Origin: Dinghuibacter silviterrae
Lineage (GTDB): Bacteria; Bacteroidota; Bacteroidia; Chitinophagales; Chitinophagaceae
NCBI RefSeq assembly: GCF_004366355.1
Contig: NZ_SODV01000001.1
Span: 3,782,001-3,846,000 of the forward strand
Direction of reading: 5' to 3'
Length of the DNA stretch: 64,000 bases
The notes beneath the pieces were generated by a model, which had not been told where the DNA came from, did no database searches, and saw only the letters and a list, made by a program, of their open reading frames with translations. Of the stretch, positions 1 through 64,000 are shown in pieces (the first letter of the stretch is position 1; each line of letters begins with the position of its first letter). The position numbers were made by a program, and so were the translations under genes.

Positions 1-1627
1 TGTATTTGAAGTTGTTGTTGAGCGCCACGTTCGGGTAAAAGGTCTTCCCGGAATCAATGGAGTTCTCATACAGGTTATCGGTGGACTGTTTCTGGTAGTT
101 ACCCCGGATACCCGCTTCGAGCTTGGTTTTCTCCGTAAACGGATTCACATAGTCGGACTGAAAATTGTAGCTCTGAGAGGTACCGTTGGAGTATATATTT
201 TCCGGATAAAAATAATCCAGGGAGCCGCTGAACGGAACGTCCGGATGCGCCACATACGAGTTGACGACCTGGTTGGTCGTGTTTTTCCGGTCGGACACGT
301 TGAGGTCCGCCGTCAGCTCGTGCCCGGACTTTGCAAAATTATGTTTGTAATCGAGCTCCCCTTCCGCATTCCGGAACATGCTCTTGTTAACGCCGTATTG
401 CGCAAAGGTGCTGGTGCTGTCGGCGTAAGCGGGGTAGTTGTTCAGGTCGTACTGGGTGACCGAGTTATAGTTGTCGTAGTTGTCGAAGGTGCCGTGGAAA
501 TAGTTCGCGGCTAAGGTGAGGGTGTTCCTGTTGTCAAGGAAATAATCCAACCCTGCCCGGCCAAAACCCATGGTGCCTTCGCTCGTGTTGGAGCTCGGTT
601 GGTGCGTATAATAGAAGGCCCTGCCCAGGCTGTCAAAGTTGGTCTGGTCAAGCGTCCCCGTGGACACGGATTTCCGCTGACGGAGGTTGCCGTTCAAAAA
701 GAAGTTGAACTTGCCTTGCCGGACGTTGATGTCGCCCCCGCCGTTGAACTTGCCGCGGGAATCGACGCCGGCGCGCAGGTCGCCGTTATACCCGACTTTC
801 TTATTCTTTTTCAGGACGACATTGATGATACCGCCCCCGCCGCCGGAAGCGTCGTATTTGGCAGAGGGGTTGGTCATGACCTCGATACTTTCGATGGCAT
901 CCGCGGGGATCTCATCCATCGTCAGCGTCGTGGGACGGCCGTCGACAAAAATCTGGGGCGTCTGGTTGCGCAGGGTGATGTTCCCGTCGATGTCGACATT
1001 AACAGACGGCACGTTTTTGAGTACGTCGGTGGCCATCCCGCCGGCAGCGACAATATTCTTATCTACGTTAAACACCTTTTTGTCCACCGCCATCTTGTAT
1101 TGCGGCGGCGTGGCATTGATCACCACGTCGGCCAGTTGGGTAACGGTGGCCTTCATTTTGATATTGCCGAGGTCCTTGTCGATGGCGTCCAGGATCTGGT
1201 CCATGTTGCCGCCCTGGCCTTGTGCGGCGCCCCCCTGGCCCTGGGCCCCAGCCAGACCTTTGATGTCAAACTTTACCGGCTGGCTATAATCATTATAATT
1301 GATCGCCGTAATCCGAAGGATATAGTTCCCAAACACCGGCAAATTCTCCAGGCTGAAGTCCCCGTTGGCCTTGGTCAGCAGCCCCTGAACGACGACGGGT
1401 TTGGACGTATGGGTGACACTATCATAGCGGTTACGCAACAACTCCACCGTTGCCCCGTCCACACCCTTATTCGTTTTAGCATCTACAACCCGTCCATAAA
1501 AGTGCCCGACGTTCGCATTCTGCCCGCCCCTTCGTCCGCCACCGGCATTACCCCCGCCCCCGCGCACCTGCGCCTGGAGGGTGTATGACGCCAGCAGACA
1601 AACCAACAAAAACGTAAAAACTCGCAT
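1..1627 (-). CDS. TonB-linked outer-membrane receptor, partial (C-terminus beyond window)
   Basis: The reading frame begins at ATG 1627 on the minus strand and runs open to base 1, so about 542 residues are visible and the end of the barrel is missing. A short signal peptide ending near LQAQ precedes a Gly/Arg/Asn-rich stretch, a carboxypeptidase-regulatory-like beta-sandwich (GRVVDAKTNKGVDGATVEL), then a plug domain (NVPSVNVDIDGNITLR, VFVDGRP-like region, IEVMTNPSAKYDASG) and barrel strands. This is the pattern of Bacteroidota outer-membrane beta-barrel family 3 receptors (OMP_b-brl_3), which use TonB energy for import; the substrate cannot be read. A TAnnTTTG-like box (complement of 1642-1649) lies 14 nt before the start. 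No SusD partner is seen next to it. Confidence 0.88.
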   Translation of the reverse strand, partial: MRVFTFLLVCLLASYTLQAQVRGGGGNAGGGRRGGQNANVGHFYGRVVDAKTNKGVDGATVELLRNRYDSVTHTSKPVVVQGLLTKANGDFSLENLPVFGNYILRITAINYNDYSQPVKFDIKGLAGAQGQGGAAQGQGGNMDQILDAIDKDLGNIKMKATVTQLADVVINATPPQYKMAVDKKVFNVDKNIVAAGGMATDVLKNVPSVNVDIDGNITLRNQTPQIFVDGRPTTLTMDEIPADAIESIEVMTNPSAKYDASGGGGGIINVVLKKNKKVGYNGDLRAGVDSRGKFNGGGDINVRQGKFNFFLNGNLRQRKSVSTGTLDQTNFDSLGRAFYYTHQPSSNTSEGTMGFGRAGLDYFLDNRNTLTLAANYFHGTFDNYDNYNSVTQYDLNNYPAYADSTSTFAQYGVNKSMFRNAEGELDYKHNFAKSGHELTADLNVSDRKNTTNQVVNSYVAHPDVPFSGSLDYFYPENIYSNGTSQSYNFQSDYVNPFTEKTKLEAGIRGNYQKQSTDNLYENSIDSGKTFYPNVALNNNFKY

Positions 1628-1692
1628 CTATGATTTTTTGGCAAAAGTACCGCCAAAAAAAGGGAGGTTCGCCCTTCAAACTGTACAGGCGG

Positions 1693-2112
1693 TTATTTCA
1701 GAAGGCCGGAAGGGCCAATCTGTCCCAGAATCAATTCTTGCACGATCCCCAGCCCCGCACCGGCCACAAACCCGATGGCTACTGCTTTATAAATGAGTGC
1801 CTTGGCCAGCTTCCCCGCACAGTTGCCGATGAAGTCGGGCAGGAGCGTTCCCAGCTCCTCCATAAAGATGGCTTTGAACTGGGCGATGGTTTTGTCACCG
1901 ATAAACATGCCCACCACCGGCATCGCCTTTGGCAATTTCTGCCGGAGAAATGTGTCGACTTCCGTTTCCGCCATCGGTAAAACGTCCGGTAGAATTTTTT
2001 CCAGGAGCTTGCGGAGTTTTCCTGGACGAATAAACGCGGCGACTGCCAGGGGCGCCAAGACCGCGCCTAAGAAGGCTGTAAGGACAGGTAAGAACCAGAG
2101 CTGCAAGTGCAT
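1693..2112 (-). CDS. Small membrane protein of unknown function
   Basis: A 139-residue protein with a hydrophobic N-terminal helix (residues about 5-28), an amphipathic middle rich in K, L and P, and a glycine/alanine-rich C-terminal membrane segment (KALIYKAVAIGFVAGAGLGI). The arrangement of two terminal membrane helices around a soluble core recalls DUF445-type proteins, but I cannot identify the family with confidence. ATG 2112 is preferred over the upstream TTG at 2118. It is convergent with nothing and sits head-to-tail behind the receptor promoter region; its own start lies just upstream of the tRNA-His promoter on the opposite strand. Confidence 0.65.
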   Translation of the reverse strand: MHLQLWFLPVLTAFLGAVLAPLAVAAFIRPGKLRKLLEKILPDVLPMAETEVDTFLRQKLPKAMPVVGMFIGDKTIAQFKAIFMEELGTLLPDFIGNCAGKLAKALIYKAVAIGFVAGAGLGIVQELILGQIGPSGLLK

Positions 2113-2135
2113 AGGCAAAGAAAATGAAATAGTTT

Positions 2136-2167
2136 TTGGATTCGCGCAAAAGTTTTGATTATCTTTG
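2136..2167 (+). promoter_or_regulatory. Promoter of tRNA-His
   Basis: A TTG at 2136-2138 (within TTTTTGG) is followed after 21 nt by TATCTTTG at 2160-2167. This matches the Bacteroidota sigma-ABfr consensus (TTTG, 19-21 nt, TAnnTTTG) and places transcription start about 30 nt before the tRNA. Confidence 0.7.
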
Positions 2168-2204
2168 CCGTCCGTTCGACGCGAAAGCGTTGTCAGACGG
2201 TCAC

Positions 2205-2279
2205 GGAGGCGGTAGCTCAGTTGGTTAGAGCGTCAGTTTGTGGCACTGAAGGCCGAGGGTTCGAGACCCTTTCGCCTCC
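2205..2279 (+). tRNA. tRNA-His (anticodon GTG)
   Basis: The cloverleaf folds with a 7-bp acceptor stem (2206-2212 with 2272-2278), a D arm with AGCTCAGTTGGTTAGAGC, an anticodon stem TCAGT/ACTGA closing the loop TTGTGGC (anticodon GTG), and a T arm GAGGG-TTCGAGA-CCCTT. The extra G(-1) that marks histidine tRNAs is encoded at 2205 and faces discriminator C73 at 2279. The three following bases (2280-2282) read CCA, so the 3' end may be gene-encoded. Confidence 0.95.
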
Positions 2280-2281
2280 CC

Positions 2282-2309
2282 AAAATCCCCGGCTTTAGCC
2301 GGGGATTTT
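2282..2309 (+). terminator. Terminator after tRNA-His
   Basis: A perfect 12-bp stem (2282-2293 with 2298-2309) with a TTTA loop and A/T flanks lies immediately after the tRNA. It would work as an intrinsic terminator in either direction. Confidence 0.75.
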
Positions 2310-2320
2310 GATTAGCGGGG

Positions 2321-2366
2321 TTTTGGCGCCGCGCCGTAAATTTTGAGTTACGGCGCGGCGCCAAAA
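2321..2366. repeat. Intergenic hairpin, member 1 of TTTTGGCGC...CGTAA family
   Basis: Perfect 19-bp arms (2321-2339 and 2348-2366) enclose an 8-nt loop. The outer ends read TTTTGGCGC and GCGCCAAAA and the inner ends CGTAA and TTACG. The same frame with different GC-rich bases in the middle of each arm recurs at 3494-3539. Confidence 0.85.
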
Positions 2367-2367
2367 C

Positions 2368-2401
2368 AAAAAAATCCCTCCTGGAAAGGAGGGATTTTTT
2401 T
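2368..2401. terminator. Bidirectional terminator between tRNA-His and hsp20
   Basis: An 8-bp GC-rich stem (2375-2382 with 2387-2394, loop GGAA) is flanked by seven A on one side and seven T on the other. It can end transcripts from both the tRNA side and the convergent heat-shock gene. Confidence 0.8.
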
Positions 2402-2454
2402 AAAACCAAAACCAACTCTTGCGTATCTAATTACAATCTCACTTACGTAATTCC

Positions 2455-2877
2455 TTAGAGAACGGAAATCTCTTTGCTACTATCTTTCACTTCTTCTTTC
2501 TTCGGCAAGGTGAGTTTCAGGATGCCGTTCTCGTACTTAGCAACGATCCCTTCCACATCTATCTTCTCGTCCAGGGTAAAACTCCTCTTGAAGGTCTTGA
2601 GGCTAAATTCTTTGCGAACATTGCGGCCTTCAGTGGTGTCGCTTTGTTCTTTTTGTTCCTGGGAAATCACCAGGAGGTTACGGTCTACCTGGACCTTGAA
2701 GTCGTTTTTTTCGCGGCCGGGGGCAGCGACTTCGATGGTATAGTGGTCCTTGTGGTCATAGATATTCGTCGGAGGAAAACCGCCAAAAAAGCTTTCCTGG
2801 AAGTCTTCGTCGATAAACCGGTTCACCCAGTTGTTGAGGTGCCGGGGGGCTTGGTGATTAAATTTTACGAGTGTCAT
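2455..2877 (-). CDS. Hsp20/alpha-crystallin small heat-shock protein
   Basis: A 140-residue ATP-independent holdase chaperone that binds unfolding proteins in the cytoplasm. The alpha-crystallin domain covers about residues 35-135: NIYDHKDHYTIEVAAPGREKND at the start, the beta-strand VDRNLLVISQE, then the conserved A-x-x-x-n-G-v-L-x-v-x-x-P-K pattern seen here as AKYENGILKLTLPKK. The N-terminal arm is short and aromatic, and the C-terminal tail ends in an I-x-V motif (EISVL) that in this family docks between dimers. ATG 2877 fits the normal family length. It converges on tRNA-His with a shared terminator between them. Confidence 0.94.
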   Translation of the reverse strand: MTLVKFNHQAPRHLNNWVNRFIDEDFQESFFGGFPPTNIYDHKDHYTIEVAAPGREKNDFKVQVDRNLLVISQEQKEQSDTTEGRNVRKEFSLKTFKRSFTLDEKIDVEGIVAKYENGILKLTLPKKEEVKDSSKEISVL

Positions 2878-2979
2878 AGTATTATTCGTTTGCGAGGGAG
2901 TAGATCAAATGGAATACCAGGCCAAATTTTACGGACAATGTGACCGATTCGCGTAGTTGAAAATGACACAATGACTCTT

Positions 2980-3013
2980 TTTGGAATAATTCATGGCATT
3001 TTTACTACCTTTG
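2980..3013 (+). promoter_or_regulatory. Promoter of bacilliredoxin gene
   Basis: TTTG at 2980-2983 and TACCTTTG at 3006-3013 are separated by 22 nt, matching the Bacteroidota promoter. Transcription would start near 3018, which argues against the upstream in-frame ATG at 2993 and for the start at 3035. Confidence 0.6.
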
Positions 3014-3034
3014 GGGCAAAAGCAAACATCTATT

Positions 3035-3448
3035 ATGTATCCGTCTGAAATAGTGCTCCCCATGAAGGCCGAACTGACCGACCATGGATTTCAGGAGCTG
3101 TTGGATTCCACCACCGTGGACAATACCTTGTCGCAAACCGGCACTACGCTGGTGATGATTAATTCGGTGTGCGGCTGCTCCGCGGGTTCCGCCCGTCCGG
3201 GGGTCATCATGGCCGTCGCCTCCAGCGACAAGAAACCCGATCACCTGACGACCACCTTTGCCGGTTACGACATGGAGGCCGTCCAAAAGGTAAGGGAGCA
3301 CCTGCTGCCTTATCCTCCTTCTTCCCCTGCCATCGCCCTTTTCAAGGACGGTAAGCTGGTCCACATGATCGAGCGCCACCAGATCGAAGGGCGTCCGGCC
3401 AGGGTCATCGCGGGTAACCTGATGGCCGCATTCGAAGAGTTTTGTTAG
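3035..3448 (+). CDS. BrxA/BrxB-family bacilliredoxin
   Basis: A 137-residue thioredoxin-like protein of the YphP/YqiW (DUF1094) family, which in Firmicutes removes bacillithiol from S-bacillithiolated proteins. The CGC active site is visible in INSVCGCSAGSARP (about residues 37-50), followed by FAGYDMEAV, a cis-Pro-type SPAIALFKDGKLVHMIERH segment and the conserved IEGRPARVIAGNL. The start MYPSEIVLPM is chosen because it is the usual family N-terminus and because the promoter box overlaps the longer frame. Whether this organism makes bacillithiol cannot be seen here, so the thiol partner is inferred. Confidence 0.9.
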   Translation: MYPSEIVLPMKAELTDHGFQELLDSTTVDNTLSQTGTTLVMINSVCGCSAGSARPGVIMAVASSDKKPDHLTTTFAGYDMEAVQKVREHLLPYPPSSPAIALFKDGKLVHMIERHQIEGRPARVIAGNLMAAFEEFC

Positions 3449-3470
3449 TTTAGCTTTGTTCATAATGGGT

Positions 3471-3498
3471 AGCGAGCCGCCATCGGCTCGCTTTTTTT
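3471..3498 (+). terminator. Terminator of bacilliredoxin gene
   Basis: A 9-bp stem AGCGAGCCG/CGGCTCGCT with a CCAT loop is followed by a T tract (3491-3498). It lies 22 nt after the stop codon. Confidence 0.85.
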
Positions 3499-3539
3499 GG
3501 CGCAGCCCGTAAGGCGAAATTTACGGGCTGCGCCAAAAA
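3494..3539. repeat. Intergenic hairpin, member 2 of TTTTGGCGC...CGTAA family
   Basis: Perfect 19-bp arms (3494-3512 and 3521-3539) with an 8-nt loop, same end sequences as the hairpin at 2321-2366 (TTTTTGGCGC outside, CGTAA inside) but a different GC-rich core. It begins inside the T tract of the preceding terminator. Confidence 0.85.
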
Positions 3540-3562
3540 TATCTTATGATGGGCCTTCGGCC

Positions 3563-3587
3563 ATCGGGCCCGTGGCCCGATTTTTTT
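3563..3587 (+). terminator. Additional terminator-like hairpin before lgt
   Basis: ATCGGGCC/GGCCCGAT with loop CGT is followed by seven T (3581-3587). A smaller GC-rich hairpin lies just before it. It insulates lgt from upstream transcription. Confidence 0.65.
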
Positions 3588-3618
3588 ATCTATACTTGCA
3601 TCTTATTCGACGACAAGC

Positions 3619-4914
3619 ATGTATCCTAATCTCTACTTCCTTCTGAAAAGCTGGTTTGGTGTAGAATGGCCGTTCCTGAGGCTGGCAAATTCATTTGGTT
3701 TTTTTGTGGCCATCGCCTTTATCGGCGGGGCCTTTGTCCTTAGCAGGGAACTGAAAAGAAAGGAAGCGGTGGGGTTGCTCAGCCCCACGGAGGAGATGAT
3801 CGTGGTCGGAAATCCGGCCACCTGGACGGAGCTCATCATCAATTTTATCATCGGGTTCCTTTTTGGGTATAAGATTGTCGGGTTCTTTGTCCTGGCGGGT
3901 TCTTTCGAGGATACCCAGGCGTATATCCTGTCGACCCAGGGAAACTTTTGGGGCGGTCTTTTGCTGGGCGCGATCCTGGCATTTATAAAATGGAGGGAGC
4001 GGCACAAACAGCAACTGCCCAAACCGGAAGAGCGCAAGGTCCGTATCTATCCGCACGACAGGGTGGGGGATATGGTGATCATTGCGGTCATCTTTGGTTT
4101 TGCCGGTGCCAAGGTGTTTCACATCCTGGAAAACTGGGAAGACTTTACCAGGGATCCGGCCAGCTACCTGTCTTTTAGCGGTCTAACCTTTTACGGCGGT
4201 TTGATCGTGGCGGGTATTGCGGTGTACCGGTACGCCCGTAAATACAAGATCGGCTTCAAACACCTGTTGGACGCCTTTGGCCCGACGATGATGCTGGCCT
4301 ACGCCCTCGGGCGTATCGGTTGCCAGGTGGCCGGGGACGGGGACTGGGGGATCGCCAACAGCGCCTACATCTCTAACCCGCAGGGCCAGGTTGTTCTCAG
4401 CGATACCACCCGTTTCAGGGAAGCGCTCCAGGCCAATGCCCGGGAATATAAGGACCAGTTCGGAAGCCTGGATGATGTGCCCCACAAAAGCGTGGTAGCG
4501 CCGTCCTGGGTGCCGACCTGGCTCGTGGCCTACAATTATCCGCACAACGTCCTGAGCGAGGGTGTCCGCTTCCAGGACTGCAAGGACCAACAATATTGCA
4601 GTTTCCTCCCAGTCCCCGTTTTTCCTACCCCCTTTTACGAGACGGTCACTTGTCTCTTGCTTTTCGGAGGGCTTATGGCACTGAGGAAAAAAATACTTTT
4701 CCCCGGGGGCCTTTTTGCCGTCTACCTCGTCATGAACGGGATCGAACGCTTTTTGGTGGAAACGATCCGGGTCAATACGAAGTATGACCTCTTTGGAATC
4801 CACCCCACCCAGGCCGAGCTGATATCCTTGGGGCTGGTGATCGCGGGGGTGATCCTTTGGTTTTATTGGAAAAAACTGGCGGAGAAAAAAGCCGCCGCTC
4901 CCACCGAGGCATAG
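3619..4914 (+). CDS. lgt: Prolipoprotein diacylglyceryl transferase
   Basis: Integral inner-membrane enzyme that moves the diacylglyceryl group of phosphatidylglycerol to the lipobox cysteine of prolipoproteins. The protein has about seven hydrophobic segments, including FFVAIAFIGGAFVLS, the loop-rich TFYGGLIVAGIAVYRYA, and the Lgt signature region around residues 225-245 (LGRIGCQVAGDGDWG, standing for the GRxGNFxNxExxG motif of the family). The C-terminal part contains FYETVTCLLLFGG and GIERFLVETIRVN, also typical of Lgt. At 431 residues it is longer than proteobacterial Lgt because of a loop near 245-315, as seen in Bacteroidota. Many lipoproteins in this window would be substrates. A weak TATACTTG box lies at 3591-3598. 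Confidence 0.93.
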   Translation: MYPNLYFLLKSWFGVEWPFLRLANSFGFFVAIAFIGGAFVLSRELKRKEAVGLLSPTEEMIVVGNPATWTELIINFIIGFLFGYKIVGFFVLAGSFEDTQAYILSTQGNFWGGLLLGAILAFIKWRERHKQQLPKPEERKVRIYPHDRVGDMVIIAVIFGFAGAKVFHILENWEDFTRDPASYLSFSGLTFYGGLIVAGIAVYRYARKYKIGFKHLLDAFGPTMMLAYALGRIGCQVAGDGDWGIANSAYISNPQGQVVLSDTTRFREALQANAREYKDQFGSLDDVPHKSVVAPSWVPTWLVAYNYPHNVLSEGVRFQDCKDQQYCSFLPVPVFPTPFYETVTCLLLFGGLMALRKKILFPGGLFAVYLVMNGIERFLVETIRVNTKYDLFGIHPTQAELISLGLVIAGVILWFYWKKLAEKKAAAPTEA

Positions 4915-5086
4915 TTATCTAGTCCTTTCCATTCCTCCCATTGCCGGGTGTCGCTGTAACATCCGGATACCCCTTTTCGTCCAATAAGGGACTCTTTCCA
5001 CAACCATCTTTGGCCGCTTCGGCAGCCGCAATACCCGGCATTTCTTCCCAGTGGTCACTGGAAATGCACCTTTTATCCAAAACAAT

Positions 5087-5107
5087 GTACTATGTAAGGC
5101 ATAGTAC
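5087..5107. promoter_or_regulatory. Perfect palindrome, probable operator upstream of TonB-linked receptor
   Basis: Two 8-bp arms, GTACTATG (5087-5094) and CATAGTAC (5100-5107), surround a 5-nt centre. It lies 48 nt before the receptor start in the only stretch where its promoter can lie. The size and symmetry suit a dimeric regulator of the PadR/TetR size class; no regulator gene is adjacent. The rest of 4915-5154 holds no gene that I can support. Confidence 0.55.
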
Positions 5108-5154
5108 TTACTTTTGACTTGAACATTATAAGAACAAGTACTAAACATGAGCAT

Positions 5155-7587
5155 ATGAGAATCTTTACTTTACTCCTTTCCTTTTTTATAGCCACCGGTG
5201 CATGGGCGCAGGGAAGCGTTACGGGATCCGTGCTGGACAATACCGGTAAACCCGTCGAAAAAGCTTCTGTTATCATATTGAATGTCAAGGACTCATCGGA
5301 AGTCAAAGGGACTTCTACGGGAAGCGATGGGGTCTATCACCTGAGGCACATCAACCCGGGTCAATACCTGGTCGTTGCTTCGGCTGTCGGTATGGTAAAA
5401 CGTTATAGCGACCCCTTTACCGTGGGGTCACAGGAGACTACGGTTCCCGGTCTCCGGCTTGACCCCGAAGTAAAAGCCTTGTCCGAGGTGACGATCACGA
5501 ACAAAAAGCCCATGATCGAGCAAAAGATCGACCGGGTGGTGGTCAACGTGGACGCTTCACCCACCAACGTCGGGACGACCGTGATGGACGTCCTCCAAAA
5601 AACGCCCGGTGTATCGGTGGACAAGGACGGAAACATCAGCCTGAAAGGAAAATCCGGGGTCATGGTGATGATGGACGGCAAACCGACGTATCTGTCCGCC
5701 GCAGACCTGGCCAACCTTCTGAAAAACATGCCCAGCTCCGAACTGGAACAGATCGAGCTCATGACCAACCCGCCCGCGAAGTACGACGCCGCCGGAAACG
5801 CGGGGATCATCAACCTCAAGACCAAAAAGAACAAAGCCCGGGGCTTTAACGGGAACGTGACCATCGGCGGCGGGATTGGGAAGGGACCCAAGGCCAACAA
5901 CAGCCTTAACCTGAATTACCGGTCCGGCAAGTTCAACTTTTTTGCCAGCTACAATGAAAGCTACAACCGCCACCCGCAGACGCTGGACCTGGTCCGCAAG
6001 TTCCGCGACACGATAGGCGGCCCCGTGGTGTCGGTGTTCAACCAGCACTCCGACATGATGAACGACTTCAGCGAACAAAGCTTCAAGGTAGGGACCGACT
6101 ATTCCCTGGACAAAAAGACAACCATCGGCGTGGTGTTGACGGGGTATTTCAACCCGGGCTACTTCGACAATACGTCCAAAACCAATATCGAGGATGGCCA
6201 GGGCAACATCGATTCGGTCATGACCACCTTCGGACACACCAAAATGTATTGGCACAACTTCGGAACCAACCTGAACTTCAAGCACACCTTTGATACCGCG
6301 GGGACGGAGTTATCCGCCGACTTCGACTACCTGGGATATGGGTCCTCCAGCTACCAGATGTACCAAACCGAATACGCGACCCCGGATGGAACCCTGTTGC
6401 CGCCCGTCGATACCTTACGTGGGATCACGCCCGGCAATATCTATATCTACACGGGTAAAGTGGACTTCGTCCACCCCTTCAAAAACAACTGGAAACTGGA
6501 AGCAGGGATCAAGGGCAGTTCGGTCCGGACGGACAACGACGCAGAGTACGACAATCTCACGGCCGGCAAGTGGATCGTAGACACGACAAAAACCAACCAC
6601 TTCGTCTATACGGAAATGATAGGTGCCGCCTATGGGAACGTGACCAAGGTTTTTAACAAAAAATGGACGGTCCAGGCCGGTCTGCGTCTGGAAACGACGA
6701 ACTCCAAGGGCGACCTGAAAACAAACAACACAACGTTCAACCGGAACTACACCCAGCTTTTCCCGACCACCTATATACAGTATACCCTCAACGATAAGAA
6801 CCAGTTTGTCCTGGACTACGGCCGCCGCATCCAGCGCCCGGATTATGGGGACCTGAATCCGTTCAAATACTTCCTGGACCCGTACACCTACCAGGAGGGG
6901 AACCCCTACCTGAAACCGCAGTTCAGCAATACGGTGGAACTTTCGCACACCTACCACAGCTTCCTGACCACCACCCTGAACTATACCCAGGTCACCGACA
7001 TCATCCAGCAGGTCCTTCTCCAGAACGACGCCACCCATACGACCTTTGTCCAGCAGGGGAACGTCGCCCGCCAGGAAAACATCGGTCTGTCGGTCAACGC
7101 CGGCCTGCCCGTGACCAAATGGTGGACGCCCAACCTGTATGTGAGCGGACAGTACAACGACTTTAAAGGTATCGTCAACGGGTATCCCCTGGAAGTCTTC
7201 GGGTACTCGGTCACCGGGAACATGAACAACTCTTTTACCTTCAAACACGGATGGAGCGCGGAAGTCAGCGGCTGGTACCAAGGCCGCCAGGTATCCGGGA
7301 CCCTCATCGCCAACCCCATGGGCCAGATCAACTTCGGGGCCGGCAAACAGGTCTTCAAAAACGCCGGCACCATCCGGTTAAACCTCCAGGACCCCTTTAA
7401 CCTCGGGCACTTCAGCGGGTACAGCCGGTACGGCAACGTCGACGTCACGATCGTCAACCACTGGGACAACCGGGTCGTCAACCTCAGCTTTACCTACCGC
7501 TTTGGCAAAAACCAGCAAAACATAAAGGAGCATCGCCAGAGCAGCAGTGCTTCCGAAGAGGAGAGCCGGGTGAAGAAAGGAAATTAA
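5155..7587 (+). CDS. TonB-linked outer-membrane receptor (OMP_b-brl_3 family)
   Basis: An 810-residue outer-membrane protein. ATG 5155 gives a clean signal peptide (MRIFTLLLSFFIATGAWAQ). Residues about 22-105 form a carboxypeptidase-regulatory-like domain (GSVLDNTGKPVEKASVIIL); residues about 120-225 form the plug, with DRVVVNVDASPTNVGTTVMD, the conserved SVDKDGNISLKGKSGVMVM and IELMTNPPAKYDAAGNAGII. The remainder is a beta-barrel ending in VVNLSFTYRFGKNQQN followed by a short charged tail. The longer frame starting with TTG at 5119 is rejected because it hides the signal peptide. A palindrome at 5087-5107 suggests specific regulation. It resembles the receptor cut by the left edge. Substrate unknown; no SusD-like neighbour. 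Confidence 0.92.
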   Translation: MRIFTLLLSFFIATGAWAQGSVTGSVLDNTGKPVEKASVIILNVKDSSEVKGTSTGSDGVYHLRHINPGQYLVVASAVGMVKRYSDPFTVGSQETTVPGLRLDPEVKALSEVTITNKKPMIEQKIDRVVVNVDASPTNVGTTVMDVLQKTPGVSVDKDGNISLKGKSGVMVMMDGKPTYLSAADLANLLKNMPSSELEQIELMTNPPAKYDAAGNAGIINLKTKKNKARGFNGNVTIGGGIGKGPKANNSLNLNYRSGKFNFFASYNESYNRHPQTLDLVRKFRDTIGGPVVSVFNQHSDMMNDFSEQSFKVGTDYSLDKKTTIGVVLTGYFNPGYFDNTSKTNIEDGQGNIDSVMTTFGHTKMYWHNFGTNLNFKHTFDTAGTELSADFDYLGYGSSSYQMYQTEYATPDGTLLPPVDTLRGITPGNIYIYTGKVDFVHPFKNNWKLEAGIKGSSVRTDNDAEYDNLTAGKWIVDTTKTNHFVYTEMIGAAYGNVTKVFNKKWTVQAGLRLETTNSKGDLKTNNTTFNRNYTQLFPTTYIQYTLNDKNQFVLDYGRRIQRPDYGDLNPFKYFLDPYTYQEGNPYLKPQFSNTVELSHTYHSFLTTTLNYTQVTDIIQQVLLQNDATHTTFVQQGNVARQENIGLSVNAGLPVTKWWTPNLYVSGQYNDFKGIVNGYPLEVFGYSVTGNMNNSFTFKHGWSAEVSGWYQGRQVSGTLIANPMGQINFGAGKQVFKNAGTIRLNLQDPFNLGHFSGYSRYGNVDVTIVNHWDNRVVNLSFTYRFGKNQQNIKEHRQSSSASEEESRVKKGN

Positions 7588-7611
7588 CAGCCTTGAAAAC
7601 AATATATACAA

Positions 7612-7642
7612 GGGCGTCACTATTACGTGGCGCCCCTTTTTT
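7612..7642 (+). terminator. Terminator after TonB-linked receptor
   Basis: GGGCGTCAC (7612-7620) pairs with GTGGCGCCC (7627-7635) with one G-T pair, followed by a run of six T. It separates the receptor gene from yajQ. Confidence 0.75.
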
Positions 7643-7667
7643 GTTAATTTTACGGAAACTTTCAGTT

Positions 7668-8159
7668 ATGCCTTCATTTGACATTGCCAGCAAGGTAGAC
7701 GCCCAGGTCGTCGACAACGCTGTCAATACGACGTCTAAGGAAATCACCAACCGGTTCGACTTTAAAGGCTCGCACGTACTGTTCGACCTCAACAAAAAAG
7801 ACCTCGTCCTCAACATCGAGGTGGACAGCGACATGAAGCTCAAACAGGTGATCGACGTCCTGATCAGCCGTTCGATGAAACAAGGGCTGGATCCCCAGGC
7901 CTTCGATATGAGCAAGGAACCCTTTCAAAGCGGGAAAGCTTATAAGAAAACCATCCCCATCCGGAACGGCCTTGCCCAGGACGACGCCAAGAAAATTGTC
8001 AAGGTCATCAAGGACGCCGGTCTCAAGGTCCAGTCCCAGATCATGGATGACATCGTTAGGGTTACAGGGAAAAAGATCGACGACCTTCAGGAAGTGATTG
8101 CCACGGTCAAAGCCGCCAACTTGGGGGTGCCGCTGCAATTCATAAATATGAAGTCATAA
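7668..8159 (+). CDS. yajQ: YajQ-family nucleotide-binding protein
   Basis: A 163-residue cytoplasmic protein of the UPF0234/YajQ family, which has two ferredoxin-like folds and includes proteins that bind cyclic di-GMP or nucleic acids. Recognisable stretches are the N-terminal MPSFDIASKVDAQVVDNA, TNRFDFKG, the central KEPFQSGKAYKKTIPI and the C-terminal VTGKKIDDLQEVI with LQFINMKS. Full family length. ATG 7668 is chosen: the frame extends upstream through a terminator stem, which cannot be coding. In Bacteroidota the biochemical role is not established. Confidence 0.94.
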   Translation: MPSFDIASKVDAQVVDNAVNTTSKEITNRFDFKGSHVLFDLNKKDLVLNIEVDSDMKLKQVIDVLISRSMKQGLDPQAFDMSKEPFQSGKAYKKTIPIRNGLAQDDAKKIVKVIKDAGLKVQSQIMDDIVRVTGKKIDDLQEVIATVKAANLGVPLQFINMKS

Positions 8160-8194
8160 CGCGCGCCCCCCTGCGAAAATTCGCGGAAATTTAT

Positions 8195-8202
8195 TATTTT
8201 TG
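8195..8202 (+). promoter_or_regulatory. -7 box of rpmE
   Basis: TATTTTTG matches TAnnTTTG and lies 52 nt before the L31 start. The -33 element is not clear. A small palindrome (GCGAA/TTCGC, 8173-8185) lies just upstream. Confidence 0.4.
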
Positions 8203-8254
8203 CGCCTCGTTTACGTCCACGCTTGGCTGATCCAAGCATAAAACATTGATAATC

Positions 8255-8506
8255 ATGCAGAAAAAACTTCATCCCGAGAGCTATCGTTTCGTAGTATTCA
8301 AGGATATGTCCAACGGGACCACTTTTTTGGGCCGCTCCACAGCCTCCGGTAACCGTGAAATGATCAAGTGGGAAGATGGGAATGAGTATCCCGTAATCAA
8401 GTTGGATATCTCCAGCACCTCCCATCCGTTCTATACCGGTAAGAATGTCCTGGTAGACACTGCAGGGCGTATCGACAAATTCAAGAAGCGTTACGAGAAA
8501 AAATAA
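8255..8506 (+). CDS. rpmE: 50S ribosomal protein L31, type B
   Basis: An 83-residue ribosomal protein of the large subunit. It starts [17 protein letters not shown] and contains [26 protein letters not shown] and ends with [13 protein letters not shown], matching type B (RpmE2) L31. The zinc-binding cysteines of type A L31 are absent, so it belongs to the zinc-independent form. ATG 8255 is used; the TTG at 8246 only adds three residues. It is monocistronic, with a terminator-rich region behind it. Confidence 0.96.
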
Positions 8507-8960
8507 GTAAAGAAGGATAGGTTACAAATGGAAATTTGTATGTCATTGCAGAAAAATGACTAACTTTAGTACTTATTGTTTTTCATGGCTATACTTTTTG
8601 TCCCCGCGATTCCTCGCGGGGTCTTTGTTTTTGGGCCGAGGCCTTGGTTGCCAGCAACTTAGGCCTCGGCCCAAAAACATCTTATGCGTCGCGACAAAGG
8701 GGGAGCTTCGCCCCCCCTTTGTAATCCCCCCAAAGATGCAAAGCGTTTTGCAGTTTTCGCATGTGTGCGGGTGTGGTTTAGCAAAACTTTAGCACGTCGG
8801 CCTTATCTCGCGGGGCGACCCTTAGGCACCGGCGGCGGCTGGCGCCGCGCCTTGGCACGCTGTGGCGGCATGCGGGGCATGCCTGTGAGCCTGAGGCGGC
8901 CGCTAGGGCGGCGCCTCGAAGCGCGGCGGCGACTCGCAGACGGCGCTGCGCGGCCCGCGC
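8507..8960. other. Gene-free spacer with hairpins and a GC-rich tract
   Basis: No coding frame in these 454 bases has support. It holds three hairpins: 8602-8621 (stem CCCCGCGA/TCGCGGGG, then T-rich, the likely rpmE terminator), 8628-8677 (17-bp arms TTTTTGGGCCGAGGCCT and complement, an outlying relative of the TTTTTGG...CCAAAAA hairpins), and 8694-8722 (ACAAAGGGGG/CCCCCTTTGT). Bases about 8810-8960 are extremely GC-rich, with repeated GGCGG, GCGCC and GGCATGC words, up to the stop codon of the convergent lipoprotein gene. Confidence 0.7.
8628..8677. repeat. Intergenic hairpin, TTTTTGG...CCAAAAA type
   Basis: Arms 8628-8644 and 8661-8677 are perfect 17-bp complements around a 16-nt loop. It shares the TTTTTGG/CCAAAAA ends of the hairpins at 2321 and 3494 but lacks their CGTAA inner ends. 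Confidence 0.75.
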
Positions 8961-9491
8961 CTAGGGCAGATTCACCCGGAAGGACCCGTTGGTCACTACG
9001 ATGCTGTCTCCCAGCCCCGGCACTTTTGCCCCCTGCACCTGGCCTTCGAAGCCCTTGAATGTTCCGGTAACCTGGCGTCCGTTGTTGGAGGTAATCTGGA
9101 CGAGCGAGGGAGGGTTCCCCCCGTCGAAGGTATTGGTGAAAAAGAAGTTACCGCGGTTGACGAGGTCAAAGGACTCCAGGTAGAAACCGGCGTGCGTGTG
9201 AACGGTGTCGCTATAAAGGCCGGTCATGTGCTGGGCGCTGTAGGCGCCGCCCTCCATAAACAGGTGGAAACCCACGGAATCCGTCATCCCCGGGAGGAGC
9301 TGCCTGCCCATGATTTCCAGGGTTGGATAATTATAATTGTTGTCGTAGATCGTGTCTACGGTAATGCTGTCGACCGTGACGAGTTGACCGTTGGCGGTGT
9401 AGGTGATGAATACCGGACCGGAAGAGGAATTGGAGCTTTTTGAACAGGAGAGCGCGGCCATGCAAAGGAGCGCAAGGAGAACCTTATTCAT
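8961..9491 (-). CDS. Putative lipoprotein of unknown function
   Basis: A 176-residue protein with a lipoprotein signal peptide (MNKVLLALLCMAALSC; lipobox ALSC, lipidated Cys 16) followed by a Ser/Asn-rich linker and a beta-rich domain (VFITYTANGQLVTVDSITVD, GMTDSVGFHLFMEGGAYS, VQITSNNGRQVTGTFKGFEGQV). Bacteroidota contain many such surface or periplasmic lipoproteins; I do not recognise a specific family. The Ser after Cys gives no inner-membrane retention clue applicable to this phylum. It stands alone between a GC-rich spacer and the signalling island. Confidence 0.8.
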   Translation of the reverse strand: MNKVLLALLCMAALSCSKSSNSSSGPVFITYTANGQLVTVDSITVDTIYDNNYNYPTLEIMGRQLLPGMTDSVGFHLFMEGGAYSAQHMTGLYSDTVHTHAGFYLESFDLVNRGNFFFTNTFDGGNPPSLVQITSNNGRQVTGTFKGFEGQVQGAKVPGLGDSIVVTNGSFRVNLP

Positions 9492-9535
9492 AATGTAGGA
9501 TTAATTGAGGGGCCAAATATAAGAAATCCTACTTA

Positions 9536-9943
9536 TTACGCAACCAACGTCGCTATTTCTGCCAATTTCGTAATGGTCAACGGCTTTGTGACAAACGCCT
9601 CCACCGAAGGATGGGCCTCTGCGCGAATGGTATCGCCGATCTGGAGCGTAGCGGAGAGGAGGACGACGTGGCAGCGGCGGCGCAGGCTGGCAGGGAGCGC
9701 GTCGAGGCGGTCAAGAAAAGAAAACCCGTCCATATCGGGCATTTTTATGTCGAGCAACAGGACGATGGGGTAGCGCTCGGTGGGATCGATATAGGGTAGG
9801 GAGGCGAGGTGATCCAACGCACGGCGGGGGTTGGTAAAGGACCATACAGGCCCGAACGAGCCCGCACGGAGCAGGAGTTGTTCGTGGAGGAACAGATCGA
9901 CCTCGTTATCATCGATCAAAACAACGGCGCACTTACTCGACAT
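9536..9943 (-). CDS. Single-domain response regulator (CheY-like)
   Basis: A 135-residue receiver domain without an output domain. The acidic pair is in VVLIDDNEVD (residues 11-12), the phospho-acceptor is Asp 65 in VLLLDIKMPDMDG, Thr/Ser in VVLLSATLQ and Lys in AFVTKPLT. ATG 9943 is chosen; it overlaps the stop of the upstream REC-kinase gene by 11 nt, so the two are translationally coupled and Asp 65 is a likely phosphate acceptor of that kinase or of the 7TMR kinase. Output must be by protein-protein contact. Confidence 0.9.
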   Translation of the reverse strand: MSSKCAVVLIDDNEVDLFLHEQLLLRAGSFGPVWSFTNPRRALDHLASLPYIDPTERYPIVLLLDIKMPDMDGFSFLDRLDALPASLRRRCHVVLLSATLQIGDTIRAEAHPSVEAFVTKPLTITKLAEIATLVA

Positions 9944-11021
9944 GATTCGGTAGAATAATTTCAAATTTTGTTCCCTGCCCATAAGTAGAGTCTACCTCTA
10001 TCGTACCACCCATCTTGTTGAGCGCTTCTTTTACTATATAAAGGCCAATACCCGTACCGGCATTGTCGGTACGGTTGCTGCGGAAAAACATGCGGAAGAT
10101 GTCGTTCAAATGGGTATGGAGGATGCCCACGCCGTTATCTTCTATGGTGATCACGGCTTTGTGGGGGTAGGTACGGACCTGCAGGTGCACTTTGGGGTTT
10201 GGCTCGTCGGACTTCTGGTATTTGATGGCGTTCGAGATGAGGTTGTTCAGGATGATGGCGGTGCGGAAGGCGTCACCCCTGAACACATGGTCTTCCTGGA
10301 CGTCTACCGTGAAGTGGACGTTGTTGTTCCGGTGCCGGTGCGTATCGATGGCCTCTTTGATGATCTGGCTGAAGTTCACGATTTCCATATCGGCGTCGAC
10401 CCGGGTGTTGCGGTAGTATTCGATGACCTTTTTAATAAACTCATCCAGCCGGAGGATACAGCTTTCGATGAGGTCGACATAACCGTTGGGATCGATGATG
10501 GACTGGTCGGACTTGGCGAGGTTGATGATACCTAAGACAGACACGAGCGGTGAGCGCATGTCGTGGCTGGCGCTATAAATAAACCGGTTGAGCTCCTCGT
10601 TTGTTTTTTCAAGGGCCACCACCTTTTCTTTTAGGTGTTTGCGGGCGGTATACAGGTCGTGGGCGTTGGTAATGGCCGTGGCGATCTCAAACTCCTCCCA
10701 GGGCTTTCGGATAAACCGGTAGATCTGTCCCTTGTTGATGGAGTCGATGATGTCTTCAACGTCGGTATACCCGGTGAGCAGGATGCGGATAGGGTCGGGG
10801 TGTTTTTCCTTGATGCTGTTGAAGAACTCGACACCGGTGGTCGTCGGCATGCGCTGATCGGCAATGATGACCTCCACGGAGACTTCTTCCAGAAGCGTTT
10901 TGGCTTCGGTAACGGTGAGCGCCGTATAAATCTCATAGTTTCGCCGGAAGCTGGCCCTGAACGTGTTGAGATTGTTGATCTCATCATCCAGGTAAAGTAT
11001 TTTAATCCGGTTGTCGCTCAT
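9933..11021 (-). CDS. Response regulator-histidine kinase hybrid
   Basis: A 362-residue cytoplasmic protein. Residues 1-125 are a receiver domain (ILYLDDEINN, Asp 55 in IIADQRMP, Lys 106 in RKPW). A coiled segment (LKEKVVALEKTNEELNRF) leads to a HisKA domain with His 153 in SASHDMRSPL, and residues about 250-362 are the HATPase domain (NNLISNAIKY, IEDNGVGI, GTGIGLYIVKEA). The N-terminal position of the receiver suggests that phosphorylation tunes kinase activity. It lies 4 nt after the 7TMR kinase and overlaps the next response regulator, so the three form one operon. Confidence 0.93.
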   Translation of the reverse strand: MSDNRIKILYLDDEINNLNTFRASFRRNYEIYTALTVTEAKTLLEEVSVEVIIADQRMPTTTGVEFFNSIKEKHPDPIRILLTGYTDVEDIIDSINKGQIYRFIRKPWEEFEIATAITNAHDLYTARKHLKEKVVALEKTNEELNRFIYSASHDMRSPLVSVLGIINLAKSDQSIIDPNGYVDLIESCILRLDEFIKKVIEYYRNTRVDADMEIVNFSQIIKEAIDTHRHRNNNVHFTVDVQEDHVFRGDAFRTAIILNNLISNAIKYQKSDEPNPKVHLQVRTYPHKAVITIEDNGVGILHTHLNDIFRMFFRSNRTDNAGTGIGLYIVKEALNKMGGTIEVDSTYGQGTKFEIILPNHVE

Positions 11022-11025
11022 AGTA

Positions 11026-13170
11026 TCAATTTACAGGGTGAACGATGGGGAGGATGATTTGGAATTCGGTCCCCTTACCCAGGGTCGAATGTACGACGAT
11101 CCTGCCTTTATGTTTCTCAATAATACTGAACACGATGGATAATCCGAGACCGGTGCCCTCCCCGATCTCTTTTGTCGTAAAAAATGGATCGAAAATCTTT
11201 TCCCGCACCTCGTCGGGCATACCGGTCCCGGTATCGGCTATCCGCACCTGGACCTGTTCGGCGTCGTACATGGCCGTGGATACGGTCAGGTATTCGGTTT
11301 GCCCGGAGTGTTTTTTGTCCATGGCATAGAGGGCATTGCTCATGATGTTCATAAATACCTGGTTGAGCTTGCCGGGAAAACACTCTACGTTGGGGATGGC
11401 CTCGTAGTGTCGGACGACCTGGATGTTCCCGGGGGTGGTGCTTTTCAAAAGGACCAGGGTGGAGTCCAGGCCTTCGTGAAGGCTTACCTTTTTAAGTTCG
11501 GTTTCGTCAAGCCGGCTAAAGGTCCGGAGCCCCTTGACGATCTCGGCGGTCCGGGTGGCGCCGTCCTCGATGCCCTGGAGCAGCGTACCGATTTCGGTTT
11601 TGATATAGGGAATGTCGATTTCGCGTTTGTAGGCGTCGATTTCGGCGATCTGGTCCTCCAGGTCTCCCTTGAGGTCCAGGTTCTCGTATTGGCCGATGAT
11701 CTCCCACAGGTCGCGGATGTCGAGCTGCAGGGGTTTGATGTTCGACTTGACGAAATTGATGGGGTTGTTGATCTCGTGGGCGATACCGGCGGTCAGCACA
11801 CCAAGGCTGGCCATCTTTTCGGATTCGACCAGTTGCGACTGGGTCGCCTTGAGGTGGTCCAGGGCCCCGTTCAGGTCGTCGTTGCTTTTTTCCAGCTCTT
11901 TGGTCCGTTCGTGGACCTTGGCCTCCAGGATGACGTTTTGCTCCCGGACCAGGCGTTCGTTTTCCCTGGATGCCTCCAGGGCTTTGGCCTGGGAGGCTTC
12001 TTTTTCCCGGGTAAGGACGTTGATTTTATCCGCCAGGGCGATGGACAGGAGGATCGCTTCCACCGAAGAGCCTATATAAAGGGCGTAGTTGCTAAAGATA
12101 TTGGACGGGAGGATCCCATAATTTTTCAGGACATAAAAGATCAGCCCCACCATAAATATGAACCACGCCAGGAGGTAATATATGGCTCCTTTGAATCCCT
12201 TCCAGGCGATGTAGGCGGACGCCGACACGACATAGATGGCCATGAACAGGCCGTTTATATCCAAAATGTTATAGCTGATCTTGTTGATGCCGGCCAGGTT
12301 GGCCAGGATGGCGATCGAATAGCTGATGAGAAAATACCAGTTCACCGGCATCAACCGGCGGGCATACGTCCGCATCTGCAAAAAATACATCGCAAAAACG
12401 ATGGCCACCATACACACCACGCTGGAGCTGATGACCACCATATACCGGTTGAGCCCGGGGACGTCGGGCCAAAGGTATTTAAAGGCAAAACCGGAGGAGC
12501 TGAACTGGGCCAGCCCCAGGAAAAAGACATAAATAATGTAGAGCAGGTAGTTTCGGTCCTTAACGGAGAAATAGATAAATAAGTTATAGAAAAAGATGAC
12601 CAGCAGGATACCAAAGTACGCGCCGATGATAAAGACGTTCGTGTCGGAAAAGCGGTCGGTGGACACTCGGCTCCCGATGATCAGCGGCAGGACCAGGGGG
12701 TGGTTGCTGACGACGTGCAGGTAATAGGTGGCCGTGTCCCCCGGGCGCAGCTTCAGATCCACGACAAAGTCGACGGCGTCTTCCGGCCGGTCGCCGTACG
12801 GGTACATGTTCCCCCCCTTGAAAATGGGTACCAGGCGCGCCCCTTGCGTCTTGTACACCATCAGGCTCGGAAGACCGGGTGCCTGGGCCGTCATATACAG
12901 GGTATGGTCATCCGTCTGGTTGGCCACGCGGAACCGAAGCCAGTTGTTGATCGTGGACTTCGGGAATACCGGGATGTTTTTCCCCACTGGCTCAAAACCG
13001 GTCGCGGTTTGTATCGTGGAATCCGAATAGCGTTGTTCGAGGTCCTTTAGGAAAAACGTCTGCTGCCCGATGGACAACAATTGCTGGTTGCTGGTGATGC
13101 CGATCACCTCCTGTGCGCGCACGGCGGTCGCCAGGAAGAGGCACACGCAAAGCACCAAAAAGCTACGCAT
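11026..13170 (-). CDS. 7TMR-DISM sensor histidine kinase
   Basis: A 714-residue inner-membrane kinase. After a signal sequence (MRSFLVLCVCLFLATAVRAQ) residues about 20-180 form a periplasmic DISM-type sensor that resembles carbohydrate-binding folds. Seven hydrophobic helices follow (from FIIGAYFGILLVIFFYNLF to YALYIGSSVEAILLSIALA), then a long coiled coil, HisKA with the phospho-acceptor in GIAHEINNPINFV, and a HATPase domain (NIMSNALYAM, DTGTGMP, EGTGLGLSIV). Four in-frame ATGs exist (13170, 13182, 13194, 13212); 13170 gives the most compact signal peptide and only an 8-nt overlap with the upstream gene. Ligand unknown. Confidence 0.88.
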   Translation of the reverse strand: MRSFLVLCVCLFLATAVRAQEVIGITSNQQLLSIGQQTFFLKDLEQRYSDSTIQTATGFEPVGKNIPVFPKSTINNWLRFRVANQTDDHTLYMTAQAPGLPSLMVYKTQGARLVPIFKGGNMYPYGDRPEDAVDFVVDLKLRPGDTATYYLHVVSNHPLVLPLIIGSRVSTDRFSDTNVFIIGAYFGILLVIFFYNLFIYFSVKDRNYLLYIIYVFFLGLAQFSSSGFAFKYLWPDVPGLNRYMVVISSSVVCMVAIVFAMYFLQMRTYARRLMPVNWYFLISYSIAILANLAGINKISYNILDINGLFMAIYVVSASAYIAWKGFKGAIYYLLAWFIFMVGLIFYVLKNYGILPSNIFSNYALYIGSSVEAILLSIALADKINVLTREKEASQAKALEASRENERLVREQNVILEAKVHERTKELEKSNDDLNGALDHLKATQSQLVESEKMASLGVLTAGIAHEINNPINFVKSNIKPLQLDIRDLWEIIGQYENLDLKGDLEDQIAEIDAYKREIDIPYIKTEIGTLLQGIEDGATRTAEIVKGLRTFSRLDETELKKVSLHEGLDSTLVLLKSTTPGNIQVVRHYEAIPNVECFPGKLNQVFMNIMSNALYAMDKKHSGQTEYLTVSTAMYDAEQVQVRIADTGTGMPDEVREKIFDPFFTTKEIGEGTGLGLSIVFSIIEKHKGRIVVHSTLGKGTEFQIILPIVHPVN

Positions 13171-13900
13171 TCCTGAATTCATGGATATCCGCATTCTGTA
13201 CCCTAAGATCATAGCTAATTTTAATGGCGGTCGAACCCTTCCGGAAAGGGTAGTGCTCCATGGCCACCTGTCGGGGTTGCTCCCGAAGGTTCATGATCCT
13301 GTCCCTCTCAAGGGCGGCGGTATCCGGCATATTGATCATGTCCTGTACAAAAACGGCGGTGGCCAGTAAGTCGTGTTTCGGATAGTAAAAGGTACCATTA
13401 TTTCCGATATCTTTTATGATCCTGCCCCCCTGCCACTCGGAAAATTTCACCGTAACGGGGGAGCAAAGACTAAAGATAGTGGTTAGACCAATTTGTGGTG
13501 CGATGGCCAGTGCGGCCCTGGAGGCGAAAATAGCCCCTATTCCTAAACCGGCGACTTCGATGGAGTTCCAAAGCCCGCACAATTCCCCTGTGCCCTTGGA
13601 GAGGTTCTCCCGGACCATGACATAGATACTGGGATCCATGTCGCCAACGGCGCCTTCGATGGGGAGTGGATGGACTCCGTCCGCCGCGTGCACACGAGCG
13701 CCTCCGAACATTCGTCCGTCATCCTCGCTTTCTACTACGACGACGAAAACGGAAGGCCAGTTTGCCCATTGATCGTTGGAAGAAGTTACTTTGTTGATGC
13801 CATGATTGCCTAATACCGTTCTGTGTCCCTCTATAAAATGGCGACAAGTCTCCGGTTCATCTACTGCCCTAAAAGCCCTGATTCGTACCTCCGTAACCAT
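13163..13900 (-). CDS. GNAT-fold acyltransferase-like protein of unknown function
   Basis: A 245-residue cytoplasmic protein without signal or membrane segments. The pattern of an N-terminal strand (VRIRAFRAVDEPETCRHFIEGH), a central strand with FGGARVH and the run GELCGLWNSIEVAGLGIGA, followed by a helix and IFSLCSPVTVKF, resembles GNAT/autoinducer-synthase-like acyltransferases. The typical acetyl-CoA loop (Q/R-x-x-G-x-G/A) is represented only by VAGLGIG. I therefore call the fold, not the function. It is the first gene of the minus-strand signalling operon, overlapping the 7TMR kinase start, and diverges from a response regulator at 14054. Confidence 0.5.
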   Translation of the reverse strand: MVTEVRIRAFRAVDEPETCRHFIEGHRTVLGNHGINKVTSSNDQWANWPSVFVVVVESEDDGRMFGGARVHAADGVHPLPIEGAVGDMDPSIYVMVRENLSKGTGELCGLWNSIEVAGLGIGAIFASRAALAIAPQIGLTTIFSLCSPVTVKFSEWQGGRIIKDIGNNGTFYYPKHDLLATAVFVQDMINMPDTAALERDRIMNLREQPRQVAMEHYPFRKGSTAIKISYDLRVQNADIHEFRNA

Positions 13901-13989
13901 ATATTCTTCTGAGTTATAAAGATTGCCCTTGGAGGAAGTTTCCGCAAAGAAAGGTCTAGTATGACAATAAATTTGCTAATATAACCTCA

Positions 13990-14025
13990 TTTGTAAGTCG
14001 TTAACTAAAGTCCGAAGTAAATTTG
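13990..14025 (+). promoter_or_regulatory. Possible promoter of response regulator gene
   Basis: TTTG at 13990-13993 and TAAATTTG at 14018-14025 match both Bacteroidota promoter boxes, but the 24-nt spacing is longer than usual. The 153-bp divergent region (13901-14053) must also hold the promoter of the minus-strand signalling operon, which I could not place. Confidence 0.4.
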
Positions 14026-14053
14026 CCTAACTTATTCATATCTTGGTGGTACG

Positions 14054-14521
14054 ATGAAGACAGAAGTGAAGCCCACAGTATTGTATGTCGATGATGAACA
14101 AAACAACCTCCTGTCGTTCAAAGCGACATTCCGGCGGCAGTTCAACATCCTTACAGCTGAATCCGCGGTAGAGGCAAGGCGGATCCTTTCCGGGCAAAGT
14201 GTGCACATCCTCATCTCCGATCAGCGCATGCCGCAGATGACCGGAATCGAGTTTTTCGCCTCCATTCTCGAAGAATATCCGGACCCCATCCGGATCCTGC
14301 TCACCGGCTATGCAGACATCCAGGCCGTCATTGACGCCATCAACCTCGGCCAGGTATTCCGCTACTGTACAAAGCCCTGGAACGAGGGGGAGATCACCCG
14401 CCACCTCGAAGAAGCCTACGAGCTATACGAGCTCCGGGCCCAGAACAAAGAGCTGACCGAGCAGCTGGTAGACAACAATACCAAAATGGAATTTTTGCTG
14501 AGACAACAGTTATTGTCCTAG
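14054..14521 (+). CDS. Response regulator receiver protein
   Basis: A 155-residue receiver domain followed by a short coiled helix (LYELRAQNKELTEQL). Acidic residues lie in VLYVDDEQNN, the phospho-acceptor is Asp 56 in ILISDQRMPQMTG and the conserved Lys is in RYCTKPW. The stretch around PDPIRILLTGYAD and the TKPW segment is nearly the same as in the REC domain of the hybrid kinase at 9933-11021, so the two are paralogues. No DNA-binding domain. It is divergent from the kinase operon and may compete for or relay its phosphate. Confidence 0.9.
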   Translation: MKTEVKPTVLYVDDEQNNLLSFKATFRRQFNILTAESAVEARRILSGQSVHILISDQRMPQMTGIEFFASILEEYPDPIRILLTGYADIQAVIDAINLGQVFRYCTKPWNEGEITRHLEEAYELYELRAQNKELTEQLVDNNTKMEFLLRQQLLS

Positions 14522-14530
14522 CTTTAGGAC

Positions 14531-15820
14531 ATGCAGGTTGTCCTTTTCGAACCTTCCCACCAGGAAGATTTATATCCCTTTACACGCACCCGCCCCGTAA
14601 GTGCCCTTCGTAAGGGTATCATGACCATCCGGGAAACCTGGGAAAGGATCATCGGGGATGCGCTCCGTAAAAATACGGAAGCGCCGTTCGGCGAACGCGT
14701 GCGCGCGCTGAACGAAATGAACGCGCTCGATGTTGCCGCGACCGCCGCCCTTGATTTTGGCGCGGCCGCCGCCTCCGACTTTGCCGCCGCCGAAGGCCCC
14801 GTTCTTTTTTTAAACGCTGCCCTCATGCCCGACCCCGACGTCTGGGCACAAGTCGTTGCCCTGAAAAAGGGCGAAGCCTTTTATGACGGCGACACTCCTT
14901 TGGCTTACTACGCCGGCGACAAGAACCCGGTGCGCCGCAGCTTGGGCGACGAGGACGCGCGACGGCGCACGACCGGAGGCGATGATCCGCAGCGCCGCGC
15001 GCCAGGCGGCGAGGGCACGCAGCGTCGCATGTTGAGCGCTGCCCGCGTCCTCCGCTACCCCTGGGAGCTCGTCCACTGGAACGACCGCTCCCTGCGCATC
15101 GACTTCGACCTACTAACGGCCGGGCGTACCTCCCAACCGGTCCCCCCGGGGAACCATGTTGTCAACCCGGACGATATCTTTTTGGAGGAAGGCGCCAAGG
15201 TATCCTTCTCCGTATTAAATGCGTCCACCGGTCCGATCTATATTGGGAAAAATGCAGAAGTCATGGATGGTTGCCTCCTAAGGGGACCCATTGCCCTTTG
15301 CGAGGGATCGACGTTAAAGATGGGGGGGCGAACATATGGAGCCACCACGCTGGGTCCGTACTCCGCAGCCGGCGGGGAAGTGAAGAATGTGATCATGATT
15401 GGCTACAGCAACAAAAATCACGACGGCTACCTGGGCGACTCCCTTATCGGAGAATGGTGCAACCTCGGCGGGGGCACCTCCTGTTCCAACGTCCGGAACA
15501 ACGCACAACCCGTCAAGGTCTGGAACCCCGCGAAGGGTAGGGCGGAGGTTGCCGGGTTAAAGGCCGGGCTTTTTATGGGGGACTATTCCCGTTGCGCGAT
15601 CCAGACGGGGTTTAATACCGGGGCCGTGGTCGGGGTGTGCTGCAATGTCTTTGGCGGAAACGTCTCCGGCTATCTTCCCGACTTCAGCTGGGGCCTCGAC
15701 GGCACCCGTTATGACTGGGAAAAGGCACTCCGGGACATCGACAACTGGAAAAAACTAAAGGGCCGGCACCTGACGCCTGACGAAATACAGATTTTACAAC
15801 CTATTTTTGCGGCCGTATGA
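14531..15820 (+). CDS. Alternative GlmU-like UDP-GlcNAc diphosphorylase/GlcN-1-P acetyltransferase
   Basis: A 429-residue protein of the Bacteroidota alternative GlmU family (TIGR03991 type), thought to make UDP-GlcNAc for cell wall and LPS. The N-terminal part has a divergent nucleotidyltransferase start (TRTRPVSALRKGIMTIRETW) and the C-terminal half is a left-handed beta-helix with hexapeptide repeats (ISFSVLNASTGPIYIGKNAEVMD-like strands, GGEVKNVIMIGYSNKNHDG, EWCNLGGGTSCSNVRNN). Residues about 131-168 are three degenerate 10-residue repeats beginning RR, encoded by 30-bp repeats, and residues about 52-90 are Ala-rich; both look like insertions into the N-domain. It overlaps tpiA by 4 nt (ATGA). 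Confidence 0.85.
   Translation: MQVVLFEPSHQEDLYPFTRTRPVSALRKGIMTIRETWERIIGDALRKNTEAPFGERVRALNEMNALDVAATAALDFGAAAASDFAAAEGPVLFLNAALMPDPDVWAQVVALKKGEAFYDGDTPLAYYAGDKNPVRRSLGDEDARRRTTGGDDPQRRAPGGEGTQRRMLSAARVLRYPWELVHWNDRSLRIDFDLLTAGRTSQPVPPGNHVVNPDDIFLEEGAKVSFSVLNASTGPIYIGKNAEVMDGCLLRGPIALCEGSTLKMGGRTYGATTLGPYSAAGGEVKNVIMIGYSNKNHDGYLGDSLIGEWCNLGGGTSCSNVRNNAQPVKVWNPAKGRAEVAGLKAGLFMGDYSRCAIQTGFNTGAVVGVCCNVFGGNVSGYLPDFSWGLDGTRYDWEKALRDIDNWKKLKGRHLTPDEIQILQPIFAAV
14933..15022 (+). repeat. Three 30-bp coding repeats in alternative glmU
   Basis: Three adjacent degenerate 30-bp units (14933-14962, 14963-14992, 14993-15022) encode RRSLGDEDAR, RRTTGGDDPQ and RRAPGGEGTQ, followed by a truncated RRM. They are in frame and much richer in GC than the flanking coding sequence. 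Confidence 0.75.
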
Positions 15821-16581
15821 GAAAACAGATCGCCGCCGCCAATTGGAAGATGAACCTGACGCTGGGACAAGCAGAAAAACTGCTGGATGAGGTCCTGGCC
15901 ATCGACTGGACCCCCAAAGCCCACCAGGAAGTGGTCTTTGCCGTTCCCGCCCCCTACCTGTACCCGGCCCTCACCAAGCTCCGGGCAACCGGACGGACAC
16001 AAGTCCACATCAGCTCCCAAAACGCCTATTCCGAGAAATCCGGGGCCTATACCGGGGAGACCTCCGCGGAAATGCTCCAGTCCATCGGGGTCACCCACGT
16101 CATCCTCGGCCACTCCGAGCGCCGTGAGTATTTTGGAGAAACCGATCATGTCCTCGCCAAAAAGCTGGACATCGCCCTCGCCCACGGCCTGACCCCCATC
16201 TTTTGCTGCGGTGAACCCCTCACCGTCCGCGAGGCAGGCACCCAAAATGCTTTTGTGGCCAAACAGATCGAGCACAGCCTTTTCCACCTGGACGACGCCC
16301 AACTGCGAAAAGTCGTCATTGCCTATGAACCCATCTGGGCCATCGGCACCGGGAAAACCGCCACGTCCGCGCAAGCCCAGGAAATGCACGCCTTTTTGCG
16401 TTCCGTCCTTGCCAAAAAATACGGCGCAACCGCCGACCACATCTCCATATTATACGGGGGAAGCGTCAAGGCCGCCAATGCTGCCGAAATCTTCGCCTGT
16501 CCCGACGTCGACGGTGGTTTGGTAGGCGGCGCCAGCCTTATCGCCAAGGAATTCGAGGCCATTATCCGCGCACTCAAATAA
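15817..16581 (+). CDS. tpiA: Triosephosphate isomerase
   Basis: Glycolytic enzyme interconverting dihydroxyacetone phosphate and glyceraldehyde 3-phosphate. All key elements are present in 254 residues: NWKMN with the substrate Lys, the electrophilic His in [12 protein letters not shown], the catalytic Glu in [14 protein letters not shown] followed by the flexible loop, and the phosphate-binding [13 protein letters not shown] and GGLVGGASL. Its ATG overlaps the stop of the GlmU-like gene (ATGA), so the two are coupled. Confidence 0.98.
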
Positions 16582-16639
16582 GGTAACGATCCCCGAGAAG
16601 ACCTACCATATTGTCGTTGTCAAGAAACCCCAGCTTCTT

Positions 16640-16999
16640 TTGCGCGTTTCCCGGATCCGGATCGTCCTCGATGGTAAGGATATCTACCCGATTGGAAACG
16701 AAAAGGTCGTCATCGATGTAGACCACAATAACCCCGTCCTCGTCGTGACGGACGGGTTCCACATCTCACGCCCGCTGGAGCTGGTATACTATCACCTGAA
16801 TACGTACTATTTCCGCGTCGAATGCGGTATGGACGACGGCCAGCTCATTGCCGGCCTCGCCCTGACCATGCTCTTTTTCCTGACGGGGATGCTGACGCGG
16901 TGGTGGATTTTCGGGGTGCTGAGCTTCGGGCCGGTCTTGTACATTCTGTTTTTGTACTATATCAAAAGAAAAGACTTTCTGTCGCTGCGACCGATGTAA
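16640..16999 (+). CDS. Small membrane protein, unknown; start codon uncertain
   Basis: At least 119 residues, with a beta-rich N-terminal half (IRIVLDGKDIYPIGNEKVVIDVDHN) and two C-terminal transmembrane helices (LIAGLALTMLFFLTGML and FGVLSFGPVLYILFLYY) ending in a basic tail. The only standard start is TTG 16640. The frame is open upstream to 16526 and codes plausible sequence (for example YHIVVVKKPQ), so initiation at the ATT at 16610 or another rare codon is possible. It follows tpiA in the same direction and a GC-rich tract follows its stop. Family not recognised. Confidence 0.6.
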   Translation: MRVSRIRIVLDGKDIYPIGNEKVVIDVDHNNPVLVVTDGFHISRPLELVYYHLNTYYFRVECGMDDGQLIAGLALTMLFFLTGMLTRWWIFGVLSFGPVLYILFLYYIKRKDFLSLRPM

Positions 17000-17114
17000 G
17001 GCCCCGTTCGCCGGCGCCCCTGGCGGCGGCCGCGCAACGCTACTGCGCCGTCCGTCGCCGCGCCTGCGGCGCACTCGCTGGCAGCGCCTCCTGCGGCGCG
17101 CAGCCGCCGACGTC

Positions 17115-17708
17115 CTAGTGCATGCGGTCGCCCCGCACCTCTAGCGTCTCCATGACGGCGGCCTCGTGGGCCAGCCACTCTTTCCACCGGCGGCGCACCT
17201 TGTCCTCCGGGATATAGGTGAGCGCCAGGTCGATAAAAAGCGTATAGTGCCCCGCCTCGCTTTCCATAAAGCGCCGGTAAAACTGGCGCAGGTACTCGTC
17301 GTCCAACCCCTCGCTCAGGCGTTTGAAGCGTTCGCAGCTCCGTGCCTCGATCAGGGCGCACAACAGTAATTTGTCCAGCAATTTGTCCTCTTCGGCTCCT
17401 CCCTTGACCTCGAAGGCCATCAGGGCGTTCACGTATTCGTCTTTGCGCTGACGCCCCAACCGCAGCCCCCGGCGTTGCAGCTCTGCGAGGACCAACCGGA
17501 AGTGGCCCCACTCCTCGGTGACGATGGGCGCCACTTCGTTGACAAGCACTTCCCGGTCCGAATACCGCTGGATGAGCGAAATACAGCTCGTGGCCGCCTT
17601 TTGTTCGCAATAGGCATGATCGGTCAGGATATCTTCCAGGGTCTTGCCCGCCAGGTCCACCCAGCGGGGATCCGTCGGCAGGTGTAGGCCTAATACGCTT
17701 TTTTCCAT
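17115..17708 (-). CDS. miaE: tRNA-(ms2io6A37) hydroxylase MiaE
   Basis: A 197-residue ferritin-like non-haem di-iron monooxygenase that hydroxylates the isopentenyl group of ms2i6A37 in tRNAs. The four-helix bundle carries the expected carboxylate/His ligands in DHAYCEQKAATSC, TEEWGHFRLVL, CALIEARSCERF and ESEAGHYTLFIDLA. ATG 17708 (MEKSVLGL) is used; a TACCTTTG box (complement of 17714-17721) ends only 5 nt before it, implying a leaderless transcript. It diverges from the bioF-like gene. Confidence 0.92.
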   Translation of the reverse strand: MEKSVLGLHLPTDPRWVDLAGKTLEDILTDHAYCEQKAATSCISLIQRYSDREVLVNEVAPIVTEEWGHFRLVLAELQRRGLRLGRQRKDEYVNALMAFEVKGGAEEDKLLDKLLLCALIEARSCERFKRLSEGLDDEYLRQFYRRFMESEAGHYTLFIDLALTYIPEDKVRRRWKEWLAHEAAVMETLEVRGDRMH

Positions 17709-17713
17709 GGGGG

Positions 17714-17721
17714 CAAAGGTA
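17714..17721 (-). promoter_or_regulatory. -7 box of miaE abutting the start codon
   Basis: TACCTTTG on the minus strand, 5 nt before ATG 17708. A -33 box at the usual distance is not evident. Confidence 0.45.
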
Positions 17722-17764
17722 CCATGGGCGGCGCATATCGCCGCCACACAATATCTTTACGCCC

Positions 17765-18859
17765 ATGTTACCCCTTCCTCTTCAGAAAAAAATGGAGGCC
17801 CGCGCCGCCCAGGGCGCCCTCCGCGAGTTAAAGCTCAGCGCCCCGTCGGTGGACTTCTGTTCCAACGACTACCTGGGGATCGCCCGGGGACACCTCCTCG
17901 CCCACGACCCGGTGCTGTCGGGCGGAAGCACCGGCAGCCGCCTCCTGGCGGGGAACTACCCCTTGCTGTCCATCGTCGAGGGTGAGATCGCCGCTTTTCA
18001 CGAAGCCGAAGCGGCGCTGATGTACAATTCAGGGTATGACGCCAACGTGGGACTTCTCTCCAGCATCCTTCAAAAGGAGGACACCATATTATACGATAGC
18101 CTCTCGCACGCGTCTATCCGGGATGGGATCCGCCTGAGCTTTGCGCGCGCGTATTCCTTCCAGCATAATGATATGGCGGACCTGGAGCGGCTGTTGCAGA
18201 AGGTGACCGGCGCGGACGGCCCCCGCGGCGCCGTGTACGTCGTCACGGAGACCCTCTTCTCGATGGACGGCGACTGCTGCCCCCTCGACGAACTGGATGC
18301 GCTTTGCCGGCGCTACGACGCCTGGCTGATCGTGGACGAGGCCCACGCCACCGGGGTGATCGGGGAAAGGGGCGAAGGGCTGGTGCAAAAAAAGCACCGC
18401 TGTTTCGCGCGGGTCCACACCTTTGGCAAGGCGCTGGGTTGCCATGGGGCCGTTGTCCTGGGGAGCGCCGACCTGAAACAATACCTGGTCAATTTCTCGC
18501 GTTCGCTGATCTATACCACGGCCCTGCCGCCGGTGGCCGCGGACCTCGTCCGTAAGTCGTATGGGGTGTTTCCCGGAATGACGGCCGAACGGGCACACCT
18601 CCACGCGCTGGCCGCCCACTTCCAGGCAATGGATCTGCCCTATGCCCGTCTGAAAAGCGCGACGCCCATACAGGCGGTGATCGTACCGGGGAACGACGAG
18701 GTCCGGCGGGTGGCGGCAGCTTTACAAACGTCCGGGCTGGACGTCCGGCCCATCCAGTATCCCACGGTGCCCCAGGGAACGGAGCGGCTGAGGATCGTGT
18801 TGCATGCTTATAATAGCGTGGAAGAGGTGGAATTGCTGGGACGCCTTCTCAAAAATTAA
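17765..18859 (+). CDS. bioF: 8-amino-7-oxononanoate synthase-like PLP enzyme
   Basis: A 364-residue class II aminotransferase-fold alpha-oxoamine synthase. It shows the N-terminal VDFCSNDYLGIARG, GSTGSRLLAGNY, the PLP-ring contact HAS (SLSHASIRDG), Asp in IVDEAHATGVIG and the Schiff-base lysine in HTFGKALGCHGAV. This is the BioF pattern (pimeloyl-thioester plus alanine to KAPA in biotin synthesis), though glycine C-acetyltransferase and serine palmitoyltransferase share the fold; no other bio gene is in the window. ATG 17765 lies 5 nt after TATCTTTA (17752-17759). The next gene begins 28 nt after its stop. Confidence 0.8.
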   Translation: MLPLPLQKKMEARAAQGALRELKLSAPSVDFCSNDYLGIARGHLLAHDPVLSGGSTGSRLLAGNYPLLSIVEGEIAAFHEAEAALMYNSGYDANVGLLSSILQKEDTILYDSLSHASIRDGIRLSFARAYSFQHNDMADLERLLQKVTGADGPRGAVYVVTETLFSMDGDCCPLDELDALCRRYDAWLIVDEAHATGVIGERGEGLVQKKHRCFARVHTFGKALGCHGAVVLGSADLKQYLVNFSRSLIYTTALPPVAADLVRKSYGVFPGMTAERAHLHALAAHFQAMDLPYARLKSATPIQAVIVPGNDEVRRVAAALQTSGLDVRPIQYPTVPQGTERLRIVLHAYNSVEEVELLGRLLKN

Positions 18860-18887
18860 GTATCTTCCGCTCTCCATTTACCTCTCT

Positions 18888-21353
18888 ATGCGTCTATGGC
18901 CTTTTATCACCAGCACCTTGGCTACGGGGCTCCTGGTCGTTGTACTCGATACCTCCTTTAAATCGCTGCCGGCGCTGGGGCCGTTTTTCGATCCACAGAT
19001 CGGATTCTGGCAAAACGCAGAGGCCGCGGGTACGGACTATGCGATGGACCTGCACTTCCAGGAGTTGTCGGCGCCGGTGAAGGTATACCTGGACGACAAG
19101 CTGATCCCCCATATTTTTGCCCAAAGTGAAAAGGATGCTTTTTTTGCCGAGGGTTATCTTCACGCGCGTTTCCGGCTTTGGCAAATGGATTTCCAGACGC
19201 GTTTTGCCGCGGGACGTTTGTCGGAGATATTGGGGCGTTATACGGGCACCGTTGACCTGCTCAACAGGGTGGACCGGAACTTCAGGCGGCTGGGAATGGT
19301 CTATGGGGCGGAACAGGCATTGAAAGGGATGGAAGCCGATCCGGTGACCAAGGCGGCCTGTGACGCGTATACCGAAGGGGTGAATGCCTATATGTCTACG
19401 CTTACCGCAAGCACCCTTCCCCTCGAATATAAATTGCTCGGTTTTCAACCGGAACCGTGGACAAACCTCAAAACGGCTTTGTTGCTCAAGTTGATGTCGC
19501 TGGACCTGGCGGGTGCGGAGAACGACTTCCCGCTGACCAACGCCCGGAGCCTGTTTAGCGCGGCGGATTTCGCGCTGTTGTATCCCACCACCCAGGATTC
19601 CATAGACCCCATTATCCCGGTGGGCACGCCCTTGTACCTGCACAAGGATACGCCGGGGATCCGCCTGCACCTGCCGGCCCACGTGGATACCGCGTATATG
19701 ATGACCAAGGGGGGACCGCTGCCCTATGACTTCTGGAAAGCGGACCGGGACGACGGTTCGAACAATTGGGCCGTGGCAGGTTCCCGGACGGCGAGCGGGG
19801 CGCCCATCCTTTGTAACGACCCCCACCTGGGGCTGAACCTGCCGTCGCTTTGGTACGAGCTGCAGATCCATACACCGGATATGAATGTCTACGGGGTATC
19901 CTTTCCTGGCTCGCCGGCGGTGATCATCGGGTTTAACGACTCCTGCGCCTTTGGCTTTACCAACGCCATGCGGGACGTCCGCGACTATTACGAAGTACAA
20001 TTCAGGGATTATTCGCGCAAGGAATATTTATACAACGGCCAGTGGCTGCCCACCACCTTCCGGGTCGAGGACATCAAGGTGAAAGGCGCGCCTGACTTTA
20101 TGGATACGGTGGCGTATACCGTCTGGGGGCCTGTCATGTACGACCCTTCATACCCGGACCCGCTCAACACGGGCCGGTATTATGCCTGCCGATGGACCGC
20201 ACAGGATTCGAGCAACGAGCTCCTGGCCTTCCGCGACCTGGACCATGCGCATAACTATAACGACTACCTGGCGGCGATCCAAAACATCCACACGCCGGGG
20301 CAAAACTGTTTATTCGCCAGCACCGACGGGGACATTGCCATTTGGGACCAGGGGTCGTTCCCGGCCAAATGGTTCCGGCAGGGAGACTTTGTGATGCCGG
20401 GTACGGATTCTACCTACGCCTGGCAGGGGACCATTCCCCAGGTGGAGAACCCGCACATGGTCAACCCCGCCAGGGGCTATGTCTCCAGCGCCAACCAGAT
20501 ACCCGTCGACGTCAAATCTTATCCCTACTACCTGGGAGGAAACTATCCGCCCTATCGCGGGATCGCGATCAACCGGGAGCTGGATACCATGTCCCAGGCG
20601 ACGCCGTCCGAAATGATGAACCTCCAGACCGACAACTATGATGTGTTTGCAGAAATGGCGCGGCCCCTTTTCCTGAAATACATCGATACCACGGCCATGG
20701 ATCCCGGGGAGCTGGACTATTATCACGCCGTCAGGGATTGGAACCTGCGCAACGACGCCAGGGAAACGGCGCCCAGCATTTTCCACACCTGGTGGGACAC
20801 CCTCAAAGAGGCGGTCTATGGTGACGAACTCGCCCAAACGACCCTGCCGTTGCTGATGCCTTATGATGAGACATTGGTGGAGGCCTTGCTCAAAGATTCC
20901 ACCTATAAATTTGTGGACGACATCCGCACCCCTCAGACGGAAACGCTCCGGCAGATCGCCACCCTGGCTTGGAAAAAGGCCTATCCCGTGATGCTCCAGG
21001 CGGGCACGTCCAGTACCCTGAACTGGGCGGTGTTTAAGGATACCCATGTCGAACACCTGCTCCGCCTGGACGCCTTGAGCGACCTGCACCTGCCCATCGG
21101 CGGGGGGACCTACAGTATCAACGCCGCCAGACCGGACCACGGTCCCAGCTGGCGGATGGTGGTCGAACTGAGCAACCCCATCAAGGCCTATGGCGTTTAC
21201 CCCGGTGGGCAAAGCGGGAACCCGGGGAGCATCTTTTATGACAACATGGTGATGCCCTGGGCAAAAGGCCAATACGATACCCTTTGGGTGATGAAGCCGG
21301 ATCAACAGGCCGATCCCCGCATCCGCTGGACGCTTAATTTTTCAAAACCCTGA
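18888..21353 (+). CDS. Penicillin-acylase family Ntn hydrolase
   Basis: An 821-residue exported protein of the penicillin acylase (S45) family, which cleaves amide bonds of acylated compounds such as beta-lactams or acyl-homoserine lactones. ATG 18888 gives an N-terminal hydrophobic anchor (LWPFITSTLATGLLVVVLD). The alpha-chain region has YGVPHI-like KVYLDDKLIPHIFAQSE and GYLHARFRLWQMDFQTR. The autocatalytic junction is DDGSNNWAVAGSRTASG, where Ser would become the N-terminal nucleophile of the beta chain, followed by ILCNDPHLGLNLPSLWYE. Substrate unknown. It lies 2 nt before a small membrane protein gene. Confidence 0.92.
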   Translation: MRLWPFITSTLATGLLVVVLDTSFKSLPALGPFFDPQIGFWQNAEAAGTDYAMDLHFQELSAPVKVYLDDKLIPHIFAQSEKDAFFAEGYLHARFRLWQMDFQTRFAAGRLSEILGRYTGTVDLLNRVDRNFRRLGMVYGAEQALKGMEADPVTKAACDAYTEGVNAYMSTLTASTLPLEYKLLGFQPEPWTNLKTALLLKLMSLDLAGAENDFPLTNARSLFSAADFALLYPTTQDSIDPIIPVGTPLYLHKDTPGIRLHLPAHVDTAYMMTKGGPLPYDFWKADRDDGSNNWAVAGSRTASGAPILCNDPHLGLNLPSLWYELQIHTPDMNVYGVSFPGSPAVIIGFNDSCAFGFTNAMRDVRDYYEVQFRDYSRKEYLYNGQWLPTTFRVEDIKVKGAPDFMDTVAYTVWGPVMYDPSYPDPLNTGRYYACRWTAQDSSNELLAFRDLDHAHNYNDYLAAIQNIHTPGQNCLFASTDGDIAIWDQGSFPAKWFRQGDFVMPGTDSTYAWQGTIPQVENPHMVNPARGYVSSANQIPVDVKSYPYYLGGNYPPYRGIAINRELDTMSQATPSEMMNLQTDNYDVFAEMARPLFLKYIDTTAMDPGELDYYHAVRDWNLRNDARETAPSIFHTWWDTLKEAVYGDELAQTTLPLLMPYDETLVEALLKDSTYKFVDDIRTPQTETLRQIATLAWKKAYPVMLQAGTSSTLNWAVFKDTHVEHLLRLDALSDLHLPIGGGTYSINAARPDHGPSWRMVVELSNPIKAYGVYPGGQSGNPGSIFYDNMVMPWAKGQYDTLWVMKPDQQADPRIRWTLNFSKP

Positions 21354-21355
21354 CG

Positions 21356-21709
21356 ATGAAGTTCCTGATCTCCTTTATACTGATCCTCCTCCTCAGCCTT
21401 GGCGCACAGATCTACCTCCCTTTCTGGTCGGTCGCCATTGTTGCCTTCGTCGTCAGCGCCCTGATTCCGCAAACGCCCTGGAAGGCCCTCCTGTGCGGCT
21501 TTGCCGCGGTCTTTGTGTTGTGGGCGGGGTTGGCGCTGTACCTGGACGAGGCTAATGACCACCTGCTGGCCAACCGCATCAGCCTGCTGGTGTTAAAGAT
21601 GTCGTCCCCGCTGCTCCTGATCGCGGTGACGGGGTTTGTCGGGGGGCTCGTGGGGGCCATGGGGGCGCTCAGCGGGAGCTTTTTGCACCGCCAGCGCACG
21701 GCAGCATAG
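21356..21709 (+). CDS. Small hydrophobic membrane protein, unknown
   Basis: A 117-residue protein with four hydrophobic segments (residues about 3-20, 24-42, 48-65 and 82-107) and almost no loops. It starts 2 nt after the penicillin-acylase gene stop and so is in the same operon. No family recognised; a role with the upstream hydrolase is only suggested by position. Confidence 0.75.
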   Translation: MKFLISFILILLLSLGAQIYLPFWSVAIVAFVVSALIPQTPWKALLCGFAAVFVLWAGLALYLDEANDHLLANRISLLVLKMSSPLLLIAVTGFVGGLVGAMGALSGSFLHRQRTAA

Positions 21710-21757
21710 GCCTGTGGCTCCGGCGCGGCCCCGCACGCAGCGGCTCCACGCCGCGCC

Positions 21758-22324
21758 CTAGTCCGAAACGATCATGTAATTCCGTGGATAATGCAACGTC
21801 ACCGTTTTCCCCTCGCGCAACAGCAGCATGAGATTCTGCCCATTGAGGGGCTCCTTTCCCTTGAGGGTATTGTCTTCGAAATACCCCGGATCCGTGACGA
21901 TCAATCGCCCGTGTTTCCCGTCGAAGCGCAGCACAAAATTACGTAGGAATCCATACCCCAGTACCCCGCTGCAGGGATGACCTGGTTCCAGGTCTTTTTG
22001 CGTCACCCAGGTGATCCGCTGCCGGGCAATCTTTAATGTCTTTAGCCAAAGCACAACGGTGTCGGTCAACGGAAAATTGGTGGACTCCGCGACGGCGCGG
22101 TCGACTTGTACACCCGTGGTGCGGGCTCCGGGGTCGAGCAGGAAATCAAGGTCACCCGAATCGTTGACCCTTGCCTTGATAAATATGCGGTGGTCGGACG
22201 TATAAAAGGGCAGGATCACCATGTGCTGTCCGTGGGCAAAGGTGAGACCGGCCTTGGTTTGAGCCGTAATCGGTACGGTAGGGAGCAGGCCGATGGCCAT
22301 GCTCATAAGGATGCTGGATCGCAT
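21758..22324 (-). CDS. Retropepsin-like aspartyl protease-like exported protein
   Basis: A 188-residue protein with a signal peptide (ILMSMAIGLLPTVPITAQ). The layout is that of single-domain retropepsin-like proteases: a first strand (FIKARVNDSGDLDFLLDPGARTTGV) where the D-T/S-G-A active site is expected, and a C-terminal GVLGYGFLRNFVLRFD, matching the G-x-L-G-x-x-x-L-x-x-F pattern. The catalytic triplet reads D-P-G rather than D-T-G or D-S-G, which may make it inactive. It converges on the membrane protein gene across a short GC-rich spacer. Confidence 0.7.
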   Translation of the reverse strand: MRSSILMSMAIGLLPTVPITAQTKAGLTFAHGQHMVILPFYTSDHRIFIKARVNDSGDLDFLLDPGARTTGVQVDRAVAESTNFPLTDTVVLWLKTLKIARQRITWVTQKDLEPGHPCSGVLGYGFLRNFVLRFDGKHGRLIVTDPGYFEDNTLKGKEPLNGQNLMLLLREGKTVTLHYPRNYMIVSD

Positions 22325-22391
22325 GAGAAAATATACAAATAAAAGAATTACGTTGGGTGGATTTTAACAAATCGCAACTTACATTAGGGTT

Positions 22392-24854
22392 ATGAGAATG
22401 TTGTTAGCCATCTGCTCCCTGTTTATCCTGCCCTTAGCTCTTCACGCCCAGATACTTTCGGGAACTGTCCGGGATTCCAGCGGCGCCGTTTTACCCTTTT
22501 CTACCTTGCTGATCAAAGGCACCACCCGGGGCGTGACCGCCAATGCCGAAGGACAGTATACCCTGCACCTTTCACCGGGGGCCTATACCGTTGTCTGTGA
22601 ACACGTGGGTTATGCAAAGTCCGAAAAAAAAATTGACCTGTCTGCCGATCGTGTACTCGACTTTCAACTGACAACCCAACGGTTGAGCCTAAGCGAACTG
22701 ATCATCAAAAGTACAGATGAAGACCCTGCCTATGGCATCATTCGTCATACGATTGCGCTGAGGACCATTCACCTCAAAGAGCTGGAATCGTTCCAGTGCA
22801 TGGTCTATTCCAAAGGTAAGGCGGGTTTGTATGAGACCCCCAAAAGGTTTATGGGTAAGAAAATTCCTACAGACACCAACTACATCGGCAAAAATACCAC
22901 GCTCTATATGTCGGAGGTGTACGCGCGTTATGCGGAATCTCCCCCCGACAAACAACGAGTGGAAGTCCTTTCTACAAAGGTCAGCGGACAAAGCAACGGG
23001 TACGGCGCGACCATTCCCTATATCGTGTCCTTTTACCAGAACATCATCGACCTGGGGAATTTGAATCCCCGGGGATTTGTCAGCCCCATTGCCGCGGGGG
23101 CGCTGCACTATTATAAGTACAAGCTCGTCGGTACCTATTTCGAAGACGGGCGGATGATCGACCAGATCAAGGTCACGCCGCGCCGGGCTTACGAACCCTG
23201 TTTTACGGGCACCATCAACATCGTGGACGGTTTGTGGCGGATCCATTCCACGGACCTGGTACTGCTGAAGACCGCCCAGCTCCAGTTGCTCGATACTTTT
23301 CACATGCAGCAATTGTATGCGCCGCTGGACAACGGCCTGGCAGGAGACACGGGCGCCTGGGTGATGCGCAGCCAGGTCGGCCAGTTTGCCTTTAACCTTT
23401 TTGGTTTTGCGGGGGGCGGCAGCGTCGCCAATATCTATTCCGATTTCGAGCTTCATCCAGGGCTGCCAAAAGATTATTTCGGAAACGCCACCCTCCAGTA
23501 CGATAAAGGCTCCAACAAAAAGACGGCGGATTACTGGGACAGCATCCGGCCGGTCCCCCTGACAGCAGCGGAAGCCTGGGACTATCATAAGAAAGACAGC
23601 CTCGAAAAGATCCAGTCGACGCCCCGGTACATGGACTCGGTCGACAAGGCCAACAACAAGATCACACCCCTGGGTTTATTCCTGACGGGGATCAACATCT
23701 CGCACCAGCGGTCCAAGGTGACCATGAGCGTGCCGCCCCTGACGACCGCCTTTGGGTTTAATACGGTGGAAGGCTGGTACGGCCACCTCAACCTCGGCTA
23801 TGAAAAACGCTTTGGGGACCACCAGGCCCTGGAGCTTCACCCCGACATCCGCTACGGCTTTGCCAACCGTACCTGGGGCGGGAGCCTGGAAGCACGATAC
23901 CGGTTTAACGTAAAGTATGCGTCCGAACTAACGGTGGCGGGTGGCCGTACCACTTTCCAATACGACAACGCGGACCCGATCACGCCCCAGTTGAACACCG
24001 CCTATACCTTGTTCGACGTGGCCAATTATATGAAGATCTACGAAGCGTCTTTCGGCCGGTTGCAGTATGCAAAAGACCTGGGCAAAACAGGGCTCAACCT
24101 GGTCTTGGGCGGTGAGTTCCAGGACCGGAGCCCGCTGACCAACACCGACACGTCGACCTACTGGGTCAAGGGGTCGGGCAAACCCGGGTTTACCCCCAAC
24201 TATCCCGCGTCTGCAGGCCCCATAGCGCCGAACAAGGCCCTGTCGTTCACGGCGACCCTCAACTGGCACCCGGGGATGAAGTACATCGAATATCCCGAAT
24301 CCCTCGTCCCCCTCGGATCCAAATATCCCATCTTCACCCTGAGCTATACAAAGGGCGTGTCCGGCCCCCTGGGTAGCACCGCCGACTACGACAAATGGCG
24401 GTTGTCCATCCACGACAACATCAACTTCCGGATCGGCGGACTTTTCAAGTACAACCTCGCCATCGGCGGATTTTTAAACGACAGAAACGTCGCCTTCCAG
24501 GACGACGACCACTTCCAGGGCAACCTCACGCTGGCCGCCTCGCCCTACATGAATAACTTTCAGTTGCTGCCGTATTATGCCTACAGCAATACCGACCGTT
24601 TCTATGCCGAGGGGCACGTCGAGCACCACTTTGCCGGGTTGCTGACCAACAAGATCCCGCTTTTCCGCCAGCTCGACTGGTACCTCGTCGGGGGGGTGAA
24701 CTACCTCTATCTTTCTGACGGGCGAATCTATACTGAGGTCTCCGCCGGGCTCGAAAATATCCTCAACATCTTGCGGGTCGATTACCTATGGGGCTTGCCC
24801 AACAATGGGCCGCAGCTCACGGGGCTCCGGATCGGGGTGAAGATCGGGCCGTAA
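22392..24854 (+). CDS. DUF5686-type outer-membrane protein with carboxypeptidase-like domain
   Basis: An 820-residue protein: signal peptide (MLLAICSLFILPLALHAQ), a carboxypeptidase-regulatory-like domain at residues about 20-105 (LSGTVRDSSGAVLPFSTLLI, GVTANAEGQYTLHLSPGAY), then the large DUF5686 region with DEDPAYGIIRHTIALR, TINIVDGLWRIHSTDL, and a barrel-like C-terminus ending LTGLRIGVKIGP. Members are common outer-membrane proteins of Bacteroidota whose function is not established. ATG 22392 is preceded by a TACATTAG box (22380-22387). Monocistronic and divergent from the protease-like gene. Confidence 0.88.
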   Translation: MRMLLAICSLFILPLALHAQILSGTVRDSSGAVLPFSTLLIKGTTRGVTANAEGQYTLHLSPGAYTVVCEHVGYAKSEKKIDLSADRVLDFQLTTQRLSLSELIIKSTDEDPAYGIIRHTIALRTIHLKELESFQCMVYSKGKAGLYETPKRFMGKKIPTDTNYIGKNTTLYMSEVYARYAESPPDKQRVEVLSTKVSGQSNGYGATIPYIVSFYQNIIDLGNLNPRGFVSPIAAGALHYYKYKLVGTYFEDGRMIDQIKVTPRRAYEPCFTGTINIVDGLWRIHSTDLVLLKTAQLQLLDTFHMQQLYAPLDNGLAGDTGAWVMRSQVGQFAFNLFGFAGGGSVANIYSDFELHPGLPKDYFGNATLQYDKGSNKKTADYWDSIRPVPLTAAEAWDYHKKDSLEKIQSTPRYMDSVDKANNKITPLGLFLTGINISHQRSKVTMSVPPLTTAFGFNTVEGWYGHLNLGYEKRFGDHQALELHPDIRYGFANRTWGGSLEARYRFNVKYASELTVAGGRTTFQYDNADPITPQLNTAYTLFDVANYMKIYEASFGRLQYAKDLGKTGLNLVLGGEFQDRSPLTNTDTSTYWVKGSGKPGFTPNYPASAGPIAPNKALSFTATLNWHPGMKYIEYPESLVPLGSKYPIFTLSYTKGVSGPLGSTADYDKWRLSIHDNINFRIGGLFKYNLAIGGFLNDRNVAFQDDDHFQGNLTLAASPYMNNFQLLPYYAYSNTDRFYAEGHVEHHFAGLLTNKIPLFRQLDWYLVGGVNYLYLSDGRIYTEVSAGLENILNILRVDYLWGLPNNGPQLTGLRIGVKIGP

Positions 24855-24958
24855 GTTGGGCATTGCGTCGGGCCCTGCGGACGGGACTCGCGTCGGGCAG
24901 GCACCCGGGCCGCGCGCGGGCGAGCCCGCGGCAAGCGCCGCCGCAAGCGGTTTTTTCG

Positions 24959-24966
24959 TAATTTTG
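24959..24966 (+). promoter_or_regulatory. -7 box of trhO abutting the start codon
   Basis: TAATTTTG ends 5 nt before ATG 24972, predicting a leaderless or nearly leaderless mRNA. It follows a GC-rich gene-free tract (about 24855-24950). No clear -33 TTTG. Confidence 0.45.
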
Positions 24967-24971
24967 CGCCC

Positions 24972-25976
24972 ATGGCGCTCCTCCACAACAGGGTTTCGAA
25001 GGCGGAAATGAAGGACAAGTTGTTTGCGGAAACGGAACCGCGGACCACGTTCTCATTTTATCGCTACCTGGACATCGCCGAACCGGTCGCTTTCCGGGAC
25101 GAACTGTATATGGGGTTGGAAAAGCTGCGTGTATTTGGCCGTATCTATGTAGCCGCCGAAGGGATCAATGGCCAGGCGAGCGTACCCGCCTCCCGCCTGG
25201 AGGAATGCCGGGCTTTTTTATACGCCATCCCGGGGCTGGAGGATCTTCGGCTAAACGTGGCCGTTGAAGACGACGGCAAGTCCTTTTGGGTCCTGAAAAT
25301 CAAGGTCAGGGATAAAATCGTCGCCGACGGCATCGAGGACCCCACCTTTTCGGTCAACCGTAAAGGGCACTATGTCAATGCCAAAGAATTTAACCGCCTG
25401 ACGGCGGACCCTAACACCATCGTGGTGGACATGCGCAATCACTACGAATACGAAGTGGGGCATTTCGAGGGCGCCATAGAGGTGCCTTCCGATACTTTCC
25501 GGGAGCAGCTACCCATGGCCGTGGACCTGCTCAAAGGCCAGGAGGACAAGAACATCATCATGTACTGCACCGGTGGTATCCGTTGCGAAAAAGCCAGCGC
25601 CTGGATGCTCCACAATGGATTCCAAAACGTCTTCCACCTGGAAGGGGGGATCATCGAATACGCCAACAAAGCAAAGGAATGGGGCCTCGACAACCGTTTC
25701 CGGGGCAAAAACTTTGTTTTTGACAACCGGATGGGGGAGCGCATCGGTGGGGAAGTCATTGCCCATTGTCATCAATGCGGGGAACCCTGCGACACCCACG
25801 TCAACTGCGCCAACGACGGCTGTCACCTTCTTTTTATCCAGTGCCGGAGTTGCGCCGAAAAGTACAAAGGCTGTTGTAGCGAGACCTGCCGGGACGGCGC
25901 CTCCCTGGATACGGCCGCGCGCATGGAGAAGCCCTTGCATTTCAACAAGTCGAGGCATCGAAGCCTTGGGACGTAA
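24972..25976 (+). CDS. trhO: tRNA uridine(34) hydroxylase TrhO (rhodanese-like)
   Basis: A 334-residue enzyme of the YceA/TrhO family that hydroxylates U34 of certain tRNAs, the first step to 5-methoxy- or carboxymethoxyuridine. Residues about 15-110 form the ferredoxin-like N-domain ([13 protein letters not shown]), residues about 130-235 the rhodanese domain with the active cysteine in [15 protein letters not shown], and the C-terminus is cysteine-rich ([30 protein letters not shown]), probably metal-binding. Family length and order are normal. Confidence 0.95.
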
Positions 25977-26101
25977 GTCTGGCACGAAAATTTCAGCAAA
26001 TTAAACGGTAGACTGTAGTACGCAGTCAAAACTGTAGCATTTAACCTCCTAACAGATGAGGGCCGCAGGTGCGGACCCTGCCTTGGGGAACATCAGTTTG
26101 A

Positions 26102-26133
26102 TCACCCTCGTCAAGTGACGGGGGTGTTTTTTT
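26102..26133 (+). terminator. Terminator downstream of trhO
   Basis: CACCCTCGTC (26103-26112) pairs with GACGGGGGTG (26117-26126) with one G-T pair, AAGT loop, then seven T. A second, internal hairpin (CCGCA/TGCGG inside AGGG/CCCT, about 26056-26080) precedes it in the 125-nt spacer. Confidence 0.8.
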
Positions 26134-26148
26134 GCTATCTTGCGCCCC

Positions 26149-27405
26149 ATGAAACCACTGCTTGCAACCGTGCCTTTACTCCTATCCGTAAGCGCCATAC
26201 TTGCCCAGTCCCATTTTCAACCCGGGAAAATATTGCCCAATACGGGCGACACCCTGTCGGGGTGGATCGACTACCAGGAATGGAGGGTCAATCCCCGTGA
26301 AATCACCTTCCGCACCACGCCCCAGGGTACGCCGGCGGAATACCGGGTGGCGGACCTCCGGTATGTGGAGGTGACGGGTTTTGACACCTACGAAAGGGCC
26401 GTCGTTACCAAAGATATGAGACCGATCCTGGAGGGGGACTTTGACAGCGGCAGCCGGGACTCCACGGCCACGGATACTGTTTTTTTGCGGACGCTGGTGC
26501 GCGGAAAGCACGTTTCCCTTTACGAATTGGTCGATACAAAGGCGCATTATTATGTCCGCACGCCCCAGGGGGATTTTACGGAGTTGATGTATAAGCGTTT
26601 TATGGCGGCGGATGGAACCCACATCCAGGAAGTGACGCAATACCGGAACCAGCTCGTCGAGGAGCTCCCTGACGGAGCCGAACCCAGCCTGGTCGCGCGG
26701 ATAGACCGGTGTGGGTACAACGCAAAGAACCTGACGGAGGTGGTGTTGGCGTTGAACGGCGCGGGCAATATCACTTCCGTCAGCGCTACGGTGAAAAAAT
26801 CAGGGACCGTGTTCCGCTTCCACGGCTCCGTGGCGGCCTATTCCAACGGTCTTTCCTTTTCGGGGACCAACGGAGACGACCCGGTGGGCGCTTCCTTTTC
26901 CCATACCGTGGTGCCCGCCGTATCCCTGGGGGTGGACCTGGTCCGGACCCGGAACAACGGGGACCTCGCGCTTCGCGTGGAAGCCGGGTACTGGCAGGCG
27001 ACCTATACAGGTCACAAAACGGACGCCTTTGCCATGTATACATTTACCATGAAACAGGCCGTGATCAGCCCCGGTCTCGCCCTTTTGTACAGCTTTTACC
27101 GGACGGACAAACTTCGTCTATACGGTGCAGCGGCCCTGATATACAACCTGTCGGCGGGTACGCCGACGGACCAGGAGGACGTAAAACCGCTCGCGGGCGG
27201 CGGGACGCCCTATACCGAAAACGCGGCTACCGTCGAAAAGGTCTGGATGCAGCCGCAGCTTCGCGTCGGCGCCCAGTTGGCCAACAAGGTGGGCGTAGAG
27301 CTGGTGGGGGCGTTGCCCACGACGGTCAGGTCTTATGATTTTTTCAAGGGGGTGCTCAGCCAGTACGGCCTGAAGGTGAGCTATTATTTGAACGGAACGC
27401 ACTAA
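26149..27405 (+). CDS. Outer-membrane beta-barrel protein, unknown
   Basis: A 418-residue exported protein with signal peptide [20 protein letters not shown]. Residues about 30-190 form a beta-rich periplasmic module ([39 protein letters not shown]) found in Bacteroidota barrel proteins of unknown role; residues about 210-418 are alternating barrel strands ending [15 protein letters not shown] 26149 is taken; the frame starts with an upstream TTG at 26140 that falls in the TATCTTG box (26136-26142), 6 nt before the ATG. Its stop overlaps that of convergent purC by 4 nt. Confidence 0.82.
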
Positions 27406-28319
27406 CGGAGAACGCCGGCGACGGCTTCATATACCGCTTCGTCGCTCCACGGTTCCGGCCGGAACGGAAGCCCGATCACCTTTTCATACAACGCGATATA
27501 ACGGTTGCTGATGGTGTCGACCCATTCGTCGGTCATGGTGGGGACGGTCTGGCCTTCCTTGCCCATGAAATTGTTAGCGATGAGCCACTCCCGTACGAAT
27601 TCCTTTGACAGTTGCTGTTGGCGCTCCCCGGTTCGTTGGCGTTCCTCAAAACCGGCTGCGTAGAAATACCGGGAGGAGTCCGGCGTATGGACCTCGTCCA
27701 TTAAATAGACGGTGTCGCCGATTTTGCCAAATTCATATTTGGTGTCGACGAGGATAAGGCCTTGACGGGCAGCAATCTCCTGGCCCCGGGCAAAAAGGGC
27801 GAGGGCGTACTTTTCAAGCTGGGCATAGTCTTTTTCGGGGACGATTCCCTGGCGGATAATTTCTTCCCGGGAGATGTCTTCATCGTGGCCGGCCTCGGCT
27901 TTAGTACTGGGAGTGATAATAGGGGAAGGAAAAGGATCGTTTTCCTTCATGCCCTCGGGCATGGATACCCCGCAAAGGGTGCGGTGTCCCGCCGAGTATG
28001 TTCTCCAGGCGTGACCGGTCAGGTTGCCCCGGACCACCATTTCCACGCGGAAGGGCGTACAGCGTTTTCCGACGGACACGGTGGGCGCGGGCGTGGACAG
28101 GAGCCAGTTGGGGCAGATGTCCCGGGTGGCTTCGAGCATATAGGCCGCGATCTGGTTCAAGACCTGGCCCTTGAAAGGAATAGGGCGGGGGAGGATCACG
28201 TCAAAAGCGGAAATACGGTCGGACGCCACCATGACCAACAGGTCCCCGTGGATCGTATACACGTCCCTGACCTTGCCCTTATAGAAGTTCGTTTGTCCTG
28301 GAAAACTAAATATAGCCAT
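27402..28319 (-). CDS. purC: Phosphoribosylaminoimidazole-succinocarboxamide synthase
   Basis: A 305-residue purine-biosynthesis enzyme that ligates aspartate to CAIR using ATP. Motifs include the N-terminal [35 protein letters not shown] (substrate and ATP region), LVDTKYEFG and the metal/ATP motif [14 protein letters not shown]. It is the longer PurC form seen in Bacteroidota and yeast-like enzymes. The full promoter (28324-28356) ends only 4 nt before the ATG, so the mRNA should be leaderless. It is divergent from the TonB receptor at 28413. Confidence 0.96.
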
Positions 28320-28323
28320 GCCG

Positions 28324-28356
28324 CAAACCTACGAGGAAAACCAAATAATATTCAAA
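28324..28356 (-). promoter_or_regulatory. Promoter of purC, abutting the start codon
   Basis: On the minus strand TTTG (complement of 28353-28356), a 21-nt spacer and TAGGTTTG (complement of 28324-28331) form an ideal Bacteroidota promoter. Only four bases separate it from ATG 28319, so transcription should begin at or next to the A of the start codon. Confidence 0.7.
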
Positions 28357-28412
28357 AAAGCCACAAACATTGCTTATTTTTCTATGTACGTTCAATACCC
28401 AAATGCTTGTTT

Positions 28413-31085
28413 ATGAGAAAGCTTGCCACCATCGTTGGAATTATTGCATGCATCGGATTATTGCCCGCGGCGGTTGCCGCACAAGGCGTCACCGTCAGCG
28501 GAACCATACACAGCGCGGCTTCCGGAGATGTCGTCCCGGCGGTCACGGTAACGGTGAAGGGTACCTCCGCGGGGACCTTTACGAGTGACAGGGGTTTTTT
28601 CCGGTTGACGGTGCCGGGTCATTTTCCCCTGACCCTGGTCATTTCTTCCGTTGGTTTTGCCACCAAGGAAATCCTGGTCACCTCTTCCGAACCTGTGGCG
28701 ATCAACTTAGACATGGCTCCGACCCTGGGCCAGGAGGTCGTCGTTTCGGCGACCCGTGTTCCCGTAAAAATACTGGAGTCGCCGGTCTCGATCGAACGCC
28801 TCGGGCACGCGGATATCGTGGAGACACCGTCTGCCAGTTTTTATGACGCCCTGGGGCACCTCAACGGTGTGGACGTCGTCAATGCCTCCATGACCTTTAC
28901 CAGCCTCGGCACGAGGGGGTTCAACAGCAGCGGGAACACCCGCATGAACCAGCTCACCGACGGGATGGACAACCAGGCCCCCGGTTTGAACTTCTCCGTG
29001 GGGAACATCGTCGGTCTGACCGAACTGGACGTGGACAACGTCGAATTGTTGTCGGGCGCCTCTTCCGCCCTGTATGGATCGGGCGGCATGAACGGCACCC
29101 TGCTCATCACCGGGAAAGATCCCTTTAAATACCAGGGGCTGAGCGTCCAGGTCAAACAAGGCGTCAACCACGTTGGGGACCCGGACGTCGGTGCCAAACC
29201 CTATTACGACTGGCAGATCCGGTATGCCCAGGCCTTCAACAACCGGTTTGCCTTTAAACTCTCGGGCCAATACATCGCCGGTACCGACTGGGAGGCCAAC
29301 GACTATAGTAATTATTCCCAACAAGCGGGACATATCATCCCCGGTGACCGCAGCCTGTCCTCCTATAACGGGGTGAACTACTACGGGGACGAGATCAATT
29401 TTAACGTCAACCAGGCCATGCGGGCAAATGGCCTGGGGGCGCTAATCCCGGCCGGTCAGGACTCGATTGTCAGCCGCACGGGCTATCGTGAAAAGGACCT
29501 CGTCGACTACAATACGTTTAACCTGAAACTGGACGGGGTGCTGTCTTATAAAATCACCAACACCACGGTCGCCAGCGTGACGGCTTATTACGGTATTGCC
29601 AATACGGTCTATACGGGTTCCGATCGCTATGACCTCAAGAATGTAAAGATCGGGCAGTACAAGGCTGAGGTCAAGGGGCGTCATTTTTATGTGCGCGCTT
29701 ATACCACCCAGGAAAATTCGGGGGACTCTTATAATGCCACCGTCATGGCCCAGCTCATCAACGAAAGCTGGTCGCCCACCAAGACCCAATGGGCGCCGAC
29801 CTATATAAATACGTATGCCACGGAACTGGCCACCGGTCACAGCTACGCGGTGTCCCAGGCGGCTGCCCGTGCGGCGGCAGATGCCAACCGTTTGGTCCCC
29901 GGCTCTGCCGGTTGGGATGCGGCCTTCAACACGCTGAAGGGACGCGCCATCCCGCAAGGGGCCTTGTTTGTGGACCGGACCAACCTGTACGTTGCGGACG
30001 CCATGTACGACTTCGCTGACGTGTTCAAATGGGCCGACATCACCGTGGGCGCGACGTACAAACGCTATGTCCTCAACTCCAAAGGGACCCTGTTTGCGGA
30101 CACGGCGGGCACCATTCCCATCAACGAGGAAGGCGCTTACGCCCAGATCCAGAAAGGCTTTTTCGACGACCTCCTTAAGATCACGGTGGCCGGGCGGTAT
30201 GACAAAAACGAAAACTTCAAGGGCCGCTTTACCCCCCGGGTCACCGGGTTGATCAAGGTGGCCAAGGACCAGAACATCCGGTTGTCCTTCCAGACCGCCT
30301 ACCGCTTCCCGTCCACCCAGAACCAATACATCGACCTCAATACGGGCCAGGCCCGGCTGATCGGCGGCCTGCCCCAGTTTGCCAACGCCTATAACATCAG
30401 CGGGGGCTATACCTTTGATACCGCCACCCTCAACCACTATGCCGCCGGTACGGGTCAACTCACTCCCTACAAGTACCAAACGTTCAAACCCGAAAGCGTG
30501 AACTCCTATGAACTCGGCTACAAGGGTGTGATCGACAACAAGCTCCTCATCGACCTGTTTGGTTTTTACGCCCAGTATACCAATTTCATCACCACCGCTG
30601 TCCTGGTGCAATATCCCAGCACCGCCCAGCAACAGATCCTGGAGATGGCCGTCAACAGCAATACAAAAGTCAATACCTACGGGAGCGGTTTGAGCCTGGA
30701 TTACTTGTTGCCCAGTGGCTTTATCGCGGGCGGCAACGTCCTTTTCAACAAGCTCAGCAACGTACAGGCCGGGCTGGTGACGTTCTTCAACACACCCGAA
30801 TGGAAATTCAACATTTCCCTGGCCAACTACACCATTGCCAAAAAGTTCGGCTTCAACGTCACCTACCGCTGGCAGGAAAAGACCCAAACCGAAAACACGT
30901 TCATCAGCGGGCCATTGCCGGAAATCGGCACCTGGGACGCCCAGGTCTCGATGAAGCTCCCGCAAATCCACAGCATGATCAAAATCGGGGGTACCAATAT
31001 CTTTAACAAGTACTACGTCAATGAGCTGGGCGGGCCTTCCATCGGAGGACTCTACTACATCTCCTTTGGCTATAATGTATTCTAA
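28413..31085 (+). CDS. TonB-dependent receptor with carboxypeptidase-like domain
   Basis: An 890-residue outer-membrane receptor. Signal peptide MRKLATIVGIIACIGLLPAAVAA, then a carboxypeptidase-regulatory-like domain (VSGTIHSAASGDVVPAVTV), a plug domain at about residues 110-230 (QEVVVSATRVPVKILESPVS, DNVELLSGASSALYGSGGMNG) and a long barrel ending SIGGLYYISFGYNVF with the C-terminal aromatic. The plug resembles classical siderophore/vitamin receptors more than SusC. The frame is open far upstream (to 27762) but that part is antisense to purC and is not coding. Substrate unknown. Confidence 0.93.
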   Translation: MRKLATIVGIIACIGLLPAAVAAQGVTVSGTIHSAASGDVVPAVTVTVKGTSAGTFTSDRGFFRLTVPGHFPLTLVISSVGFATKEILVTSSEPVAINLDMAPTLGQEVVVSATRVPVKILESPVSIERLGHADIVETPSASFYDALGHLNGVDVVNASMTFTSLGTRGFNSSGNTRMNQLTDGMDNQAPGLNFSVGNIVGLTELDVDNVELLSGASSALYGSGGMNGTLLITGKDPFKYQGLSVQVKQGVNHVGDPDVGAKPYYDWQIRYAQAFNNRFAFKLSGQYIAGTDWEANDYSNYSQQAGHIIPGDRSLSSYNGVNYYGDEINFNVNQAMRANGLGALIPAGQDSIVSRTGYREKDLVDYNTFNLKLDGVLSYKITNTTVASVTAYYGIANTVYTGSDRYDLKNVKIGQYKAEVKGRHFYVRAYTTQENSGDSYNATVMAQLINESWSPTKTQWAPTYINTYATELATGHSYAVSQAAARAAADANRLVPGSAGWDAAFNTLKGRAIPQGALFVDRTNLYVADAMYDFADVFKWADITVGATYKRYVLNSKGTLFADTAGTIPINEEGAYAQIQKGFFDDLLKITVAGRYDKNENFKGRFTPRVTGLIKVAKDQNIRLSFQTAYRFPSTQNQYIDLNTGQARLIGGLPQFANAYNISGGYTFDTATLNHYAAGTGQLTPYKYQTFKPESVNSYELGYKGVIDNKLLIDLFGFYAQYTNFITTAVLVQYPSTAQQQILEMAVNSNTKVNTYGSGLSLDYLLPSGFIAGGNVLFNKLSNVQAGLVTFFNTPEWKFNISLANYTIAKKFGFNVTYRWQEKTQTENTFISGPLPEIGTWDAQVSMKLPQIHSMIKIGGTNIFNKYYVNELGGPSIGGLYYISFGYNVF

Positions 31086-31109
31086 AGATTAGGCCCAACC
31101 GCGCCGCGC

Positions 31110-31213
31110 GCGAAGTGGGGTGTCCGTTTTACTTCTTTTCCGCAGAAGACCCGAACGACGGCGGGCGCTTCTAACCTCTGCGGAAAAGAAGTAAAACGGA
31201 CACCCCACTTCGC
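31110..31213. repeat. 104-bp inverted repeat with 37-bp perfect arms
   Basis: Bases 31110-31146 are the exact reverse complement of 31177-31213, with a 30-nt spacer. The element lies between the convergent TonB receptor and ychF genes. The arms contain GAAGTGGGGTGTCC and TTTTACTTCTTTTCCGC words. There is no classical T tract at either end, so it is not a standard terminator, although a transcript from either side would form a very stable hairpin. Confidence 0.95.
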
Positions 31214-31275
31214 TGCAACACGGGTCGGTCTGATGACGGTAGGAGCAGTAAACCGGGTAGGTGGATCAGTGAAAA

Positions 31276-32376
31276 CTACACGTTGAAGAGGAAGTGCATG
31301 ATATCCCCATCCTCGACGACATAGCCTTTCCCCTGTACACCCAGTTTGCCATTGTCGCGGCAGGCCGCTTCGGAGCCGTATTTGATGAAATCGGCGTAGC
31401 GGATGACTTCCGCGCGGATAAAGCCTTTCTCGAAGTCGGTATGGATGACCCCTGCGGCCTGGGGGGCCAGCATACCGCGGGTGATGGTCCAGGCGCGGAC
31501 TTCCTGGACGCCGGCGGTGAAATAGGTGATGAGGTGGAGCAGATGATAGGTGGATTTGATGAGGCGGGCGACACCGCTTTCGCTAAGGCCCATGTCTTCG
31601 AGGAACAACTGGCGGTCTTCAAAGTTTTCCATGACGGCGATCTCGCTTTCGATGGCGGCGCTGACGAGCAGGATTTCGGCTTGTTCGTCCTTGATGGCCT
31701 CCATGACGGCAGCGGTGTGTTTGTTGCCGCCCACGACAGACTTTTCGTCTACGTTGCAGACGTAGATCACGGGTTTGATCGTGAGTAAACCGAGTTCGCG
31801 CAGGTATTTCTCCTTGTCTTCGGGGCTCACCTCGTAGGCGCGGGCATTTTTCCCGGCCTCCAAAAACGCCTTCAGACCTGTGAGGATCTCGTAGGCACGG
31901 GCGGCTTCCTTGTCCCCGGCCTTGGCCTGCTTTTCGATCCGGGAGATCTTTTTGTCTACGCCGTCGAGGTCTTTGAGTTGGAGCTCGATGTCGATGATCT
32001 CCTTGTCGCGGACGGGGTTGACGCTCCCGTCGACGTGGATGACGTTGTCGTCGTCAAAACAGCGCAGGACGTGGATGATGGCGTCGGTATTGCGGATGTT
32101 GCCCAGGAACTGGTTCCCCAGGCCTTCACCCTTGCTGGCACCCTTGACAAGACCGGCGATGTCAACGATCTCCACGGTGGTGGGGACGACGCGTTGGGGT
32201 TTGACCAGGCGTTCGAGTTCGATCAACCGACCGTCGGGCACGGTGATGACGCCCACGTTGGGCTCGATCGTACAGAACGGGAAGTTTGCGGCCTGGGCCT
32301 TGGCGTTGCTCAACGCATTAAAAAGAGTCGATTTTCCCACGTTGGGCAACCCCACGATACCAGCTTGTAATGCCAT
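31276..32376 (-). CDS. ychF: Ribosome-associated GTPase/ATPase YchF
   Basis: A 366-residue Obg-family P-loop protein that binds ribosomes and prefers ATP over GTP. The N-terminal G domain shows GLPNVGKSTLFNAL (P loop), the DIAGLVKGASKGEGLGNQFL switch II, and the altered G4 in YVCNVDEKS; a coiled-coil insertion (residues about 130-200) and a C-terminal TGS domain (LITYFTAGVQEVRAWTI through GYVVEDGDIMHFLFNV) complete it. ATG 32376 (MALQAGIVG) is used rather than the upstream frame start. It diverges from the SpmAB-like gene. Confidence 0.97.
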   Translation of the reverse strand: MALQAGIVGLPNVGKSTLFNALSNAKAQAANFPFCTIEPNVGVITVPDGRLIELERLVKPQRVVPTTVEIVDIAGLVKGASKGEGLGNQFLGNIRNTDAIIHVLRCFDDDNVIHVDGSVNPVRDKEIIDIELQLKDLDGVDKKISRIEKQAKAGDKEAARAYEILTGLKAFLEAGKNARAYEVSPEDKEKYLRELGLLTIKPVIYVCNVDEKSVVGGNKHTAAVMEAIKDEQAEILLVSAAIESEIAVMENFEDRQLFLEDMGLSESGVARLIKSTYHLLHLITYFTAGVQEVRAWTITRGMLAPQAAGVIHTDFEKGFIRAEVIRYADFIKYGSEAACRDNGKLGVQGKGYVVEDGDIMHFLFNV

Positions 32377-32389
32377 AGAAGATAAAGTA

Positions 32390-32421
32390 TTGCGCCGCAA
32401 AGGTACGATATTCTATATTTG
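32390..32421 (+). promoter_or_regulatory. Promoter of SpmAB-like gene, abutting the start codon
   Basis: TTG at 32390-32392, a 21-nt spacer and TATATTTG at 32414-32421. ATG 32425 follows after three bases, again predicting a leaderless mRNA. Confidence 0.65.
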
Positions 32422-32424
32422 CGC

Positions 32425-33660
32425 ATGGCATTGAACATCGTTTGGTTCGCGTTTTTTGCCGTAGCCCTGGGGATCGCCTGTGTAAAGTTCGCGGTGACCG
32501 GGGACGCGGGGATTTTCAAGGTCTTGGGGGAGGGCGTCTTTGACGCGGCCAAAACCTCCATTACCGACGTGGCCATCCCGCTGGCGGGGGCGATGATCTT
32601 TTTCCTGGGCCTCCTCAACATCGGCGAAAAAGCGGGTATCGTACGAAGGCTGTCGCGCTTGCTGGGGCCCTTTTTCCAAAGACTATTCCCGGCCGTCCCC
32701 AAAGACCACCCGGCCACGGGCCACATGGTCATGAACTTTTCCGCCAACATGCTGGGCCTGGACAACGCGGCCACGCCCTTCGCGCTCAAGGCGATGGACA
32801 GCCTGCAAACATTGAACCCCGACAAGGATACCGCCAGCGACGCCCAGATCATGTTCCTGGTGTTGCATACCTCCGGGTTGACGTTGATCCCGCTGACGGC
32901 CATTGCCTTCCGGGCGTCCATGGGGTCTTTGCAGCCTGCGGCCATCTTTGTGCCCTGCGCCCTGGCCACGGTGTCGTCTACCATTATGAGCATCCTGGTG
33001 ATGACCGTGGTGCAGCGAATCAAAATAGACTGGGTGCTGGCCCTGGGACTTCTCGCCCTGGCCGCTTTGGTGGCGGGTCTGCTCCTATTGGTGAACAGCA
33101 TGGGCGAGGCCCAGCGCAACACCTTCTCCCAGGTCTCGGGGAACCTGCTGTTGCTGCTGCTCATCGTCGCCTTCCTGACGGCGGGCCTGATCAAAAAGGT
33201 CCCCCTTTTCGACGCCTTTATCGACGGTGCCAAAGACGGCTGGAACGTGGTGGTGCGGATCATGCCTTACCTGGTCGGCATGCTGGTGGGCATCCGGCTG
33301 TTCCGGGATTCGGGCGCCCTGGACTACGTGGTGCAGGGGATCACCTGGGTGGTGGCGAAAGCCGGGATCAATACGGACTTTACACCGGCGCTCCCGGTGG
33401 CGCTGATGCGCCCGTTTAGCGGCTCGGGGTCGCGGGGCATGATGCTGGACGTTATGAAACGATACAAACCCGATTCCTTCCCGGGCAGCCTCGCATCGAT
33501 CATGCAGAACTCGGCCGAGACGACGTTCCTGATCATCGCCATGTATTTCGGGAGCGTGGGGATCAAAAAGGTCCGCTATGCGATATGGACGGGTCTCCTG
33601 GCGGATCTGCTCGGTGTGGTTTGCGCCATCGTGATTGCGTATATCTTTTTCCATACCTAA
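32425..33660 (+). CDS. Nucleoside-recognition (Gate) domain protein, SpmA-SpmB fusion type
   Basis: A 411-residue polytopic membrane protein with two related Gate domains: residues about 30-190 (ITDVAIPLAGAMIFFLGLLNIG, MNFSANMLGLDNAATPFALK) matching SpmA and residues about 235-411 (DGAKDGWNVVVRIMPYLVGMLVGI, FSGSGSRGMMLDVM, MQNSAETTFLIIAMYFG) matching SpmB. In Bacilli SpmA and SpmB are separate spore-maturation proteins; in non-sporing Bacteroidota the fused form is common and its transport role unknown. The start overlaps nothing; the next gene begins 11 nt after its stop. Confidence 0.88.
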   Translation: MALNIVWFAFFAVALGIACVKFAVTGDAGIFKVLGEGVFDAAKTSITDVAIPLAGAMIFFLGLLNIGEKAGIVRRLSRLLGPFFQRLFPAVPKDHPATGHMVMNFSANMLGLDNAATPFALKAMDSLQTLNPDKDTASDAQIMFLVLHTSGLTLIPLTAIAFRASMGSLQPAAIFVPCALATVSSTIMSILVMTVVQRIKIDWVLALGLLALAALVAGLLLLVNSMGEAQRNTFSQVSGNLLLLLLIVAFLTAGLIKKVPLFDAFIDGAKDGWNVVVRIMPYLVGMLVGIRLFRDSGALDYVVQGITWVVAKAGINTDFTPALPVALMRPFSGSGSRGMMLDVMKRYKPDSFPGSLASIMQNSAETTFLIIAMYFGSVGIKKVRYAIWTGLLADLLGVVCAIVIAYIFFHT

Positions 33661-33671
33661 AAAACATCTTT

Positions 33672-34673
33672 TTGAAAAAGCAGGAGTTGCGGCTCATTAC
33701 ATGGTCTATCATCCTCGCGACGCTGATCTGCGGGTTGAAATTCTATACGTATTACCTGTCGCGGTCGGTGGTCATCCTCTCGGATGCCCTGGAGTCGATC
33801 ATCAATGTCGTGACGGGTCTGTTCGCCTTTTACAGCATCCGGCTGAGCGCGCGCCCAAGCGACGCCAACCATCCCTACGGTCACGGAAAAATTGAATTTT
33901 TCTCCATCGCCTTTGAAGGCACGATGATCGCGTTTGCGGGCGTAGGGATTGTCTATTCGGCCGTCATACACTATATCCATCCGCAGCCGCTGAACGACCT
34001 GCACGCGGCCCTGGGTTTGGTGGCCCTGAGCGGCGCGGCCAATGCGTTGATCGGCTGGTGGCTGGTCAAACGCGGCAAAAAACTCGAATCCCTGACCCTG
34101 GAAGGGAACGGCCGGCACATCCTGAGCGACAGCTATTCCAGCGTGGGCGTGCTGATTGCCGTGGGGATCATCACGGTCTCGGGGTGGGTATGGGTCGACC
34201 CCCTGGCTTCGATCATTGCCGGGTTACTCATCCTTGTAAGCGGTTACCGCCTGTTGCGCAAATCGGTCTCGGGGCTGATGGACGAAAATGACCTGGGCGT
34301 GGTCGACGAGGTGGTGGCCATCCTGTCCAGGCATCGGGAACCCGCGTGGATCGACATCCACAACATGCGCGTACAGCGCTTCGGCACCCACTACCACATC
34401 GACTGCCACGTCACGCTTCCCTATTACTATACCCTGGAAACCGTACACGACCTCATCTCGCGGCTGGCGAAAATCGTCAACGACAACTTCACCAAAGGGG
34501 AGGTCGAGTTCTTTATCCACGCCGACCCTTGTCTGCCCGAGTGCTGTCACTACTGCACCGTCGAAAACTGCCCCGCCCGGAAGGAGCCCTACAACCTGCA
34601 CATCGAATGGAGCCGGAAAAACGTGCTGCCCAACCGGAAGCACTACCTGGAAAATGCTACCTTTGGCGGCTGA
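33672..34673 (+). CDS. Cation diffusion facilitator transporter
   Basis: A 333-residue inner-membrane divalent-metal/proton antiporter (CDF/ZnT family). Six hydrophobic helices are present; metal ligands lie in ILSDALESIINVV and HPYGHGKIEFF on helix 2/loop and in HILSDSYSSVGV on helix 5, followed by the cytoplasmic C-terminal domain (IHNMRVQRFGTHYHIDCHV). The tail holds a cysteine cluster (CLPECCHYCTVENCPARKE) that could bind metal. The best start is TTG 33672; ATG 33585 would overlap the upstream gene by 76 nt. Its TGA overlaps the ATG of the glycosyltransferase gene (TGATG), linking it to the polyene locus. Confidence 0.9.
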   Translation: MKKQELRLITWSIILATLICGLKFYTYYLSRSVVILSDALESIINVVTGLFAFYSIRLSARPSDANHPYGHGKIEFFSIAFEGTMIAFAGVGIVYSAVIHYIHPQPLNDLHAALGLVALSGAANALIGWWLVKRGKKLESLTLEGNGRHILSDSYSSVGVLIAVGIITVSGWVWVDPLASIIAGLLILVSGYRLLRKSVSGLMDENDLGVVDEVVAILSRHREPAWIDIHNMRVQRFGTHYHIDCHVTLPYYYTLETVHDLISRLAKIVNDNFTKGEVEFFIHADPCLPECCHYCTVENCPARKEPYNLHIEWSRKNVLPNRKHYLENATFGG

Positions 34674-35383
34674 TGATCTGGCAACCGGATACATGCGTCA
34701 TCGTTCCCACTTATAACAATGCGGCGACCTTAGGGGATGTGCTCCGGGGCTTGCTGACCCATACCCCGCACATCCTTGTGGTCAACGACGGGTCGACGGA
34801 CGACACGGCGCACCTCCTGGAAGCGTTCCCGGACGTAGCCCTGGTCAGCTATCCGCGCAACCGGGGCAAAGGGTGGGCGATCCGCCAGGGGTTTGCAAAA
34901 GCCCGGGACTTAGGCTACCGGTACGCCATCACCATCGATTCGGACGGACAGCACTTCGCGCGCGACCTGGAGACATTTGCAACGGCATCAAAAAGCCACC
35001 CGGACGCGCTCCTTATCGGCGCGAGGAATATGGCCAATGCCGGCCAGCCGGGGGCCAGCAGCTTCGGGAACCGGTTTTCCAATTTTTGGTTCCGTATCGA
35101 GACGGGCCGGCGTTGCCCGGACACGCAGTCGGGCTACCGGTTGTACCCGCTGGAAAGGCTGCAAGGCCTGACATGGTGGACGCGCCGGTATGAATTTGAA
35201 GTGGAAGTCCTCGTCCGCGCCGCCTGGAAAGGCATCCCGGTCATCGCCGTCCCCGTCAGCGTGTGTTACCCGGAAAACCGGGTGACCCACTTCCGGCCTT
35301 TCAAAGACTTTGCCCGCATCAGCGTCCTCAACGCTATGCTGGTGCTGATCATGATATTCACCTTTAAATGGGTACGATTTTGA
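34673..35383 (+). CDS. Glycosyltransferase family 2 of the polyene locus
   Basis: A 236-residue GT-A fold enzyme of the DPM1-like GT2 group. The nucleotide-sugar site is visible as IVPTYNNAATLGDVL, VVNDGSTDDT and the metal-binding D-x-D in ITIDSDGQH, followed by ARNMANAGQPGASSFGNRFSN and SGYRLYPL. A C-terminal hydrophobic segment (ISVLNAMLVLIMIFTFKW) anchors it. GT2 enzymes of this kind are regular members of aryl-polyene/flexirubin loci; the sugar and acceptor are unknown. It overlaps the CDF gene by 1 nt and the following ketosynthase by 16 nt. Confidence 0.88.
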   Translation: MIWQPDTCVIVPTYNNAATLGDVLRGLLTHTPHILVVNDGSTDDTAHLLEAFPDVALVSYPRNRGKGWAIRQGFAKARDLGYRYAITIDSDGQHFARDLETFATASKSHPDALLIGARNMANAGQPGASSFGNRFSNFWFRIETGRRCPDTQSGYRLYPLERLQGLTWWTRRYEFEVEVLVRAAWKGIPVIAVPVSVCYPENRVTHFRPFKDFARISVLNAMLVLIMIFTFKWVRF

Positions 35384-36543
35384 GTGAGATTGTTATCACC
35401 GGGATGGGCATCACGACGGCCCTCGGCCGCGGTGTCGCCGCGAACCGCGCGGCGCTGCTGGAGGAGCGATCGGGGATCGGTCAACTGGAGCTTTTTCCTA
35501 CCAAATACGCCGGTGTGTTGCCCTGCGCCGAAATAAAAGAACCCACCGCCGCGCTGGCGGAGCGCCTGAACGCCCGCGAACGCGGCGTCACCCGGACCTC
35601 GCTGCTGGCGCTGGATGCGTTCGAGGAAGCGTGCGCGGACGCGGGTATCGATCGTTTTAAAAACGTGTCCCTGGTGTGCGGCACGACCGTAGGCGGTATG
35701 TGTCTGACCGACGAGCTCTACGAGGACGCCAATATGCGGACAAAGGATTCCGCGTACCTGACCAGCTATGACTGCGGCTCCGTCGCCCTGTACCTCCAGG
35801 AACGGTTTGGGTTGGGCGGGGTGATCAATTCCCTGAACACCGCCTGCTCCTCCTCCGCGAATGCCTTGGCCTTCGGGGCACGGCTGCTCCGGCAGGGACG
35901 CGCCAAAAAGGTCATCGCCGGCGGTACGGACGCCCTTGCCAAGTTTACCATCAACGGGTTTAACGCCCTCCACATCCTCTCCCCCGAACCCTGTACGCCC
36001 TTCGACGGCGACCGCAAAGGGCTCAACCTCGGCGAAGGCGCGGCCTTTCTCGTCCTGGAAAGGGCGGAAGACGCCGGGGACAAAAAGGTATACGCCCGGC
36101 TGACGGGGTGGGGGAACAGCAACGACGCCTTTCACCCGTCGTCGCTGTCCGAAGAGGGAGACGGCCCCTTCCTCGCCATGGAAGCCGCGTTGCAAAAGGC
36201 GGGGCTCCAGCCCGCGGACATCAGTTATATCAACGCCCATGGGACCGCTACCGAAAACAATGATGAAGTGGAAAGCCGTGCGATGATAAGGCTCTTCGGA
36301 CAGGTTCCGGCTTTTGCGTCCACCAAGGCCTATACCGGGCATACGCTGGGTGCCGCGGGTGCCGTCGAAGCAATCTATAGCGTGTTAAGCCTGCTCCACG
36401 GGGAAGCGTATCCCAACCTCCGGTTCGCCAACGGTTCCCTGGAACCCTTGACAACCCTGCGCACCGCCCCCCTGGAACACGTCATGTCCAACTCCTTTGG
36501 CTTTGGCGGTAATTGCTCGTCCCTCATCTTTTCAAAAGCCTGA
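35368..36543 (+). CDS. Beta-ketoacyl-ACP synthase (KS partner of pair 1)
   Basis: A 391-residue FabF-like ketosynthase for decarboxylative chain elongation. Catalytic residues are all present: Cys 160 in LNTACSSSANAL, His in INAHGTATENND and His in KAYTGHTLGAAG, with the GGNCSSLIF C-terminus. It has no insertion before the VSLVCGTTVGG strand, unlike the minus-strand paralogue at 41683. The chain-length factor begins 1 nt after its stop, so they probably form a heterodimer. First ketosynthase of the plus-strand arm of the polyene locus. Confidence 0.93.
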   Translation: MGTILSEIVITGMGITTALGRGVAANRAALLEERSGIGQLELFPTKYAGVLPCAEIKEPTAALAERLNARERGVTRTSLLALDAFEEACADAGIDRFKNVSLVCGTTVGGMCLTDELYEDANMRTKDSAYLTSYDCGSVALYLQERFGLGGVINSLNTACSSSANALAFGARLLRQGRAKKVIAGGTDALAKFTINGFNALHILSPEPCTPFDGDRKGLNLGEGAAFLVLERAEDAGDKKVYARLTGWGNSNDAFHPSSLSEEGDGPFLAMEAALQKAGLQPADISYINAHGTATENNDEVESRAMIRLFGQVPAFASTKAYTGHTLGAAGAVEAIYSVLSLLHGEAYPNLRFANGSLEPLTTLRTAPLEHVMSNSFGFGGNCSSLIFSKA

Positions 36544-36544
36544 C

Positions 36545-37537
36545 ATGCTGTATCTCCATCAATCTTGTTGCATATCCCCCCAACGGGCTGACGACCTGGA
36601 CACCCTGCAGCCCTCCAGGGACAACCAGCTCTTTGTGATCGAACCCCCGTACCCCGGTATTCCCCCCGGCCTGCTGAGGCGGATGGGCAAGGCCGTAAAA
36701 ATCAGCGTGGGCGCCGCGCTCCCTTTGTTGCAAGACCCCGTGGACGGCATCATCATCGGCACCGGGAACGGGGGACTGGAAGATTGCGTCAAGTTTCTCG
36801 ACCAGATCGTCCAATACGAGGAAGGCATGCTGACCCCCGCCAATTTCGTGCAAAGCACCGCCAACGCCATGGCCTCCCAGATCAGCCTCCTCAGCCGGAA
36901 CAAAGGGTACAACATCACCCACGTCCACCGCGGCCTGGCCTTTGAGCAGGCCCTGCTGGACGCCATGCTTTTTGCGGAAGAAGTGCCGGACAAATATTTT
37001 TTACTGGGCGGCGCCGACGAGATTTCCAGCTACAACAACAATATCGAGATGCTGTCCGGTGCTTTCAAACAGGAACCCGTTTCCAACACGGCGTTGTACG
37101 ACAGCACGACACCCGGCTCCCTCGCCGGGGAAAGCGCCGCGCTTTTCCGCGTCAGCGGCGTCCCTTCGCGCATCGCTATCCGGGAGCTCGTGACCTTCCA
37201 TACGCGGGATACCGGCATGGTGCTCAACCGTCTTTTGTCCTTCGACCCCCCGGATCTTTTGCTCACCGGCGAAAACGGCGACGCCCGCCTGAAACCCCTC
37301 TACGAAACCGTTGAATCGGCCCTGGGCGCCCCCGTTGCCCGTTTCAAACATCAGACCGGCGAACACCCCACCGCTGTCGCCGCCGGGTTGTGGCTCGCGC
37401 AACAAATTATTGAAAAACAACACGTTCCGTCGCACATGGTGAAAAGCCCCGGGACCGCGCCGGCCAGCATCCTCCTCTACAACACCTATAAAGGAGTTCA
37501 ACATTCCTTCATTTTGATTTCTACAGTGAATGATTAA
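36545..37537 (+). CDS. Ketosynthase-like chain-length factor (pair 1)
   Basis: A 330-residue thiolase-fold protein of the Ketoacyl-synt_2 type. The site that holds the nucleophile in ketosynthases reads FVQSTANAMASQ with no cysteine, so it should be the non-catalytic partner that sets chain length, as in type II polyketide systems. Other segments: GIIIGTGNGGLEDCVKFL, THVHRGLAFEQALLDAML, HQTGEHPTAVAAGLWLA. ATG 36545 is chosen since the longer frame overlaps the ketosynthase. Pairs with the ketosynthase just upstream. Confidence 0.85.
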   Translation: MLYLHQSCCISPQRADDLDTLQPSRDNQLFVIEPPYPGIPPGLLRRMGKAVKISVGAALPLLQDPVDGIIIGTGNGGLEDCVKFLDQIVQYEEGMLTPANFVQSTANAMASQISLLSRNKGYNITHVHRGLAFEQALLDAMLFAEEVPDKYFLLGGADEISSYNNNIEMLSGAFKQEPVSNTALYDSTTPGSLAGESAALFRVSGVPSRIAIRELVTFHTRDTGMVLNRLLSFDPPDLLLTGENGDARLKPLYETVESALGAPVARFKHQTGEHPTAVAAGLWLAQQIIEKQHVPSHMVKSPGTAPASILLYNTYKGVQHSFILISTVND

Positions 37538-37561
37538 TTTTGTGAGCAATTAATTGCTTCC

Positions 37562-38149
37562 ATGATGAAATCACTCTTATTCCTGGTGTGCACGCTGGCC
37601 TTTGTCGCCGTGTCCGCCCAAAAGGTTAAGCTCATCGAAGGAGACCTTTCCGCGCTCAAAGGCGCCACCTCCATCAACACCCGGTTTGTCTACGAAAACA
37701 TCACCATCGGCAAAAACGAGGAGAAAGAATCCGACTACATCACCCGCCGCCGTTCGGAAATCAACGCCAAAACCCCCGGCAAGGGCGACAGCTGGGCCGA
37801 GGACTGGGTCAACGACCGCAAAAACCGCTACGAACCCCGGTTCAACGACGTCTTTAATAAGGAATCCGGGATGACCGTCGACCCGAACGCGAAATATACC
37901 ATCCTATTTAAGACCATGAACGTCGAACCCGGTTTCAAATCCCCCATGGGTTTTGGGAACAAGGACGCCGAGGTGTCCGGCGAAGCCTGGATCGTGGAAA
38001 CCGCCGATCCAAGCCACGTCGTGGCCAGGTTGTCCGTGATGAATGCCCCCGGTCGCATGATGATGGCGGATTTCAACGAAAGTATCCGGATAGGGGAGTC
38101 ATACGCCATGGCGGCCAGGGGGGTGGCCAGATTTATCAAAAAAGCCTGA
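37562..38149 (+). CDS. Secreted protein of unknown function at end of plus-strand arm
   Basis: A 195-residue protein with signal peptide MMKSLLFLVCTLAFVAVSAQ and a mixed, Lys/Glu-rich mature part (ITIGKNEEKESDYITRRRSE) with a C-terminal beta region. It lies 24 nt behind the chain-length factor and ends 3 nt before the convergent dehydratase gene, so it probably belongs to the plus-strand operon. I do not recognise the family; periplasmic or outer-membrane handling of the polyene product is only a guess from position. Confidence 0.72.
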   Translation: MMKSLLFLVCTLAFVAVSAQKVKLIEGDLSALKGATSINTRFVYENITIGKNEEKESDYITRRRSEINAKTPGKGDSWAEDWVNDRKNRYEPRFNDVFNKESGMTVDPNAKYTILFKTMNVEPGFKSPMGFGNKDAEVSGEAWIVETADPSHVVARLSVMNAPGRMMMADFNESIRIGESYAMAARGVARFIKKA

Positions 38150-38152
38150 CGT

Positions 38153-38512
38153 TTACCGGGTTTTGAACGTGGCGGTGTATTTGAAGTACACCGTGTCCCC
38201 GCTATACAGCCTCGCGACGACCTTCCCGTTTTCGTGACGGACTTCCGCTTCGACGCTCGCGGTCTCCCGCGGATCGATCATCCTCAGGAACTTCGCCGCG
38301 TCCGCGTGCGTTAAGCGCGTGGGCGTCCCCAACACATATTTTTCCACCAATTCCTTTACGATCTGCATCATACACACCCCCGGGACCACGGGCTGCCCCG
38401 GGAAATGCCCTTCGAAAATCCGGTGGGCCGGGTCAAAGACCAGGGTGGCCTGGAGCAAACCGTCCGTTAATTGATGGGCCGATACCCGGTAAAAATCGTC
38501 CATAAGGGTCAT
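38153..38512 (-). CDS. 3-hydroxyacyl-ACP dehydratase-like hotdog protein (FabZ/FabA type)
   Basis: A 119-residue single hotdog domain. The central helix region IFEGHFPGQPVVPGVCMMQIVKE is the FabZ/FabA signature, with the catalytic His in GHFPG; the acidic partner expected on the helix is replaced by a Met/Gln context, so dimer-partner chemistry should be checked. It would remove water from 3-hydroxyacyl-ACP to form the conjugated double bonds. ATG 38512 overlaps the upstream stop (ATGA). Last gene of the minus-strand polyene arm. Confidence 0.85.
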   Translation of the reverse strand: MTLMDDFYRVSAHQLTDGLLQATLVFDPAHRIFEGHFPGQPVVPGVCMMQIVKELVEKYVLGTPTRLTHADAAKFLRMIDPRETASVEAEVRHENGKVVARLYSGDTVYFKYTATFKTR

Positions 38513-39171
38513 GAGGGAATGCGTTTTAAGGCTATCGTAAAGGGTATCTTTTTGACCAGGAGCTTTATGTGGTGGACGATGCTGACGCTGTCCGGTACCC
38601 CTTCCCGGTAGTCCATCATCCAGGCGGTGACGACCGCCCGCCTTTTGGAGGCCTTTTCTATCCGGTCCAGCCGTGTACACGCGCTGTCGGTGATGTAATA
38701 ATTGGTTCCTTTTTCCTGGGGAAAAGCATAAAACAGTTCGTGGCCTTTGGTTAGGACCCGTCCTTGTGTTGTATGTTTTAAAAGCACCAGCTCAAAATCC
38801 TTCCGGAGCGTCTTGATCAGCGCCTTTTTATTCATTTGGTCGATGATGTGATGGACCGTAAACGTCCCGTCCGCCGCAAACGCAAAATCGAAAAAAGTCA
38901 ACCCCGTTTCGCTCGTAAAGACCACCCGGGTGCTGCTGTCCGGCATGGCCTTCAGGACCAGCAGCCCGCTCAGCGGATGGTTGTCCGCGTCCACTTCCGT
39001 TTTATAGAGGGCTGTGCCCAGGGCGGGTTTGAACCGCTGGATACAGGCGGGGTCGCCTGACGCGGGTTTCAGGCCGCGGTAGGCGGAGGTGCAGGAGGCG
39101 GCCACGGTCCACAGGGCGGCCGCGCCCCAAACCGCGCTCTTCGCGCGCCTAATGAAGACTGAACTGCGCAT
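38509..39171 (-). CDS. Lipoprotein of the polyene locus
   Basis: A 220-residue protein with a twin-Arg-like charged N-terminus (FIRRAKS) and lipobox VAASC giving lipidated Cys 27. The mature part is beta-rich (KTEVDADNHPLSGLLVLKAM, VVFTSETGLTFFDFAFA, HHIKLLVKKIPFTIALKRI). Small lipoproteins of this kind follow LolA in aryl-polyene loci and are thought to act at the outer membrane in placing the pigment. ATG 39171 overlaps the lolA stop by 23 nt. The DUF3261 family is a possible assignment that I could not verify. Confidence 0.75.
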   Translation of the reverse strand: MRSSVFIRRAKSAVWGAAALWTVAASCTSAYRGLKPASGDPACIQRFKPALGTALYKTEVDADNHPLSGLLVLKAMPDSSTRVVFTSETGLTFFDFAFAADGTFTVHHIIDQMNKKALIKTLRKDFELVLLKHTTQGRVLTKGHELFYAFPQEKGTNYYITDSACTRLDRIEKASKRRAVVTAWMMDYREGVPDSVSIVHHIKLLVKKIPFTIALKRIPS

Positions 39172-39781
39172 CGGAAATTGGCACATTCAATTCTTTATTC
39201 GAAAACGTGATCACCGTATTATCCCCCGACGGCTCCAACATCCGGATCCGGTTCGCCGTAAAGTCCTTTTTATCCAGTACCACGCTCACAGTCTGAAAAA
39301 GGTCCTTCAGGTTTTTGGACACCGGTGTCAGCTCGACCAGGTAGGTCTGCTCCCCCTCAAACACCCGGACCTTGAAATCCGGGTTGCTCAATTCCGTCCC
39401 CCGGACGCAATCGACCACAAGCTGGTTGATCTGCCCAAACAGCTTATTCGACTTCGCCGACACCGAATTCTCCTTTTGCCCGTCCCGGATATACACATGG
39501 CTGTTCGCCAGGATCATCAGGTATTGAAACGGCTGGGTATATTCCATCCGCACATTGTCCGGCCGCCGGAAGCAAAACTTCCCTTTCGAAACGATCTTTT
39601 CGCTCAAGACACTCAGGTTCTTTTCCTGGACAAAATCCGCCTTCAAACTCGTGTTCTTTTGAGACGCCTCCGCAAACCGGGTTTTAAAAGGACCGTTGTC
39701 CGCCACCAGGGAATAGCCCGGGTACTGGGCGCGTACGCTTTGGGTTGCTGTGATGCATAAAAGCATGATCATCTTACGCAT
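39149..39781 (-). CDS. LolA-like periplasmic carrier of the polyene locus
   Basis: A 210-residue exported protein (signal peptide MIMLLCITATQSVRAQ) of the LolA/LolB fold: SLKADFVQEKNLSVLSEKIVSKG is the typical first strands, followed by GKFCFRRPDNVRMEYTQP and KLFGQINQLVVDC. LolA carries lipoproteins across the periplasm; homologues in aryl-polyene clusters are believed to carry the lipid-linked pigment or its lipoprotein. It is coupled on both sides (8-nt overlap with the deacetylase gene, 23 nt with the lipoprotein gene). Confidence 0.86.
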   Translation of the reverse strand: MRKMIMLLCITATQSVRAQYPGYSLVADNGPFKTRFAEASQKNTSLKADFVQEKNLSVLSEKIVSKGKFCFRRPDNVRMEYTQPFQYLMILANSHVYIRDGQKENSVSAKSNKLFGQINQLVVDCVRGTELSNPDFKVRVFEGEQTYLVELTPVSKNLKDLFQTVSVVLDKKDFTANRIRMLEPSGDNTVITFSNKELNVPISDAQFSLH

Positions 39782-40535
39782 AGGGAGTCAAATTGCACAT
39801 TTTATCCAAGCTCGTGAAGGTATAACCTTTCGATTTTATCTGGTCGATCAGACCCGGTAGCATCGTCAGGGTCGACCGGCTTGTATCATGGAAAAGAAGG
39901 ATCGAACCCGGTTTGAGTTTTTTGGACACCCTTTGGTCCAGGGCTTTGGGGTCGTTAATCACCGTATCCAGCGACCGCACATTCCAGCCGATGGGCGTAA
40001 CCCCCTCTTTTCTGATCGCCCGGGCCAGGTTGGGGTTGGTCACCCCGTAAGGCGGGCGAAACAACCGGGGTGTCACCCCCAGGATTTCCCGGACTTTTGC
40101 GTTCATTGCCCTCAGATCCGCGCGCATCTTCCTCGTACTAAACAGGTCGAACAGCACATGGTGGCTGTCGGAATGGTTCCCAATAAGGTGCCCCCCGTCG
40201 TATATTTTCCGCACCAGGTCCTCGCGGCCGGGTATGTTTTTGCCAATGAGGAAAAAGGTGGCTGTCACTCCTTTTTCCGCCAATACCTCCAGGATTTCCG
40301 GGGTATACTGCTCCATCGGCCCGTCATCAAAGGTCAGGACGACCTCCTTTTTCTCTTTCGGACCCCGGCAGATCACCTTGATGTAAAAATTGGACCCGAT
40401 ATGATAGCTCCCCCAAAACAGCGGCAGCGTAAACAGCACCCCCCACACCACATAGCCATACCATGGGGCTCGTTCGTAGATCAGCGCCGCCAGCACCGCC
40501 AAAAAAACGATTCGTGTGGTTTTTAGGGTCAACAT
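39774..40535 (-). CDS. Polysaccharide deacetylase-like (NodB-domain) membrane protein
   Basis: A 253-residue protein with two N-terminal hydrophobic helices (IVFLAVLAALIYERAP, YVVWGVLFTLPLFWG) and a CE4/NodB domain: VVLTFDDGP (metal Asp), GNHSDSHHVLFDL (metal His pair), RPPYGVTNP and LLFHDTSRST. All metal ligands are visible, so it is likely active on an N- or O-acyl group. NodB proteins recur in flexirubin/aryl-polyene loci with unknown substrate. ATG 40535 overlaps the upstream chain-length factor stop by 7 nt. Confidence 0.88.
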   Translation of the reverse strand: MLTLKTTRIVFLAVLAALIYERAPWYGYVVWGVLFTLPLFWGSYHIGSNFYIKVICRGPKEKKEVVLTFDDGPMEQYTPEILEVLAEKGVTATFFLIGKNIPGREDLVRKIYDGGHLIGNHSDSHHVLFDLFSTRKMRADLRAMNAKVREILGVTPRLFRPPYGVTNPNLARAIRKEGVTPIGWNVRSLDTVINDPKALDQRVSKKLKPGSILLFHDTSRSTLTMLPGLIDQIKSKGYTFTSLDKMCNLTPYA

Positions 40536-41686
40536 TTTTTTACAAGGAAAAGAGAGTGGTGGATATCCAGGTAATTGTTGTAAACGAGGACACTGTGGGC
40601 CCCCGCTTTGACTTTTTCTGTAGCTAACCAAAGGCCAAATGCGGAGGCCGTGGGGTAGTCGCCGCAGCGGTGGCGGAACGGCTCCGCCGCCGGGAGCTGT
40701 TGGGTGGTGCTACCGGCGCGGCCCGTCCCGGCGCTCAGCCCTTCGCCCGGCACTTGGTCGCCCAAGACCATATCAATGTCACCCGGGTGCCGCTTCAAAA
40801 ATGCGTTTATATGCTCTGCCGGGTCCTCCGGCCGGTAAAACGTATCCATCCCCTCCAGGCAAATCCCGCTCCCCGGCTCCCGATCCAGCAAAAAGAATAC
40901 TGCCCCTTCTCCATTGATCCTCCCGCTCCTATAAAGGCCAAATCGACTTAAAATCGAATGCGACGTATCGGTGATTTCGTCCACACCCCCCACCAGGACC
41001 GTCTTTGCCGCGCCCTCCTGTAACAACATCATCCCATCCAACAATGCGTGCTCAAAAGAAAACCCCCGATGGACAAACGTATTGTTGTACGCGTGACACT
41101 GAAGCATCAGGGCGATCTGCGCCCCCACCGTATTATGGGTAGACTGTATAAAGGCAGTAGGTGTCAGCATTTCCTCCCGGTTTTCCACCATCCGCCTTAG
41201 AAAGACGGTGGTGTCTTCGAGACAGCCGTAGGCGGTGCCGGTGAGGATGGCGTCGGGGCCGCCCCCTGGGCTTGCCGTCGTGCTGCCCGTTGCCGGGCTC
41301 GCCGTCGCGCCACCCGCTGCCGGGCTCGCCGTCGCGCCGCCCGTTGCCGGGCTCGCCGTCGCGCCGCCCGCTGCTGGGCTTGCCGTCGTGCTGCCCGTTG
41401 CCGGGCTCGCCGTCGCGCCGCCCGCTGCCGGGCTCGCCGGTGGGGCGCCCCCCGGGCTCCAAAGCCCCGCGCCTTCCAGGCATTCCAGGGCCGCCGCCAC
41501 CCCCATCCGGATGACCCGGCTCATCCGCCGGATCGCTTTGGGGTCGATCAGGCGGGCATAGTCGGGCTCGACGGCGCGGAGGCGCTGATCCGCAGGCGCC
41601 GGCGCGCCCTGCCGCAGCCGCCCGCCGGCCGCCCCACCCAGGGGCGAAACAATCCCCGCAGACCGGATATAAACCTTTTCATTCAT
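40529..41686 (-). CDS. Ketosynthase-like chain-length factor (pair 2), with repeat insertion
   Basis: A 385-residue thiolase-fold protein without an active-site cysteine (FIQSTHNTVGAQ). Conserved stretches are ILTGTAYGCLEDTTVFL, NTFVHRGFSFEHALLDGMML and GDYPTASAFGLWLATE, closely matching the plus-strand factor at 36545. Residues about 77-143 are an Ala/Ser/Pro/Thr/Gly insertion made of 9-residue repeats (ASPAAGGAT and ASPATGSTT types) encoded by a 27-bp minisatellite. The paralogue at 36545 lacks it. ATG 41686 overlaps the upstream ketosynthase by 4 nt (ATGA), so the two should form a heterodimer. Confidence 0.84.
   Translation of the reverse strand: MNEKVYIRSAGIVSPLGGAAGGRLRQGAPAPADQRLRAVEPDYARLIDPKAIRRMSRVIRMGVAAALECLEGAGLWSPGGAPPASPAAGGATASPATGSTTASPAAGGATASPATGGATASPAAGGATASPATGSTTASPGGGPDAILTGTAYGCLEDTTVFLRRMVENREEMLTPTAFIQSTHNTVGAQIALMLQCHAYNNTFVHRGFSFEHALLDGMMLLQEGAAKTVLVGGVDEITDTSHSILSRFGLYRSGRINGEGAVFFLLDREPGSGICLEGMDTFYRPEDPAEHINAFLKRHPGDIDMVLGDQVPGEGLSAGTGRAGSTTQQLPAAEPFRHRCGDYPTASAFGLWLATEKVKAGAHSVLVYNNYLDIHHSLFLVKKC
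41268..41440. repeat. 27-bp minisatellite, six copies plus a partial, inside chain-length factor gene
   Basis: Units start at 41268, 41295, 41322, 41349, 41376 and 41403, with 11 bases of a seventh at 41430. Each begins GGGCTYGCCGTCG. Units 1 and 5 are identical and units 2 and 6 differ by one base, showing a two-unit higher-order duplication. Length is a multiple of three and keeps the frame. Confidence 0.93.
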
Positions 41687-43032
41687 GTGTGCGAAAAGAT
41701 AAGGGAGGTACAATTCCCCCCAAAACCAAACGAATTGGACAATACGTGCCGGATGTGGGCTCCCTTGCTAAACTGCGTCGCCGGAACAAAGGGCAACTCC
41801 TTCATGGGTGTTTGCAACCGGAGGTTGGGGTAGACATATCCCCCCTGGAGCGACAACACCGAAAAGACGGCTTCGATCCCACCGCTGCCCCCCAAAGTAT
41901 GCCCCGTAAACGACTTTGTCGAGCTCAGGGGCGGATAATGGGGGTCAAAAAGGGTTTTGACCGCGGTCCCTTCTGCAATGTCGTTGTTTTGCGTACCGGT
42001 GCCGTGGAGGTTGATGTACCCAATGTCGCTGGGTGAGAGGCCCGCCTTTTCCAGGGCACCCTTCATCGCCAGGTAAGAACCCGTTCCCCCCGGGGAGGAT
42101 GCGGTTTGGTGATAGGCGTCGTTGGCGTTGGCATAACCGCTCAGGGTCGCCAGGGGGCGTGTATGCGCCGCCGCTTTTTCGGAGACAAGGACCACGTATC
42201 CCGCGCCCTCGCCGAGGTTCAACCCCTTCCGGTTTTCGTCCATCGGATGACAGGGCTCCTTGTCAAGGATCATCAGCGTATTAAAGCCGTTCAGCGTAAA
42301 CCGGGACAGCGCATCCGCCCCCCCGGCCACCACGACATCCAGAAATCCGTGCCGGATCAACCGGGCCCCCATAAAAATGGCGTTCGCCGAAGATGAACAG
42401 GCCGTGCTGACCGTGCTCACATAATGGCGTATGCCCAACAGGTCAGCCACCATTTCTGTAACGGCCCCACATTCGTGGTGGACGACGTCCCGGAGGCGGC
42501 CGCTCCGCGGGTCCTTTAAAAAGCGGGGGTAGAAATCCTCCGTGAGGTCCATGCCGCCGACGGTATTGGCGGAGACGAGGCCGATGCGGAGGCCGCCCCA
42601 GTCGGGCGAGCCGCTCTTGGCCGCGCCGCGCGAAGCGCCCGCCCCACGGCCAGTCGCGCCGCGCGAGGCGGCCGCGGTGCGCGAAGCACCGGTGCCCGCA
42701 GCGGGCGCGCCACCCGGGGCTACGCCGCGCGAAGCGCCACCAGCCCCCGCACCGCCCGGCGCGAACCCCGCCTGCGCCAGCGCCTCTCGCACCGCAATAG
42801 CGCTGAGCAACGCCGTACGCGGCGCCCGGGGCGACAAGCCCGACATCGCGGCCAGCGCCTCGTTGGTGTGCGGGATCTCGGCCACGGGCAACGTGTCCCG
42901 GTGGGCGGACACCAGCCGCCGCATGGGCCCGATGCCCGCCGCACCGGCTTCCAGTGCTCCGAGGCACTGGGAAAGGTCGTCGCCGATCGACGAAATGACC
43001 CCGAGGCCGGTAATAAAAACGGGCGCGTCCAT
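41683..43032 (-). CDS. Beta-ketoacyl-ACP synthase (KS partner of pair 2), with insertion
   Basis: A 449-residue FabF-like ketosynthase. Cys 212 in VSTACSSSANAIF, His in INLHGTGTQNND and His in KSFTGHTLGGSG complete the triad. Residues about 91-143 are a Gly/Ala/Ser/Arg-rich insertion (DNA 42604-42762) between helix EALAQAGF and strand GLRIGLVSANTVGG, which explains why it is about 55 residues longer than the plus-strand paralogue at 35368. It sits between an acyl carrier protein (overlap 1 nt, TAATG) and its chain-length factor. Confidence 0.92.
   Translation of the reverse strand: MDAPVFITGLGVISSIGDDLSQCLGALEAGAAGIGPMRRLVSAHRDTLPVAEIPHTNEALAAMSGLSPRAPRTALLSAIAVREALAQAGFAPGGAGAGGASRGVAPGGAPAAGTGASRTAAASRGATGRGAGASRGAAKSGSPDWGGLRIGLVSANTVGGMDLTEDFYPRFLKDPRSGRLRDVVHHECGAVTEMVADLLGIRHYVSTVSTACSSSANAIFMGARLIRHGFLDVVVAGGADALSRFTLNGFNTLMILDKEPCHPMDENRKGLNLGEGAGYVVLVSEKAAAHTRPLATLSGYANANDAYHQTASSPGGTGSYLAMKGALEKAGLSPSDIGYINLHGTGTQNNDIAEGTAVKTLFDPHYPPLSSTKSFTGHTLGGSGGIEAVFSVLSLQGGYVYPNLRLQTPMKELPFVPATQFSKGAHIRHVLSNSFGFGGNCTSLIFSHT
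42604..42762. repeat. GC-rich low-complexity insertion in ketosynthase gene
   Basis: About 160 bp of GCGCC/GCGCG-rich sequence encoding Gly, Ala, Ser and Arg only, with recurring ASRG/ASRT words. Not strictly periodic. Located at the position that corresponds to the minisatellite of the neighbouring chain-length factor. Confidence 0.75.
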
Positions 43033-43289
43033 TATGCTTTTTGATGATCCTTGATGTACTGGGCCATGGTCCGGACGGTCCGGAAAACATTCGGACCTTC
43101 TTCGGCACTGGCCAGGCGGATTTTGTATTCCTGCTGGAGCAGGACGATGAGTTCGAGGGCGTCTATGGAATCGAGCCCCAGGCCTTCTACGAACAACGGC
43201 TCGTCGTCTCCTATGTTCTCCGGTTGGAGGTCTTTCAAGTTCAACTGCGCAATGATCTGTCGCTTCAGATCGGCCATCAACTGGTCCAT
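43032..43289 (-). CDS. Acyl carrier protein (polyene locus, 1)
   Basis: An 85-residue ACP. The phosphopantetheine attachment Ser 41 is in VEGLGLDSIDALELIVLL, the canonical D-S-x-D/E motif at the start of helix 2. It carries the growing chain and would be activated by the AcpS encoded at 53879. Its start overlaps the thiolase-fold gene upstream by 13 nt and its stop overlaps the ketosynthase start (TAATG). Confidence 0.95.
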   Translation of the reverse strand: MDQLMADLKRQIIAQLNLKDLQPENIGDDEPLFVEGLGLDSIDALELIVLLQQEYKIRLASAEEGPNVFRTVRTMAQYIKDHQKA

Positions 43290-43978
43290 GTATACATTTT
43301 GTTTAGGTTGTCGGCGGTAAAGGACTGTTCTCCGGTTTTTTCCACGAGGGCAAGGGCGGCGTCATAAGTCGCGCCCAGCACGTCCACCCAGCCGCAAATG
43401 CAAGCCTGGATGGCGCCTTCGTCCAGCAAACCGTCGACATATTGTTGAATAAAAGTAGTATCGAATTCCTTGAATACAAAAAAAGCATTTTCACCCTTAA
43501 ACCCATGCCGGATGCAGATCTCACCGATCACTATGTTAGGGAGGGTGTACACGAAAAGCGCGGGGCTGGGCATGTCGGACACCGTCTTGAAATAACGCCG
43601 GTCGGTGTCGAGGCTGGCGTTGGCGTTGCATAGGACGAGCCCGACGTCTTCGGGGCCATAGGCGCCGGCAAATGCGGCGCCGCCCACGCCGGGCAGCCCT
43701 CGGGCGGGCGCCGGGGCGCCGCTGCCGGGCGGCGAGCCCCCCGCGGCAGGGCCGCCGAAAAGCGGCGAGCCCCCCAGCAGGACCTCCGTCGCCAGAAACC
43801 CCAACTGGCTAAGGGTATCCATCTTATAAAACTTCGGATACGAAATGCCCTCCGCCGCATACACCCCCTCCAGAAACGCCTTTGGCGTGTCCGCGGCCAT
43901 CTCGTGGAGCAAGCGGCCGTTTGCCAGCACCTTACCCCCCCGGATCACACAACTCCTCGTGATAAAAGCGTTACTCAA
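43277..43978 (-). CDS. Short ketosynthase-like (thiolase-fold) protein, catalytically incomplete
   Basis: A 233-residue protein that covers only about the N-terminal half of a ketosynthase. The segment DVGLVLCNANASLDTDRRYF matches the strand and loop after helix 3, and SPALFVYTLPNIVIGEICIRHGF matches the nucleophile helix, but Pro-Asn stands where Cys is expected. Residues about 70-109 are a Gly/Ala/Pro-rich insertion (DNA 43652-43771) directly before the VGLVL strand. Start is TTG 43978, overlapping the FAD gene stop by 8 nt; the next ATG would remove 26 residues. Such short proteins, often named 3-oxoacyl-ACP synthase, recur in Bacteroidota polyene loci and may be structural partners. Confidence 0.72.
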   Translation of the reverse strand: MSNAFITRSCVIRGGKVLANGRLLHEMAADTPKAFLEGVYAAEGISYPKFYKMDTLSQLGFLATEVLLGGSPLFGGPAAGGSPPGSGAPAPARGLPGVGGAAFAGAYGPEDVGLVLCNANASLDTDRRYFKTVSDMPSPALFVYTLPNIVIGEICIRHGFKGENAFFVFKEFDTTFIQQYVDGLLDEGAIQACICGWVDVLGATYDAALALVEKTGEQSFTADNLNKMYTWTS

Positions 43979-45311
43979 CGGCGGTCTTTTTGCGGTGGGT
44001 GTCCCTGAATTGGATGATCGCTTCCAGCTTATACAGGGCGGTCGCGTGGTTTTTTACATAGGGGTTCTCCAGGTCCCAGACATAGCCGGCGAGGACGGAA
44101 CAGATCTGACTTTTGACGAGGGGGTCTTGGTCGTCTGCAAAAAATATAGTGTCGAGCACGCCCTCGTACCATGTATTGACATAGGTGCGGAATGTGTTCA
44201 CGCCTTGCATCATGGGTTCGGTATATTCCTTTGTCCAGTCAACGGTCTCACCCCGGAGCGTCCGGATAACGAGGTGGGCGGCCATCTGGCTGGACACAGT
44301 GGCCAGCGTTACCCCGGAGGAAAAGACGGGGTCCAGGAACTCGGTCACGTTCCCGGTCAGCACGAACCCATCCCCGAAAAAGCGGTCCGTCGTGCTGGAC
44401 CAGGACTGGAGCGTGCGGGGTTCCCAGATGAAGTCCACGCCTTCCAGGCGGGACGCGATATAAGGCTGAGACGCGATCAGCGCACGCATGAGGGCGTCAG
44501 GGCTGGGTGCGGCGCCATTCTCGGCCAGGGCGCCGGCTGCGTCGGCGCCCTGTGCGCCCTGACCGGCCGCGCCGCCTGTTGCGCCAGCCGCCATGCGGTC
44601 GAAAAACGCCGGGTCGCCCACAAACCCAACGGAGGTATTCCCGTTGGAAAACGGTATAATCCAAATCCAAACCCCATGCTCATGCACCACAATCGTGATC
44701 CGGTTAGGCTCATCGGCGGCGGCCCGCCGGGGGTCCTTGAGGTGGCAGAACATCGCCTTCCGGGGCGGCAGGCTGGACGGCTTGTCCAACCCGAACAAGC
44801 GTGGGATGACCCGCCCGTAACCGCTACCGTCGATGATAAACCGTGCGGAAATCACAGAAGACTCCCCGGAAGCATCCACAACAGTCGTCACCGAAGAGTG
44901 ATCGGGCAAAAACTCGATCCCGGTAACGGTCGTCTCATAAGCCACCGGCACCCCCATGGACGCGACGGTATCCGCGAGGATCTTGTCAAACTCGGCACGC
45001 GGCACCTGCCAGGTCCAGGTCCAGCCGGGGGTAAACGCTTCGGCAAAGGAGTAGTCGCAGATCTTCCCGTTCTTCTCGAACTTGGCACCGCCTTTTTCCT
45101 GGAAACCGGCAGCGCGGACGGCGTCGAGGAATTTGGCTTCGTCGAGGGCTTCCATACAGCGGGGCAGGAGGCTTTCGCCGATGACGAAACGGGGAAAGGT
45201 TTGTTTTTCCACGATTTTTACGCTGTAGCCGGCCTGGTGGACGATGGAGGCGGCGACCGTACCGGCGGGGCCGGCTCCGATGACGAGGACGTCTACTTTT
45301 TCTTTGATCAT
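43971..45311 (-). CDS. FAD-dependent oxidoreductase (tryptophan-halogenase-like)
   Basis: A 446-residue flavoprotein. The Rossmann motif is VLVIGAGPAGTVAASIV, followed by PRFVIGESLLPRC (the family GESLLP motif) and the second FAD motif DGFVLTGNVTEFLDPVFSSG. It belongs to the geranylgeranyl-reductase/halogenase group; in flexirubin loci such enzymes are candidates for ring hydroxylation or chlorination. The W-x-W-x-I-P pattern of halogenases appears as WIWIIPFSNG, but the halogenase Lys cannot be assigned with confidence. Residues about 241-270 are an Ala/Gly/Gln insertion (DNA 44502-44591). ATGA overlap with the methyltransferase upstream. Confidence 0.86.
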   Translation of the reverse strand: MIKEKVDVLVIGAGPAGTVAASIVHQAGYSVKIVEKQTFPRFVIGESLLPRCMEALDEAKFLDAVRAAGFQEKGGAKFEKNGKICDYSFAEAFTPGWTWTWQVPRAEFDKILADTVASMGVPVAYETTVTGIEFLPDHSSVTTVVDASGESSVISARFIIDGSGYGRVIPRLFGLDKPSSLPPRKAMFCHLKDPRRAAADEPNRITIVVHEHGVWIWIIPFSNGNTSVGFVGDPAFFDRMAAGATGGAAGQGAQGADAAGALAENGAAPSPDALMRALIASQPYIASRLEGVDFIWEPRTLQSWSSTTDRFFGDGFVLTGNVTEFLDPVFSSGVTLATVSSQMAAHLVIRTLRGETVDWTKEYTEPMMQGVNTFRTYVNTWYEGVLDTIFFADDQDPLVKSQICSVLAGYVWDLENPYVKNHATALYKLEAIIQFRDTHRKKTAVE

Positions 45312-46378
45312 ATTTTCTTTTTACAGGAGAGCAAAGTATGGCTCAAACCGATGTGGTCGGTTTGCTGGGTGATCTCGAAACCGGCGGCCCGGACGCAGTC
45401 GGTAAAGACCTTGGAGTGGTACATCTGGCTGTTCCCGTTGGCGAGCGCGGTGAAATAAATCGAGGTTTGCTGGAGGCAAAAGGCGGCGGTCTCGAAACGC
45501 TGGAGGTCCCAAAAGGCTTCCAGGATGAGCACATACCCGTTGTCGTCGAGGGCCTGGTGACAGCGCTTCAGGATGGACACGATTTCATCCTCGGAAAAAC
45601 AATCCAGAAACTGGCTCATCCAGATGGCGTCAAAACCCGTAGGAAAAGGCTGTGTTTCGTCGAGCAGGTTGGCCGGGTGGAAGGACACGCGGTCCTGGAG
45701 GCCGAGCTCGGCGATCCGGTTTTTGGCGACGTTGAGCTGGCCGGGCAGGTCCATGATCGTGACGTGTACGTCGGGCGCGTGCCTGGTGCTGGCGATCGCC
45801 CATTTCCCGGTATTGCCGCCGATGTCGAGGATGTTGCGGATCCCGTTTTTGTACACGGTTTTTAACACGGCGGGGAAAGCAGTATCGGAGAAAAAGTGGT
45901 CAAACGCAAACCAGCTTTTTTGTACCGGGGCGGGCAGCTGCGACAAACCTTCATAGATCGTGGGCCAGTTGCCAAAGACCTTCAGCCCCTCGGGCTTGCC
46001 GTTACGGATGCTGGCTTCGAGATCGTACAGGCCTTTGTAACACACATCCTGTACAAAATCCATGTTGACCTTTGTCAGGGGATCGTGCAGGATAAAGTGC
46101 CCGGTCTTTGTCAGGGTGTACCGTAGGTCGTTCAGGATCACGAGGCCGATCCCCAGACCGGATTCGAGCAGGACGCGGACGCCGTAACGGGGAAGGGTAG
46201 TCGCTTCCACGATCTCATCCTGTGTCAGTCCTTTGAGGCCGCTTTCCTCCACGGCCGTCAGGATGCCGGTATCCCTGAGGACCTTGGCCACCTGGAACAC
46301 GACGGGGCCAAAAGCGATCCACTGGGCGAGGTCTTTTGACTCTAATGCTGTTTTGGTATCCTTTGTATAGAAGTTCAT
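45308..46378 (-). CDS. SAM-dependent O-methyltransferase (plant/bacterial type II)
   Basis: A 356-residue enzyme with an N-terminal winged-helix dimerisation domain (FGPVVFQVAKVLRDTGIL, LTQDEIVEATTLPRYGVRVLLE) and a C-terminal Rossmann domain. The SAM motif is NILDIGGNTGKWA, followed by VTIMDLPGQLNVAKN and AIWMSQFLDCFSEDE. It resembles the Methyltransf_2 family, which methylates phenolic oxygens; here it would act on the aryl head group. ATGA overlaps on both sides (with the ketosynthase at 46375 and the FAD enzyme at 45311). Confidence 0.88.
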   Translation of the reverse strand: MNFYTKDTKTALESKDLAQWIAFGPVVFQVAKVLRDTGILTAVEESGLKGLTQDEIVEATTLPRYGVRVLLESGLGIGLVILNDLRYTLTKTGHFILHDPLTKVNMDFVQDVCYKGLYDLEASIRNGKPEGLKVFGNWPTIYEGLSQLPAPVQKSWFAFDHFFSDTAFPAVLKTVYKNGIRNILDIGGNTGKWAIASTRHAPDVHVTIMDLPGQLNVAKNRIAELGLQDRVSFHPANLLDETQPFPTGFDAIWMSQFLDCFSEDEIVSILKRCHQALDDNGYVLILEAFWDLQRFETAAFCLQQTSIYFTALANGNSQMYHSKVFTDCVRAAGFEITQQTDHIGLSHTLLSCKKKI

Positions 46379-47445
46379 ATTGTTTTTTCGAGGATCAGCG
46401 CCGCGTTACACCCCCCGAAACCGGAGGCTGTTTTCAAACAACGTTGCACGGGTAAATGAATAGGCGCGGCGGCCACGCGCAGGGGCACCACGGTGCCGGG
46501 TGACCGGTAGCCGGGGGTGCCGAGGATAAGGTTTTCCCGCAGGGACTGCATCGATATGATGGACTCGACCAAACCGGCGGCCCCCAACGTATGTCCATAA
46601 AACCCTTTCAGGCTGTTGACGGGGACACCGGCCAGTCCCGCGAGGGTCAGGGCCCGGGCCTCCATGTCGTCATTGTATAGCGTGGCGGTGCCGTGGGCGG
46701 AAATAAAGTCGACGGACCCGCCGGGCAGTGCCCTACGGATGGCCATGTACAATTCTTCCCCCGTGCGGGACGGCCCCGAAATATGATTGGCGTCATTGCT
46801 CACCGCGCCCCCCGCCAGGCGAATCCCGCCGGCGCGGACTGAAAGCACCACCGTTCCCGCGGCCTCGCCGAGGGTCACCCCCTGGCGCCCCGCGTCAAAC
46901 GGGCGGCAGGGCTCGGGGCTAACGGCCTGGAATGACTGAAAACCGGAAAGGATAAACCGCGTGATGAGGTCGGCGCCGGCAACAACAGCATGGTCAAAGC
47001 GACCCGCACGGAGCAATCGCCGCGCGGTAATCATGGCCTCCACGCCGGAAATACAGGCGTGGGAGACAACCAGGGGCGGGGTAACAAACCCGAGGCGCGC
47101 GGCGATGCGGGAGGCGGAAGACGCCAGCGAAAAGACCGACGGATCGTCAACGCCACGCTCCAAAAGCCCGATATTTCCCTTGGTAGAGGAGAGTATAAAA
47201 ACCAGCCGGGGGTCGGAAGGGTCGAGACCGGACTCAACGAGCGCAGCAGAAGCCGACGCAACGGCCAACTCCTCGAAGCCGATAGGCGAGTCGAACAGCG
47301 ACGCATAAAACGGCGTCCGGGACATGTCCACCCGCTCGTGCAGACGGATGCCTGTCCGGCCGGAAGCGAGGGCGCGGAAGTTCTCTTCCGTCGACCCGCC
47401 CAAAGGGGACACAATATTGTCCGATAGTACAAAAACGTCACGCAT
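46375..47445 (-). CDS. Beta-ketoacyl-ACP synthase (polyene locus, 3)
   Basis: A 356-residue, shorter ketosynthase. The nucleophile is Cys 131 in VVSHACISGVEAM, with His in ISAHGTATLYNDD and His in KGFYGHTLGAAG. The C-terminus keeps ASGFGGCNAALIL. It lacks a dedicated chain-length factor and carries no insertion. Its product specificity, perhaps the first condensation on the aryl starter, cannot be read from sequence. One base separates it from the thioesterase gene and it overlaps the methyltransferase by 4 nt. Confidence 0.9.
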   Translation of the reverse strand: MRDVFVLSDNIVSPLGGSTEENFRALASGRTGIRLHERVDMSRTPFYASLFDSPIGFEELAVASASAALVESGLDPSDPRLVFILSSTKGNIGLLERGVDDPSVFSLASSASRIAARLGFVTPPLVVSHACISGVEAMITARRLLRAGRFDHAVVAGADLITRFILSGFQSFQAVSPEPCRPFDAGRQGVTLGEAAGTVVLSVRAGGIRLAGGAVSNDANHISGPSRTGEELYMAIRRALPGGSVDFISAHGTATLYNDDMEARALTLAGLAGVPVNSLKGFYGHTLGAAGLVESIISMQSLRENLILGTPGYRSPGTVVPLRVAAAPIHLPVQRCLKTASGFGGCNAALILEKTI

Positions 47446-47446
47446 C

Positions 47447-47878
47447 TTACATCAACCCGTGTTTGGTCTTCCACGCTTCATAAAAGGCCGGATTGGTGAG
47501 CTGCAGGGCGTTGGTATCCTTGTCCAGGAAAACCTGGACCGAGGACCCCGTGGCGACCAGCTCCCGGGTAACGGCATTGTATAGCCGGTACGAGAATTCG
47601 AGGCGGGCCGCGTCGCAGGGCTGGTAGAGTGTTTCCACGACCACGCTATCCCCGTACCGCAGCGCCCGCTTATAGTCACACTGGATGCTGACCACGGGAA
47701 CCACGACGCCCTGCCGGTAAAAGTCCAGGTAGCGCAGCCCGTGGGTATTCCCAAAAGACTCCCTTCCGTCTTCGAAATAACGAATATAATGCCCGTGCCA
47801 AACGATGCCCAGAGGGTCGGCCTCATTAAAACGCACGACGATCTCCGTGCTGTCGGTTAGCTGTATTTCTTTTTCCAT
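47447..47878 (-). CDS. Acyl-ACP/CoA thioesterase (YbgC/4HBT hotdog family)
   Basis: A 143-residue hotdog thioesterase. The active-site region is VRFNEADPLGIVWHGHYIRYFEDGRESF, where Asp in EADPLGIVWHG is the usual 4HBT nucleophile or base. It would hydrolyse or edit acyl thioesters of the polyene pathway. It overlaps the secreted-protein gene upstream by 22 nt. ATG 47878 gives the family length. Confidence 0.92.
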   Translation of the reverse strand: MEKEIQLTDSTEIVVRFNEADPLGIVWHGHYIRYFEDGRESFGNTHGLRYLDFYRQGVVVPVVSIQCDYKRALRYGDSVVVETLYQPCDAARLEFSYRLYNAVTRELVATGSSVQVFLDKDTNALQLTNPAFYEAWKTKHGLM

Positions 47879-48513
47879 TCTTTATAAAAGCGGTCTTTGA
47901 TCCCGTCGAGTATGTTGCGGATGCCCGCGGCCCAATAATTGCGTTCGCCAAAGGCTTCGCCGACTTTTCCTTCTACGCGCCTGGTAAAGAGAACCGTACG
48001 GGTGCCCATGTCGACAATCGTCGCCCAGGTCGTGACGCGTTTGCCGGTCTTGTCGAGGCCTTCGACAACCAGCAACACCCCGTACCCCGTGCGGTTACCC
48101 ATGTTGAGCCCGCTCACGATCCGGCGGATATCGGCCTCTTTTAACCGGGTGGCGTCGTCGGAATTGGTCGAATGGAGGCTATCCACGGCAAGTTTACCAT
48201 AATTTTCCTCCACCCCCGTAAAGTCGTGGTCCATGTTGACGTGGTGAAAAGCCTCGCCGACATTGTATCTTTTCACCTCCTTAACGATCAGGTTGTTGAG
48301 GGCGGGGAAAACATTGTTCGCCATGGCTTGCGGTGTGCTGGCAGGGTCGTTGATCCAGCGGGTCTGGCTGAAGTCGAGCCCCAGCCAAACGGTTTTGGCG
48401 GCTTCATTGGCAAAAAAGCCTTTGAGTGTCTGTGCGGGCGGTGCGCCGGTCTGTGCGCGAAGCGCGGTGACCGACAGGCTCAAGAGGCAAATAAACAGGA
48501 TAGGCTTATTCAT
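47857..48513 (-). CDS. Secreted protein of unknown function in polyene operon
   Basis: A 218-residue exported protein (signal peptide MNKPILFICLLSLSVTALRAQ). The mature part has mixed alpha/beta character with VWLGLDFSQTRWINDPASTP, a middle helix LNNLIVKEVKRYNV and GYGVLLVVEGLDKTGKRVTTWATIVD. No family recognised. ATG 48513 overlaps the hotdog gene by 4 nt (ATGA), and the gene is locked into the operon, so a role in handling or export of the pigment in the periplasm is likely but unproven. Confidence 0.78.
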   Translation of the reverse strand: MNKPILFICLLSLSVTALRAQTGAPPAQTLKGFFANEAAKTVWLGLDFSQTRWINDPASTPQAMANNVFPALNNLIVKEVKRYNVGEAFHHVNMDHDFTGVEENYGKLAVDSLHSTNSDDATRLKEADIRRIVSGLNMGNRTGYGVLLVVEGLDKTGKRVTTWATIVDMGTRTVLFTRRVEGKVGEAFGERNYWAAGIRNILDGIKDRFYKEWKKKYS

Positions 48514-48905
48514 ACGATGAAAATTTTCATTTCGCAAGAGCCTATAACCTTGTCTTTCCAATACGCCGTCCCCGTGACGCTCGTAGAATTGAACACCTGG
48601 TGTTTGACGGTGATGGTTGTGCGAATTTCCTCGCCCACCGCCGGCAATTCAAATATATCGAGTTGCTGCACCGCGCCGATATAGCCTATGGGCACGGGCC
48701 GCCCCTCCTTAATACACAGATACCCCGCCCGGGCCGCAGCGGTCTGGGCAATGTTTTCCACCAGGCCACTTTCCGACAGTACCCCGTCATAAACGAGGAC
48801 GTGGTCCGCCGGCACTCGGAAAACCGAATAATCCTCTTCGGCAACGAATGCATCCACCAGCACGAAGGGGGGGCGCTGGGGAATCAGGTCCAATATGGGG
48901 ATCAT
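48510..48905 (-). CDS. Hotdog dehydratase (ApeP/FabZ-like) of the polyene locus
   Basis: A 131-residue single hotdog protein starting MIPILDLIPQRPPFVLVD, the pattern of the dehydratase-like ApeP group, with SESGLVENIAQTAAARAGYL as the central helix and YIGAVQQLDIFELP following. It lacks the GHFPG motif of the other dehydratase (38153), so the two may have different positions in the cycle. ATG 48905 overlaps the acyltransferase stop (ATGA). Confidence 0.86.
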   Translation of the reverse strand: MIPILDLIPQRPPFVLVDAFVAEEDYSVFRVPADHVLVYDGVLSESGLVENIAQTAAARAGYLCIKEGRPVPIGYIGAVQQLDIFELPAVGEEIRTTITVKHQVFNSTSVTGTAYWKDKVIGSCEMKIFIV

Positions 48906-49774
48906 GGCTGCCAAAAATTAAAGTAATTATACCATTGTTGGGGATATTGCCGGACTTTTTTCTCCATACTGGCGGCAAAACCGGTCAGGATTTCCGAAAG
49001 TCCCCGGGCGCGGTCCGAAAAATCGTATGTGCGGGGCTCACTGGCGTAAAAGTGATAGTGCAACGGCCCTTCCTTTAGCGCGTACACGAAGGAAACGGGG
49101 ACCTTAAAAGCGGCCGCGAGTTGGAAGGGGCCCAGGGGAAAACGGGCGGAGCCCCCCATAAAATCCGCGTGCAGGGTCTTAGCGCCCTCCACAAAACGGT
49201 CCGCGTGGATACATACCAGGTCGCCCGCCTTCAACGCATCCGACACCTCATAAATATGCGACAGGTCCTTTTTGAGGACAATGATGTGTGCGGTTCGTTC
49301 CCCCGTTACCTCCTGCATATAGGTCTTGATGCGTTCGTGCTCCCCGTCGTACATCAGGATGTGGATGCGCGTCTGGAGCCGCTGGAGGAGGTGGCCCGCG
49401 ATCTCCCAGTTCCCGATGTGCGCGCTCAGCAGCAAACCTCCCTTGCCTTCCGCCGCCATGCGGTGAAGGTGTTCTTCTCCATCAAAGTCAAAAGTAAAAC
49501 GGTGGGGGATACCGCCCATGAGGACGACCTTGTCGATCAGCGTCTGGCCGAATTGATAATAGTTCAAATAAAGACTTCGGAGCGACTTCAGGCGCCCGAA
49601 GTGGAGACGGTTCCGGTAGAACCCATACAAGACAGGTTTGGAAAAAACAAAGTACCACCCCGCCACCACCCGGAGCAGTCCATAAGCGGGACGCACCCCC
49701 ATGGTCCGGAGAACCCAAACGAAGATGCGATACCCCAGGGGACTACCCTTGGATTTTCCTTCCCACGAAGGCAC
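48902..49774 (-). CDS. LpxL/HtrB-like lysophospholipid acyltransferase
   Basis: A 290-residue membrane-bound acyltransferase. The HX4E motif is in LLLSAHIGNWEIAGHLL, followed by HADRFVEGAKTLHADFMGG and PVSFVYALKEG. An N-terminal hydrophobic segment (LLRVVAGWYFVFSKPVLYGFY) anchors it to the inner membrane. In aryl-polyene loci this enzyme is expected to attach the polyene acyl chain to a lipid-like core. The start codon is GTG 49774, overlapping the ACP stop by 1 nt (TAGTG). Confidence 0.88.
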   Translation of the reverse strand: MPSWEGKSKGSPLGYRIFVWVLRTMGVRPAYGLLRVVAGWYFVFSKPVLYGFYRNRLHFGRLKSLRSLYLNYYQFGQTLIDKVVLMGGIPHRFTFDFDGEEHLHRMAAEGKGGLLLSAHIGNWEIAGHLLQRLQTRIHILMYDGEHERIKTYMQEVTGERTAHIIVLKKDLSHIYEVSDALKAGDLVCIHADRFVEGAKTLHADFMGGSARFPLGPFQLAAAFKVPVSFVYALKEGPLHYHFYASEPRTYDFSDRARGLSEILTGFAASMEKKVRQYPQQWYNYFNFWQP

Positions 49775-50037
49775 TATGGATGGACTTTGGAAATGATGTA
49801 ATCATAAAAGTCCTGGAAGGTGTGGATACCCGTAAAGTCTTCGGGCTTTACCTTGAATGCAAAGTTATTTTCGATTACGACCACCAGGTCGATATAATCC
49901 AGGCTGTCCAGCTCCAGGACGTCTTTCAGGGTTCCGTCAGGGGTAATCCTGGCTGGGTCGACTTCAAATTCTTCCGACAGGAAATCGTTGATCTTGGTGA
50001 TGATCTCTTGATGCGTATGGGTTGTTAAGCTACTCAA
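49774..50037 (-). CDS. Acyl carrier protein (polyene locus, 2)
   Basis: An 87-residue ACP with Ser 45 in DVLELDSLDYIDLVVVIE as the 4'-phosphopantetheine site, and acidic helix 2 typical for interactions with ketosynthases. The start is TTG 50037 overlapping the ketosynthase stop by 4 nt (TTGA); no ATG is available. It differs clearly from the ACP at 43032, so each ACP may serve a separate step. Confidence 0.93.
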   Translation of the reverse strand: MSSLTTHTHQEIITKINDFLSEEFEVDPARITPDGTLKDVLELDSLDYIDLVVVIENNFAFKVKPEDFTGIHTFQDFYDYIISKVHP

Positions 50038-51257
50038 TTATAAGGTTTTTGAACAATGAGTGATGAATTGGTACCCCCGAAGCCAAAGGAGTTTGACAAA
50101 AATACGTCTATATTTTTAGACCTCGTCTCTGTGACAATGTCCAATTTCGCGGAATCCTCATCGGGGTTTTCGAAGTTGATATTGGGCGCAAGAAAACCCT
50201 CCTGCATCATCAGCATACAGTACACAATTTCGCTTGCCCCGGCCATCCAGCATTCATGCCCTGTCATGGACTTGGTCGAACTGATGGGGACGCATTTTTC
50301 GCCAAAAACCTCGGCCAGTGCCTTGGCCTCGCTGGCGTCACCCGCGGGCGTGGAGGTGGCGTGCGCGTTGATATAGTCGATCTTGCCGGGATCGACCCCC
50401 GCGTCTTTCAGGGCGCGTCTCAGCGACCGCACCGGCCCTTCTACCGTGGGATTGGAAATGTGTTCCCCGTTGGAGGAAAACCCATACCCGATCACTTCGC
50501 CTAAAATGGTCGCGCCCCTTTTCCTGGCGGTTTCCCAGTTTTCCAAAATAACCGTGGCCGCGCCCCCGCTGGGGATCAGTCCGTCCCGGTCCCGGTCAAA
50601 GGGCCTGGACGCGCGGGTGGGCTCCGATTCCCGGACCGAAAAGGCGGACAGCGCGTCAAAGGTACCCATCGACAGGTAGTTGATTTCCTGGGCGCCGCCC
50701 GTGACCACGATGTCCTGGAGCCCCGTTTTTATAAAGTGATACCCGAGACCCACGGCATGAGACCCGCTGGCGCAGGCGGCGCTGATGGTGAAATTGACCC
50801 CTTTGAGCTTAAAGATCGTCGCCAGGTTCATCGTCACCGTGGAGTTCAATGTCTGGAAAACAGAGGCCGACCCTACCAGGGTCGTATCTTTTTTCAACCG
50901 CATCAGGTCGACGGCGTCGATCACCGGTTTGGCCGAGCTGTCATTCCCGTAAAGAATGCCGACTTCCTGACGAGCGATAAAGTCCTGCTCCAGCCCCGCC
51001 TGCTGCAAGGCTTCCAGGGTCGCCATATACGCATATTCCCCCTGTTCCGGCAACATCAACCGGGAACGCCTGTCCAGAAATTCTTTGAGATTGGGCTTGT
51101 CCACAAACCCGGTCAGGGCGGAGCGGTAACCGAATTCTTTGCGGACGGGGTCGAAGATAATCCCTGATTGGCCTTTATATAGTGAATCCCGGACCTCCCC
51201 ACGATTTTTACCGATACACGAATAAATACCGAGGCCGGTGATGGCAACTCTGTTCAT
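50034..51257 (-). CDS. Beta-ketoacyl-ACP synthase I-like (FabB type)
   Basis: A 407-residue ketosynthase closer to FabB than to the other paralogues. The triad is Cys 162 in FTISAACASGSHAVGLGYHF, His in INAHATSTPAGD and His in KSMTGHECWMAGASEI. The C-terminus is SNSFGFGGTNSSLIV. ATG 51257 (MNRVAITGLG) is chosen; a TATTTTTC box lies 4 nt upstream (complement of 51262-51269). It is preceded by 263 nt of non-coding sequence with a strong terminator-like hairpin, so it starts a separate transcription unit or is controlled by attenuation. Confidence 0.94.
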   Translation of the reverse strand: MNRVAITGLGIYSCIGKNRGEVRDSLYKGQSGIIFDPVRKEFGYRSALTGFVDKPNLKEFLDRRSRLMLPEQGEYAYMATLEALQQAGLEQDFIARQEVGILYGNDSSAKPVIDAVDLMRLKKDTTLVGSASVFQTLNSTVTMNLATIFKLKGVNFTISAACASGSHAVGLGYHFIKTGLQDIVVTGGAQEINYLSMGTFDALSAFSVRESEPTRASRPFDRDRDGLIPSGGAATVILENWETARKRGATILGEVIGYGFSSNGEHISNPTVEGPVRSLRRALKDAGVDPGKIDYINAHATSTPAGDASEAKALAEVFGEKCVPISSTKSMTGHECWMAGASEIVYCMLMMQEGFLAPNINFENPDEDSAKLDIVTETRSKNIDVFLSNSFGFGGTNSSLIVQKPYN

Positions 51258-51295
51258 GGGCGAAAAATAGCGCAAAAAACCGAGATCCCGTTAAC

Positions 51296-51321
51296 AAAAA
51301 GCCCCGCTGGACCGGCGGGAC
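51296..51321 (-). terminator. Terminator or attenuator upstream of fabB-like ketosynthase
   Basis: On the minus strand a 7-bp GC stem (complement of 51315-51321 with 51301-51307, loop of 7) is followed by TTTTTGTT. It ends 38 nt before the ketosynthase start and about 200 nt after the fabG stop. Confidence 0.65.
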
Positions 51322-51410
51322 GGGGCACTCCTATGGTCCCGGCGACCATCCTCGTTCCCTGTCACCGCGTGGCCCGGCGGGGACCTTGCGATGTGCTGTT
51401 GCTAAAGTAG
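51322..51410 (-). ncRNA. Candidate structured leader RNA upstream of fabB-like ketosynthase
   Basis: The minus strand contains a 6-bp hairpin (ATGGTC/GACCAT, 51333-51349). Its GGGACC also matches a GGTCCC about 40 nt earlier (complement of 51380-51385), and the terminator stem competes with a GCCCCG/CGGGGC pairing (51301-51306 with 51321-51326). Mutually exclusive folds before a terminator are the mark of attenuators or riboswitches. No known class (TPP, cobalamin, SAM, T-box) could be matched by eye. A weak TACTTTAG box lies at 51402-51409. Confidence 0.3.
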
Positions 51411-51520
51411 CGCGGGAACGCTGACTGTAGTAATAATTGGGGTGAACGACAGGATATTGTCGGTGAACGTCGCGTTATGGGGAGGCAACGCAGGGGCGGC
51501 ACCACGGCGCGCCCGGCGCG

Positions 51521-52252
51521 CTAGGAGTACATCCCCCCATTGACATTGATGACCTCCGCGGTCAGATAGGACGCCCCTGGCGACGCCAGGAACGCCACCA
51601 CATGGGCGATTTCTTCAGGATTCCCAAAGCGCCCCATGGGGATCAGCATTTTCATGTCCTTTTCCGACACCTTTTCGGTCATATCGGTTTTTATAAACCC
51701 GGGGGCGACCGCGTTGACGGTGATGTTGCGTTTGGCGACTTCCTGCGCGAGGGCCTTGGTGGCGCCGATGACGCCACCCTTGGCGGCGGAGTAGTTGGCC
51801 TGACCGGGTACGCCCTTCAGACCGGACAGGGAGACGATATTGATGATGCGCCCGTAGCGCTTCAGCAGCATGGGATTGATGACCAGCCGGGTGACAAAGA
51901 AAAACCCGTGGAGGCTGGCGTTGATGACGGAGTCCCACTGATCGTCCTTCATCCACATCATCAGCCCGTCGTCTTTAATCCCGGCGTTGTTGACAAGGAC
52001 CTCGATAAAGTGATCGGGATGGCTTTCGATCCAGCCACCCAGAACGCTGGTGACCTCCTCTTTATTCCCCACGTCGAATTTCAGGATCTCCCCTGTGGCA
52101 CCCGTCGCCCTGACCAACTCCAGCGTGTTCAAGGCCTCGGCCTCGTTAGACCGGTAGTTGATGAGGATATGGTGTCCTCCCTCGGCGGCGAGCTTGACGC
52201 AGATCGCGCGTCCGATCCCCCTGGAACCACCGGTGACGAGTGTACATTTCAT
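51521..52252 (-). CDS. fabG: 3-oxoacyl-ACP reductase
   Basis: A 243-residue short-chain dehydrogenase/reductase. NADPH site CTLVTGGSRGIGRAI, NNAG in EVLVNNAGIKDDGL, catalytic Ser in INIVSLSGLKG, Tyr-Lys in QANYSAAKGGVIG, and the FabG-type VNAVAPGFIKTDM. It reduces the 3-keto group of the growing polyene chain. ATG 52252 is taken; it starts 2 nt after the ammonia-lyase stop. A short GC-rich tract follows its stop. Confidence 0.94.
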   Translation of the reverse strand: MKCTLVTGGSRGIGRAICVKLAAEGGHHILINYRSNEAEALNTLELVRATGATGEILKFDVGNKEEVTSVLGGWIESHPDHFIEVLVNNAGIKDDGLMMWMKDDQWDSVINASLHGFFFVTRLVINPMLLKRYGRIINIVSLSGLKGVPGQANYSAAKGGVIGATKALAQEVAKRNITVNAVAPGFIKTDMTEKVSEKDMKMLIPMGRFGNPEEIAHVVAFLASPGASYLTAEVINVNGGMYS

Positions 52253-52254
52253 AT

Positions 52255-53808
52255 TCAAGCGTTGAACGTTATGCCCGCCGGGGATTCAGCCGCAAAGCGG
52301 TCTGCCATGCGTCTGAGGTCCTCGTATTTGGGCTGGTCTTCGATAAATTTCGGGAAAAGGTGGCGCAACTCCGTGTAGATCGCCTTTGTTTTGGCCGACA
52401 ACCGCGACGCGGCATCCAGGTAGTCGATCGCCTGGAGGACGGTCATCATCTGGATGGCCAGGACTTCAAAGGAATTGTCGATGACCCGTTTTGTCATCAG
52501 GGCGGCGTTACACCCCATGCTCACGATGTCCTGGTTGTCGTTATTGTTGGGTATGCTGTGGACATACATCGGAAAAGACAACGTCTGGTTCTCCGCCACC
52601 GTCGAGGTCGCCGTGAACTGCATCCCCTGCATCCCGAAGTTAAAGCCCAGCACACCCAGGTTGACGAAAGGCGGCAGGATCTGGTTGAGCTTGTCGTTGA
52701 GGAGGTAGTTCAGCTGGCGTTCCGAGAGCATCGACAAACGCGTTATGGCCACCTTTAGCTTATCCATTTCCAGGGACACATAGTCCCCATGAAAATTCCC
52801 CCCGTGAAAGATATTGTTGTTCCGGTGGTCCACCACCGGGTTGTCGTTGACGCTGTTCAGTTCGTCGGTCACCACCCCTTCGGCGCTTACGATGGTATCA
52901 TAGATCGGCCCCAGGATCTGGGTGACACACCGCAGCGAGTAGTACTCCTGTACTTTGTCCTCAAACACCTCGCGCTGGATGTTGTCCGGGTTATACAGAT
53001 GGTCGGCCCGGTCATGGATCATCCGGCTACCCGCCAGCAGGTCCCGGAGCATCGCCGCGACGCGGTTCTGCCCACGGTGCGGCTTGACCACGTTTAACTC
53101 GTGGGAAAAATGGTCGTCAAACGCCTCCACGATCTCGTTGGTCATGGCGCTCAGGGCAACCGACCAAGAAAGCAGGCGTTTGGCCTGGAGGATATTCACC
53201 ATCCCGATCCCCGTCATGGCCGACGTCCCGTTGAGGATCGCCAGGCCTTCGCGGATGTGCACCTGTAACGGTGTCAGCCCCAATTGCCGGAATACCTCCG
53301 CCGTGGGTTTGCGGTCCCCCTTATGCGTTACATAGCCTTCCCCGATCAGCGCCAGCCCCAGGTGGGCCAGTTGGACCAGGTCCCCGCTCGCGCCCACGCC
53401 CCCATGTTCATAGATGCAAGGGTAGACCTCCGCGTTAATCATGTCGCGGAGCAAATGCACCAGGTCGGGATGCACCCCCGAATACGCCTGCATCAGGCTG
53501 TTCAAACGGGCAACCATAACCGCCCGGATCAGAAAGGGTTCTATTAGTTTACCGCCGCCCGAAGCATGGCTGCGGATAAGGTTGTACTGAAGCTGGGTAC
53601 GGTTGCTTTCGCTCACTTTGTATTGCGCCATCGGACCAAAACCCGTATTGATCCCGTAAATGAGCTTTTCGTTTGCGAAATTTTTAAGGAAAAGATGGTT
53701 CGTGCTGACCTTATCCACGGCGGCAGGATCCAGCGCCACCGGTTGTCCGTTAAACAGGATGTCAAACAAGTGGTCCGCGGAAAGCCTCTGGCCTCCTATA
53801 TTGATCAT
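52255..53808 (-). CDS. Aromatic amino-acid ammonia lyase (HAL/TAL family)
   Basis: A 517-residue MIO-dependent lyase, expected to supply the aryl starter (4-coumarate-like) by deaminating tyrosine. The MIO triad Ala140-Ser141-Gly142 is in GGVGASGDLVQLAH, the catalytic Tyr 51 in LIYGINTGFGP, and NNDNQDIVSMGCN and NSVNDNPVV are conserved. The substrate-selectivity pair reads Ser80-His81 (LIRSHASGGG), which is the histidine-lyase pattern rather than the His-Leu of the Rhodobacter tyrosine lyase. It lies between AcpS and FabG in the polyene operon, which is the reason for inferring the tyrosine role. Confidence 0.9.
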   Translation of the reverse strand: MINIGGQRLSADHLFDILFNGQPVALDPAAVDKVSTNHLFLKNFANEKLIYGINTGFGPMAQYKVSESNRTQLQYNLIRSHASGGGKLIEPFLIRAVMVARLNSLMQAYSGVHPDLVHLLRDMINAEVYPCIYEHGGVGASGDLVQLAHLGLALIGEGYVTHKGDRKPTAEVFRQLGLTPLQVHIREGLAILNGTSAMTGIGMVNILQAKRLLSWSVALSAMTNEIVEAFDDHFSHELNVVKPHRGQNRVAAMLRDLLAGSRMIHDRADHLYNPDNIQREVFEDKVQEYYSLRCVTQILGPIYDTIVSAEGVVTDELNSVNDNPVVDHRNNNIFHGGNFHGDYVSLEMDKLKVAITRLSMLSERQLNYLLNDKLNQILPPFVNLGVLGFNFGMQGMQFTATSTVAENQTLSFPMYVHSIPNNNDNQDIVSMGCNAALMTKRVIDNSFEVLAIQMMTVLQAIDYLDAASRLSAKTKAIYTELRHLFPKFIEDQPKYEDLRRMADRFAAESPAGITFNA

Positions 53809-53878
53809 GTATTAGAAAATATTTTACTATTAATAAGCACTCAGGAGCAAAAAAAGTGAAATATGGGGATGTTGCCAA

Positions 53879-54244
53879 CTATTTTTCAATGACCACCACC
53901 GCCGCTGCCATGGTGCTGAGGTGGGTAAGCGACACCCGGATCCTGACGTCGCCCACGGTTGCCGCAGTGTCTCCCAGGAGTGTCAGTTTTGGCGCGCCCA
54001 TGGGGTCGGGTAATACTTCGACCTCGTTGAAAGCCGTGCCCGTCGCCCAACCCGTGCCCAGCGCCTTGAAAAATGCCTCCTTCGCCGCAAAACGCGCCGC
54101 ATAGTGTTCGGCCGGATGCGCCTTTGCGGAACAATAGGCAATCTCGCCCGGTGAGAAAACAAGCTCGCGAAAGCCTTGCTCCTTGCCGATCCGGGCCGCC
54201 ACCCGGTCCACTTCGATGAGGTCTATGCCAAGGCCGTGGATCAT
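53879..54244 (-). CDS. acpS: Holo-ACP synthase
   Basis: A 121-residue 4'-phosphopantetheinyl transferase of the AcpS type. The Mg site is Asp 8 in GLGIDLIEVDRV and Glu in RFAAKEAFFKALGTG; the C-terminus has RVSLTHLSTMAAAVVV. It activates the two ACPs of the locus and possibly the primary ACP. ATG 54244 overlaps the C45 hydrolase stop by 4 nt. The 70-nt AT-rich gap to the ammonia lyase (53809-53878) could hold an internal promoter. Confidence 0.94.
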   Translation of the reverse strand: MIHGLGIDLIEVDRVAARIGKEQGFRELVFSPGEIAYCSAKAHPAEHYAARFAAKEAFFKALGTGWATGTAFNEVEVLPDPMGAPKLTLLGDTAATVGDVRIRVSLTHLSTMAAAVVVIEK

Positions 54245-55884
54245 CGCTGGATTTGTTTACGAATATACGCTTCCTCCTTCGCTGTGGCGATCTCCTTGGT
54301 CAGGGCTTCTTCGTAGTACGCCCGGGCTTTATCCCGTTCTCCGCGCTTATAGCAATAGTCGCCCGCCAGGACGTAGGCGTGGTAGTATTCCGGGTCGGCT
54401 TTGACGAGGGCCTCCGGGTCGATCGTTTCACCGGCGTCCATTTGATGCTTGAGTTCGCGGAATGCCAGGAAGCCGGCGAAAGCCGGGGTTCCCATGAGTG
54501 GGTCCGGGGGAATCGCTCCCGTGGAAAGCTCCTCGCGGGGATCCAGGTTGGCCCACGCCTTCCGCAGGTCGTAGCACATAAACGCCCCCTCCTGCCAGGG
54601 CGCCGTCGACACCCACATCCGCAGTTGTTGCGGTTCGAAAACCACCGAGTGGTGCGCGATGAGTTGGTTCACCGATTTTTCGTTGCCAAGGCCGATGTCC
54701 GCGCCGCCCAGCCCTTTGACATCCCTCAGGACGCCAATCGTTTTTTCCACCGTATTGGGCCCGAGGCCGTCCAGCAGCTCTTCCAGGCGGCGCTGACGGT
54801 ATGGGCTCGCGGTGCCTTCGCCCTCGGGGGCGCCTTCGCTGTCGGGGGCGCGGAGTCCATCCCGGGTGCGGACTCCATCCCGGGCGCGGAGCCCGGTGCT
54901 TTGAAAGTGGTTCGCACAAAGAATCCTTTCCCCGCCCGGGTCGTAGACTTCCAGCGCCTTTGGCGTCTTCTCCACCAGGATCGCCTTCCCGTCGGCCGCC
55001 GAGCCGATGAGAAAGGATTCCGATACAAACATCCGCCTCGAACGCGCGATGCGCACTGCTTCGTCGATCGTTCCCGCGTATTGCAGGATTTCCCGGGCCA
55101 CCAGGGACACCGGGGTCGCCGAAGCCATGGGGATCCCCGACTTTGCGGCGTTGATCGTCACCGTGAGCCCTTTTTCGTTCATCCCCGATACCACACCGAT
55201 AAAACCACCCCAGGTCACAAAGGCAAAGCGGTGTCCTTCCGACGGGGCCTCGAACTGGACAATTTTATTCAGGGCAAAATGGTCTCCCACGTAAAAGTCA
55301 AAGTTGCGCCCGATGATCAGCGCCCCGTCCACCGACCGGCTTCCCCAGGTCCCGAAAGACGTACAACCCACCAGCGCCAGGTTCTGCAAGGCGTGCCCGA
55401 TGTCGTGCGCCGCGTGGTAATTGAGGATCCGCTGGTACGGCGTCCCGATGTACCCGTATTTGTCCGAAGCCGACCGTGAGACCCCGAAGATTTCCTGTTT
55501 GTACTCCGTGGTGACGTGTCTGGGCAGCTTCCGGTTAAACCAGCCCACGAAGTATTTCAGGAATTTCAGGTAGCGCTCGCCCGGGATCATCTTTACGATC
55601 TGTTCGTTGAAATAGTCCTCCTGGAGAACGACCAGTTCCGCCGCCAGTTTCCCGTTGACCACGCCCCTTTCATAAGGGCGCCCCTCCACGTACATTTCGT
55701 AAAGACCGGAGGTGCTTTTTCGCAGCCAGTTGGGCCCTATGGTAAAGACGCCGGGGGCGACCTCCGCACGGATCAGCGCGTCAGCCGTGCGGTCGTCGAT
55801 GCGCGGCGGCCGGAGGCGTGTGACAGACCAGGCATAACAGGCGCCCGCGATGAGCAACCCGACTATAATGAAGAGGGCAATCAT
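54241..55884 (-). CDS. C45-family autoproteolytic acyltransferase/hydrolase
   Basis: A 547-residue protein with an N-terminal membrane helix (MIALFIIVGLLIAGACYAW) and a C45 (acyl-CoA:6-APA acyltransferase-like) Ntn-hydrolase domain. The predicted self-cleavage nucleophile is Cys 174 in LALVGCTSFGTWG, followed by IIGRNFDFYVGDHF and GFIGVVSGMNEKGLTV. Residues about 331-360 are an insertion of 6-residue repeats (RARDG, RTRDG types). A C-terminal TPR-like helical region (HAYVLAGDYCYKRGERDKARAYYEEAL) follows. It may form or cleave an amide/ester in pigment maturation. ATGA overlaps on both sides. Confidence 0.85.
   Translation of the reverse strand: MIALFIIVGLLIAGACYAWSVTRLRPPRIDDRTADALIRAEVAPGVFTIGPNWLRKSTSGLYEMYVEGRPYERGVVNGKLAAELVVLQEDYFNEQIVKMIPGERYLKFLKYFVGWFNRKLPRHVTTEYKQEIFGVSRSASDKYGYIGTPYQRILNYHAAHDIGHALQNLALVGCTSFGTWGSRSVDGALIIGRNFDFYVGDHFALNKIVQFEAPSEGHRFAFVTWGGFIGVVSGMNEKGLTVTINAAKSGIPMASATPVSLVAREILQYAGTIDEAVRIARSRRMFVSESFLIGSAADGKAILVEKTPKALEVYDPGGERILCANHFQSTGLRARDGVRTRDGLRAPDSEGAPEGEGTASPYRQRRLEELLDGLGPNTVEKTIGVLRDVKGLGGADIGLGNEKSVNQLIAHHSVVFEPQQLRMWVSTAPWQEGAFMCYDLRKAWANLDPREELSTGAIPPDPLMGTPAFAGFLAFRELKHQMDAGETIDPEALVKADPEYYHAYVLAGDYCYKRGERDKARAYYEEALTKEIATAKEEAYIRKQIQR
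54811..54901. repeat. 18-bp coding repeats in C45 hydrolase gene
   Basis: Five consecutive segments of about 18 bp: two of GGYGCCTTCGC type (54811-54828, 54829-54846) and three of GCGCGGASTCC type (54848-54865, 54866-54883, 54884-54901, the last degenerate). They encode hexapeptides ending in DG/DS/EG on the minus strand and keep the frame. Confidence 0.65.
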
Positions 55885-57497
55885 GCAGATTTTATTTTTC
55901 CTACAAAATCATCCCGGCCCAGCACCTCCGCGCAAGTCGCGAGACTGCTGATGGCGGCACCAAGGATGCCGTGCAAATTAAGGTTTTGCCCCGTCAAAAA
56001 AAGACCGCCCACTTTCGTGCGCGCGGGGATGATTGTCCGCACGGGATCCCGGTAATCTTTGGCGATACCGTACAGCGAACCGTCCGACGTGCCCAGGTAG
56101 TCCCGGAAGGTGAGGGGAGTGGAGGCGTACCAATGGTCCACAGCCTCTCTCAGTTCCGGAAACTTTTCGGTGACGCGTCCCATCAGACGCTGGTAACGGT
56201 CCTGCTTAAACGCTTCGTACGCTTGCCCCCTTTCCGTCGCTTCGGCGACCGTATTACGGGTGTCCGCCCATGGTGTCGTGTCCGCGTATCGCATATACGT
56301 CATCAATGTAACCGACGAGGCGTAACCGGATTGGTTTCTATTTTGGGCAAAAAATAAGGCGTAGCCCCGCGGCCAATCCTCCTCCGTATAGTCATCCATC
56401 GTCCACGCGCACCCCTTATTATGATAATAGTAGTTGTGCTTTACATAATGTACCCTTTGTGGCTTGAGCACCAGGTTGACACAAAAACAGGAAATCGAAT
56501 TTTCCAGGCTTTCCACCCGGTTGCGGAACGCCGGTTTGATGGCCGCCGCCGGCGTCAGTTGCATCGTTTGTGCGGGATGCAGGCTGGAAACGACGATGTT
56601 GCTTTTGAGGGTGGTGCCATCCTTCAATTGCACCCCTTCGACCTGCGCGCCGCCTGCGATGATGTGCGTCACCTCCGCACGGGTTTTTATTTCGCCGTTT
56701 CTTTCGCGGATGACATTTGCCAACAGCTTTGCCAACTGCCCGCCTCCGTCCGTACACTTCCACGAACTCTCGATAAAGCTGTTCAACACCAGCGCGTGCA
56801 CATAAAATGGCGTCTTATCCGGCTGTCCCGCATACAAGAGGTTGTTCCCTGCCAGGACCTCCCTTAGGACCGGGTCCCGTACACAGGCTTCGATGGTTGC
56901 TTTTGTGTCCATGTCCAACACCCCCGTTTTTTCCGCATACACTCCGCCCGCCCGGAGGTTGTAGAGCGGGAACCGGCCGCAGACCTCGCGGATCAGGTCT
57001 GTATAGGCACGGATGCCTTTTTCTTCATTCGGGAAGTCTTTTGCCAGCGCCTCCACAAAGCGCTCATACCCCTGCGCAAACGTATATTCCTTAGGGTCCC
57101 CCCCGATCAATATCTTGTCGAATGCCTCCTCGTCCATCTTTGCCAGCTTCAGCTCTTCCATGATCCCCAGGTACCGGAAGATCTGGTACAGGTTCTGCCC
57201 CGGCGCCAGCCCGCCCATATAGTGAACCCCTGCGTCAAAAAGGACTTTGTTCCGCGCGTACGTTTGAAGGGCGCCGCCGATTTGGGGGTTCTTTTCGAGG
57301 ACGCAGACCCGAAGGCCCTCTTTCGCCAGGATGCCGCCACAGACGAGGCCGCCGATGCCGCTGCCGATGATCAGCGCATCGTAGGCGCGGCCCCGGCCGG
57401 CGGCTTCGCCGCCGTGAGCGTGCGCCTCGGGCGTGCCGTCCCCACTGGCGCCTCCGCCCTGGCGGGCGCCCCCCTCACTGCCGATGCCGGATGACAT
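55881..57497 (-). CDS. FAD-dependent oxidoreductase, phytoene-desaturase/retinol-saturase-like
   Basis: A 538-residue flavoprotein of the CrtI/RetSat superfamily. After a 39-residue Gly/Ala/Glu-rich N-terminal extension the FAD motif DALIIGSGIGGLVCGGILA appears, then LEKNPQIGGALQTYARN, DAGVHYMGG, and the C-terminal FAD contact GLFLTGQNLNLHGILGAAISS. Family members isomerise or reduce conjugated polyenes, so it may adjust double bonds of the pigment. The extension has no counterpart in the family and overlaps the transporter gene by 23 nt; there is no later ATG before the FAD motif. Confidence 0.87.
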   Translation of the reverse strand: MSSGIGSEGGARQGGGASGDGTPEAHAHGGEAAGRGRAYDALIIGSGIGGLVCGGILAKEGLRVCVLEKNPQIGGALQTYARNKVLFDAGVHYMGGLAPGQNLYQIFRYLGIMEELKLAKMDEEAFDKILIGGDPKEYTFAQGYERFVEALAKDFPNEEKGIRAYTDLIREVCGRFPLYNLRAGGVYAEKTGVLDMDTKATIEACVRDPVLREVLAGNNLLYAGQPDKTPFYVHALVLNSFIESSWKCTDGGGQLAKLLANVIRERNGEIKTRAEVTHIIAGGAQVEGVQLKDGTTLKSNIVVSSLHPAQTMQLTPAAAIKPAFRNRVESLENSISCFCVNLVLKPQRVHYVKHNYYYHNKGCAWTMDDYTEEDWPRGYALFFAQNRNQSGYASSVTLMTYMRYADTTPWADTRNTVAEATERGQAYEAFKQDRYQRLMGRVTEKFPELREAVDHWYASTPLTFRDYLGTSDGSLYGIAKDYRDPVRTIIPARTKVGGLFLTGQNLNLHGILGAAISSLATCAEVLGRDDFVGKIKSA

Positions 57498-60400
57498 AAA
57501 TCACATTTGACGTAAAGGTAGTATTGTCGATCGGCTGGCACTCCATCCCCATCTCCGTCGCAATGTCGCGGATCACGCTAAAAGAGAAAAACGACAGCCC
57601 CGCCTTGGTGGTCTTGTTAAACCCGTAGAACCGGGTGCTGAACCACTCCGTAAACCGCGTGCCCCGGTGGCGCTTTTGGAGGTCCTTGTCCCCGTCCCGG
57701 ATCAGCAAAACGCCGCCGGGACTGAGGTGGCGGATACACCGGCGGACCAGCACCTGCCGGTCGTCCGGTTGCAGGTAGTGCAACATATCGGCCAGTACGA
57801 TCCCGTGGTAGGACCGGTCAAACTCGTAGGTCGTCGCGTCCGCCTGCAGCCAGCGCACGGGTGTGCGCTCGCCCCCGGCGGGCACCGCGCCCGAGGCCAA
57901 AAAAGCATGGGCCGCCACCTCCACCTTGTCCTCGTCATAGTCAAAGGCCGTGATCCTCCGGTCTTTCGCACACATCGACAGGAAGTAGCTCATAAAGCCG
58001 TACCCGCATCCAATATCCAGGATGTCGCCCTGGCGGGGCAGGAGGTCATGAAACAGTTGGTAATTGTCCTCCATCGCGGTCTTGACGCGCATATACCATT
58101 CAAGGACGGGGCCCTTATAGATGTAATTGTAGAGCAAAAGTTCGCGATAGTAACGCGGTTGCTCGCATTCCTCGGAGAAGGTGGCGAACTGTTCGCGGAA
58201 GTAGCGGGCGACGGCTTTCGCGCGGTCGCTATAGGATGCGGCGCCGAGGTCTATGGCCGCTGGTGGCGCGGCCCCCGCCGGAATCCGCGGCAGAAACTTG
58301 ATGGTAATCCGCCCATCCTTGAGCAAAAAGTCCCCTTTTGTAATGGTATACCCCGATCCGTGCAACATGATCGGCAGGATGTCCAGCCCCAGCTCCTGGG
58401 CGAGGTAGAACGCGCCTTTGTGGAAACGGCGGATCTGGCCGTCGCGGGAGCGGGAGCCCTCGGGGAAAACGACGATGGAGTAGCCCTCGGCGACCTTTTG
58501 GCGGAGCAGGTCGACGCTGCCCTCAGCGCCGTGCATGATGGGGTAGTAGTCGGCCAGGCGGACGATGCCGCCCATGACGGGGGAGTGCCATACCCAACTG
58601 TTGGTGAGGAGCAGGAGTTTGGGGTATTGCATCTGGATCAGGAGGCTGTCCAGGAAGGATTGGTGGTTGACGATGACCAGCGCGGGTTTGGAGAAGTCTT
58701 CGCCCAGTGGATTGATGATCTTTTTCCGGACGTTGACCATTACGTAGATGAGCGAACGGATAAAGGCGGATTTGATGACGTGGAAACAGTACTTGCTCCG
58801 GCGTTTGCCAAAGGGGCGGAGCTTGACGAGGATAAGTCCGATCAGGGTGAGCAACAGGCTGCCCAACACAAAGTAGGTGTACGAGACGAGCGTCTTTAAA
58901 AAACCGGAGAGCGTCCACGGGAAGCGGCCCTTGGACACGCGGTCGGCGATGAGGACTTTGAACAAAAAGGGAATGACGATCTGGCTAAGCACCACCACGC
59001 AAAGCATACCCACAATGGAAATGATGGCGATGGACCGCAGGGCGGGGTGGCCGGCAAAGATCAACACGCCGAGACCGGCCATGGTGGTAATGGCACTAAG
59101 GAAAATGGAGGATTTGTACGAGTCGAGGTTTTTCTTCCCGGTCTTGTATTCCTGGAGCAACCCGTCCATGATAAACAGGCTGTAGTCGTCGCCCATGCCG
59201 AAGATAAAGGCGGAGATGATGATGTTGATGATGTTGAAGTCCACCTTTAACAACGCCATGATCCCCAGGATCCACAAAAAAGTGATGACCATGGGGATAA
59301 AGCTCATCAAGGTGAGCTCGATCCGGCCATAGGTGAGCAAAAGCACGGTAAAAACGAGGAGCGCACTCATCCAGGCGATGCTTCCGAAGTCGTTGTTAAT
59401 CAGGTCAATAAACTTGGCGGTCAGGTACTGCCGGTCGAGCACCGCGACGCCGGGGGTACCCGCAAACCGGTCGTACACCGCCTGCCGGCCTTCGGGGGTA
59501 ACCTTGACCAGGGTCACCACCTGGGCCTTGCCCGGGGTTTCCGTGATATAGTCGTCTAAGTAAGACCGGCGAACCTGGTCCAGGGTCGCCCTGTCCACGG
59601 GGGCGTAGGGCGTGTCCAGCACGGTGGCAAAGGCGTTGAACGCGCCGGGTTTAAAGCCCTGGGCCGTCGCGGCGACATCCAGGTTTTTGAGGAGCAGCGC
59701 CTTTTTCGCCGGTGCCCAATAGCGGTTCCAGCGGTCGATCCGGAGCCGTTGGAGCGAATCCGACAGGAGCAGGGAGGATACACCCGAATATTTTTTGACA
59801 ACGCCCTTCCGGACGAGGTCGTCCACCTGTTCGTCGACTTTTTCCCCCGTTTCCAGGGCCTGGTTCAGGTCTTTCCCTTCCGTCACCACATAGACGGATT
59901 GGTAGGAAAAAACACTGATCTTTCTGAGCGTCGCCTCCGCCGCCTTGAGCGAGGGCGACATGTAGTTCATTTTGTTGAGATCCGCCTCAAAGCCCACCTT
60001 TGGCGCCTGCCAGGCAAAGACAACCGTGGCCACAAGGATCAGGATCATGAGGTAGCGGTTGTATTCGGGGCGCAGGGTCGCGAGGCGGTCGATCCAGGAG
60101 AGGCGGGCGTCCGCCTCGTCGGCCACGGCGTCTTGCGCGGAGCCGGCGGTCTCGGCGTCTTGTGCCGGCCCGGCTGGCGCTGACCCGGCTCCTGCGGCCG
60201 GGTGGATGGCTGGCGCCGGGTCAGCCACGGCGTCTTGCGCAGGGCGCGCGGGCTCAGCGGCCTTCCGCCGGGCCCGCGCGGGCTCCTTCGGCAGGAAATG
60301 CGGTAAGAACACCAGCGAGCAAAAAGACGCCCCGATCAGGCTAAACGCCGCAAACAACCCCAGGTCGCGCAACATCTCCGACTGCACAAACTCCAGGCAA

Positions 60401-61515
60401 AAGAACCCCCCGATCGTGGTAAAGCTCCCGATGGTCAGCGGGAAAGCCAGGTCCCGGATCACGGAGGCGGTGTCCCGCCGGTGCCGGTGGTGGTTAAAGA
60501 CGTGTAGCGAATAGTTTACCGCCACCCCCAAAATGACGGAACCGCTCCCGAGCGCGATCACCGAAATGCTGCCCCGGATAAGGTATACCGCTGCGAGGGC
60601 AAAAAGAGAACCGAAAAGGACGGGCACGAGGATGACAATGGGGGCCCTTTTCTTGTGGAAATACAGGGCGATAAAAATGATGAGGAAAATGACGGTCACG
60701 CCTTGGGTGATGATCGTGTCTTTTCTTAGCTGGAGCGCATTACCCACGGACACCGCGACGGCGCCGAAGTAGGTGGCGGACGCGTTGCGGGCGCCCAGGG
60801 AGTCGCGGATGGCGTCGATCCCATTTAACAGGCGGGCGTTCATTCCCGTATTGTTGACGGGGTACCGGGGTGTCAGGAACATCAGCAGGTAGCAGTGGTC
60901 CTTGGTGAGGACGTATTGGTCGTACAGCTCGAAATTGTCATCGTACTGGAGCCGGCGCAGTTTTTTGAGCCCCAGGAAGGTGATCCCCACGGGGTCGTGT
61001 ACGATCATGCTTTTGAGCGCCAGGCCCGCGGGGGAGGAGAGGGTCTTGTAATTCGCAGCCAGCGTAGATGAAAGTCCCTCCGGGGTAATCAGGCTGTCGA
61101 TACCTGTAAAGTCGGCCGAATCCAGAAAAACAGGGAGGTGATCCCCGATGGTATAAAAAAGGGAGGTCGTCAGGCTGTCGTCGACCTTGTCCGTCAACCG
61201 TGAGATATAAGGACCGACCTTAAGCCGGATTCCGTCCGCCAGGTCCGCCGCATAAGCCGTCAGGCTGTCCGGCCGGGCGCTGGAGTCCTTCATCGACACC
61301 ATGATCACCAGCCGCTCCGTAAACCGCGAATTCCGGAAGACCTCGTTTAGCTTTTCGACGTTGGGATCCTTGGGCAGGACCTTGGAAATGTCTTCTTCGA
61401 AGTGTACGCGGCTGGCAAACCAGCCCAGAAGGAGAAAGCTCCCGATAAAGCAGGTGAGAAAAACCGGTCTGTGTGTGTCAAAATACCTATAGATGCGGAC
61501 AAGGACCTTTTCCAT
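57475..61515 (-). CDS. Trifunctional MMPL transporter / PlsC acyltransferase / SAM methyltransferase
   Basis: A 1346-residue fusion. Residues about 1-830 are an RND/MMPL exporter with two repeats, each with a large periplasmic loop (HFEEDISKVLPKDPNV in the first, VGFEADLNKMNYMSP in the second) and six helices; the linker (about 410-473) is an Ala/Pro/Gln/Asp-rich repeat insertion. Residues about 880-1110 are a PlsC-type lysophospholipid acyltransferase (NHQSFLDSLL, FPEGSRSRDGQ). Residues about 1150-1346 are a class I methyltransferase (ILDIGCGYGFMS, VLADMLHYL). It would load, modify and export the polyene lipid. First gene of the minus arm; promoter at 61521-61553 lies 5 nt from ATG 61515. 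Confidence 0.92.
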   Translation of the reverse strand: MEKVLVRIYRYFDTHRPVFLTCFIGSFLLLGWFASRVHFEEDISKVLPKDPNVEKLNEVFRNSRFTERLVIMVSMKDSSARPDSLTAYAADLADGIRLKVGPYISRLTDKVDDSLTTSLFYTIGDHLPVFLDSADFTGIDSLITPEGLSSTLAANYKTLSSPAGLALKSMIVHDPVGITFLGLKKLRRLQYDDNFELYDQYVLTKDHCYLLMFLTPRYPVNNTGMNARLLNGIDAIRDSLGARNASATYFGAVAVSVGNALQLRKDTIITQGVTVIFLIIFIALYFHKKRAPIVILVPVLFGSLFALAAVYLIRGSISVIALGSGSVILGVAVNYSLHVFNHHRHRRDTASVIRDLAFPLTIGSFTTIGGFFCLEFVQSEMLRDLGLFAAFSLIGASFCSLVFLPHFLPKEPARARRKAAEPARPAQDAVADPAPAIHPAAGAGSAPAGPAQDAETAGSAQDAVADEADARLSWIDRLATLRPEYNRYLMILILVATVVFAWQAPKVGFEADLNKMNYMSPSLKAAEATLRKISVFSYQSVYVVTEGKDLNQALETGEKVDEQVDDLVRKGVVKKYSGVSSLLLSDSLQRLRIDRWNRYWAPAKKALLLKNLDVAATAQGFKPGAFNAFATVLDTPYAPVDRATLDQVRRSYLDDYITETPGKAQVVTLVKVTPEGRQAVYDRFAGTPGVAVLDRQYLTAKFIDLINNDFGSIAWMSALLVFTVLLLTYGRIELTLMSFIPMVITFLWILGIMALLKVDFNIINIIISAFIFGMGDDYSLFIMDGLLQEYKTGKKNLDSYKSSIFLSAITTMAGLGVLIFAGHPALRSIAIISIVGMLCVVVLSQIVIPFLFKVLIADRVSKGRFPWTLSGFLKTLVSYTYFVLGSLLLTLIGLILVKLRPFGKRRSKYCFHVIKSAFIRSLIYVMVNVRKKIINPLGEDFSKPALVIVNHQSFLDSLLIQMQYPKLLLLTNSWVWHSPVMGGIVRLADYYPIMHGAEGSVDLLRQKVAEGYSIVVFPEGSRSRDGQIRRFHKGAFYLAQELGLDILPIMLHGSGYTITKGDFLLKDGRITIKFLPRIPAGAAPPAAIDLGAASYSDRAKAVARYFREQFATFSEECEQPRYYRELLLYNYIYKGPVLEWYMRVKTAMEDNYQLFHDLLPRQGDILDIGCGYGFMSYFLSMCAKDRRITAFDYDEDKVEVAAHAFLASGAVPAGGERTPVRWLQADATTYEFDRSYHGIVLADMLHYLQPDDRQVLVRRCIRHLSPGGVLLIRDGDKDLQKRHRGTRFTEWFSTRFYGFNKTTKAGLSFFSFSVIRDIATEMGMECQPIDNTTFTSNVIYVIRHRQ
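60097..60288. repeat. GC-rich repeat insertion in MMPL inter-lobe linker
   Basis: Contains two exact 17-bp copies (60122-60138 and 60224-60240) and a degenerate third (about 60153-60166), encoding AQDAVAD/AQDAETA words within an Ala/Pro-rich linker. In frame and flanked by normally conserved transporter sequence. Confidence 0.7.
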
Positions 61516-61520
61516 GGGCG

Positions 61521-61553
61521 CAAAATAGTAAATTAGGCTCCAAATACTCAAAA
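61521..61553 (-). promoter_or_regulatory. Promoter of the minus-strand polyene operon, abutting the start codon
   Basis: On the minus strand TTTTG (complement of 61549-61553), 21 nt, and TATTTTG (complement of 61521-61527), one base shorter than the consensus. Five bases then lead to ATG 61515. The opposite gene starts at 61557, so this 41-bp divergent gap also has to serve the lipoprotein gene. Confidence 0.6.
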
Positions 61554-61556
61554 CCC

Positions 61557-62099
61557 ATGAAGCTTAGCTCGCTGATCCTCACCACTGCCGTACTCCTTAC
61601 TGCCTGTCACCGCAAGACCGAAACCGCGGAAGAACTCCTAAAGGAGGCTGCCAAAACGCCCGGTGTGAATGTCGGCCATGGCAACTACACCATAACCGCG
61701 CCCGAAGGCTGGACCGAATTTGATACAACCTTCAGCGGGATCAAAATCACCTTTGTCCAATCCGTTGAGCCGGTGGGACAGTTTTATCCAAGTGTCAACG
61801 TTGTCACCGCGTCAACCAAACTCGACCTGGACGCTTATGAAGACGACAACCTCAATGCCATGGAGCAAAAAATCGGCGGTTACAAATTCCTCGACAAGGG
61901 CGCCGGCCAGTTGCAGGGACATGGCGTACGCTGGATACGCTTTCAGTCGGCCGTGAACGGCATTCTTATGGATGACAAGGCGTATGACCTCGTGTCCGAG
62001 GGGGTAGGCTACGTGATTACCTGCACCGCGGGCCGTGGATATTTCAACCGGAGCGCGGCGGCTTTTGATACGATCGTGAACAGTTTTACGCTGAAGTAG
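61557..62099 (+). CDS. Putative lipoprotein (PsbP/DcrB-like domain)
   Basis: A 180-residue protein with lipobox LLTAC (Cys 17) behind MKLSSLILTTAVLLTAC. The mature part reads YTITAPEGWTEFDTTFSGI, VNVVTASTKLDLDAYEDDN and a C-terminal YFNRSAAAFDTIVNSFTL, the layout of DcrB/PsbP-like single-domain proteins, in which the ITAPEGW start and the final F-x-x-I-x-x-S-F-x-L helix are typical. ATG 61557 is chosen because the upstream frame is antisense to the transporter gene. Function unknown; divergent from the polyene operon. Confidence 0.82.
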   Translation: MKLSSLILTTAVLLTACHRKTETAEELLKEAAKTPGVNVGHGNYTITAPEGWTEFDTTFSGIKITFVQSVEPVGQFYPSVNVVTASTKLDLDAYEDDNLNAMEQKIGGYKFLDKGAGQLQGHGVRWIRFQSAVNGILMDDKAYDLVSEGVGYVITCTAGRGYFNRSAAAFDTIVNSFTLK

Positions 62100-62124
62100 C
62101 ACCCCGCGCGGATGGGGCCCGCCG

Positions 62125-63330
62125 TTAGCGCCCGCCCCCGTCCCCGGTATCCCCGCTATCTTCCGAGTCGGGCTCGGGCGCGCCCTTGGCGTTAAATTTC
62201 CGGCCCGTCAGGGATTCGGCCAGGGGTTGTACATGATAAATATAACGGTCGTACCGGTTCCCGAGGACGATGATGGTATACCCTTCTTTGATCAGCCGGA
62301 AAAAGACGGTGTTGTTCCCATGCCAGTAGCCGTTGTGAAAGATGACCTTTTCGGTGGGGTAAAGGAACAGGTGCCAGCCGAGGCCGTAGTTGCGGATCCC
62401 GGGCTTTTCAAAGCTATAAGGAGCGTAGGCCATGTCGAGCGACGCCTTGGTGAGGAAGTCGGTGCGGAGCGCCTGGTCCCATTTCAGGAGGTCGTGGGTG
62501 GTGGAATAGACATTCTTGTCGCCGTAGGTCCCGTCGAGGTAAGACCAGGGGACGATGCGGCCGTTGCCCATGTAAGAAGGCATGACGTCCTGGAGGTCCG
62601 CCGAGGTGACGATGTGGGTGTCTGTCATCCCGAGGGGATCGAAAATGGTTTGCTTCATGTATTGAGGAAAAGGCATACCCGTAACCTTCTCCACGATAAG
62701 CGCCAGCATCGCATAGTTGGTGTTGCAGTAATGGAAGTGCGTATTGGGCCTGGTCATCACCTTCGGCTTTAACCGCGCCAGCAACGCCAGGAGGCTGTCG
62801 TTGGTCAGATAGGTGTGTTTGTCCCAGTTCGTGGTGGCTACCCAATACAAATAGTTGGGCAGACCGCTGCGGTGGTTGAGCAACATCTTGACCGTGATGC
62901 CGGGGTAGGGGAACGCCGGCAGATAATATTGTACGCTGCTGTCGAGGACGATCTTTTTTTCCTCCATCAATTTCAACACAGCCATGGCGGTAAACGTCTT
63001 GGACACCGACGCCAGGTGGAACGCGCTGTGTTCGCCAACGGGCGGCGTTTTTGTACGCAGGTTTTCAAAGCCCCTGTAACGTTCGTATATAATGCTGTCG
63101 TCCTTGGCCACCAGGAAAGATCCGTTGAAACCCGAACGTTCGAGCGAGCTATAGAAGTTGTCAGACAGTGAATAGATGCGGTTGAACTCTTCCGTGGACA
63201 CCTTCGGACGTTTGATCACGGCAACGGTGTCTTTGCGAACGTCCGTTTGTGACTTACTATCGTTCGGCTGTTTGGCGCCACAACTGATCAAAATACCTCC
63301 AACACAAATAACCAGGGCAATATGTTTCAT
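62125..63330 (-). CDS. Lipoprotein serine hydrolase (beta-lactamase/DD-peptidase class C fold)
   Basis: A 401-residue lipoprotein (MKHIALVICVGGILISC, Cys 17) with a class C beta-lactamase-like domain. The S-x-x-K nucleophile is in FHLASVSKTFTAMAVLK, the Y-x-N element is in HFHYCNTNYAMLALIV, and the third box region is FHNGYWHGNNTVFF. Such proteins include esterases and DD-carboxypeptidases; a true beta-lactamase is not implied. A C-terminal acidic, Gly-rich tail ends the protein. Divergent from serA and convergent with the lipoprotein gene over a short GC-rich gap. Confidence 0.9.
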   Translation of the reverse strand: MKHIALVICVGGILISCGAKQPNDSKSQTDVRKDTVAVIKRPKVSTEEFNRIYSLSDNFYSSLERSGFNGSFLVAKDDSIIYERYRGFENLRTKTPPVGEHSAFHLASVSKTFTAMAVLKLMEEKKIVLDSSVQYYLPAFPYPGITVKMLLNHRSGLPNYLYWVATTNWDKHTYLTNDSLLALLARLKPKVMTRPNTHFHYCNTNYAMLALIVEKVTGMPFPQYMKQTIFDPLGMTDTHIVTSADLQDVMPSYMGNGRIVPWSYLDGTYGDKNVYSTTHDLLKWDQALRTDFLTKASLDMAYAPYSFEKPGIRNYGLGWHLFLYPTEKVIFHNGYWHGNNTVFFRLIKEGYTIIVLGNRYDRYIYHVQPLAESLTGRKFNAKGAPEPDSEDSGDTGDGGGR

Positions 63331-63378
63331 GCAAGACCTACTATTTCTTAATTTTGCAAAATAATACAGTCCTGAGCA

Positions 63379-64000
63379 ATGTCTGAAAAAAAATTAACAA
63401 GCTATCCCAAAGAAAAGATCAACATCCTCCTTCTCGAAAACATTAGCGAAAGAGCCGCCAACACCTTTACAAACAACGGTTATGCCCATGTGACGCGCCT
63501 TTCGGGCGCCCTGAGCGAAGAAGAACTCATCAAACAGATCAAAGACGTTCACCTGCTGGGCATCCGGTCCAAGACAAAAGTCTCCAAAGCCGTGCTGGAA
63601 GCGGCTCCCAAGCTCCAGGCCATCGGTTGTTTCTGTATCGGGGTCAACCAGGTCGACCTCAAATCGGCCACCAACCACGGCGTCACGGTTTTCAACGCTC
63701 CCTATTCCAATACACGGTCCGTGGCCGAGCTGGTCATGGCCGCCTCCATATTCCTCATCCGCCGCATCCCGGACAAGAACAAGGCCGCCCACGACGGCAT
63801 CTGGCTGAAAGAATCCAAAGGCAGCTACGAACTTCGTGGTAAAACACTGGGAATCATTGGTTACGGCAACATCGGCTCCCAGGTCAGCGTCCTGGCCGAG
63901 GCCCTGGGGATGAAGGTTGTCTTTTATGACGTCCTCACCAAGCTCCCCCTGGGGAACGCCCGCCGGGCGCATACCCTGGAAGAGCTGATGGGCGTTTCCG
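63379..64000 (+). CDS. serA: D-3-phosphoglycerate dehydrogenase, partial (C-terminus beyond window)
   Basis: The first 207 codons of an NAD-dependent 2-hydroxyacid dehydrogenase: INILLLENISERAANTFTNNGY, GIRSKTKVSKAVLEAAPKLQAIGCFCIGVNQVDL and NAPYSNTRSVAELVMAASI, followed by the NAD motif LGIIGYGNIGSQVSVLAE. The N-terminal pattern is that of the E. coli-like SerA with a C-terminal ACT domain, which lies outside the window. It commits 3-phosphoglycerate to serine synthesis. A TAATTTTG box is at 63349-63356. Confidence 0.9.
   Translation, partial: MSEKKLTSYPKEKINILLLENISERAANTFTNNGYAHVTRLSGALSEEELIKQIKDVHLLGIRSKTKVSKAVLEAAPKLQAIGCFCIGVNQVDLKSATNHGVTVFNAPYSNTRSVAELVMAASIFLIRRIPDKNKAAHDGIWLKESKGSYELRGKTLGIIGYGNIGSQVSVLAEALGMKVVFYDVLTKLPLGNARRAHTLEELMGVS

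Follow-up and report, generated by a model that had tools for sequence, protein, structure and literature searches.

We identified a dispersed family of long extragenic hairpins, with at least 37 copies in the genome of Dinghuibacter silviterrae, in which the two arms of each copy pair almost without exception whereas the arms of different copies have diverged widely from each other. Judging from the copies read, the arms evolve in concert. The reading that we prefer, and to which we give a probability of roughly 0.57, is that the family is a lineage-specific, non-autonomous extragenic repeat of a REPIN/MITE-like kind, whose arms would be kept identical by template switching.

One copy lies in the window, by which we mean the whole stretch of 64,000 nucleotides that was analysed. 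As the preliminary description had stated, it is a perfect inverted repeat between two convergent genes. Its 37-nt arms (31110-31146 and 31177-31213) are 100% complementary and 30 nt apart, and it is contained in the 190-bp gap between the gene of a TonB-dependent receptor, on the plus strand with its stop at 31085, and ychF, on the minus strand and ending at 31276. The features of this locus are as follows:

28413 to 31085, plus strand: TonB-dependent receptor gene with CarboxypepD_reg-like and Plug domains (start taken from a crude gene caller).
31088 to 31095, plus strand: left side of the outer stem (predicted fold and flank similarity to other copies).
31110 to 31146, plus strand: left arm of the perfect inverted repeat, 37 bp.
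31135 to 31141, plus strand: CTTTTCC motif within the sequence of the left arm.
31147 to 31176, plus strand: loop or spacer of 30 nt, alignable with the loops of other copies.
31177 to 31213, plus strand: right arm, the exact reverse complement of the left arm.
31182 to 31188, minus strand: mirror copy of the CTTTTCC motif within the sequence of the right arm.
31227 to 31234, plus strand: right side of the outer stem (predicted fold and flank similarity to other copies).
31276 to 32376, minus strand: gene for a YchF-type GTPase, the downstream convergent gene (gene call and domain match).

We infer that the short imperfect outer stem marks the approximate edges of the window element. The RNA fold predicted for 31085-31240 reaches -97.5 kcal/mol, against a mean of -51.1 for shuffled sequences (z = -10.55, with 0 of 200 shuffles as stable). 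On inspection of the sequence no T tract was found after 31213, where the second arm ends, and the window hairpin is, as had been claimed, unlike an ordinary terminator. A known RNA family was also considered and rejected, as the best Rfam 15 match within 30900-31400 was to a microRNA model at 27.3 bits, against a threshold of 70. A scan of the window with a minimum perfect arm length of 20 bp and a maximum spacer of 120 detected just one other repeat, at 2320-2367, which has 20-bp perfect arms and an 8-nt loop and does not carry the family core.

The preliminary description had proposed searching the genome for the element, and this search revealed the dispersed family. In the 6.5 Mb genome (4 contigs), blastn returned 23 matches; 26 places carried the core pattern CTTTTCCKYRGR-N24..36-YCYRMGGAAAAG, and none carried its reversed control. 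Trained on these 26 pattern copies, a covariance model recognised at least 37 distinct places (74 strand hits, E <= 1e-11); as 150 of 1572 candidates were scored by the model, 37 copies is a lower bound. We read 36 copies in fetched stretches in addition to the one in the window, and the 11 copies beyond the pattern set were also found to have long, near-perfect arms. A single-copy oddity or a local assembly artefact is ruled out by the presence of 37 copies in different settings.

Throughout the family the arms are 35-48 bp long (mean 40.2), the loops 21-35 nt and the hairpins about 99-125 bp, and the whole repeat unit, hairpin plus flanks, perhaps spans 150-200 bp. The G+C content of the 37 hairpins (core plus 25 bp on each side) is 48%, compared with 57% in the window. 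The motif CTTTT[CG]C occurs in all 37 copies read, 26 of which were first found by a pattern demanding CTTTTCC, and the common motif suggests a sequence that may be recognised by something. On contig C1, 29 of 30 copies lie within the first 2.32 of 4.0 Mb, with the window copy as the outlier (binomial P about 2e-6, for a cut chosen by eye), and contig C2 carries 7 copies. At one locus, L068, we also observed that a stretch of the right flank, together with some outer arm sequence, is tandemly repeated just past the element (C1:1046844-1046925), and that a perfect inverted repeat with 21-bp arms and a 9-nt loop, without the family core, lies at C1:1050084-1050134.

The best reading of the comparison with other genomes is that the hairpin family may be lineage-specific. 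In the one same-genus genome, the hairpin is absent at all four comparable junctions (those of the window, L056, L059 and L065); seven sites entered this comparison, with L055 (rearranged), L125 (no matching neighbour) and L064 (near a contig end) left out. At the window locus the flanking genes of that genome are 72-78% identical, and the gap beside its ychF (G001:C96; L080, L085) contains an ordinary-looking, bidirectional terminator-like hairpin with 11-bp arms starting AAAAGCCC. No perfect arms longer than 14 bp, with spacers of up to 60, were found in the same-genus loci around these seven sites (L085, L133, L136, L137, L142, L144, L153 and L154), and at the three sites left out no arms exceed 11 bp. 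The covariance model, run with stricter filters on 56 candidates per genome, gave no match in 58 relatives (1 of the same genus, 34 of the same family and 23 of the same order), and blastn gave no match in 38 relatives. In a collection of 84,980 species, from which very near genomes may be absent, the core pattern had six isolated and apparently unrelated hits, at which perfect pairing reaches outward just 1-11 positions, the pattern's own first pair included. Viral contigs gave 0 hits to the core pattern, and plasmids and phages no blastn match.

We examined the pairing of the arms in a fixed register of 32 pairs in each of the 37 copies, where 1182 of 1184 pairs were Watson-Crick, the two exceptions being a single C.A mismatch each in L057 and L115. 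When the register was extended by 4 pairs, past some arm ends, five G.T pairs were gained, and 6 of 1184 pairs differed within copies in a register overrunning some arm ends. Over the full arms the count is 1487 Watson-Crick pairs out of 1489, which holds partly by construction, since arm ends were placed where pairing stops. The stop is abrupt: in the six positions beyond the arm edges, Watson-Crick pairing falls to 58/222 on the outside and 57/222 on the inside. Between copies, the arms differ by a mean of 35% over 32 ungapped positions, a figure that small indels inflate, and 36 distinct arm sequences exist among the 37 copies. The copies L059 and L067 even show a one-base length difference that is present in both arms. 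Since the arms differ between copies yet pair within each of them, their symmetry appears to be maintained. The view that perfect arms indicate a recent element, put forward beforehand as one option, was therefore not borne out, as the copies stand this far apart and are still paired internally.

Changes on one side of the stem are accompanied by changes on the other. On a rapidly built tree from the left arms (36 columns) we counted 158 Fitch changes, and since the right arms fail to match at only two sites, almost every one of these changes is mirrored. In an alignment of the first 26 of the 37 copies, both-sided changes were found at 23 of 33 pairs, and the covariation score was 0.467, against 0.063-0.132 with slid partners and a shuffle mean of 0.172. 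Within the same alignment, 7 of the 15 pairs of the inner helix had changed on both sides, 8 were invariant and none was one-sided, while 92.9% of cells in the outer helix pair, with some G.U; we attribute this shortfall to copies being misaligned with each other, since the pairing read directly in each copy is intact.

The loops were scored for their orientation relative to 40-nt flanks in 666 pairs of copies, of which 661 were dropped for unclear flank or loop orientation under thresholds that we set ourselves, and 3 of the 5 pairs kept were drawn from L059, L067 and L068. In four of these five clear pairs (L067/L068, L059/L067, L060/L062 and L075/L077) the loop is inverted relative to the flanks, and in L059/L068 it is not. 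As the clear pairs have copies in common, they amount to at least three independent inversions.

Template switching is described as leaving homogenised arms and inverted spacers (PMC8604942), and both were found here, with arms more alike within copies (2/1184 pairs differing) than between them (mean 35%) and with spacers inverted in 4/5 clear pairs. The combination is the published signature of the process and thus favours copying at the DNA level over selection on an RNA, as does the near-absence of G.U in the arms. The evidence consists of end states read from one genome, the same-genus genome being without copies. In the yeast study inverted spacers were of 2-5 bp only, short spacers being favoured for switching (PMC8604942), and the loops of 21-35 nt in our family count against template switching in this respect.

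According to the preferred reading, in which template switching keeps the arms identical, the repeat would extrude at the replication fork and its arms would switch templates, as in quasipalindrome correction, with a mutation in one arm being either copied to the other arm or erased. The loop would be flipped by the same kind of event. The units may have spread as passengers of recombination or transposition activity, and hairpins would survive mainly at gene 3′ ends, with insertions elsewhere removed by selection; as a side effect they may block or stabilise the transcripts that reach these ends from either side.

The arms could also be kept paired by selection for the hairpin itself, as DNA or as RNA. 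In particular, the hairpin may be transcribed and selected as a structured RNA at gene 3′ ends (a bidirectional terminator, an RNase III site or a 3′-end stabiliser), compensatory mutations being retained, an explanation that we regard as unlikely but that has the gene context on its side. Using a crude hexamer-based gene model of our own, we placed 23 of the 37 copies between convergent genes, 13 between co-directional genes, one between divergent genes and none inside called genes, whereas 67 control gaps of at least 80 bp at the same loci comprised 7 convergent, 32 co-directional and 28 divergent ones (Fisher p = 5e-8 for convergent), a contrast that we also count in favour of the preferred reading. 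In 36 of 37 copies the hairpin is faced by one gene end or more. Our own scan found no other terminator-like site near 13 of the 23 convergent copies, namely at the window locus and at 12 others, and 3 of the 4 comparable junctions in the same-genus genome carry a short terminator-like inverted repeat, both of which observations are in line with a transcribed hairpin. The remaining 10 of 23 convergent copies are beside another terminator-like site, which speaks against it, and 4 of the 7 other convergent gaps have such a site as well. The idea that the hairpin replaced a terminator is suggestive at the window locus and not general. The neighbouring proteins offered no common theme: of 74 neighbours, 68 were searched against Pfam (4 were omitted as longer than 900 aa or out of frame, and 2 were cut by the locus edge), no family matched more than 2 of them, and the 25 families listed out of 101 are ordinary cellular ones.

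The structure of the hairpins bears on the same explanation. The predicted fold is very stable, as selection on an RNA would have it, and when loops of the AACGA type were oriented, the same strand folded better in 15 of 20 copies, which are related to each other; with the other loop type oriented, that strand was better in 4 of 11 copies, and 6 were undecided. Of the positions immediately within the arm edges, 94/222 hold a G.T or A.C pair, against 49/222 outside. Wobble at the loop base and the strand bias of the AACGA type are a hint of an RNA-level constraint. We also noticed that the base of the AACGA-type loop has many G.T-type pairs, as if the single strand mattered. On the other hand, G.U pairs, which RNA stems tolerate, are near-absent from the arms, and the two non-Watson-Crick pairs in 1184 are both C.A as read, so that they would be G.U only on the other strand. 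Nor does a T tract follow the window hairpin, other copies having been judged by eye, and selection alone would not be expected to invert loops. The hairpins may have a role at gene ends.

A further and rather doubtful proposal is a selfish bacterial hairpin without a transposase of its own, which would spread and renew itself via the replication machinery, its copies being made, or remade, perfect by copy-back or template-switch synthesis. If this were true, the hairpin would serve as the replicating intermediate and would also be the selected trait.

The perfection of the arms could instead date from the birth of each copy, with snap-back synthesis on a single-stranded intermediate turning one arm and the loop into a new copy; all copies would then be born perfect, and most would be young. 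Such copy-back birth would account for the observation that nearly all copies are perfect though mutually different, for loops in both orientations, and for a similarity extending far beyond the hairpin in some copy pairs only, among the matches listed. We nevertheless consider it improbable, since homologous flanks have been copied with the whole unit, as in L059 and L068, which are alike over 177 nt at 92.7% with flanks included, and since the single mismatches in two copies indicate that copies can age. Moreover, we know of no enzyme for a birth of this kind.

The preliminary description had offered a mobile, MITE-like element as one of its options. The part of this claim that stood is a dispersed, MITE-like family, which was presumably once mobile, whereas no matching transposase was found by the searches for a Y1 transposase and for solo arms. 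That a RAYT (Y1 transposase) moves a REPIN-type element by way of its single-stranded hairpins is already disfavoured, and very improbable, even though the family is extragenic, dispersed and hairpin-forming with compensatory changes, as outlined for REPINs (PMC3116915), and has two inverted units in one extragenic hairpin, 37 of 37 copies being outside called genes according to the crude caller. The Y1_Tnp domain (PF01797) had 0 matches in the genome at E <= 0.001, in a search that gave matches in 5 of 14 control genomes, E. coli among them, and a RAYT-driven REPIN was rejected as it stands. Conservation, too, peaks at the internal CTTTT[CG]C motif, inside the arms and not at the unit ends, which are not fixed.

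We also examined the element for the ends of a transposon. The perfect repeat was found to be central, around the loop of 21-35 nt, with a weak outer stem. A solo 17-bp arm consensus, allowing up to 1 mismatch, does not occur in the genome outside hairpins; at 2 mismatches there are 4 single matches, which by eye resemble gene sequence, and a transposon end with solo arms was rejected for this reason. The flank of one subfamily was found only beside its three hairpins and in a partial tandem copy at C1:1046897. We saw no direct repeats at the element, and the 4 orthologous element-free junctions that were compared for a target-site duplication are too diverged to fix the insertion point. A classical MITE, an insertion sequence with an internal deletion that a DDE transposase mobilises, would fit in its size and copy number, in having inverted repeats and in lying between genes (PMC10969869), but it is the least probable explanation of all, because the perfect repeats surround a short loop and have no evident place at the unit ends, direct repeats and single arms were not seen as described, and as a MITE ages its two arms should decay separately.

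The 37-copy family can be regarded as a natural experiment on what keeps inverted repeats perfect, with about 158 inferred arm changes, nearly all of them mirrored, set against 2 unmatched sites, and with loops that flip. It would allow the rate of arm correction to be measured in one bacterial genome. It also carries a warning, as covariation, usually taken to prove a functional RNA, can come from copying at the DNA level, and a perfect repeat need not be young.

According to Bertels and Rainey 2011, REPINs are extragenic, dispersed and hairpin-forming, and compensatory changes in them are common (PMC3116915); REP elements are likewise described as often lying between convergent genes (PMC1525189). 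Our family resembles them in being dispersed and extragenic, with two inverted halves in a hairpin and compensatory changes, and differs in its perfect 35-48 bp stem, its internal conserved motif and the absence of a RAYT/Y1 match. Of the published kinds, REPINs come closest in layout and habit, with two of their defining features lacking here. MITEs such as ERIC, Correia, RUP and QMITE are also small, non-autonomous and intergenic, and their transcripts can form stable folds, as summarised in PMC10969869; in our family, by comparison, the arms appear to evolve in concert, and terminal inverted repeats and direct repeats are not demonstrated. Families of bacterial stem-loop sequences are repeated, mostly intergenic and built on a common hairpin as well, with concerted evolution of the arms not mentioned in the abstract of that study (PMC2267715). 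In the mitochondria of sponges, hairpin elements are similarly dispersed and intergenic, with conserved stems and variable loops (PMC2800124), whereas here the stems vary and their changes are mirrored.

The closest parallels to the behaviour of the arms come from template-switched repeats, in which homogenised arms, inverted spacers and palindromes with concerted arms are outlined (PMC8604942, PMC8794818, PMC6649704). The process is argued to be able both to create and to maintain hairpins (PMC8794818), and concerted evolution of arms is given for palindromes in coding sequences of Nematomorpha (PMC6649704). These known cases are at single loci (in yeast genes, RNA genes and mitochondrial genes), whereas ours is a dispersed bacterial family with loops of 21-35 nt. 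No comparable family stood out in the open-access literature searched, and we describe the one found here as an extragenic hairpin repeat with a strikingly strict concerted evolution of its arms.
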